A DNA stretch of 32,373 bases from Bacteroidota bacterium (GTDB taxonomy: Bacteria > Bacteroidota > Bacteroidia > Chitinophagales > Saprospiraceae). Positions 1 to 32,373 of the stretch are shown here, piece after piece. How positions within the stretch are numbered: the first letter of the stretch is position 1; each line of letters starts with the position of its first letter. The position numbers were made by a program, and so were the translations under genes. The stretch is from positions 1-32,373 of the forward strand of contig WGNL01000027.1 in the NCBI GenBank assembly GCA_016124585.1. The letters run 5' to 3'. Under the pieces are notes generated by a model, which was not told the DNA's origin, searched no databases, and worked only from the letters and a program-made list of their open reading frames with translations.

Positions 1-147
1 GACAAAGCCCGACTTGTCGCTGACAAAGCCCGACTTGTCGCTGACAAAGCCCGACTTGTCGCTGACAAAGCCCGACTTGTCGCTGACAAAGCCCGACTTG
101 TCGCTGACAAAGCCCGACTTGTCGCTGACAAAGCCCACCTTGGCAGG
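1..147. repeat. 21-bp tandem repeat array, left edge
   Basis: Six identical 21-bp units (1-126) are followed by a seventh that decays after about 10 bases. Each unit carries the inverted pair GACAA / TTGTC separated by 8 bases, so each can form a small hairpin. The array may continue left of the window. One plus frame reads as a repeated heptapeptide DKARLVA and stays open from base 1 to a TAG at 175-177, a second plus frame is also open, and the third meets a TGA in each unit. It could therefore be the 3' end of a repetitive coding sequence, but open frames are automatic for a stop-free 21-bp unit, so a non-coding array is preferred. Confidence 0.95.
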
Positions 148-177
148 GATAAAACTATAAGTCTTTTCAATTTTTAG

Positions 178-625
178 GCTTGGTTAAACATGCTTGAGAC
201 TATTGGCGGTGGCGGAAAATATGGTCTGCTTATCAGTCTATGCGTGTAGCCTTGCAAGTTGTAAAATTATGATAACTGCTTACCTTAAGCTATACTGAAA
301 TCTATTTGGAAATACTTGCCACTGTTGCAAAACTACAAGAGCCGCTATGCTAGATTCTTGCTTAAACTGCTGCTTTTGCGAAAAAAACTTATAAATGCTT
401 GAGCGAAAAAGGTTAAAGACCTTATCCTGTCCTATATCTTTCTTAGCGCAATCGGGGCGCAATATGAAAGCATTTTCTCTATAGATTTCGCTCCGCCGTA
501 GCTTGAGGTCAGGGGTAATCGGAATTTTACAAATATTTTGCCCCGCTGGGGCAGTTGTTGGCGAATTTTGTAGGACACGATAAGGGTTGGACTTGAGACG
601 ACGGAGAAAGACTTTGAGCAAACGG
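178..625. other. Intergenic stretch with a short palindrome, no convincing gene
   Basis: No reading frame here looks like a protein. A minus-strand frame of 126 codons spans much of it but has no recognisable domain, a composition unlike the neighbouring proteins, and overlaps the end of the next gene. The clearest structure is the palindrome at 539-553. The rest shows no RNA gene, promoter or terminator that I can support. Confidence 0.6.
539..553. repeat. Perfect 6-bp inverted repeat (TGCCCC/GGGGCA)
   Basis: TGCCCC and GGGGCA flank a three-base GCT loop, giving a GC-rich hairpin in otherwise AT-rich intergenic DNA. It resembles the short REP-like palindromes that are scattered between genes in many Bacteroidota genomes. 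Whether it is repeated elsewhere in this genome cannot be seen from the window. Confidence 0.55.
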
Positions 626-2026
626 CTACAAGGCAAAGCTTGGCCTGATGACTTCTTCATCTGCTATCATTTCAAAATCGTCACCTAGATAATGGAACAT
701 ATTGGAAAGATTCACCGTCAATTCATGGATTGCATATTTCGCAATACGGTAGTCTTCCACCTCAAAAATGACTCTGCATTCTTCCTTCAGGATACGCATC
801 CATTCACGGAGGATTTTATCTTCACACTTGGCCAGACTTTGAAACCACTTGCAGCAGCTATCTGGCGCTTCTTTCAGTCTTTTCCGCTCTTGGTAATCAT
901 AGTATTCCCCCCAGGGCTGCTCGCCCTTCTCGGCGGCTATTTCCTGGATTTTTAATGCCAGAATTATATTTGAATTACGGGATGCATAGGAATGGATAAC
1001 AGGTACCAGGTCCCATCTTTCCAGGAGCAAGGCAGTCAGTACTTCAGGTTCCTTCGGTGCCATTGCATCAATGCTGTCCTCCAGTTCCAGTATTCTTTGA
1101 TACAATTCCGGAAAATTCACGCAAGCTTCCGCTTTAATATACCTGAAATTGACATAGTCATATCCAAAGCCTTCGGCCTTGTCAATACGAACGTAAATGC
1201 GCATGGTGTTTTCACCCACCAGGTTCCATTCGTTTTCATAGTCAACTATTTCAATCGTGAAGTCCTTATTACTATCATGGCCCTTGACCATTTTCATAGC
1301 TTCGGCACGTATGCTTTCTAGCTCAAACCCCTTTAAGTTGATGGCCATTTGTTCTGATGGCTCCGACATTTTCTCGGCCAGCCAAATAACCTGTGCCCCA
1401 TTTCGCCCCACTTCATAAGCATAGCCCAATACAAATTCGTGCAGCTGCTGAAGTTCTTCCTCTGTCAGCTTATTGATATTTTTATACGAAGCATAAAGCT
1501 CCTTTTTTGCCGATTCGTAGTACAACTCCGTTAGATAATCCATGAAAGCCCATTGGTCGAAACCAGACAATGGCTTCTCCTTTGGGGTTTCCTTCCCTCC
1601 ATGTTCCGTGATTTCGGCGGTACCAGGAGCATCTTTGCTCAACGTAACTGTGAATTCTATGATAAAAGGTATTGCCCTTTCAAGTTCATCAGCGGGCAAA
1701 TGGTCCATGTACTTTCGCACGAACCCAGTAAAATCAAACCCCTCTGCTTCCAAAGCCTTGATGACCGGAAGCTCATCGTCACTGATACTATTGATATGTT
1801 TTACCAAGCGCTCAATATAGGCATGCTGTTCGGGGGCATATTTTTCGCTTTGTTCCACCATGTACCAAAACGGCGCATCAAAAAAGTAACCCTGCTCATT
1901 GGAGTTAATCGTGATTTTGAATACACAGTTTTTTATCTTGCCCTTATAGCCTCTTGGTTCAAATTCGTATTCAAATTCCTCCAAGTCATATTCAAAATTT
2001 CCGGTCGTGGATGTCAGTATTGCCAT
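626..2026 (-). CDS. Hypothetical acidic cytoplasmic protein, 466 aa
   Basis: I do not recognise this protein. It starts with ATG at 2026 (MAILTSTTGNFEYDLEEFEY) and ends with TAG at 626-628. There is no signal peptide, lipobox or membrane segment, so it is probably cytoplasmic. It is rich in Glu/Asp and aromatic residues, with alternating predicted helical and strand-like stretches and a lysine/proline-rich linker near residues 142-152. Continuous coding over 1.4 kb with amphipathic, protein-like composition supports a real gene, whereas the antisense frames look like shadows. No clear promoter was found upstream. It sits alone between repeat-rich intergenic stretches, which suggests accessory rather than core function. 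Confidence 0.75.
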   Translation of the reverse strand: MAILTSTTGNFEYDLEEFEYEFEPRGYKGKIKNCVFKITINSNEQGYFFDAPFWYMVEQSEKYAPEQHAYIERLVKHINSISDDELPVIKALEAEGFDFTGFVRKYMDHLPADELERAIPFIIEFTVTLSKDAPGTAEITEHGGKETPKEKPLSGFDQWAFMDYLTELYYESAKKELYASYKNINKLTEEELQQLHEFVLGYAYEVGRNGAQVIWLAEKMSEPSEQMAINLKGFELESIRAEAMKMVKGHDSNKDFTIEIVDYENEWNLVGENTMRIYVRIDKAEGFGYDYVNFRYIKAEACVNFPELYQRILELEDSIDAMAPKEPEVLTALLLERWDLVPVIHSYASRNSNIILALKIQEIAAEKGEQPWGEYYDYQERKRLKEAPDSCCKWFQSLAKCEDKILREWMRILKEECRVIFEVEDYRIAKYAIHELTVNLSNMFHYLGDDFEMIADEEVIRPSFAL

Positions 2027-2222
2027 TTTCTATTGTTTTTGGTCTGTTTGGTTTACGTTGGAATGCGGCAAAAGTTCCACAATTTTCTCCGCTGGTGCAA
2101 TAGCTGTCTTTTCTGTAAAAAACGGTACTATTTGTCACAAGCTGCCCTTGTTGACGAGTTAGGTTGTGCTCGATAGCTATTGGGATTGGCCGTAGTGCGT
2201 AGGCCATGCGTCGCAACTTTCT

Positions 2223-2238
2223 GAGGCCGGGAGGCCTC
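2223..2238. repeat. Hairpin GAGGCC-GGGA-GGCCTC
   Basis: A perfect 6-bp inverted repeat with a 4-base loop. No T-run follows on either side, so it is not a standard intrinsic terminator. It lies in the hairpin-rich region upstream of the 466-aa gene. Confidence 0.5.
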
Positions 2239-2253
2239 CACTGAAATCCATCA

Positions 2254-2276
2254 ACGAGCGAAGCTCGTGACGAGCT
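2254..2276. repeat. Overlapping hairpins around ACGAGC/GCTCGT
   Basis: ACGAGC-GAA-GCTCGT (2254-2268) overlaps a second palindrome AGCTCGTGACGAGCT (2262-2276), so two mutually exclusive stems are possible. A T6 run at 2283-2288 follows on the plus strand, so it could act as a weak plus-strand terminator, but no plus-strand gene precedes it. Confidence 0.4.
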
Positions 2277-2323
2277 GTGTCGTTTTTTGATGGGGAGGCA
2301 GGGGGTGCGCTAGCGGGGAACTT

Positions 2324-2364
2324 GAACCAGCGTGTTCGAGGGGGAAGACCCTGCGCCAGCCGGG
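2324..2364. repeat. Dispersed ~40-bp repeat, copy 1
   Basis: Begins GAACCAGCGTG and ends with the block GAAGACCCTGCGCCAGC followed by CGGG. The same opening and closing blocks recur at 2740-2776 and 2781-2819, and the closing block alone near 3530. The closing block can fold as a CCCTGC/GCGGGG stem (one T-G wobble) in the copies with GCGGGG. Confidence 0.75.
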
Positions 2365-2722
2365 ATTGGCGTTCGGATAAATCTGATTGGGGGAAACGAG
2401 GTGTGGGTGGTTAGGAAGTTTGTGAAGGCTTAGCCAATTAAAAAATCCTGTGTAAGACTTGGTGCAGCAGGGGAAAATGGAATGAAAGAATTTGGCTGAA
2501 AAAAATGATTTGAGCAACATGGTACGCACCCCCCTCCAGAAGTTCTTGCAAGTTTAAAAATTGCAAGCGCAGTCATTTGCAAAAAGCTGGTCGTTTTTTG
2601 GGTTTCAGTGCTCGTAATTAGAGGTGTGCTCCAGTTTTCCACCTGTTTTCCTGTTTCATTGACTTGTCATTTCTTTTTGGTAAAGATATGAGACGTGCCG
2701 ATACCAGGTTCAAGTCAGGTCC

Positions 2723-2734
2723 CGATAGCTATCG
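2723..2734. repeat. Perfect 12-bp palindrome CGATAGCTATCG
   Basis: A fully self-complementary 12-mer directly before copy 2 of the dispersed repeat. A related sequence, CGATAGCTATTG, lies at 2171-2182. Palindromes of this kind occur as small intergenic repeats in Bacteroidota. No bound protein is implied by the sequence alone. Confidence 0.55.
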
Positions 2735-2739
2735 AGGAT

Positions 2740-2819
2740 GAACCAGCGTAACCGGGAAGACCCTGCGCCAGCGGGGTATTGAACCAGCACTGTGTTGGGA
2801 AGAACCTGTGCCAGCGGGG
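2740..2819. repeat. Dispersed ~40-bp repeat, copies 2 and 3 in tandem
   Basis: Two direct copies, 2740-2776 and 2781-2819, each opening with GAACCAGC and closing with a CCAGCGGGG block. They lie immediately before the second 21-bp array. Copy 3 has diverged (AACCTGTGCC in place of GACCCTGCGCC). The arrangement suggests local duplication. Confidence 0.75.
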
Positions 2820-2844
2820 CAAGCTTAGCTATTTTTTGTACAAA

Positions 2845-3073
2845 AAACTATCGCTAAACGGGAACAAACTACCGTTAAATGGGAACAAACTAATGGTAAA
2901 CAGGAACAAACTAGTGCTAAGCTGTGCACGTTTAGCGGTGTTTTGCGCAAACTACCGCTAAACGGGAACAAACTAACGGTAAGCTGTGCACGTTTAGCAG
3001 TGTTTTGCGCAAACTACCGCTAAACGGGGACAAACTAACGGTAAGCTGGAACAAACTATCGCTAAACTGTACA
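2845..3073. repeat. 21-bp tandem array with inverted units
   Basis: Eleven units of 20-21 bp. Nine are in one orientation, opening AAACTA and usually containing CGCTAAACGGGAAC or a variant. Two (2929-2948 and 2991-3010) are reverse-oriented units (CGTTTAGCGGTGTTTTGCGC and a variant) that can pair with their neighbours through the perfect 10-bp match CCGCTAAACG/CGTTTAGCGG. One plus frame reads as imperfect heptapeptides (KLSLNGN, KLPLNGN, KLMVNRN), but it soon stops after the first inverted unit, which argues against coding function. Regular spacing with no unique spacers excludes CRISPR. Confidence 0.95.
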
Positions 3074-3117
3074 GGCTTTTAGCTTATTTTCAATAGGCGT
3101 GAAGGCCGGAACCATAG

Positions 3118-3351
3118 CCTGTCAATTACCACTGGCAAATATCAAATGACGATGGTGTCACCGTCAGCGATTTGCCTTCCAGCAACAATTCGCACCACCA
3201 CAAGACCACGCTGAGCCTCGGTGTGGCCTATAAGGTGTGGGTCACATACGCCACCACGGCTGGCGCCGGCTTCTATTCCGAATGGTTGGAAATCTCGCTG
3301 ACGAAGGACATGGTGGCAAAAGTGAAGGCGCCGCCGAAGGTGAAGATTTAA
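3118..3351 (+). pseudogene. 3' remnant of a fibronectin-III-like repeat protein gene
   Basis: An open stretch of 77 codons running from just after a TAG at 3115-3117 to TAA at 3349-3351, with no plausible start codon. The translation contains a fibronectin-III-like C-terminal half: a T-x-L-x-L-G-x-x-Y-x-V-W-V-x-Y block followed by an A-G-x-G-x-Y-S-E-W-L block, then a Lys-rich tail ending KVKI. This resembles the end of small Bacteroidota proteins with a single FN3-like domain. The composition is GC-rich and protein-like, and an intrinsic terminator follows 24 bases after the stop, so this was probably a functional gene whose 5' part was lost or replaced by the adjoining repeats. Assignment to FN3 is by pattern only. 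Confidence 0.6.
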
Positions 3352-3375
3352 ACGTAGTATTTGGACATAAAAGGT

Positions 3376-3403
3376 AGCCCGACCGAGAGGTTGGGCTTTT
3401 TTT
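3376..3403 (+). terminator. Intrinsic terminator after the FN3 gene remnant
   Basis: AGCCCGACC-GAGA-GGTTGGGCT forms a 9-bp stem (one G-T wobble) with a tetraloop followed by a T7 run. It fits the plus-strand gene remnant that ends at 3351. An AAAA tract at 3369-3372 gives it weak terminator character on the minus strand too, where it could stop the HEPN gene transcript. Confidence 0.8.
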
Positions 3404-3529
3404 GTTGGCTTTTTTTGCTGGGCTTTATGGGAGGGAAAGTATGCGAAAATGGACGTGTGCAGCTTTACAAATTGCAAACTTGCAAGAGCGAAGGGCTTTT
3501 AGACCTGCTAAATCACACTTGCGACAACT

Positions 3530-3548
3530 GGGGACCCTGCGCCAGTGG
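3530..3548. repeat. Dispersed repeat, partial copy 4
   Basis: GGGGACCCTGCGCCAGTGG matches the closing block of the repeats at 2324-2364 and 2740-2819. It ends directly against the stop codon of the HEPN gene (3549), marking the junction between the repeat-rich stretch and that gene. Confidence 0.6.
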
Positions 3549-4982
3549 TTAGATGATTCTGAGAATATCTTTATCTCCCTTTGGTTTTTCTTTATTCATT
3601 AGCAATCTCAAATTAGCTTGACTAAGGACTATTCCATGAAATCCACAGTATTTTAGTATTAGATAAGATACAAGTTGGAATAATTTATCGGATACGAAAT
3701 TTAACTCTGATTCAGCACTTTCATAGTCGAAGTCAAAAGGTATCCGACCATGCAGAAATTGATTTCTCATCTTTAAAGCCTCTATGTCATCTGTAGTTAA
3801 CGATATGCCAAGTGCTTTAAATGCTTCGATGTAGCTTTCAGTATTGCCTACTTGATTGATGTTTTCGACCTTCTTGACTACTGCTTCCTTAGAATTAAAA
3901 GAATCAAGTGGAATTTCGTCAAGAATTTCTTTTACAGCTAAAATAAAGTTCTTTGCAATTTTGGCATCTTTAAAAGGGGTTGAGTTTTTGGTTGGTTTGC
4001 GTTGAACTATATTTCTCATGGTTTCTATTGCAACAGAATATATTGATGTCTTAAGCTCCAAGGGTAAATCACCTGCTTCCGAAATTAGCCTAATACATCT
4101 TAGTAGTTCGGGCTGGGATATGGACTTCTCTACAATTTCATTGAAAACAATCATTGGTAATTTGGTGTCCCCGTATTTTTTTTGCATACTTATCCCTTTG
4201 ATTAATTCATCAGGAACAATTGTTGAATAACTTTTTATAGTTCGTTTGTTATTAGACTCATACCCAAACTCTTCAATCAATGAAAAATCTGCATCTTTGG
4301 ATGCAAAATAATATGTCTCTCCCTGATAAAGAGTGCCCGTGACAAATGCAATAGAATATCTTACTGCGCTAACAATTTCTAAAAATTTTTCATTATTGAA
4401 TACCATCCTTGACTCAATAGCGATGTATGTTTTATTGTCAATTTCAAAATCGAAAATGTCATAAAACATTGACCTGATTAGGCCAACGTATCTCAAGTAA
4501 TTATCGATTTTTATTCCAGCAGAAGTAATAAACGCTGACAATCTTTGAGTAGGATGGAATTTTGCTTGTAGAATTGCGACTTGATATAAATACCTTGTTT
4601 TTAACCCTTCTGAGTGGAGGTTTCTGATTTCACCTTTGATAAAGTACTCAGAATCATCAAGACTCATTGTCATTTTACTTGAGCCAAAGGGGATAACGAA
4701 TGATTCCGACTTGCGTTTAAGTACAAATTGTGCAGTAAAACCATAACCACTTCGTTGATAATTTACGGGTTCTTGAGGCGTTGATATTAAGTCCTTGCAT
4801 CTAAATTTGAAGAGATTATCAACTTTTGCGAGTTCGACTGTAGCGGAATTAAGAGTTGGAGTTGTACTAATTGCCGTGAAAGAACTCCAGTCTTCTAATT
4901 TTTTGATGTAATCGAAAAAAACGGATGTTTTTTTAATGCTATCATTTCTTTTGATTTCATCACTTAGTTCATCTAATGTCAT
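3549..4982 (-). CDS. HEPN-domain protein, possible ApeA-like anti-phage RNase
   Basis: A 477-aa protein with no signal peptide. The C-terminal third is helical and carries an RNxxxH motif (R406, N407, H411, in MRNQFLHGR). In HEPN-fold RNases this R-x4-6-H motif is catalytic. The N-terminal ~300 residues are beta-rich with many aromatics, which with the C-terminal HEPN gives the layout of ApeA-type defence proteins. The ApeA comparison is from layout and motif, not from alignment. The start is taken as the ATG at 4982 (MTLDELSDEI) because a consensus promoter lies just upstream; an in-frame GTG at 5051 would lie upstream of that promoter. Two 60-base samples of this gene have 19 and 20 G+C, against 36 and 31 in the next gene, suggesting transfer. 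It stands alone next to a repeat island. Confidence 0.7.
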   Translation of the reverse strand: MTLDELSDEIKRNDSIKKTSVFFDYIKKLEDWSSFTAISTTPTLNSATVELAKVDNLFKFRCKDLISTPQEPVNYQRSGYGFTAQFVLKRKSESFVIPFGSSKMTMSLDDSEYFIKGEIRNLHSEGLKTRYLYQVAILQAKFHPTQRLSAFITSAGIKIDNYLRYVGLIRSMFYDIFDFEIDNKTYIAIESRMVFNNEKFLEIVSAVRYSIAFVTGTLYQGETYYFASKDADFSLIEEFGYESNNKRTIKSYSTIVPDELIKGISMQKKYGDTKLPMIVFNEIVEKSISQPELLRCIRLISEAGDLPLELKTSIYSVAIETMRNIVQRKPTKNSTPFKDAKIAKNFILAVKEILDEIPLDSFNSKEAVVKKVENINQVGNTESYIEAFKALGISLTTDDIEALKMRNQFLHGRIPFDFDYESAESELNFVSDKLFQLVSYLILKYCGFHGIVLSQANLRLLMNKEKPKGDKDILRII

Positions 4983-4993
4983 TAGTGGTTTTT

Positions 4994-5024
4994 CAAAGAT
5001 AGTTAAGAACAATTTGGCAACAAA
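4994..5024 (-). promoter_or_regulatory. Bacteroidota consensus promoter for the HEPN gene
   Basis: On the minus strand TTTG (5024-5021), exactly 19 bases, then TATCTTTG (5001-4994) matches the Bacteroidota vegetative consensus TTTG-N19-TAnnTTTG. Transcription would begin roughly 5 bases before the ATG at 4982, giving an almost leaderless mRNA, and this decides the start codon. The -33 element sits just outside the terminator of the preceding gene. Confidence 0.65.
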
Positions 5025-5026
5025 AT

Positions 5027-5063
5027 AAAGCCTTGGCGTGTCCTGAAACACACCAAGGCTTTT
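5027..5063 (-). terminator. Intrinsic terminator of the alpha-2-macroglobulin gene
   Basis: On the minus strand AAAGCCTTGG pairs with CCAAGGCTTT, extended inward by GTGT/ACAC after one mismatch, with a 6-base loop and a T-rich tail (TTTATTTTG). It begins 4 bases after the stop codon at 5067. A T-run also follows on the plus side, so it is potentially bidirectional. Confidence 0.85.
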
Positions 5064-5066
5064 AAG

Positions 5067-8000
5067 TTAAATCCCTTTATCCCCATTCACCACCTCCACC
5101 CACATCCCCGGCCTACTCGCCGAAATCGTATTATCGTACATCGCCGCACAGCCCACCGTCGGCAGGTAGTAGCGGCCCTGGTAAGCCGCAGTCAGCCGCA
5201 CCCGATACACCTGCCGGGCGCTACGGGCTATGTCGAAATAAGTGAGCACCCGGTCGTCCCGGATGTCCTGGTATTCCGGTACGTTGGTATTGGCAAATTC
5301 CGTGAAATTGTGCAGGCGGGCATTGATGATTTCCCAGCCGGAAGGGAAAATCTGGGTCAGGGCCATTTCCCGTAGGTCGTAAGCACGGGTGCCAAGGTTC
5401 GTCACCACCACTTCGGCGATGAAATCCGTGCCCTGCGGGATGGCTGCTGGGTTCAGTTTCACGCCATTGGGCGTTAGGTAGTTCACCTCGATTTTGATAT
5501 TGTTGGCAGTTGCCGTGGCATCGCCCACCAGCGGTTGCCCGGTCAGGATGAGGCGAGCATAGAGGACGCCTTCACCACTGTTTTTTACCGTCAAGGTCTT
5601 CTCAGCGCCGTTGAGTGGCACGCTGATTTGCATGAGAGGCGTATTGCTGCCAGCGTTTACCACCTTGCCATCGCCAAGGTCGTAGCTAAATTTGAAATCA
5701 TCACCCACTTTTGACTTTCCAGCGAATTTACCAATGGCCAACAGTGAGTAGGCGGTCGTCTGGGTGGAATACCACTGTTCATTGCTGAGGCTCTCGGCAA
5801 CGTGGCGTAGATTGGCAGCTGCGGCGGACATATCGCCAAGCAGTACTTGCGTTTCCAGAATCATGGCTTCGTCCCGAAGGCTGGAGCCGTAGGTATGTCC
5901 CCACCAGGAATAGACCTCACCAGTAGTCGGCAGGTTTTTCACAATTTCCTTTCCGATTTCCTGTTTGCCCATCAGTGCGTACGTGGCTGCCAACCTCCAT
6001 CGGGCTTCATTGGAGAGGTTTTTCAACTCCCGCATCCGGTTCATGGTGCTGGTCTCGGCTTTTTTCGCCAAAGCCAAAGTGTACAAACGGTAGGCTTGGT
6101 CAAGTTCCGTCCAGCTATGCTGGGTGCCACGGGTGTCAGGGTTCCAGCGTTTGGCTTGCCCCTGCTGGAACTTGACGAATCGGTCAATCATCGCATCCGG
6201 TACTTTGTAACCAGCAGCTTTGGCTTCCAAGAGGAAGTGGCCAGCGTAGTTGGTGCCCCAAGAATCATAGTCATTGCCAGGCCAGTAGGTGAAGCCACCG
6301 GACGGCATCTGGAAATTTTTCAACTTGTCGATAGCTGCATTGATATTGGCCGTCTGATCTGCTTTTTGCTGCTCCGTGAGCTTGGTCAGCTTGTCCACGT
6401 ACAACTGTGGGAAAGCAGCCGAAGTGGTCTGTTCGATGCAACCGTGTGGGTATTGGATGAGGTATTTCAGGCGTTCGCCCAGTTTGAGCGGGGGAATGGC
6501 CGATACTTCCAGCACGCCTGAATTACTTCCTTCCGTTCCGAATGCCTTGTAGGCTTGGCTCCATGATTCACCGCCCCGCATCAGGCCGTCGTTGACCCTC
6601 GTGACGTAGGGGTTCGGGTTGCGTACGTCCAGCTCGATTTCTTGGGTGGCCAGTTCACCACCTCCTTTGGCAGTGATTTTGAACTTCGCAATGCCCGTTT
6701 TTTCGCCCACTTTTAGGTCAAAATAAGTCATGTCCTCGTCAGGCTTTGCGAAGCTCATACTACGAGTGGCACCGCCAACAATATTGACCAGCCCAGTGGT
6801 TTCTGCCAAGGACACATCCACGTTTTTCACTTTGCTGTCCATCGCAAAAATGCTGACTGGAAGCTTGAGGGTTTCGCCGGGGCCAAGCACCCGTGGCAGT
6901 GTGGCCAGCGCCATCAGCGGCTTTTTCACGGGCACTATTTTCTCTGCATTGCCGTAGGCAGCGTCAGCATTGGCAGCTACCACCATTACCCGTACTGAGC
7001 CGACGTAATTGGGCATTTTGAAAGTATGCTTCTTTTTACCGCCAGTGTATTTGAACGGACCAGCATGCAACACTACAGGCTTGAAGCGGTTGGCGTTTTT
7101 GCGCTCGGTTGGGGTATTGACTTCACCGTCACCACCCACTGCCAGAATGCGCTCCAATTCGCCTCCGTATGCCCCAAGTACATAATCGTAAAGGTCCCAG
7201 GTTTTTACACCCAAGGCTTCCCTGGCGTAAAGCGCCCCATGCGGGTCGGGGGTTTTGAAATTGGTTAACCCAAGCAAGCCCTCATCCACCACGGCAATGG
7301 TGTAGGCCATGTCTTCGCCGTTTTCCTCACTTATTTCCACCGTGAATTCTTGCTCAGGTTTGAGTTCGTCGCTCATTTTTATCACGGGTTTCAGCAATGT
7401 TTTTGGGTCTTCCACATCTACCGCCAATACGCCGTACATACGGATGGGAAGGTCGTTTTTGACTTGGCCATGGGGCTGGAGCAGACTCACATGAGCATAA
7501 ACCGTTGGAGACATCTCCTCGGTCGCCTCGAATTTGAACTTATTTTCCCCCTTCTTGGCGTCTTTCCACATGGATTTGATGACTTTGGTGCCAGTCTCTA
7601 AAGTAATCAACACCCGGCCTTTGTCGCCAGCAGGTACAGTTATTTCAATGTCATCCCCAACTTTGTATTTTTCCTTGGAGGCAGTAAAAGTCATCATGGC
7701 AGCCTCTTGCCGACTTGCAATATTGCCGCCATCATCTCCGTACCAAGGGTATCCTGCGTAGAAATAATCGCCAGTGCAGTGGCCACTCTCCGTGTCGCAA
7801 ACCCTCACGAGGTAACGGCCCCAGTTGTTGACGTTCACGTTGTAGGTAGCCTTGCCCTCGGCATTGGTGACAAGGCCCTCACTGCTGATGGCGTTAAAAT
7901 GATTGGTGGAATTAAACTGGGAAACATAATCGTCGCCCTGGTCCCACCACCAGCGCCATTCTACCCGGTACAGCCCGACACTGAGGTTCCGGCCCTTTTG

Positions 8001-10730
8001 CGGAGCCCCTTTTTCATCCACGGAAACCACTTTCACTGTGCCATCCTTGCCGATGTCCACCCGGTTGTCGCCGCCAGTACCTTTTGGCATCGAAATGCCA
8101 ACATAGTCAGGGTAGGGGGAGTAAGGGATTTTGGTGTTGTAGATGCTGAAATCACCTCCTTTTTCGAAGGCCCTCGCCCGCAGATTCACATTCAGTTTGC
8201 CGGGTGCAGTTTTATTGTCGGCGTAAATATTGGCGCTGAAGTTGGCAGTGCCTTCGTTGTTTGTGGTTCCATCGAAAATTACCACTGGCTCACCCGAGTA
8301 GAGTCTTCTTGCTGGGTCGTCAAAATGGTAATCTGGGTATTTTGGAAACGTAGTTGTGATTTGGTTTACCTCTGCTTCCACCACGGTTTTTAGGTTCTTG
8401 CCCGGTGCTCCGTGCAACCAATCGACTTGCAGCTTGGCTTTTGCTGGTTCGTCTTTGCTGGTCAGTTCTTTTTTGCCAAAATCCAGGTCAATCTTCAAGC
8501 GGTTCGGCTTCACCGTTTCCACTTTGATGTTTTTGGTAAAAACAGCGCCACCTGCTTTCACGATGGCCGTCCAATTGCCTGTAGGTGCATCCGTGCTGGT
8601 AGCCACTGGCAGTGCGTACAAGTTTTGTACGTTTTTTGTGGTGACTGTCTTGTACTGGGTTTGCCCCCTGCTGTCGGTCAGTTCAAAAGCGATAGGGTAG
8701 TTATCGGGTAGGGTAGCGTCTTTGTCTTCCAGCACGAAATTGAGGAACAAGCTGTCGCCAGGGCGCCATACCCCCCGGTCGCCGTAAAGGAAGCCCTTGA
8801 GCCCTTTTTGAGATATTTCACCTGCCACATCGAAACGGCTGAGGCTGAGGCTGTTGCCATCGGCGGTTTTCAAGTAGCCCTTCATTTTTTCCTTCTTCGC
8901 AATTATGAGGAACGGCTTTTTGTCAAGCTTCAGTTCAGCAATTCCATCACCGTTGGTTTTTACAGTGTGGATGAGCTGTTGTTGGTAGTCGTAAAATTCC
9001 AGGTCCACATCGCCAACACTTTCCGTGGTTCGAAGGTCGGCTACTGCCACAAAATAGGAATTGTCTGTACCTCCTTTGGCAGTGATGCCAAGGTCGCTGG
9101 CAATCACATTGCTTTGCGCAAAATGCTCCGAATTGTAGTAAGCCGGGAAACATGGATTGTTTCGGTGTGTCCATTCAAAGCCATCGTAGTACCCATCCAT
9201 CCCATAATAATCCCCCCAAAATGAGCGGATTTCGCCGTTCTCGTCAGTATTGCTTTGCTGATTGATTTCCTTGAGGTTGTCTCCTTGTTTGCGGTTGCTG
9301 CATTGGAACATGGCGTATTCCGGCCTAAAACCGATGCGAACTTGGTAAATGGCATTCGGGTCGGCTTTGAAAAGAGTACTCAAGTCGAGGGCGTAGCGAG
9401 TCCAAGTGCCTGTGTTGGATGCAGGGTTGAGGCCCTTAAGCGGTACCATTTGTTGCTTGATGACCCTCCCAACTCGATGCAACTCGTAAGAGTCGTTGCC
9501 ATCCAAGTCGTTTGTTTGCAGGAACTGCAAAATGTTGTTGTCATAAATTTTGAAGATTTCAACCTCCACGGCATCCAAGCTGACGGCCTCGAAAGGAAGT
9601 ACCAAGCCTTCATCACTGCTGGGCAGAATCACGCCACGCCCAACCATGCGTACCATTGGACGGACAGGTTCAAAATCAACTTGCCAAATGGTTGGTTTTT
9701 CCATGCGTTGCTCCGCAATGTTCTTGATGCCGGGGCGTACTTCGAAGATAACTTTTCCTGCCAAACGCTGACTGGGATACACGTTGATTTTGTTGCCATC
9801 AATCGTGAAATTGAGGGTGGTATTGGCAGGTTCGTCGTAGTAGTAATCATTGCTGGCAGCTTTGGCTTCCCCTTTAATACCAATGAGGCCATTAATATCT
9901 TGGTTTGGGAGCAGTGGGTCGCTGAATTGAAGTACAACGTATTGATTATCAGCTTGTACTACCCGTGCAGACATCACCATGAAATCTCCGAGTGCTGGAA
10001 TGGTGATTTTGGTTTCATCCTTTGTTTTTAGGTCAATGGGCTTGCCATTCCATGCCACTTTTACTTCAGAAGCTGCGGTTCCCCGCACGATTTGACCAAC
10101 GGTAAAATTATGGGTCAACCCATCGGCGCTGTGGTCCCAGGTAATTGGCAAATCTTTACCACCTTGCGAGGCATTCAGCACTTTTTCCAAGTCCTCATTT
10201 TTCACATTGTCTGTTACTAAAACCGCACCTTTCAGCACCTGTCGCTGTAGGTCGCTCACATCTTCTGCTTCCATGCCGAAAACTTCTACGTTGAGGTTTT
10301 GCTCCCTAATCAGAAAGTCAAATTCAAAGCTTTTTGCTTCTTCGGGCAGATTGTCGAAGACTTCCTTCAATGAGACTTTAGCGACGTAGGCAGTGCCACT
10401 CTCCCAGCCATCTTCTGGGTCGAAACGAACGGTGTGGTCATCTTCCCAGATAGCATTTCCACTGATGGAGGGTTTGAAATCGAGGATGTCATCAGCCTCA
10501 GAGCCAATTTTGTCTGTAGGAATGGCAGCCCCAGCAAACCGTACCCGAACAGGGTCAGTTTTGGAGATGACACCTGCCGTGTAGGCGTAGATGTAGCTCT
10601 TGACAGCTTCCGGGATTTCTTTGGCCCGCAGTATTTCTTTTTTGCCGCAGGCAGTAAAAAAACTAATAACGATGAGCAAGAAAGCAGTAATGAAAAATGA
10701 AATTTGTTGTTTTCGCATGATTTTGAACAT
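5067..10730 (-). CDS. Alpha-2-macroglobulin family lipoprotein with thioester motif, 1887 aa
   Basis: Bacterial alpha-2-macroglobulins are envelope-anchored, broad-range protease traps: a bait region is cut and a Cys-Gln thioester then links covalently to the protease. Here a hydrophobic signal (residues 10-27) ends in FTAC with Cys28 as the lipidation site. The middle has repeated macroglobulin beta-domains, including GVWRPGDSL of an MG2-type domain (about residue 690), and the alpha-2-macroglobulin core around ATLPRVLGPGETL. The thioester motif GCIEQ is intact (Cys1431, Gln1434), followed by the helical alpha/alpha-toroid domain and a C-terminal receptor-binding-like beta domain. Length is typical for Bacteroidota members. 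ATG at 10730 is used, but the second Met (10718, MRKQQISFF) gives a more usual signal peptide. No penicillin-binding protein pbpC, the common partner in proteobacteria, is adjacent. Confidence 0.93.
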   Translation of the reverse strand: MFKIMRKQQISFFITAFLLIVISFFTACGKKEILRAKEIPEAVKSYIYAYTAGVISKTDPVRVRFAGAAIPTDKIGSEADDILDFKPSISGNAIWEDDHTVRFDPEDGWESGTAYVAKVSLKEVFDNLPEEAKSFEFDFLIREQNLNVEVFGMEAEDVSDLQRQVLKGAVLVTDNVKNEDLEKVLNASQGGKDLPITWDHSADGLTHNFTVGQIVRGTAASEVKVAWNGKPIDLKTKDETKITIPALGDFMVMSARVVQADNQYVVLQFSDPLLPNQDINGLIGIKGEAKAASNDYYYDEPANTTLNFTIDGNKINVYPSQRLAGKVIFEVRPGIKNIAEQRMEKPTIWQVDFEPVRPMVRMVGRGVILPSSDEGLVLPFEAVSLDAVEVEIFKIYDNNILQFLQTNDLDGNDSYELHRVGRVIKQQMVPLKGLNPASNTGTWTRYALDLSTLFKADPNAIYQVRIGFRPEYAMFQCSNRKQGDNLKEINQQSNTDENGEIRSFWGDYYGMDGYYDGFEWTHRNNPCFPAYYNSEHFAQSNVIASDLGITAKGGTDNSYFVAVADLRTTESVGDVDLEFYDYQQQLIHTVKTNGDGIAELKLDKKPFLIIAKKEKMKGYLKTADGNSLSLSRFDVAGEISQKGLKGFLYGDRGVWRPGDSLFLNFVLEDKDATLPDNYPIAFELTDSRGQTQYKTVTTKNVQNLYALPVATSTDAPTGNWTAIVKAGGAVFTKNIKVETVKPNRLKIDLDFGKKELTSKDEPAKAKLQVDWLHGAPGKNLKTVVEAEVNQITTTFPKYPDYHFDDPARRLYSGEPVVIFDGTTNNEGTANFSANIYADNKTAPGKLNVNLRARAFEKGGDFSIYNTKIPYSPYPDYVGISMPKGTGGDNRVDIGKDGTVKVVSVDEKGAPQKGRNLSVGLYRVEWRWWWDQGDDYVSQFNSTNHFNAISSEGLVTNAEGKATYNVNVNNWGRYLVRVCDTESGHCTGDYFYAGYPWYGDDGGNIASRQEAAMMTFTASKEKYKVGDDIEITVPAGDKGRVLITLETGTKVIKSMWKDAKKGENKFKFEATEEMSPTVYAHVSLLQPHGQVKNDLPIRMYGVLAVDVEDPKTLLKPVIKMSDELKPEQEFTVEISEENGEDMAYTIAVVDEGLLGLTNFKTPDPHGALYAREALGVKTWDLYDYVLGAYGGELERILAVGGDGEVNTPTERKNANRFKPVVLHAGPFKYTGGKKKHTFKMPNYVGSVRVMVVAANADAAYGNAEKIVPVKKPLMALATLPRVLGPGETLKLPVSIFAMDSKVKNVDVSLAETTGLVNIVGGATRSMSFAKPDEDMTYFDLKVGEKTGIAKFKITAKGGGELATQEIELDVRNPNPYVTRVNDGLMRGGESWSQAYKAFGTEGSNSGVLEVSAIPPLKLGERLKYLIQYPHGCIEQTTSAAFPQLYVDKLTKLTEQQKADQTANINAAIDKLKNFQMPSGGFTYWPGNDYDSWGTNYAGHFLLEAKAAGYKVPDAMIDRFVKFQQGQAKRWNPDTRGTQHSWTELDQAYRLYTLALAKKAETSTMNRMRELKNLSNEARWRLAATYALMGKQEIGKEIVKNLPTTGEVYSWWGHTYGSSLRDEAMILETQVLLGDMSAAAANLRHVAESLSNEQWYSTQTTAYSLLAIGKFAGKSKVGDDFKFSYDLGDGKVVNAGSNTPLMQISVPLNGAEKTLTVKNSGEGVLYARLILTGQPLVGDATATANNIKIEVNYLTPNGVKLNPAAIPQGTDFIAEVVVTNLGTRAYDLREMALTQIFPSGWEIINARLHNFTEFANTNVPEYQDIRDDRVLTYFDIARSARQVYRVRLTAAYQGRYYLPTVGCAAMYDNTISASRPGMWVEVVNGDKGI

Positions 10731-10780
10731 GGTGGTAAAAATTTATGAAAATGGTGGGAATACGTTGAAGTTTTCAGCCC

Positions 10781-10812
10781 GAAAGTTAGGAAACTATTTT
10801 ACCTCCATCAAA
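10781..10812 (-). promoter_or_regulatory. Probable promoter of the alpha-2-macroglobulin gene
   Basis: On the minus strand TTTG (10812-10809), 20 bases, then TAACTTTC (10788-10781), one mismatch from TAnnTTTG. It lies about 50 bases before the ATG and inside the 170-base divergent intergenic region shared with the Lon-domain gene. Confidence 0.45.
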
Positions 10813-10879
10813 AGTCTTTTGAGTAGCCGTAGCCGAATCCAAACAGACCGTGGCAAATGAGCAATTATCCGCATTTGTC

Positions 10880-10887
10880 TAACTTTG
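10880..10887 (+). promoter_or_regulatory. -7 promoter element of the Lon-domain gene
   Basis: TAACTTTG matches TAnnTTTG perfectly and ends 16 bases before the ATG at 10904. No clear TTTG lies at the ideal distance upstream, so the -33 element is weak or absent. Confidence 0.4.
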
Positions 10888-10903
10888 GCGAAAATTATTA
10901 TTG

Positions 10904-11542
10904 ATGCAAACCATCCTGCTCCCAATGTTTCCCCTTCGCCTCGTAGCATTTCCTGGCGAACTGCTCAACCTCCATATTTTTGAGCCGAGGTACAAACAGC
11001 TCATCAGCGAATGCGAAGCCAAGGGCACAACTTTTGGGATTTCCGCATTCATAGAGGATAAAGTGCAGGAAATCGGCACAGAAATCGAGCTGATTTCTAT
11101 CGACAAAGTTTACCCGAAGGGAGAAATGGACATTCGTACTCGTGGTATTGGGCTTTTTAAGGTGCTGGAGTTTCTTCCTCAGCTTGAAAATCGACTCTAC
11201 ACTGGTGCTGAAATTTTGCGCCTACCGCATGACCTAGAAGGGGAGTTTGTGAAAAACGAAAGAATTCTTGAACACATGGGGGAGCTGTATCGGATCATGA
11301 ACATTACGAAGCCTCTACCTGAACATTCTCCAGATTTTACAACCTATCAGATTGCACATTTGGTTGGTTTCTCACTTGAACAAGAGTATGAATTTCTGTG
11401 CATTCCTGAAGAAATTCAACGGCAGGAATATATGTTGACGCATCTTGAGCGGCTATTGCCCACGGCTCGTGAAATGGAGGAATTGCGGCAAAAAGTGCAG
11501 ATGAATGGCCATTTCAAGAATGTCTTGCCACCAGAAGTGTGA
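10904..11542 (+). CDS. Lon substrate-binding (LON N-terminal) domain protein
   Basis: A 212-aa stand-alone Lon N-terminal domain. The opening LPMFPLRLVAFPGELLNLHIFEPRYKQL is diagnostic: PLFPL-x-x-V-x-x-PG and the IFEPRY helix match the family. There is no AAA+ or peptidase part, so it cannot degrade proteins itself. Such proteins are thought to bind substrates or act in other protein-handling roles, but the cellular function is not known. The length of about 200 residues is normal for the stand-alone family. The ATG at 10904 is chosen over the in-frame TTG one codon earlier. It is divergent from the alpha-2-macroglobulin gene and convergent with the nuclease gene, 23 bases away. Confidence 0.9.
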   Translation: MQTILLPMFPLRLVAFPGELLNLHIFEPRYKQLISECEAKGTTFGISAFIEDKVQEIGTEIELISIDKVYPKGEMDIRTRGIGLFKVLEFLPQLENRLYTGAEILRLPHDLEGEFVKNERILEHMGELYRIMNITKPLPEHSPDFTTYQIAHLVGFSLEQEYEFLCIPEEIQRQEYMLTHLERLLPTAREMEELRQKVQMNGHFKNVLPPEV

Positions 11543-11565
11543 AAATTGTATTTCCCGCCAATCAG

Positions 11566-12000
11566 TTAAATTTCCTTGCCCCAGGATTTAAGTACCTCAA
11601 CTTTCACCAAATACATTTTTGTATTGCTTCCGGCATCGCCACCAGTTACGGCCTTGAAGTACTGTTTTTCTTCGAAAAGTTTGCGTTTCAGGGTTTCGGT
11701 TTTGAAGGCAAAAAACTGCCCTGCAAACTTGTAAACCCAAAATGAAGCGGTGGTGGCGGCGAGTGCCGTTGCTTTGCCACGACTTTCGTACTCAATGGCA
11801 ACGTTGCCGGTTTGGTGTGCCATCAGGTCATTTTTTACTTCGAAAGTCCAACCCTTGGAAATGATTTTTAGGTCATAACCTTTTGAGGTTGAGAATTCTA
11901 TGTCGTCGTCGGCGAGGTTCAAGCGGAGGGCGAGGCGGCTGGCAACTTCCCGTTCGGCTGCTTGTCCATCCTTTAAATCTTTTTTGAAATCATAGTGCAT
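11566..12000 (-). CDS. Small PD-(D/E)xK nuclease-like protein, 144 aa
   Basis: The sequence has the layout of a minimal restriction-endonuclease-like fold: an N-terminal helix with acidic residues (E16, E18), then D43 in YDLKI, a FEVKND strand giving E54-x-K56, and a TGNVAIEYESRGK segment (64-76). The 'TGN-x-x-IE-x-E-S-RGK' stretch is typical of small phage-type nucleases of this superfamily. It is expected to be a metal-dependent DNA-cleaving enzyme, but substrate and role are unknown. It starts 38 bases downstream of the LysM gene on the same strand and is probably co-transcribed with it, which is an odd pairing. No signal peptide is present, so it acts in the cytoplasm. Confidence 0.7.
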   Translation of the reverse strand: MHYDFKKDLKDGQAAEREVASRLALRLNLADDDIEFSTSKGYDLKIISKGWTFEVKNDLMAHQTGNVAIEYESRGKATALAATTASFWVYKFAGQFFAFKTETLKRKLFEEKQYFKAVTGGDAGSNTKMYLVKVEVLKSWGKEI

Positions 12001-12038
12001 GTATAAGGAGTTTTGAAGCTAGGTTGACATTGATGAAG

Positions 12039-12890
12039 CTATTCGAAATACTTGAGTTCTACATAAAATTTGGGGTCTTTCGCACCCAGCAATTTTGCAA
12101 CAGAAGGGGACAATACAACGATGATATCGTCTCCGTAGGCTTGGTCAGGTATTGGTGCGATTACCTTGGCAAACACGGTTTTTTTCTTCAAAGGATTGGT
12201 GATTTGGATGATGGAGCCAATTGGTGCATTTCGGTGCAGTGCAAAATAATCGTCCGCTCCTTTTTTCTCTCGTTGCCAATAAGCAGCCCCGTTTTGGAAC
12301 ATCGTTTTTTTTGCGGTCTTAGCTCCGTTAAAAGCTTGTTGAAGTGACTGCATCCGAAGGCTCAGTGGGTTTCGGTTGGCTGCCTGGAGTGAATCTGGAA
12401 TGCCAGCAGTACTCAACCAGCCAATTTGAATTAACTGCCCTGAGTGTAGCGCCGTGTTGTTCAAGCGATTGCGAAGTTTTAGGGTGTCTGGCGCTATTCC
12501 GAAATAAGTTTTTGAAACACTGTAAAAAGTGTCACCATGCTTCACGGCATAAAAAACCGGAACGAAATTCTTCCGGGGCCAAGCTAATTTCCAATCCACA
12601 ATGGCCGAGTCAGGTATCGGGACATTGACAGTCTGGTTCGGTGACACAGTGCCATCAGCAGGCAGTTCCGGGTTAAAATTGTAAAGAGCATCCAAGTTGA
12701 GGCCATAGAACTTGGCCAAGGAGTATATCGTCTGGCCTTTGGTCAACTGGTGCCCAAAAATGCCATTGCCAAAATCATCCAAGTTGAGGAAAATAGTATC
12801 TTTCGGCGTGAGGTAGCTCAGGCTATCGCCTGTTGCGAAAAGGGAAATACAAAGGGCTGTGCCCATTAGGGTTAGGACAAGTTTTCTCAT
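12039..12890 (-). CDS. Exported LysM protein with RlpA-like double-psi barrel domain
   Basis: A 283-aa exported protein: N-terminal signal peptide (MRKLVLTLMGTALCISLFA), LysM domain 1 at about 46-93 (QLTKGQTIYSLAKFYGLN), LysM domain 2 at about 113-157 (AVKHGDTFYSVSKTYFG), a helical linker, and a C-terminal double-psi beta-barrel region at about 216-280 (ALHRNAPIGSIIQITNP, then a GDDIIVVLSP block). LysM binds peptidoglycan N-acetylglucosamine. Double-psi barrels of the RlpA type bind or cleave denuded glycans, although the RlpA catalytic Asp/His are not evident here. Likely a periplasmic cell-wall-binding protein. It leads a probable two-gene unit with the nuclease gene. Confidence 0.87.
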   Translation of the reverse strand: MRKLVLTLMGTALCISLFATGDSLSYLTPKDTIFLNLDDFGNGIFGHQLTKGQTIYSLAKFYGLNLDALYNFNPELPADGTVSPNQTVNVPIPDSAIVDWKLAWPRKNFVPVFYAVKHGDTFYSVSKTYFGIAPDTLKLRNRLNNTALHSGQLIQIGWLSTAGIPDSLQAANRNPLSLRMQSLQQAFNGAKTAKKTMFQNGAAYWQREKKGADDYFALHRNAPIGSIIQITNPLKKKTVFAKVIAPIPDQAYGDDIIVVLSPSVAKLLGAKDPKFYVELKYFE

Positions 12891-13014
12891 TATTGTGAAA
12901 ATATTATTGAGTTGTTGCGTGATTGGGATATGAGAATCCTGGATAATCCATAATTATTTGGTTTCAAGGTGCTTCGATAGCTCAACTTCCCAATAGCTCA
13001 ATTTCAACTATTTC

Positions 13015-13785
13015 ATGGTCAAAATTACAAATTCGCTTGGAATCATTCCTGCCCGTTTTGCGTCCAGCCGATTTCCTGGCAAGCCATTGGTAGATATTGG
13101 CGGCAAAACGATGGTGCAGCGAGTGTATGAACAAGCCTCTCAATCGGCACTTGGGGCCGTTGTGGTTGCGACGGATGACCAACGAATCTTCGACAAAGTA
13201 GTAAGCTTTGGTGGTCAGGTTGTCATGACTTCAGACCGACATTCTACTGGTACAGACCGTTGCGCCGAGGTTGCCAAAATGCCAAAATACGCTGATTTTC
13301 AATTTGTTGTAAATGTGCAGGGCGATGAGCCTTTCATTTCGCCAATACAAATCAATGCAACCTTGGACGTTTTGGTCCAAAACGAGTCACTTTCAATTGC
13401 AACCTTGGCCAAACTCCTTGCACCCGGTAGTCAATTGAACCTCCATGACCCAAATCATGTCAAAGTTGTTTTTGACAAAAATCAACGTGCCTTGTATTTC
13501 AGCCGTTGGCCGTTGCCATTTTACCGAAATTTACCTTCAGAAAACTGGCTGGCAGAAGGTCAATTCCACAAGCATATCGGGCTCTACGCCTTCCGTCGAG
13601 AAATATTGTTGGCTGTGGCCAAGTTGCCGCCTGGCCGATTGGAACTAGCCGAATCACTGGAACAACTCCGCTGGCTCGAAAATGGCTACTCGATTGGTGT
13701 GGCACTGACAGAATTTGAAAGTATTTCCATTGATTCACCAGCTGATTTAGCTTTGGCAATTGGGCAGTTGGCAGCGGGTAATTAA
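13015..13785 (+). CDS. kdsB: 3-deoxy-manno-octulosonate cytidylyltransferase
   Basis: KdsB activates KDO for lipopolysaccharide inner-core synthesis: KDO + CTP gives CMP-KDO + diphosphate, in the cytoplasm. The 256-aa protein has the hallmark N-terminal nucleotide-binding loop IPARFASSRFPGKPL, the segment VVATDDQRI, the SDRHSTGTDRCAEV loop, the metal/sugar site VNVQGDEPFI and the late HIGLYAFRR motif. Length matches the family. The ATG at 13015 places the first strand (ITNSLGIIPAR) correctly. It lies 46 bases upstream of the Nudix gene in the same direction, and the two are probably co-transcribed. It indicates a KDO-containing outer membrane. Confidence 0.96.
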   Translation: MVKITNSLGIIPARFASSRFPGKPLVDIGGKTMVQRVYEQASQSALGAVVVATDDQRIFDKVVSFGGQVVMTSDRHSTGTDRCAEVAKMPKYADFQFVVNVQGDEPFISPIQINATLDVLVQNESLSIATLAKLLAPGSQLNLHDPNHVKVVFDKNQRALYFSRWPLPFYRNLPSENWLAEGQFHKHIGLYAFRREILLAVAKLPPGRLELAESLEQLRWLENGYSIGVALTEFESISIDSPADLALAIGQLAAGN

Positions 13786-13831
13786 TAACGGCTACTTCCA
13801 CTCCAACTGCCAACAGTCAAATTGTAGAAAT

Positions 13832-14359
13832 ATGAAATTTTGCTCCAATTGCGGCTCGTCCGACCTCAAATTCGAAGTGCCAGCTGGCGACAACCATCTT
13901 CGGCAGGTTTGTGGTAATTGCGCCGAAATCCACTACCACAACCCGAAGATCATCACGGGTTGTCTGCCAATTTGGGAGGGGCAAGTCTTGCTTTGCCGCC
14001 GAGCGATTGAGCCAAGGGCTGGCTATTGGAACGTTCCGGCAGGTTTTCTCGAAATTGGGGAAGCAGTTGAGGACGGTGCAATGCGGGAAGTGTGGGAAGA
14101 GGCAGAAGCGAAAGTGCATATCCTTGGTTTGCAGTCTGTTTTCACTTTCACCAACTTTTACCATGTTTACCTGCAATTTGTCGGCGAGCTTGTGGGCGGT
14201 AAGTTCGGGGTGGGAGAGGAGAGCCTGGAATCCAGGTTGTTTTCGGAAGAGGAGATACCTTGGGAAGAAATCGCTTTTGAGTCTTCTCGGTTTGCACTAC
14301 GACATTATTTTGAGGATAAAAAAAAAGGTAATTTCAAGTTGCACATCGGTTCGATATGA
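13832..14359 (+). CDS. Zinc-ribbon Nudix hydrolase
   Basis: A 175-aa protein with an N-terminal four-Cys zinc ribbon (C4, C7, C27, C30) and a Nudix domain. The Nudix box runs from G71: G71-x5-E77-x7-R85-E86-V87-x-E89-E90, which supplies the metal-binding glutamates. The usual Gly after the EE pair is Glu92, as in the REVWEEA-type variant common in zinc-ribbon Nudix proteins. The preceding RAGYWNVPAGFLE fits this group, which hydrolyses nucleoside diphosphate derivatives such as ADP-ribose or NADH; the exact substrate is not predictable. The ATG at 13832 is chosen because it starts directly before the first Cys pair. A longer in-frame TTG start at 13760 would overlap kdsB and adds an unlikely N-terminus. 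Confidence 0.9.
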   Translation: MKFCSNCGSSDLKFEVPAGDNHLRQVCGNCAEIHYHNPKIITGCLPIWEGQVLLCRRAIEPRAGYWNVPAGFLEIGEAVEDGAMREVWEEAEAKVHILGLQSVFTFTNFYHVYLQFVGELVGGKFGVGEESLESRLFSEEEIPWEEIAFESSRFALRHYFEDKKKGNFKLHIGSI

Positions 14360-14731
14360 TAGGAACCGACTTTCAAAAAATTCCAACCTTAAAGCAGTTG
14401 ATAAATTTCCCAAACAAGGTTTTTTTAAAATAAGAAAACCCTGCTTCGTGATAATGGTCACTGCGTGTGGCCTTGGTTCGCATCTATTTTTGCCTTCGTA
14501 AAATCAGGGTACTATTTTGGCTGTCTGGCGCCTTCCGATTGACAAAAATCACCAGCCAACATCCCGTTTGTAGCCTTAAAATTTGAAACGATGATTCGAA
14601 ATTTGCTGACGCATTTGCTGCATTGTACGGGCCATTGCCCATGAAGTTTTGCATTGAAAAAAAACACACCTTATCCGACATTGAAGGATGGTCAGTCACA
14701 CCAAATTTTCACTTAAAAAATCTGAACCATC
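14360..14731. other. Intergenic region upstream of the persulfide dioxygenase gene
   Basis: 372 bases between the Nudix and MBL/rhodanese genes. It has no long gene. The only small reading frame of interest is the 17-codon frame at 14591-14644. No clean intrinsic terminator or TAnnTTTG element was found. A GGTTTT/AAAACC pair near 14420-14450 has no T-run after it. Confidence 0.5.
14591..14644 (+). CDS. Possible Cys-containing leader peptide, 17 aa
   Basis: ATG to TGA encodes MIRNLLTHLLHCTGHCP, with Cys12 and Cys16 close to the end, 87 bases upstream of the sulfur-metabolism gene at 14732. Short upstream peptides with Cys near the end are known as cysteine-responsive attenuators in front of sulfur genes in Actinobacteria. 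I infer a similar possibility here. No terminator hairpin is visible between it and the main gene, and a short random frame cannot be excluded. Confidence 0.3.
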   Translation: MIRNLLTHLLHCTGHCP

Positions 14732-16144
14732 ATGAAAGTAGAACAAATGTACACAGGCTGTTTGGCCGAAGCAGCTTATTATATTGAAAGCAATGGCGAA
14801 GCCGTGGTAATAGACCCGCTTCGTGACGTAGAGCCTTATCTTGAAAGGGCTAAAGAAGGCAACGCTAAAATCAAATACGTGCTCGAAACGCACTTCCATG
14901 CTGACTTCGTTTCTGGTCACCTCGACTTGGCAAAACGGACTGGAGCCACTATCGTTTACGGCCCTACGGCTGTGCCCAATTTCCCAGCGCATATTGCAAA
15001 AGACAACGAAATACTTCAGGTAGGTAAGGTCTCAATCAAGGTGCTGCATACACCTGGCCATACCATGGAAAGCACCACTTTTCTGTTGACGGATGAAACT
15101 GGAAAGAATTATGCAATTTTTACAGGTGATACCCTGTTCCTCGGTGACGTTGGTAGGCCTGACCTCGCTATCAAGCAAGGTGAAGTCACCAGAGAAGACC
15201 TCGCTGGATACCTTTTTGATTCGCTCCGAAACAAAATAATGCCATTGGCAGATGACGTCATCGTATACCCTGGACATGGTGCTGGTTCTGCCTGCGGAAA
15301 GAAAATGAGCAAGGAAACTCAAGGCACTTTGGGCGACCAGAAGCATTTAAACTATGCGCTTAGAGCTGACATGTCCCGAGCAGAATTTGTGAAGGAGGTA
15401 ACGACTGGTCTGGTTGACCCACCTCAATATTTTCCTAAGAATGCTGTGATGAACAAGATGGGTTATACCAGTATTGATGCTGTTCGGAACCAAGGGCTGC
15501 AAGCACTTTCTGTGCGTGCATTCAAAGCTGCATGGGAAGGGAACGAAGCGCTCGTGTTGGATACTCGCCATGAGACTGAGTTTGTAAAAGGTTTCCTACC
15601 AGGCTCGATTTTTATTGGAGTGGATGGTGATTTTGCGCCTTGGGTGGGTGCGCTCATCACGGATTTGAAGCAGCCCATACTCTTCGTTTGCGATGCAGGC
15701 CGGGAAAACGAGGTTGTTGACCGACTTGCTCGGGTGGGTTACGACAACCCGATTGGCTATCTCAAAGGGGGTTTTTCAGCTTGGGAAGCCGCTGGTGAAG
15801 AGATAGATTCCATCGATGAAATGGGGCCAGCCGCATTTGCCAATTGGTTCAACAAAGATGTCTGCAAACTGCTTGATGTGCGCAAAACGAGCGAATTCAA
15901 CGCAGAACATATTGAAGGAGCCATCAATTTTCCGCTTGATTTTATCAATCGGAACATGGCACAACTCAATCGTGAACAAAAGTACTATCTGCACTGTGCT
16001 GGTGGTTATCGCTCGGTCATCGCAGCATCCATTCTCAAGTCCAGAGGCTTTGATAAACTGGTGAACATCCCCGGCGGGTTCAAACTATTAAAGGAAACAG
16101 ACCTGCCACGTACTGACTTTGTTGAGCAAGTGACAGAGTTATGA
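14732..16144 (+). CDS. CstB-like persulfide dioxygenase/rhodanese fusion
   Basis: A 470-aa cytoplasmic fusion. Residues 1-230 are a metallo-beta-lactamase fold of the persulfide dioxygenase type: HFHAD (H54, H56, D58), H63, H110 in HTPGHT, D133 in GDTLFLGDVGRPD and H182 in YPGHG, which bind one iron. Two rhodanese domains follow: about 255-357 with Cys320 in the VCDAGRE loop, and about 365-458 with Cys422 in the HCAGGYRS loop, the expected active-site persulfide carrier. The order matches Staphylococcus CstB, which oxidises persulfides and moves the sulfane sulfur to give thiosulfate. In CstB the first rhodanese is inactive; here it keeps a Cys. Expected role: sulfide/persulfide detoxification. 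A strong terminator follows, so it is probably monocistronic. Confidence 0.92.
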   Translation: MKVEQMYTGCLAEAAYYIESNGEAVVIDPLRDVEPYLERAKEGNAKIKYVLETHFHADFVSGHLDLAKRTGATIVYGPTAVPNFPAHIAKDNEILQVGKVSIKVLHTPGHTMESTTFLLTDETGKNYAIFTGDTLFLGDVGRPDLAIKQGEVTREDLAGYLFDSLRNKIMPLADDVIVYPGHGAGSACGKKMSKETQGTLGDQKHLNYALRADMSRAEFVKEVTTGLVDPPQYFPKNAVMNKMGYTSIDAVRNQGLQALSVRAFKAAWEGNEALVLDTRHETEFVKGFLPGSIFIGVDGDFAPWVGALITDLKQPILFVCDAGRENEVVDRLARVGYDNPIGYLKGGFSAWEAAGEEIDSIDEMGPAAFANWFNKDVCKLLDVRKTSEFNAEHIEGAINFPLDFINRNMAQLNREQKYYLHCAGGYRSVIAASILKSRGFDKLVNIPGGFKLLKETDLPRTDFVEQVTEL

Positions 16145-16166
16145 TATTGTTGTTCGTTACGATAGT

Positions 16167-16204
16167 TGGGCCATCTCAAGTCATGAGATGGCCCATTTTA
16201 TTTT
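16167..16204 (+). terminator. Intrinsic terminator of the MBL/rhodanese gene
   Basis: Perfect 12-bp stem TGGGCCATCTCA / TGAGATGGCCCA with a 5-base loop followed by TTTTATTTT, 22 bases after the stop codon. Confidence 0.93.
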
Positions 16205-16277
16205 GGCGATAAATAGATGGGTTAAGTTGGCAAAATCAATTGCTTAATTTGCACGATCAAAACCGCCATTAGTTTTC

Positions 16278-17420
16278 ATGAAAATCCTCATTGCACCCGA
16301 TTCCTTTAAAGATGCCCTACCAGCCTTGCAGGTTTGTGAAGCCATTCAGCAGGGTGGACTACGGGCATTGCCAGAGGCGCAGTTCCAGGTTTTTCCACTT
16401 TCAGATGGGGGAGAAGGAACGGCCCAAGTGCTAGCTTGGCATCTTGTGGGCGAGTTGGTACAGGTAGAGGTTAAAGACCCCTTGTTTCGACCCGTCATGG
16501 CTCATTTTTTTTTCTTTCAAAAACCGGATGGAAGGAAGCTGGCTTTTGTCGAAATGGCACAAGCATCTGGTTTGCAACTTTTGGCCTCCGAAGAACGCAA
16601 CCCGCTGAAAACCAGCACATTTGGAACCGGTCAGTTAATATTAGAGGCGTTGCGCCGAGGTGCAACGGAGCTATATCTGGCGATTGGTGGCAGTGCAACC
16701 AACGATGGCGGAATGGGCATGGCCACAGCGCTGGGTTGGCAGTTTTTAGATAAAAACGGGAAAGAGCTTTTGCCGATTGGTGAGAACCTGATTGAAGTGG
16801 ACAGAATTGTTTCGCCAAGCCCAGGATATGACGAGTGTGCTGTAAATTTTAGCGTGCTCTGCGATGTGACCAATCCACTTTTTGGCCCAGCAGGTGCGGC
16901 CTATGTTTTTGCCCAACAAAAAGGCGCAAGCTTGGATGACATTGAAAAATTGGATGCTGGCCTTCGTCAGTTATCGAATGTTGTTTCACAGGCGTTTGAA
17001 GCTGATTTTAGCCAAAAATATGGGGCTGGTGCGGCAGGTGGTTTGGGGTTTGGAGCGATGGCATTTCTGAAAGCCAAAGTCAGGCCCGGGGCGGAAACTA
17101 TCATGGAACTGCTTGATTTTGAAAGTGCTATGAAGGACTGTGATTTGGTGATAACGGGTGAGGGTAAGCTAGATGGACAAACATTGCATGGCAAGTTGGT
17201 AGCTGCGATTGGACAAAAGGCAAAAGCATTTGGGATTCCAGTGCTTGCGCTATGTGGTGTTCTGGAGGCAAACCATGCCGAAGTTGAAAGTTTGGGTTTG
17301 GCAAATGCAATCCAACTCAAAATACAAGGTGAACCACTAGCTAACTCATTATCAGAAACCGCCATTAGATTGTCCACAGTTACTTACAATTATTTGGCGG
17401 GAAGGCAATTTCGAAAGTGA
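16278..17420 (+). CDS. Glycerate kinase (GarK/GlxK family)
   Basis: A 380-aa cytoplasmic kinase that phosphorylates D-glycerate with ATP, feeding 2- or 3-phosphoglycerate into glycolysis. Diagnostic features are the N-terminal KILIAPDSFKDAL, the PLSDGGEGT loop, GGSATNDGGMGMATALG in the middle, SVLCDVTNPL with GAAYVFAQQKGAS, GAAGGLGFGAMAF and the late VITGEGKLDGQTL. All the conserved blocks are in order and the length is normal, so it is likely active. It starts with ATG at 16278, shortly after the terminator of the previous gene. A weak -7-like TTAATTTG lies at 16244-16251. No neighbour belongs to glyoxylate or glucarate metabolism. Confidence 0.94.
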   Translation: MKILIAPDSFKDALPALQVCEAIQQGGLRALPEAQFQVFPLSDGGEGTAQVLAWHLVGELVQVEVKDPLFRPVMAHFFFFQKPDGRKLAFVEMAQASGLQLLASEERNPLKTSTFGTGQLILEALRRGATELYLAIGGSATNDGGMGMATALGWQFLDKNGKELLPIGENLIEVDRIVSPSPGYDECAVNFSVLCDVTNPLFGPAGAAYVFAQQKGASLDDIEKLDAGLRQLSNVVSQAFEADFSQKYGAGAAGGLGFGAMAFLKAKVRPGAETIMELLDFESAMKDCDLVITGEGKLDGQTLHGKLVAAIGQKAKAFGIPVLALCGVLEANHAEVESLGLANAIQLKIQGEPLANSLSETAIRLSTVTYNYLAGRQFRK

Positions 17421-17833
17421 ATGGGCTACGATTGGAATTTTTCTAATGGAAATGATTCACTAATGGAAATTCTCGCTATTTTAGCGCCATGACATTGGCG
17501 AACTACACTACCCAACCCAATATGGAAAAATCTCAACTTGCCATTTTAAATTTCAATGGTATCCTTCCAAGCGTGTTATTGTTCCGCTCAAATTCACTTA
17601 ATCCTTATTTACTTGTCAGTTCAATCCTAGCGATTTTTCACGGGGCCGCTGAAAATCTGAATGTTTCTGTCACCAGAATTGCAAGCAAGCCGACAAAGTG
17701 GACGTCAGTTTTTGGAAAATTAAACCATAATTGACTGGGTTTGAATTGAGTATCAAATTTTTGCCAACTTTACTGTCGTCGAAAATCGACAGACTTTTTG
17801 GAATAAATAATTGTTTAACTTAAAAATTGAATT
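17421..17833. other. Intergenic region before the large secreted protein gene
   Basis: 413 bases without a convincing gene. An 81-codon plus-strand frame (17489-17734) has no recognisable features. The hairpin CTGTCG-TCGAAAAT-CGACAG (17773-17792), followed by ACTTTTTGG, could be a weak terminator or a 5' leader structure. A repeated CTAATGGAAAT occurs at about 17446 and 17460. No perfect TAnnTTTG element was found. Confidence 0.5.
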
Positions 17834-20800
17834 ATGTTGAAAAGCTACTTATCTAAATTTTTTGCCCTTGCCTTGTTGTTAGGGACGTCGTATGGTGCGT
17901 TTGCTCAGAACGTTATCGTCACGTCTCCAGCGAACATTGCTGGCAACTACCCTGCTAGGCCAGCAGTCTTTGGCCCTGCACTTACTGACATTACGGGAGA
18001 ATTGGTTTTAGCGGATGATGGCACTTTGTCTGACCCAAGTGGTGATGGTAACCCAGGCACTGTAAATGACGGTTGCGACCCAATTATGAACAACGTTAGT
18101 GGCAAAATCGCATTGATTGACCGCGGTGAGTGTGGCTTCGTAGTGAAAGCACAATCTGCTCAAGATGCGGGAGCGATTGCCGTTGTTATTTGCAACAACA
18201 ACACTGCTGCCCCAGATGCCGTGATTTACATGGGAGGAACAGACCCAGGCACATTTACCATCCCAACAGTGATGTTGAGCTACAACAGCTGCCAAACCAT
18301 CAAATCTGAATTGGCAAATGGCACAGTGATGGGGGGTACGGTAGTCGCTGCTGCTAGTGAATCTTGTGAAACTGCACTGACTGCAGTAGAAGGCTTAAAC
18401 TCTGCACCAGCACCAACAGGTGGCGGTGCGTTATTGAATGATGCTGTGAGCGGTTTGTTCTATAAATTCACACCTACTTCTGATGCATTGATGACAGTTT
18501 CCAGCTGTGCGGGCGCTGTTGATACACGCCTTTTCATTTTTGGAGATGGCTGCGATGTGCTCACTGACCTTGGTGACAATGACGATTGCGATTTTGACAA
18601 TGGGGTATATGGCTCAGAGGTTAGCATTGTCGTTACAGCAGGCACTGAATATGTTATTTACTGGGACGATGTTTGGGAAAATGCACCTTTTGATTGGACA
18701 TTGACTTTAAGTGCAATACCAGACATTGCTGTTACTTTCCAAGTTGATATGAAAAATGAAACGGTAGCTCCGGATGGTGTGAAAGTCAGCATCAATGGCG
18801 TTGCAGAAGAAGATATGACTGATTCTGGAAATGGCATTTGGTCATACACTTCCATGATAACTGCTGGTAATACAGCAACATATATTTTCTCAAATGGTGC
18901 TGGTAACGCTGAAACAAACCCTGACTTAACTACCTGCCGTGAGATAGTTGTTGGACTTGACGCATTTACCACTGATTTGGTTTGCTATAATTCTTGTACT
19001 ATTTGCCCGCCGGACGTTTCTTGCCCGAACTGGATTCAAGATGATTTTGAGTCATATACTTTAGGTGGAATTAGCGCCCAAGCAGCACATTGGGGTCCTT
19101 GGACGCCTGGTTCAACAACTGAAGATGCAGTCGTGGTCAATACAACTTTCAACAGTGGTTCCCAAGCTATGCAGATTTCTGCTGCTGGTTCTGATGACCA
19201 ATTGTTGATACTAGGAGACCGCACTTCTGGCCATTATATTTTGAAGTGGAAAATGTATGTCCCAACTGGAAGTGGTGGATACTATAATTTGCAAAAAGCC
19301 GGTGCAACTCCTGGTGTTGGTGATGCTTTCGCAAATGAAGTTGTTTTCAATATCGATGGAACTGGTTCCTATAGCATTGGTGGTGGAACAGTTGCATTTA
19401 CTTATCCACATGACACTTGGTTCGAAGTTTATCATGACATTGATCTTGATAACAACTGGACTCGGGTATGGTACGACGGAGTAGCAGTTACCGAACATCC
19501 TTCAAACTGGCAGGCAGGCTCCCAAGATGGTATTACCCAAATTGGAGGTGTAGATATGTACGGTTTCCCAACAGTATCTACCAACTATTTTGTGGATGAC
19601 GTACTTTTCAAAGAAATACCAACTTGCCCAGCAAATGCACTTATTTGCGATGGCTTTGATGGTTATGACCTTGGCTTGGTAGGTCCGCAGTCACCTTGGT
19701 GGACTGGTTGGTCTCAAGTTGATGGTGACGCTGACGATGGAACCACTACAAATCTTCAATTTGCCAGCTGTGAGCAGTCTTTGCTGGTATCTGCTGCTAA
19801 TTCTGACGACATCATTTTGTTATTGGGTAACCGTCCTTCTGGCAATTATTCATTGAGCTGGAATATGTATGTGCCTACAGGTTCTCAGGGATATTACAAT
19901 ATTCAAAAAGACACAGATAAACTCCCAAGTAATGCTGGAACAGCAGATTATGGATTGGAAGTTTATTTTAACGCTAACGGAGCTGGTACAGTAAGTGGAG
20001 GTGGTCAAAATTCTTCTACATTTGACTACCCATATGATACATGGTTCAATGTCCAGCATCTTATTGACCTTGATAATAACACCGCTTCGGTTTGGATAAA
20101 TGGTGTAATGGTTCAAGAGTGGAGCCCAAGTTGGGATTATCTGAATCAGACAGCAGGAGGTGTTAAGCAATTGGGTGGCGTAGATTTCTACGGAGCAACC
20201 AATGTGCTTTACTATGTTGATGACGTGCTATTGGAAGAACTCCCAGCCGCACCTGGAAATATTTGTGCTGCAGCTAATGACATTGACCAATATTTTGGTC
20301 AAGGCGTTGGCTCTGTAACTTCTACTCCGCTTTACGACAATACTGGTAATACAACAACGCCATCTGACCCAACAACAGGTTATGAGTGTTTTGGTGAGCC
20401 AGATGGTGGTGGAGCTTCACCAGAGCTGAACAATACAGTTTGGTTTACCTTCACTGGCGATGGCGAAACTTACTTGATTGAAACCAACCAGTGCAACTCT
20501 ACTAACTATATTACTGACGGTGATACGCAAATGGCGATTTATTCAGGTGATTGTGACAACCTGACTCCAGTAGATTGCAACGAGGACAGCCCAATGGCAA
20601 CTTCAGGCAACTATTTTTCCGCTATTGAATTGGCAACCACGCCAGGAACTGTTTACTACATGATGGTTGATGGATTCAGCTTAAATGGTGCAGTATCAGT
20701 GGGCGAATATTGTCTTAAGATCACCCAAATTACAGGTACACCAACGGTAGATGTAACCTTCCGTGTAAACATGGAGAAGGAAGCCTCAGTTAACCCTCAA

Positions 20801-21346
20801 GGTGTCCGTATCGCTGGCTCTATGACAGGTTGGACAGATGAAGTCATGACCGATTTGGGTAACGATATTTGGGAGATCACCCTTGAACTACCTGTTGGTG
20901 ATGTCATTCAATACAAATTTAAAAATGGACCAAACGGTTGGGAAACCAACGATGACCTGATGGATTGTGGTATTGATGATGGTAACGGCGCTTTCAACCG
21001 CCAAAATACTATCGGCAGCACTAACGAAACTCTGGGTACCTACTGCTTCAACTGGTGTGTTGACTGCGCTTTAGTTGGAACCAACGAAACTGTTTTTGCA
21101 AAATCCGTTGGTGTAAATCCGAATCCAGCAGGAGATTATGTGAACTTGACTTACAATTTTGAGAACTTGACGAACTTGGATGTTCGCCTCGTGAACAGCC
21201 TTGGCCAATTGATGGTTGAGCGCCGCCTTGACAATGCCGTCAATGGTAGCGAGCGCCTCAATATCAGCAGCTTGCCAAGTGGTGCTTACACCGTTGTATT
21301 CTCAAATGGTGAGCAATCAGTTGCAAAACGATTGATTGTTCAATAA
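17834..21346 (+). CDS. Large multidomain T9SS-secreted protein with PA domain, 1170 aa
   Basis: A signal peptide (residues 1-24, ending AFAQ) and a C-terminal type A sorting domain (about 1090-1170: VNPNPAGDYVNL, VRLVNSLGQLM, ISSLPSGAYTVVF, KRLIVQ) mark it as type IX secretion cargo. In order: protease-associated (PA) domain at about 45-165 (GKIALIDRGECGFVVKAQSA); PPC-like beta domain at 180-295; carbohydrate-binding/starch-binding-like domain at 298-386; two tandem concanavalin-like domains at 398-596 and 600-804, which share blocks such as MYVPTGS-x-GYYN-x-QK and DTWF; second PPC-like domain at 806-965; second CBM-like domain at 972-1075. No peptidase or glycosidase domain is visible, so it is probably a surface or released binding protein. 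A terminator follows. Confidence 0.9.
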   Translation: MLKSYLSKFFALALLLGTSYGAFAQNVIVTSPANIAGNYPARPAVFGPALTDITGELVLADDGTLSDPSGDGNPGTVNDGCDPIMNNVSGKIALIDRGECGFVVKAQSAQDAGAIAVVICNNNTAAPDAVIYMGGTDPGTFTIPTVMLSYNSCQTIKSELANGTVMGGTVVAAASESCETALTAVEGLNSAPAPTGGGALLNDAVSGLFYKFTPTSDALMTVSSCAGAVDTRLFIFGDGCDVLTDLGDNDDCDFDNGVYGSEVSIVVTAGTEYVIYWDDVWENAPFDWTLTLSAIPDIAVTFQVDMKNETVAPDGVKVSINGVAEEDMTDSGNGIWSYTSMITAGNTATYIFSNGAGNAETNPDLTTCREIVVGLDAFTTDLVCYNSCTICPPDVSCPNWIQDDFESYTLGGISAQAAHWGPWTPGSTTEDAVVVNTTFNSGSQAMQISAAGSDDQLLILGDRTSGHYILKWKMYVPTGSGGYYNLQKAGATPGVGDAFANEVVFNIDGTGSYSIGGGTVAFTYPHDTWFEVYHDIDLDNNWTRVWYDGVAVTEHPSNWQAGSQDGITQIGGVDMYGFPTVSTNYFVDDVLFKEIPTCPANALICDGFDGYDLGLVGPQSPWWTGWSQVDGDADDGTTTNLQFASCEQSLLVSAANSDDIILLLGNRPSGNYSLSWNMYVPTGSQGYYNIQKDTDKLPSNAGTADYGLEVYFNANGAGTVSGGGQNSSTFDYPYDTWFNVQHLIDLDNNTASVWINGVMVQEWSPSWDYLNQTAGGVKQLGGVDFYGATNVLYYVDDVLLEELPAAPGNICAAANDIDQYFGQGVGSVTSTPLYDNTGNTTTPSDPTTGYECFGEPDGGGASPELNNTVWFTFTGDGETYLIETNQCNSTNYITDGDTQMAIYSGDCDNLTPVDCNEDSPMATSGNYFSAIELATTPGTVYYMMVDGFSLNGAVSVGEYCLKITQITGTPTVDVTFRVNMEKEASVNPQGVRIAGSMTGWTDEVMTDLGNDIWEITLELPVGDVIQYKFKNGPNGWETNDDLMDCGIDDGNGAFNRQNTIGSTNETLGTYCFNWCVDCALVGTNETVFAKSVGVNPNPAGDYVNLTYNFENLTNLDVRLVNSLGQLMVERRLDNAVNGSERLNISSLPSGAYTVVFSNGEQSVAKRLIVQ

Positions 21347-21376
21347 GATAGTCAAAGCTTTTTGACAAAAAATGAT

Positions 21377-21411
21377 AACCCCGCTCCAGGTAACTGGGGC
21401 GGGGTTTTTTT
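21377..21411. terminator. Bidirectional terminator between convergent genes
   Basis: AACCCCGC-T-CCAG, loop GTAA, CTGG-G-GCGGGGTT forms a 13-bp stem with one mismatch/wobble, with a T7 run on the plus side and a T-rich tail (ATCATTTTTT) on the minus side. It serves both the secreted-protein gene (plus, stop at 21346) and cmk (minus, stop at 21438). Confidence 0.92.
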
Positions 21412-21437
21412 GAAATTTGAAACTGCATTCCGTTGGC

Positions 21438-22109
21438 TTACCGACCTCTTTCCCGCACTAAGTCTAACGCCAATTCCAACTGTTGTTCATGGTTAAGGTT
21501 GGTGTTGTCGATGACAACGGCGTCATCCGCTTGTCGAAGTGGGCTATCTGCACGAGTGGAATCAATGTGGTCTCGCTCGGCAAGATTGTTTTTAACTTCT
21601 TCAAAATCCACATGTTGGCCTCTGGCGGTAAGTTCGTCAAAGCGGCGCTGCGCCCGTACATTTACATCTGCGGTCAGGAAAATCTTCAAGTCAGCATTAG
21701 GAAAAACGACTGTTCCAATGTCCCGGCCGTCCATTACTACTCCTTTTTGTTCACCCATGGCTTGCTGTTGACGTACCATTTCCCTTCGGACTGCCGATAT
21801 TACGGCAACTGGGCTTACCAACTCCGCTACGTGCATTTTCCGTATTTCCTCTGAAACATCCCTTCCATTGAGGTGGATTCGGTTGCCGTTTTCATCCGCC
21901 ACAAAATGCAGTCTGATTTGCTTTAAGGCTTCCAAAACAGCGGCAGAGTCATTGATATCCACCTGATTTTCAATGAAATATAAAGTGACTGCCCGGTACA
22001 TGTCGCCCGTACTAATATAAGCATAGCCGAGTGCATTGCCGAGTGCTTTGGCTAAGGTGCTTTTCCCGCAGGATGAGTGACCGTCAATGGCGATGATGAT
22101 TTTTTTCAA
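21438..22109 (-). CDS. cmk: Cytidylate kinase
   Basis: Cytidylate kinase phosphorylates CMP and dCMP with ATP in pyrimidine salvage and CTP/dCTP supply. The 223-aa protein starts at the P-loop strand: KKIIIAIDGHSSCGKST (Walker A), then STGDMYRAVTLYF for the CMP site, an insert domain, VVMDGRDIGTVVFPNADLKIFLTA and the lid RDHIDSTRADSPLRQADDAVVIDNT. The start is taken as TTG at 22109, because it lies immediately before KKIIIAIDG, the normal N-terminus, and no ATG or GTG is better placed. The frame remains open to an ATG at 22274, but that extension would run through the PorE terminator and into the porE gene. Confidence 0.93.
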   Translation of the reverse strand: MKKIIIAIDGHSSCGKSTLAKALGNALGYAYISTGDMYRAVTLYFIENQVDINDSAAVLEALKQIRLHFVADENGNRIHLNGRDVSEEIRKMHVAELVSPVAVISAVRREMVRQQQAMGEQKGVVMDGRDIGTVVFPNADLKIFLTADVNVRAQRRFDELTARGQHVDFEEVKNNLAERDHIDSTRADSPLRQADDAVVIDNTNLNHEQQLELALDLVRERGR

Positions 22110-22151
22110 AAGCTTTTTTGTTTTTCTTATCGCAAAAATCCATTTTTTACC

Positions 22152-22188
22152 CAAAAGAAAAAGCCCCGGGCAACATACCCAGGGCTTT
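22152..22188 (-). terminator. Intrinsic terminator of the PorE-like gene
   Basis: On the minus strand AAAGCCC-T-GGG, 7-base loop, CCC-G-GGGCTTT followed by TTCTTTTGGG. It lies about 65 bases after the PorE-like stop codon (22253) and ahead of cmk, so cmk needs its own promoter or readthrough. Confidence 0.85.
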
Positions 22189-22252
22189 CTTTTGAAATTA
22201 ACTATTCTTGTTGAGACCAGTAGGCGCTGCCTACCATCTGTAAAATTGTTTA

Positions 22253-24802
22253 TTAAAATGGACAGCTCTTGCACTCATCCACCCTTACATCTGGGTTTTG
22301 GTGCGAAACGATTTTTGCATTATCCACACAATCGGTACAGCCAATTACCTTAAACTCTGTACGACGGTTCATCTGGTGCTCCCGCTCTGTACATGGGATG
22401 TTGTCCACACAATCGTTCACGTTCACTGTTTCACCATACCCACGTGCCACCAAGCGGCTGCGGCTGACGCCTCTGTCGGACAACCAGCGAACAACCGCTT
22501 CGGCACGGCGCTGAGATAAGCGTTGGTTGTAGTGACCAGAACCACGGGCATCTGTGTGCGAACCGATTTCGATGATGTACTGTGGGTTTTCTTCCATCAG
22601 TTTCTTCAGCTTTTCCAATTCTGGCAAAGCGTCATTGCGAATAAATGCTTGGTCAAAGTCGTAGTAAATGTGAAGGAGATAAGCGAATTCTGGATTGTCA
22701 CCAGTTGGCTTCTTAGGACTTTTGTCCCAAGTTTTACCACTACCTACAGCCACACCTTTCTTGTATTCACGTCCATCCGGATACTTTCCATCAGCTGGTA
22801 GGCGAGTGTCTTTGTCCATCCAAGTATCAGTTGCTTTGTCGTAGTAAGTGTACTGGGTATCTTGGTGGTCAACGTCAACAATGTCAGGTGATTTAACATC
22901 AGTGCCATTTTGGTCAGTTGGATTTCCACCTTTAGGTGTTTTAGTTTTAGGTGGTGTAACATCTGTAACAGCATTCATTGTAGTCGGCTGCAAGTACAAA
23001 TTCTCCTTCAAAACCTCTGAAGAGTCTTTGTCTTTTGTACAAACATTTTCTGCAATTCCAGCGAAATAGTTCAACTGGGTAGCCTTGATTTTATAGCAGC
23101 AATCTTGGTCTAATTTAAATGCATAACGGCCATTGATGCTGGTCGTGAAAGGCTCTGCCAATGGCTGACCACAATCATTTTCGATGGTAACCGTAGCGCC
23201 TTCCATCGGTAGGCTAGTGAAGGCATCAAAAACCACACCTTCCACCTCAAACATGGCGGAGCGACGCATTGGGATTTTTATTTCCAATTTATCCGTCAAG
23301 TTCAAGTTCTGAGTACTTGCTTCCGCATCAGCAGGCAAATAGTCCACCATGCTCGCTGTCAATTTGCAGACTTCATTCAACTTGAGGTCAAACAAGATTT
23401 TGCCTTCCGCATTGGTCGTCATTGAATCTTCTAGGCAAGCAACATAAACCGTAGCGCCTTCCAATGGAGCTTCCGTTTTTTCATCGTAAACAAGGACTTC
23501 CACCGTGATGGCTGTCTTTTTGAAACTATAAATATCGTCGTGTCCAACCCCGCCTTCCCGGTCAGAAGCAAGGAACCCGCAAGTACCTTCCTCGTCGAAA
23601 ACGATACTGAAATCATCTGAAACGGTATTAATCGGATAGCCAAGGTTTTCAGGCGTAGCCCAAACGCCTTCTTCTTTGCTGGTGGAATAGTAAATATCCA
23701 AGCCGCCAAGGCCGACATGTCCGTCTGAGGCAAAATAGAGTTTGCCATCTGGGGCGACGTAAGGGAAAATCTCGTGGCCTTCCGTATTGATTTCAGGGCC
23801 GAGGTTCATAGGTGGGCCCCAGCGACCGCTTTCCTTGTCCGAAACATAAAGGTCCATGCCACCAAAGCCACCGGGCATGTCCGAAGCGAAATAAAGCTTG
23901 TTCCCGTCTGGGGAAAGTGCTGGGTGGGCCACTGAGTATTCGTTAGAATTGAAGGGAAGGCTTTGCAGTTCGCCCCATTTACCCTCTCCTTCACTGCGTG
24001 CATAAAAGATTTTCAAACGCATGATACCTGCGTCGTCAGCTTCTTTTTTGCCATCAAGGAAGTTGTTTCTGGTAAAAAATATCTCCTCACCGTTTTTTGA
24101 AAATGCCACGGATGCATCATGAAACTTGGAGTTGATTTCGTTCGAAAATTTCTCTGGACGGCCAAAAGTGTAATTGCCGCAACCGTTTTCTTTGCTGCCT
24201 TGCTGTTTGGCATCCACGTAGTAGAGTTCAAGGAAAGGGTTGCCAGTCCAGTTATGCGTCCGGCGGATGATTGGGTTCGTATCACGCTCAGAGGAGAAAA
24301 CGAGTCCATTTTTGTAGTGAAATGGGCTGAAATCATCTGAGGCAGAGTTGAAATCACAGTTGGTGATTTCATAGCTTGATACGCTTTTGGTCATCAGCTC
24401 GCTCTCGTAGTCGCAAGCACGCAGAAGTTGTTGTCCACGCACATCGTCTGGTGATAGGTCGACGAACTGTTGGAACCACTCCCGAGCCACGTCGCATTTG
24501 CCGTTGCGCTGGAGCATCATGCCGTAATACAGTTTGTGGATAGGCTCTGCCTGGGGCAACCTCACCACTTGACCATACCAAAACTCGGCATTGGCTGTAT
24601 CGTTGATTTTGCGGTATGCCTCAGCTAGATTGATTTTTGCCGTGGCGTCATCGCTTTTTTCCAAAATTTGATTGTACAATTCAATGGCACCGATATAATC
24701 AAGGTTGTCCATTTTTTGCTGTGCGGTCTTGAGTTTACCCGCCTGTGCCATCGCCCCGAAGGCGAAAAAGAGGAAGAACACCGGGGTGAGAAAATTACGC
24801 AT
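22253..24802 (-). CDS. PorE-like OmpA-family protein (TPR, beta-propeller, CRD, OmpA)
   Basis: An 849-aa exported protein (signal peptide ending AMAQ, residue 20) with the domain order of PorE, a T9SS component: TPR repeats at about 22-130; PD40/WD40-like propeller at about 150-430 (AHPALSPDGNKLYFASDMPGGFGGMDLY and YVAPDGKLYFASDGHVGLGGLDIYY type blades); two carboxypeptidase-regulatory-like beta domains at about 433-610; a charged Pro/Asp-rich linker; and an OmpA peptidoglycan-binding domain at about 712-822 with SHTDARG and QRRAEAVVRWL. A Cys-rich tail of 27 residues follows (four Cys), which is unusual. PorE proteins anchor outer-membrane T9SS parts to peptidoglycan. It is last in a probable three-gene unit after PorP/SprF. 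Many paralogues of this layout exist, so a cargo-specific copy is possible. Confidence 0.9.
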   Translation of the reverse strand: MRNFLTPVFFLFFAFGAMAQAGKLKTAQQKMDNLDYIGAIELYNQILEKSDDATAKINLAEAYRKINDTANAEFWYGQVVRLPQAEPIHKLYYGMMLQRNGKCDVAREWFQQFVDLSPDDVRGQQLLRACDYESELMTKSVSSYEITNCDFNSASDDFSPFHYKNGLVFSSERDTNPIIRRTHNWTGNPFLELYYVDAKQQGSKENGCGNYTFGRPEKFSNEINSKFHDASVAFSKNGEEIFFTRNNFLDGKKEADDAGIMRLKIFYARSEGEGKWGELQSLPFNSNEYSVAHPALSPDGNKLYFASDMPGGFGGMDLYVSDKESGRWGPPMNLGPEINTEGHEIFPYVAPDGKLYFASDGHVGLGGLDIYYSTSKEEGVWATPENLGYPINTVSDDFSIVFDEEGTCGFLASDREGGVGHDDIYSFKKTAITVEVLVYDEKTEAPLEGATVYVACLEDSMTTNAEGKILFDLKLNEVCKLTASMVDYLPADAEASTQNLNLTDKLEIKIPMRRSAMFEVEGVVFDAFTSLPMEGATVTIENDCGQPLAEPFTTSINGRYAFKLDQDCCYKIKATQLNYFAGIAENVCTKDKDSSEVLKENLYLQPTTMNAVTDVTPPKTKTPKGGNPTDQNGTDVKSPDIVDVDHQDTQYTYYDKATDTWMDKDTRLPADGKYPDGREYKKGVAVGSGKTWDKSPKKPTGDNPEFAYLLHIYYDFDQAFIRNDALPELEKLKKLMEENPQYIIEIGSHTDARGSGHYNQRLSQRRAEAVVRWLSDRGVSRSRLVARGYGETVNVNDCVDNIPCTEREHQMNRRTEFKVIGCTDCVDNAKIVSHQNPDVRVDECKSCPF

Positions 24803-24848
24803 GGCTATCTTTTTTATGAAAGGATTGAATGACTGAAGGGATGAATGA

Positions 24849-24892
24849 TTGAAGGTCTGGAACTGGATTTATTCAATCTTCCAAACCTTCAA
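24849..24892. repeat. Inverted repeat between the PorP and PorE genes
   Basis: TTGAAGGTCTGG (24849-24860) pairs with CCAAACCTTCAA (24881-24892) with one mismatch and a 20-base loop. The right arm merges into short CCTTCAA direct repeats. There is no T-run, so it is more likely an mRNA-stability or spacer structure within the operon than a terminator. Confidence 0.5.
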
Positions 24893-24903
24893 ACCTTCAA
24901 TCC

Positions 24904-25908
24904 TTAGAAGTATCGTGGAGTGATGACTTTATTTTCCCTGAAATCAAATTCGTAACCAACCATCAATTCAAAAGCGCCCGAAGTCACTTTGTTAAGGTCA
25001 GTGAGTGGGTAATCGTAGGCTGCGCCAATACGTAGACCATTTTTCAGCAAATATGAAACCCAAACGTCAGCTGATTCAACAGAGCTGCGTGGAGTGCTTT
25101 CAATTGGCTTAATTGAAAAGGCAGAGCGGAAAGAAGCGCCAACCCACAAGGTTTGTTGGAACAAAAGCGACAAGTCAATGTCGAATTCGTTAGGTGCCGC
25201 AATGTCTCTGAATGGCTGCAGTTTTGAAAGGCGCTTGTCCGCACCCACGTTTTTCCAAAGGAAAGATGGCTTGAAAACCAAGGCATCCCCTTTGAGTGGA
25301 ATGGCTGCTCCTGTGGTAAAGTAAAAATGGCGAACAGCACGAGCATAAATATCTGTATTGGAAGTGCCTTCCCGCAAATCATACTCTACCAATCTTGGAC
25401 TGGAAGCACCTACATAGAAATGCTCGTTTGAAAAATACAATCCCATTCCAAAATTGGGAAGTATCAAGTTGACATTTTCTTGAAACACATCGTCAGTTTG
25501 GTCTTCAATGACGAGACCTTTCCAGTTGGCATTGTAGTTTTGAATGCCACCTTGGATACCGATGCTGAGTTTGGATTTCCCCATTGGAATGCGGTAGGCA
25601 TACGCCAAGTTCACGCCAGTTGTTCGGGTAGGACCGATGATATCATTGGCAACACTTAAACCTACGCCTACCCGCTCATTGCGCAGTGGTGTATGTGCAG
25701 TCAGGGTTTGAGTAGTAGGAGCCCCATCAATTTCTACCCATTGGGAGCGGTGGAGCAGGCCAAGTGAGAGATATTCTTTAGAGCCAGCATAGGCTGGGTT
25801 GAAGACCAAGCTGTTGAACATGTACTTGGTGAACATGGGTTCCTGCTGGGCGAAAGCCATTTTCCCCAAGAGCAACACGAACATAGATAAGGTCAATGCT
25901 TTTTTCAT
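24904..25908 (-). CDS. PorP/SprF family T9SS outer-membrane protein
   Basis: A 334-aa outer-membrane beta-barrel of the PorP/SprF family. After a signal peptide (MKKALTLSMFVLLLGKMAFA) comes the diagnostic start of the mature protein, QQEPMFTKYMFNSLVFNPAYAGS, followed by LLHRSQWV, GAPTTQTLTAHTPLRNERVGVG and repeated amphipathic strands to the C-terminal aromatic residue (RYF). SprF is needed for secretion of the type B cargo SprB in Flavobacterium, and such genes usually sit next to their CHU_C cargo, as here (cargo gene 94 bases upstream). The start is the ATG at 25908, because it gives a clean signal peptide; the frame is open further upstream only by overlapping the cargo gene. Confidence 0.93.
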   Translation of the reverse strand: MKKALTLSMFVLLLGKMAFAQQEPMFTKYMFNSLVFNPAYAGSKEYLSLGLLHRSQWVEIDGAPTTQTLTAHTPLRNERVGVGLSVANDIIGPTRTTGVNLAYAYRIPMGKSKLSIGIQGGIQNYNANWKGLVIEDQTDDVFQENVNLILPNFGMGLYFSNEHFYVGASSPRLVEYDLREGTSNTDIYARAVRHFYFTTGAAIPLKGDALVFKPSFLWKNVGADKRLSKLQPFRDIAAPNEFDIDLSLLFQQTLWVGASFRSAFSIKPIESTPRSSVESADVWVSYLLKNGLRIGAAYDYPLTDLNKVTSGAFELMVGYEFDFRENKVITPRYF

Positions 25909-26002
25909 CGTAAAGGAATTTTGAAAAATTCTGCTTTGAATGGTGGTTATGTTGGGAGTTGCGCTTAGTTGGCGAGCCAATTGTTCGCAACTCACAGTGA
26001 AT

Positions 26003-28033
26003 TTATCGTTGAATTTGGAGGTATCCATTGTATTTTCTACGTCCTTCGCCGAGGTCTATTCGATAGAAATAGGTGCCATCCGGCAAGTCACCGCTTTTAT
26101 AAGTACCCTTCCAAGTATTTTTATACCCAGTTTCGTTGAAAACTTCAGTTCCCCAACGGTTGTAAACTGTTACTGTGCTTTCAGGGTAGTTGTCAATGTT
26201 TTCAATTTTGAACACCTCGTTTGCCCCGTCGTTGTTTGGCGACATGCCATTGTAGATGATAATATCACCGGGGTCAACAGTACAGGAAACATTGACCACC
26301 ACTGTAGCGGTATCACAACCGACCGGATTGCAGAGCACATATTGAAAGGTATCCAATCCGCAAAAATCCTGGTTCGGAAGGTAATCTACCGTTTGGTTCG
26401 GGTTAAGAACCGTCAAACCATGGTTAGGTCCAATACCTCCTGTACTTGGGTCGAGCACCATCAGTTCAATGGGCAGACAGCTACCAAGGGTGTCGTTGGC
26501 CAAAATGTCAATATTAACTGGTGTGTTCAATTGTGCGGTAGCCGTATCATCTACAGCATCGGGGGGGAGGGAATTGGTGCATGGGTTGCCAGTATCGGGA
26601 ACTACTGTGATGTAAACATAAGTGGTATCACAAACGCCGTAATCATCACAGATTACAATACAGGCCGAATCGGTGCCTACAGCAATGCCATTTGCAACGA
26701 CGCATAAAGATACATTGTTAACTGTAAACTCTACCTCGTCACCGGAAAAATCAGGGCAAATATTTGTAATACTTACAATATTTCCTGCCAATTCAGTGGT
26801 GTCAATGCAATAGGTCTCATTTGTACCCAGCAGCAGCGTGTCAATAATTGTACCAGTCTCCGGCAGTCGCACATAGACACAAATCGTGGTGGTGTCCGTG
26901 TTTCCGTAATCATCCGTAATTAGGAAGCAAGCGTATTCAAGACCCGGCGCAAATCCAGTGTATGTGACGCAATTTGTGACCGGGTCAAATTCAAAGTCAA
27001 CACTCTGCCCACTCTCGTCTGGGCAAATGTTTTCGATGGAAACAACCGTGCCCGGCACATTTCCCAAATCGAGACAATAAACGCTGTCGAAATTGATTAT
27101 CAAAGTGTCTACTATTTTCCGACTGCTGTTTTGGCACATGGAGCCATCCACTGTGATGAACATATAAGTTGTGTCGCACATGCCGAGGTTGTCGCAGACA
27201 ACGATGCAAGCCTGCTCTGTGCCGCCACATTTCAAACCCTCGTATTTTACGCAGTAATTATTGGGGTCTAAATAAAAACTGACGTACTCGCCGCTCTCGT
27301 CAGGGCAGATATTTTCAATGGAAACAGGGTTTCCGAAGAAATTGAAATTGTTCAAACAAAGTACATAGGGCAAGCTATCCGCAGGAATTGTGTCGTAAAA
27401 ATAGGCTGGTGGCGGAAGCACCAAGCATTCTACCATTACAATTACCGTATCCTTTATGCCAGTATTCATGTCTAGGGCGATGACAGAACTCATGCCTAAA
27501 TTGAACTGCATCTCTGAGCCTTGAGGGAGCAACCCAAGATTTAACCCGATAATGGATTGGGTGGAGTTGAGCATAACCGTCACGCCCATGTCTGAGTAAT
27601 CACTACCTGAATGCCCTCCTTTAATACTTAGGGTATTGGCGTCCTGGGTCCAGTTGCCTTGTGGGTCCCACTGATTGAGCATGGTGACCAAATCTGGGAT
27701 GTTCATAAACATACCATCATGGGCTTCGCCATTGACCGACCAAGTGTCCAAGTGGTAAGGCCCCATGTTTCCCAAGCCAAAAAGTGTGTTGTAACTGTAG
27801 GTGATGGTCGTATCAAAATCACAACCAGAAACGCCAGAGGCGTAGGGACTTCCATTTTGAAAAACCACATAATGGGAAAATTCTGCCGCTGGAATAGGGA
27901 GGCAGACATTGGCAGACTGGCAGTCCGGCGAGTAGGCATGGAGCGTGTCCACCGGGAAGATGCCGCTTGCCCGCAGGGCAAAAGCCGAAAAAACTAAGGT
28001 GATGACGAGTAAATGACGTTTAATCAAATTCAT
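26003..28033 (-). CDS. T9SS type B (CHU_C) cargo with three Cys-rich repeats
   Basis: A 676-aa secreted protein. The C-terminal CHU_C sorting domain (about 590-676: YNGMSPNNDGANEVFKI, VYNRWGTEVF, NTWKGTYKSG, LPDGTYFYRI, KYNGYLQIQR) directs type IX secretion through the PorP/SprF route. Three repeats of about 80 residues (214-299, 308-388, 398-478) share VSIxNICPDxSG and paired Cys, ending CDDYGxCDTT or similar. An Ig/cadherin-like domain follows (491-584: DDTATAQLNTPVNIDILANDT). It is a likely surface adhesin or filament protein. The start is the ATG at 28033 (MNLIKRHLLVITLVFSAFALRASG), an ordinary signal peptide; ATG at 28066 adds 11 residues. First of a cargo - PorP - PorE-like unit. No promoter was recognised in the 283-base gap upstream. 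Confidence 0.9.
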   Translation of the reverse strand: MNLIKRHLLVITLVFSAFALRASGIFPVDTLHAYSPDCQSANVCLPIPAAEFSHYVVFQNGSPYASGVSGCDFDTTITYSYNTLFGLGNMGPYHLDTWSVNGEAHDGMFMNIPDLVTMLNQWDPQGNWTQDANTLSIKGGHSGSDYSDMGVTVMLNSTQSIIGLNLGLLPQGSEMQFNLGMSSVIALDMNTGIKDTVIVMVECLVLPPPAYFYDTIPADSLPYVLCLNNFNFFGNPVSIENICPDESGEYVSFYLDPNNYCVKYEGLKCGGTEQACIVVCDNLGMCDTTYMFITVDGSMCQNSSRKIVDTLIINFDSVYCLDLGNVPGTVVSIENICPDESGQSVDFEFDPVTNCVTYTGFAPGLEYACFLITDDYGNTDTTTICVYVRLPETGTIIDTLLLGTNETYCIDTTELAGNIVSITNICPDFSGDEVEFTVNNVSLCVVANGIAVGTDSACIVICDDYGVCDTTYVYITVVPDTGNPCTNSLPPDAVDDTATAQLNTPVNIDILANDTLGSCLPIELMVLDPSTGGIGPNHGLTVLNPNQTVDYLPNQDFCGLDTFQYVLCNPVGCDTATVVVNVSCTVDPGDIIIYNGMSPNNDGANEVFKIENIDNYPESTVTVYNRWGTEVFNETGYKNTWKGTYKSGDLPDGTYFYRIDLGEGRRKYNGYLQIQR

Positions 28034-28316
28034 GGAACTACGGTTTTTGTTTCCGAAAATTATCATGCTGTTTCAAATGCAAAGCACAGCCTGAGCACCA
28101 GTGGCGCAGAATGGGACAAGTCCAAACTTGAACAGGAAGTGGATTTTGCCGTAAATGCTTAGTGTTCGCTGGAAAATGTTGTTTTTGGTAAGGTCTCCTT
28201 TTGTCTATCCTATCGGCGACGGAATGCTTGCCACCATTGTCAGATTAGATTTATTTGCAATAAACTAAAACTGTGCCAGATTGGTAAAAAAATTTAATAT
28301 GTATTCGTTCAAATAG

Positions 28317-28354
28317 AAAAGCCCCGATTGCAATCTGTTGCAATCGGGGCTTTT
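28317..28354 (-). terminator. Strong intrinsic terminator of the GldN-like gene
   Basis: Perfect 17-bp stem AAAAGCCCCGATTGCAA / TTGCAATCGGGGCTTTT with a TCTG loop. On the minus strand the stem ends in TTTT followed by CTATTTG. It lies 17 bases after the stop at 28372 and separates this gene from the CHU_C operon. It could work in both directions. Confidence 0.93.
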
Positions 28355-28371
28355 ATTCAGGTATTTTTTAC

Positions 28372-29412
28372 TCAAAAATGCAGGTAAAACTGAACCCGCT
28401 TGTAAAGTAGGTTTTGATTGGTATCCGTGATTTCGACGTAAGGTGCTAAAGCCTTCAGGCGATTCGCCAGTATTTTTTGCTTGTTGTCATAGTACCATTC
28501 CTGCGCCATGATGACCTCTTTCAATTCCGAGGGATTGTAGGTGTTTTTTACAATCTGAACCGTTTCCTTGTATGTCTCCGGGTCAAATGTGATGACAGTA
28601 TCAATCTGCATAGTCATGTTTTCAACCTCAGCCTTGGTCAGCATTTCACCACAACCGTAACCTCCAGAACTTTCCACTGGGTGCTTCATGCTGGCTGTTT
28701 CAAAAAATAACTGCTCCCCGAATGACTTTTTCAATTCATTTTTTACAGTTTTCAATTTACTGATAGTCAATGAGTTAGCCTTATCAATCATCAGGGCGCT
28801 CCATATAACATCGGGGCTTTTTGTAGTTAAATCAGCCGAAGCAGCAGCGTTCATGGGAATCCACGCCAGTTCATTTTTTCCGATTACTTTGCCCGTTGCG
28901 TCAGTTTTGGAGACCAACGGTGCCAATGCCAACAATTGAGTACCATAGCTCCCCGATTTTTTATCAAAAAAGATAATCTGCTGCGTGCGGAATCCAGCAA
29001 TATCATCTGGGTTGATGTCATTTCTGATGACCTGCATGGTTTCTTTGTAGCTGTTTGGGTCGAAGGTGATGACGGTATCAATGGACGTAATCTTGTTCAT
29101 CAGAGCGGATTGCTCCATCGGCGAGTTGAGGTCTGCGTCGCTGAAAAGATTGTAACGGCCAACTTTCATTTCCTCTAAAAACCAGTAGGTCAGCCAGTTG
29201 TCCGTGACGAATTTCACGCAGCCGTTTTCGGGAAGGCTGAATTTAGTGAGTTGGATTTGGGTCGTTCTCGATTTTGGAGACAACCGAAAATCATGTTCCG
29301 TTTCAAAAGTGGCGGCCCAAGCGATGTTAGGATCCTTGAGCAGGTTGTTCAATTGAGCAGAAGCCAAAAATGGAACCGACGCCGTGGCGAGTAGCAGAAG
29401 AAAATTGCGCAT
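28372..29412 (-). CDS. Exported GldN/PorN-like protein with internal duplication
   Basis: A 346-aa exported protein (signal peptide ending ASAQ, residue 20). It contains two similar segments, about 109-166 and 268-326. Both begin IDTVITFDP-x-x-YKET-x-Q and end with a strand pattern (IIFFDKKSG...LALAPL and EWYYDNKQK...LKALAPYV) resembling the 'DWFFDK...RIIGIAP' ending of GldN/PorN, a periplasmic part of the T9SS core complex. A single GldN has one such segment, so this looks like a duplicated paralogue. The gldKLM genes are not nearby, so a direct structural role in the secretion core is unproven. Assignment is by motif only. It is transcribed separately, ending at a strong terminator. Confidence 0.6.
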   Translation of the reverse strand: MRNFLLLLATASVPFLASAQLNNLLKDPNIAWAATFETEHDFRLSPKSRTTQIQLTKFSLPENGCVKFVTDNWLTYWFLEEMKVGRYNLFSDADLNSPMEQSALMNKITSIDTVITFDPNSYKETMQVIRNDINPDDIAGFRTQQIIFFDKKSGSYGTQLLALAPLVSKTDATGKVIGKNELAWIPMNAAASADLTTKSPDVIWSALMIDKANSLTISKLKTVKNELKKSFGEQLFFETASMKHPVESSGGYGCGEMLTKAEVENMTMQIDTVITFDPETYKETVQIVKNTYNPSELKEVIMAQEWYYDNKQKILANRLKALAPYVEITDTNQNLLYKRVQFYLHF

Positions 29413-29423
29413 TTCATAAAGAT

Positions 29424-29471
29424 TTAGGTGAAATAATAAGGGGAAAAAACCAAATAACGCAATTCACCTAA
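29424..29471. repeat. 9-bp inverted repeat between purM and the GldN-like gene
   Basis: TTAGGTGAA (29424-29432) and TTCACCTAA (29463-29471) are perfectly complementary with a 30-base loop. It sits directly upstream of the GldN-like start (29412) and 14 bases after the purM stop (29486). It could be a weak terminator, a leader structure or an operator. The loop is A-rich. Confidence 0.5.
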
Positions 29472-29485
29472 AAAGCCACATTTCA

Positions 29486-30664
29486 TCAATATTCAAAACT
29501 GCCGTGAGGACTATTTACAACCACTTGCTCACCCTGTATTTCTTCTACATGACCCACCACTTGCGCCTCAATATGGAAGGAACGGGCAATGTCAATTATG
29601 GCTTGGGCATCTTTTTCATTTAAGTAAAATTCCAGCCGCTGACCCATATTGAACACTTGGTACATCTCCCGCCAACTGGTGCCGGATTCTTTTTGAATCA
29701 TCTCAAAAAGTGGTGGAATCGGCATCAAATTATCTTTCACCACCCGTTTGTTTTGGAGGAAATGCTTCACTTTCGTTTGCCCTCCACCAGAACAATGTAT
29801 AAGCCCATGAATGTCCCTGCGCCGCTCGCCGCTGAACTCATCCAGCACTTTTTTAATCACTGGCAAATAGGTGCGGGTAGGGGAGAGCACCAGTTTTCCG
29901 ATGGGAATATTTTCTCCGCTAACCTCAATCGAATCTGTCAGCTTTTTTGAACCTGTGTAAATCACCTCGCTGGGCGTGTTTGGGTCAAAGCTGTCGGGGT
30001 ATTTTTCCGCATACATTTTGGCGAAAACATCGTGGCGGGCACTGGTGAGGCCGTTGCTGCCCATACCGCCGTTGTACTCCGTTTCATAACTGGCCTGGCC
30101 GTGACTTGCCAAGCCAATGATGACATCACCCGCTTGTATGTCATTGACAACCAGCTCATTCCGTTTCATTCTGGCAAAGGTGGTGTAGCCTACGTCAATC
30201 GTTCGGACGATGTCGCCCACGTCCGCCGTCTCGCCGCCGGAGAGGTGCAGGCCGATGCCGTGCGCCGCCATGTTTTCTGCAAAATCAACGGCTGCCTGAA
30301 TGAGTGTGGAAATGACCTCGCCGGGTATCAGGTTTTTGTTCCGTCCGATGGTTGAGCTGACCAAAATTCCATCAGTGCAGCCCACACAGGCCATGTCATC
30401 AAGGTTCATTACGAGCGCATCCTGAGCGATGCCTTTCCAGACGCTGAGGTCGCCGGTTTCCCGCCAATAGAGGTAGGCAAGGCTGGTTTTAGTGCCCGCA
30501 GTATCGGCATGCATGATATTGCAATGCTCCTCGCTGCCCGCCACGACATCAGGCATTATTTTACAAAAAGCCAGTGGGTAAAGGCCCTTGTCCAAGTGTT
30601 TAATGGCGGCGTGGACTTCGTCTTTGGTGGCGCTGACGCCTCGTTGGCTATATTTATCAGTCAT
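29486..30664 (-). CDS. purM: Phosphoribosylformylglycinamidine cyclo-ligase (AIR synthase)
   Basis: PurM converts FGAM with ATP to 5-aminoimidazole ribonucleotide in purine synthesis. The 392-aa protein is the long Bacteroidota type. It has the YSQRGV N-terminus, HADTAGTKTSLAYLYWRETGD, the DALVMNLDDMACVGC and GRNKNLIPGEV blocks, LHLSGGETADVGDIVRTIDVG (ATP site), GLASHGQASYETEYNGGMGSNGLTSAR, and the C-terminal HCSGGGQTKVKHF and FNMGQRLEF. All core motifs are intact. It starts with ATG at 30664 and is divergent from the SMP-30 gene, with a TAnnTTTG element 27 bases upstream. No other pur gene is in the window. Confidence 0.95.
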   Translation of the reverse strand: MTDKYSQRGVSATKDEVHAAIKHLDKGLYPLAFCKIMPDVVAGSEEHCNIMHADTAGTKTSLAYLYWRETGDLSVWKGIAQDALVMNLDDMACVGCTDGILVSSTIGRNKNLIPGEVISTLIQAAVDFAENMAAHGIGLHLSGGETADVGDIVRTIDVGYTTFARMKRNELVVNDIQAGDVIIGLASHGQASYETEYNGGMGSNGLTSARHDVFAKMYAEKYPDSFDPNTPSEVIYTGSKKLTDSIEVSGENIPIGKLVLSPTRTYLPVIKKVLDEFSGERRRDIHGLIHCSGGGQTKVKHFLQNKRVVKDNLMPIPPLFEMIQKESGTSWREMYQVFNMGQRLEFYLNEKDAQAIIDIARSFHIEAQVVGHVEEIQGEQVVVNSPHGSFEY

Positions 30665-30691
30665 TAAAATTCAGGATAAAGTGGTTGGCGG

Positions 30692-30699
30692 CAAAGATA
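30692..30699 (-). promoter_or_regulatory. -7 promoter element of purM
   Basis: TATCTTTG on the minus strand matches TAnnTTTG and lies 27 bases before the purM ATG. No good TTTG is found at the ideal distance; TTTA occurs closer. No PurR-type operator was recognised. Confidence 0.4.
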
Positions 30700-30760
30700 G
30701 ACAGGTAAAGAAAATAAACGCCATTAGGGAGGTTTTACATAAAAACTACCTGACAACTTA

Positions 30761-30768
30761 TAGCTTTG
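30761..30768 (+). promoter_or_regulatory. -7 promoter element of the SMP-30 lipoprotein gene
   Basis: TAGCTTTG matches TAnnTTTG, 17 bases before the ATG at 30786. A TTTT at 30733-30736 is a possible but off-spaced -33 element. It shares the 121-base divergent region with purM. Confidence 0.4.
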
Positions 30769-30785
30769 CAAAAAACGAAATACTG

Positions 30786-31811
30786 ATGAAAATTTACCAA
30801 CTACTGCCCATTCTGCTGCTAATTTCTTGCGGCGGCAACCATGAATCAGCGCCAACCGAAGAAGCGACCACCACCGCAAAAACAATTGGCAAAATAGAAC
30901 GGATGCTTCCGGAAATGGATGGCATTATTGCGCCAGATACGAAAATTGAAGTATTGGCAGAGGGCTACACGTGGGCGGAAGGCCCAGTTTGGGTGCCAAA
31001 CGGTGGCTATGTCCTTTTCACTGACGTGCCTGAGAATAAGATATTTAAGTGGAAAGAAGGCGAAGGCGCTAGCCTGTACTTGACGCCCTCCGGCTTCACA
31101 GGCGAAACCACCGACAGCCCAGAGCCAGGCGCCAATGGCCTAACACTTGATGCCGCCGGCAACCTGGTCATGTGCCAACACGGCGACAGAAGGGTAGCAC
31201 AGATGGATGCACCACTTGACAAGCCAGTTTCTAAGTTCATCACCAAGGCGGATAAATGGGAAGGCAAGCGGCTCAACAGCCCGAACGACCTGGTTTTCGA
31301 TAAAAACGGCAATCTTTATTTCACAGACCCACCTTATGGATTGAAAGACCACGAGAAAAGCTCCCTAAAGGAAGTACCCTTCCAAGGTGTGTACCGAGTT
31401 GGGGCTGATGGGAAGGTGGTAGTGCTCGACTCTACACTTACTTTTCCCAATGGCATTGCGATTTCACCAGATGGCATGATGCTTTTTGCTGCAAACTCCG
31501 ACCCAGAGAAGGCTATCTGGATGGCTTATGACCTTCAGCCAGATGGAAGTGTGGAGAACGGCCATGTCTTCCACGATGCTACGGAGATGGTCAGTGACTC
31601 GCTTAAAGGCCTGCCCGATGGGATGAAAATCAGCCCCAAGGGCTTCATCTTCGCTACCGGCCCCGGTGGTGTTTTGGTTTTCAAAATGGATGGAACCATG
31701 CTGGGCCGCATCAATCCCGGCGAAGCGACGGCGAACTGTGCACTTGGTGGGGATGGTTACCTCTACATGACCTCGGATATGTACCTCTGCCGGGTGAAAC
31801 TGGTGAACTGA
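30786..31811 (+). CDS. SMP-30/gluconolactonase family lipoprotein
   Basis: A 341-aa protein with a short lipoprotein signal (MKIYQLLPILLLISC, Cys15, then GGN), so it is anchored in the envelope. The rest is a six-bladed beta-propeller of the SMP-30/gluconolactonase family: EGYTWAEGPVWVPNGGYVLFTD carries the metal-binding Glu65, SPNDLVFDKNGNLYFTDPPYGL has the metal-site Asn, and LTFPNGIAISPDGMMLFAANSD fits the later blades, with GLPDGMKISPKG near the end. Members hydrolyse sugar lactones or related esters using a divalent metal; the substrate here is unknown. ATG at 30786 is chosen because it gives the lipobox and follows the -7 element; a longer frame from 30588 overlaps purM. Confidence 0.9.
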   Translation: MKIYQLLPILLLISCGGNHESAPTEEATTTAKTIGKIERMLPEMDGIIAPDTKIEVLAEGYTWAEGPVWVPNGGYVLFTDVPENKIFKWKEGEGASLYLTPSGFTGETTDSPEPGANGLTLDAAGNLVMCQHGDRRVAQMDAPLDKPVSKFITKADKWEGKRLNSPNDLVFDKNGNLYFTDPPYGLKDHEKSSLKEVPFQGVYRVGADGKVVVLDSTLTFPNGIAISPDGMMLFAANSDPEKAIWMAYDLQPDGSVENGHVFHDATEMVSDSLKGLPDGMKISPKGFIFATGPGGVLVFKMDGTMLGRINPGEATANCALGGDGYLYMTSDMYLCRVKLVN

Positions 31812-31983
31812 GCGGGGTGAAAATGGGTAACTGTTTTGCGAAGCAACCTGATTATTTAGATGGGCAATGTCATGGCTTTGGGTAAGTACATTCCATAAAA
31901 GCGAATGCTGCTTTACCTTGGTCATTCACCAGTGTGCCTGACATGAGAGAGTTTACACTGCATGATTTCCCGCCTTGTAGCTT

Positions 31984-32235
31984 TGCGAAAAGGTATGAAA
32001 GCACCGCCAAGGACCATAACATGACAGCGTAAGGCCGTGACATCGCTGCAAACCTGCGTGAAGCTGTTGCAAAGTACCGTGATAGGACTGCGAAAGGCCG
32101 TAACAGTCCTGCGAAACTGCGTGATGCTGTTGCGAAAAGCCATAACAGCGCTGCAAAACTCCGTGAAGGTGTTGCGAAAGACCCTAACATGGCTGCGAAA
32201 AGCCTTGATGGTGCTGCAAAATACGCATCTTGCGA
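31984..32235. repeat. Diverged 21-bp tandem array, right end
   Basis: Twelve consecutive units of exactly 21 bases with no insertions. Most units open TGCRAAA and contain a CCGTRA or CCNTAAC core, with the second half variable. Several frames on both strands are open and read as heptapeptides (for example LRKAVTV, LRNCVML, LRKAITA on plus and FATASRS, FAVLSRY on minus), an automatic effect of the 21-base period. None has a credible promoter or domain. The 172 bases before the array (31812-31983) show nothing else. There are no unique spacers, so it is not CRISPR. Confidence 0.93.
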
Positions 32236-32265
32236 GACTGCTTCAAAAAGTGTGTAAATTAAATT

Positions 32266-32373
32266 TCAAATTTTTATTCCCAGCCTGTCCGGGAAAAGTG
32301 CGTCAAACTGTAGGAGGATGACCTTTGCGTTGGCAATTTTTCCGGCCCATATCTCGGCCGTGTGCTGCACGGC
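32266..32373 (-). CDS. C-terminal end of an unidentified gene, cut by the window edge
   Basis: A minus-strand frame runs from the window edge to TGA at 32266-32268 and gives 35 residues: AVQHTAEIWAGK, IANAKVILLQFDALF, PDRLGIKI. The composition is protein-like (amphipathic helix followed by a short basic end) and better than in the other frames, but I do not recognise the family. A transposase end is one possibility, given the repeats beside it, with no direct support. On the plus strand an ATG at 32309 directly after AGGAGG opens a competing frame. Confidence 0.35.
   Translation of the reverse strand, partial: AVQHTAEIWAGKIANAKVILLQFDALFPDRLGIKI

Follow-up and report, generated by a model that had tools for sequence, protein, structure and literature searches.

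A solitary HEPN-domain gene of a Bacteroidota bacterium belongs to a predicted sister family of ApeA, some members of which lie in defence operons

An intact 477-aa gene was found on the minus strand at 3549..4982 of the window, by which is meant the whole 32,373-base contig (C8) of a 6.6-Mb genome. Its product is predicted to contain a beta-rich N-terminus followed by a C-terminal HEPN domain, and homologues were found to align over the full length. The gene most likely encodes a predicted single-gene, infection-triggered RNase, and a self-contained anti-phage or anti-plasmid role was given a probability of roughly 0.6. This reading is built on the presence of an ApeA-homologous HEPN domain (E320, R406, H411), an N-terminus unlike that of ApeA, the signs of recent acquisition and a promoter-like site, together with a scatter of relatives, certain of them carried by plasmids and others lying in defence operons.

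The AlphaFold2 model (21 sequences; pLDDT 80.4, pTM 0.80) was found to contain strands between residues 34 and 250 followed by helices between residues 258 and 462, in agreement with the beta-rich N-terminus and helical C-terminus described in the initial annotation. The helical region (residues 258-462; 3597..4211, minus strand) was modelled as a domain with pLDDT 85.6 and was predicted to contain the helical fold of the HEPN superfamily, and the structures to which this C-terminal AlphaFold model aligned best were those of HEPN proteins and Csm6. The fold of the C-terminal model and the profile-profile homology to the ApeA clade, obtained by hhalign with controls, both upheld the HEPN domain that had been proposed; a fold other than HEPN, which had been named as evidence against the proposal, was not predicted, and the R/H pair was found to be kept. 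The C-terminus is predicted to be a HEPN domain with catalytic-type residues. The beta-rich N-terminal region of the AlphaFold2 model (residues 34-250; 4233..4883, minus strand), a presumed sensor, showed weak structural matches only and no clear family. The 477-aa protein was found to contain no Pfam, PADLOC or NCBIfam family match, and searches with the protein alone gave nothing above chance. The protein shares the HEPN fold by structure with AbiV, Csm6 and the HEPN-MNT toxins, whereas these contain other partner domains and no sequence-level match of the window protein was found in Pfam or PADLOC.

In activity, the HEPN superfamily is marked by metal-independent RNA cleavage. Its sequence marks are an R-x4-6-H motif together with a conserved acidic residue (PMC3710099), and both of these were found in the window protein. 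The catalytic-type motif R406-N-Q-F-L-H411-G412 (3747..3767, minus strand) contained the sole R-x4-6-H of the protein (RNQFLH, R406-H411). The acidic residue E320 (4023..4025, minus strand) was conserved in 16/16 members of alignment A2, as were R406 and H411, and was paired with the conserved Glu of the ApeA proteins in the profile alignment. By itself the R-x4-6-H motif would be weak evidence, and among 20,000 shuffles of the protein R-x4-6-H was present in 40% and RNxxxH in 0.9%. The residues 406, 410, 411 and 412 (R, L, H and G) were identical in 13/13 members of alignment A1 and in 16/16 of A2, two alignments that overlap, and the motif rises above chance because these residues were conserved in members recovered by protein or profile search with no motif pattern used. 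The RNxxxH noticed at R406-H411 from the sequence alone was thus confirmed, and the residues E320, N380, F388, R406, L410, H411 and G412 were found to be invariant in the 16 aligned members. Another 20 loci were found by motif patterns, one of the two patterns containing RNx[FY]LHG, so that part of their conservation follows from the search itself; the counts given here come from A1 and A2.

The family profile was aligned with the profile of the ApeA clade (A3; 11 proteins, of which one, L051, was below the Pfam cut-off) at hhalign values of 95.3-95.9% with scores of 65-77 (95.5% corresponding to a score of 73.7), compared with scores of at most 17.6 in the controls, and the HEPN halves of the family and of ApeA were aligned at 95.3%. 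At the profile level the HEPN domain was found to be homologous to HEPN_Apea (PF18739), which was the sole HEPN model listed for the 13 members in Pfam and PADLOC. PF18739 was matched at E <= 1 by 3/13 members (L005 at E 6.5e-5), the window protein containing no match at E <= 1, and its curated cut-off of 24.4 bits was reached by 0/13 members, the best being 23.8 bits. At the sequence level, residues 1-195 of the window protein showed no similarity to the ApeA N-terminus (hhalign 0.1-0.3%), and no ApeA-NTD1 match was listed in Pfam among the 13 members. The HEPN profile match, followed by an unmatched N-terminus and the lack of any Pfam, PADLOC or NCBIfam family, argues for a sister family of ApeA and not for ApeA itself. 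Both are single genes of similar length that encode a beta-rich N-terminus and, in a C-terminal HEPN domain, R-x4-H as well as a conserved Glu, whereas the window family appears to differ in the N-terminal residues 1-195, lies below the PF18739 cut-off and contains a motif of the R[N/D]x[F/Y/L]LHG type compared with RNYYTH in several members of A3. The ApeA-like layout of the initial annotation therefore stands as a layout (about 250 beta-rich residues followed by HEPN) and as kinship of the HEPN half, and falls for the N-terminus and the HEPN_Apea cut-off of Pfam. The possible new subfamily is supported by the PADLOC scan, in which 0/13 members matched at E <= 1, and is better termed a sister family.

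The open reading frame was found to contain an ATG at 4982, zero internal stops and a stop codon ending at 3549; the coordinates given earlier without a strand match this real frame, and the minus strand is added here. An alternative start, GTG at 5051, was rejected and the ATG at 4982 was favoured because the GTG would sit inside a terminator-like hairpin of 16 pairs (5027..5062, minus strand) found 3′ of the upstream gene, which encodes a bacterial alpha-2-macroglobulin of 1887 aa (Pfam). Terminator-like hairpins numbered 7 in the region 2000-5400 compared with 3.3 expected. An operon of the HEPN gene with the macroglobulin gene was ruled out by the hairpin at 5027..5062, which parts the two genes. 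The Bacteroidota-type promoter consensus is TTTG-N19-21-TAnnTTTG, and its sole exact match on both strands of the window was found at 4994..5024 (minus strand; TTTG-N19-TATCTTTG), ending 11 bases 5′ of the ATG. The evidence lies in the position of this site and not in its presence, because about one such match would arise by chance in the window (0.70 expected; at least one in 48/100 shuffles). The upstream terminator-like hairpin and the promoter-like site near the ATG suggest that the HEPN gene is probably transcribed alone.

The 3′ side of the gene was found to contain 21-bp and 62-bp tandem repeats (2845..3067) and a coding-sequence fragment (3124..3351, plus strand), whose translation is the C-terminal end of a protein without known identity. 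The gene is alone between the core macroglobulin gene and the repeats, and the solitary position beside repeats and a broken gene, as remarked earlier, was borne out. The intergenic region 2030-3548 contained dispersed repeats, of which short stretches were also found on contigs C4, C5, C6 and C16 and in one relative. A perfect 21-bp tandem repeat of 6.5 copies was present at the contig's first bases (1-136), perhaps at an assembly break. The 466-aa open reading frame at 626-2026 (minus strand; P0002) contained no Pfam, NCBIfam or PADLOC family and was absent from the macroglobulin loci of nine relatives; it possibly belongs to the same variable region.

The G+C content of the HEPN gene was 33.5%, compared with 50.8% in the macroglobulin gene, 43.5% in the open reading frame 626-2026 and 44.5-50.6% in ten other open reading frames of the window, so that the low G+C relative to the next gene, noted earlier, was reproduced; GC3 was 28.9% compared with 58.6% in the macroglobulin gene. 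The macroglobulin gene was matched in 14/14 genomes of the genus, of which 12, the window's own genome counted, contained it near-complete at 55-100% identity, one contained a partial copy and one contained a match at only 24% identity. A family-profile search of 199 genomes of the taxonomic family found the HEPN gene in the window's own genome only. No copy of it was found by tblastn at the macroglobulin loci of nine relatives, three of these stretches stopping 0.6-2 kb from the macroglobulin gene. In the closest relative (macroglobulin 89% identical), the distance between the macroglobulin stop and a match to window 2089-2166 was about 0.15 kb, compared with 2.9 kb here, which suggests about 2.7 kb of extra sequence in the window, containing the HEPN gene and the repeats; the ends of the insert are unfixed because the anchoring match is only 79 bases long, at 76% identity, and lies amid dispersed repeats. 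Composition and distribution mark the HEPN gene as an import that was recently acquired between two genes. A decayed or silent import without present function in the strain would share the low G+C, the place beside repeats and a coding fragment and the single carrier among 199 genomes, but it was considered highly improbable, given that the frame is full-length, that every conserved residue is present and that a promoter-like site of the consensus type lies immediately 5′ of the gene.

The order-level search matched 12/396 genomes, which comprised the window itself, ten true homologues and one false TPR-like match (L012), dropped as a TPR protein by eye without the motif. The phylum-level search matched 7/395 genomes, including the window itself and one already found, and the pattern scan of one genome per species gave its 20 loci in records with titles all of Bacteroidota. 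The homologues found were restricted to Bacteroidota, and two were plasmid-borne (Hymenobacter swuensis and Chryseobacterium shandongense). No homologue was found in phage records or in one scan of viral contigs. The locus L072 carried the same protein as L005/L027, on a contig of equal length, and was counted once, whereas L019, with an internal stop, was excluded from the alignments and from the set of 32 loci described below. An AIG2/GGACT (gamma-glutamyl cyclotransferase-like) domain was found fused N-terminally, in the N-terminal 150 residues, in 3/13 members, as shown by Pfam singly for L006 and by alignment for L008 and L009; L009 is the Wadjet-linked protein of locus L031. About 100-150 extra N-terminal residues, GYF-type by eye, were present in L064, L065 and L072, and Pfam contained no such match for L072.

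The neighbourhoods of 32 loci were surveyed with mechanical open reading frames of at least 90 codons, an operon partner being a co-directional frame within 100 bp. The set excluded a short contig (L011) and the plasmids L013 and L014, retained the close pairs L024/L026, L054/L055, L057/L059 and L066/L069, and included L032, L054, L063 and L071, which lie near contig ends and may have partners that were missed. An operon partner was absent in 18/32 loci and present in 14/32, and a shared set of housekeeping neighbours, which the initial annotation had named as evidence against its proposal, was not found among the 32 loci. Clear defence operons were found in 6/32 loci (L024, L026, L031, L028, L036 and L067). 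The homologue of L028 was found 12 bp before a SIR2-Argonaute gene (PADLOC 1611 bits), that of L036 was found 49 bp after an nSTAND3/Mrr gene (PDC-S73, 535 bits), and that of L067 shared an operon with genes for AbiV, AbiGi and a methylase of type IIG-like kind. A second HEPN gene adjoined the homologue of L025 (E 2.5e-6), and the partner in L059 was of PLD type and was matched weakly by ZacB and PDC-M27B. The remaining six loci contained less informative partners, namely DUF5677 (L061), DUF4238 (L071), an unmatched protein (L034), a resolvase-like gene by reading (L070), the partner of L069, and, in L073, one unmatched protein and one weak NERD match, with JetABC nearby on the opposite strand (blastp). 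Second HEPN-type (PF05168, AbiV) or DUF5677 genes were found to adjoin the homologue as if paired (L025:9784-10632, L061:8580-9437, L067:9233-9889). Three genes 5′ of the homologue of L059 (L059:3857-9337), one PLD/tyrosyl-DNA phosphodiesterase-like followed by two of unknown family, perhaps belong to an undescribed system. On the plasmid L014, outside the 32, the homologue was found close to a restriction gene and two Abi genes. Defence genes around the homologues gave an overall impression of enrichment, and not a measured rate. ApeA genes are likewise found in restriction operons (PMC3710099). The single-gene system of the initial annotation is consistent with the 18/32 partnerless loci, and is qualified by the six loci in clear defence operons, so that the gene of this family can also be an add-on.

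The firm part of the defence linkage is the exact position behind JetD, three homologues being found as the next gene after JetD of Wadjet type I (JetABCD), with no gap in L024 and L026 and with 43 bp in L031. PADLOC, run on 107 neighbour proteins with L026 outside the set, gave JetD and JetC in two of these proteins and named JetC in L024; JetA and JetB were assigned from their size, their order and their blastp similarity to each other, whereas the Jet genes of L026 and L031 were recognised by blastp against those of L024. The gene sizes of L024 alone had suggested a type I restriction operon, which was ruled out by PADLOC as Wadjet. Wadjet linkage was found in 3 of the 32 loci in operon and in 1 more nearby. 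In the tree of 36 members (C-terminal part), the pair L024/L026 (rows L002 and L004) was split from L031 (row L009) by a branch with 99/98 support, so that the association with Wadjet either originated two or more times or was passed on by exchange. A gene 5′ of JetA was found in both Wadjet operons of the pair, L024:1748-2221 (RadC-like, Pfam) and L026:1876-2349 (equal size).

JetD was found in 47 places in 396 genomes, and a homologue adjoined 3/30 of those examined with flanks of 1.5 kb; the homologue is not a Jet protein and was absent beside the other 27/30. Family members might mainly serve DNA-targeting systems (Wadjet, Argonaute, STAND, restriction) as a suicide component, in the way that PrrC serves PrrI, with the window copy relocated or idle. 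This was considered unlikely, as 18/32 loci contained no co-directional gene of at least 90 codons within 100 bp, homologues accompany few of the JetD loci and no JetD match was found in the window's own genome (G000), even though the places behind JetD in L024, L026 and L031, beside SIR2-Argonaute (L028) and PDC-S73 (L036) and in the methylase-AbiV-AbiGi operon (L067) are in its favour, and a published coupling hypothesis (PMC3506569) predicts such pairs. The family resembles PrrC/RloC in the presence of a HEPN RNase gene within a DNA-targeting defence operon (L024, L026, L031, L067) and in the second-line idea set out in PMC3506569, whereas it contains no ABC-ATPase part; the comparison covered operon and idea. 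An alternative is a HEPN protein with a housekeeping or stress role, such as RNA processing, a toxin-antitoxin function or RNA binding without catalysis, found near defence genes only because islands collect mobile genes. HEPN families are numerous and some are non-catalytic (PMC3710099), and the sparse distribution suits any mobile gene; but the catalytic residues were invariant, a constant partner gene was absent, the exact place behind JetD was found in two separate branches and the kinship was to ApeA, not to DUF4145 or Abi_2 (represented by 6 and 3 proteins), and such a role was considered improbable.

Under the preferred reading of a self-contained RNase, the N-terminal half would keep the HEPN dimer inactive and would sense a sign of infection or, as an add-on, the DNA attack by a partner system. 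The activated HEPN domain would then cleave RNA, perhaps tRNA, by which translation would stop and the infection would end together with the cell. No antitoxin gene appears to be required, as 18/32 loci contained no operon partner. In PrrC and a type IX retron, RNases of such a kind act in this way (PMC3506569 and PMC13405049), and a preprint cited in PMC13405049 states in its title that deoxydinucleotides activate ApeA. Should the sister family respond to a comparable signal of DNA breakdown, a place behind systems that cut DNA would make sense, as a speculation. A wider proposal, which is tentative and rather doubtful, is that a HEPN family with the ApeA effector and a different sensor was repeatedly captured as a fail-safe by DNA-targeting systems that are unrelated to one another (Wadjet, SIR2-Argonaute, STAND-Mrr, restriction). 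The sensor would read a by-product of DNA attack and set off RNA cleavage once the first line has failed, and the solitary copies would read the same by-product from phage nucleases.

The occurrence of HEPN genes behind Argonautes and inside restriction operons has already been described (PMC3710099, PMC3506569 and PMC10954474). The open-licence literature searched, which includes few subscription journals, was found to contain no paper on this ApeA-sister family or on Wadjet operons with a HEPN gene in fifth place. The analysis adds a defence-type RNase family without a match in PADLOC 2023 (13 members scanned), which no Pfam model covers above the cut-off, fused extra domains aside, and in which the ApeA-type effector appears joined to a different front region. 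Wadjet cleaves closed-circular plasmid DNA, according to a reference title in PMC10952713. Of the whole finding, the association with Wadjet lends itself best to a test, the fifth gene, which encodes a likely suicide RNase, being found in two separate branches, and the presence of such a gene in Wadjet operons suggests that cell shutdown can back plasmid restriction.
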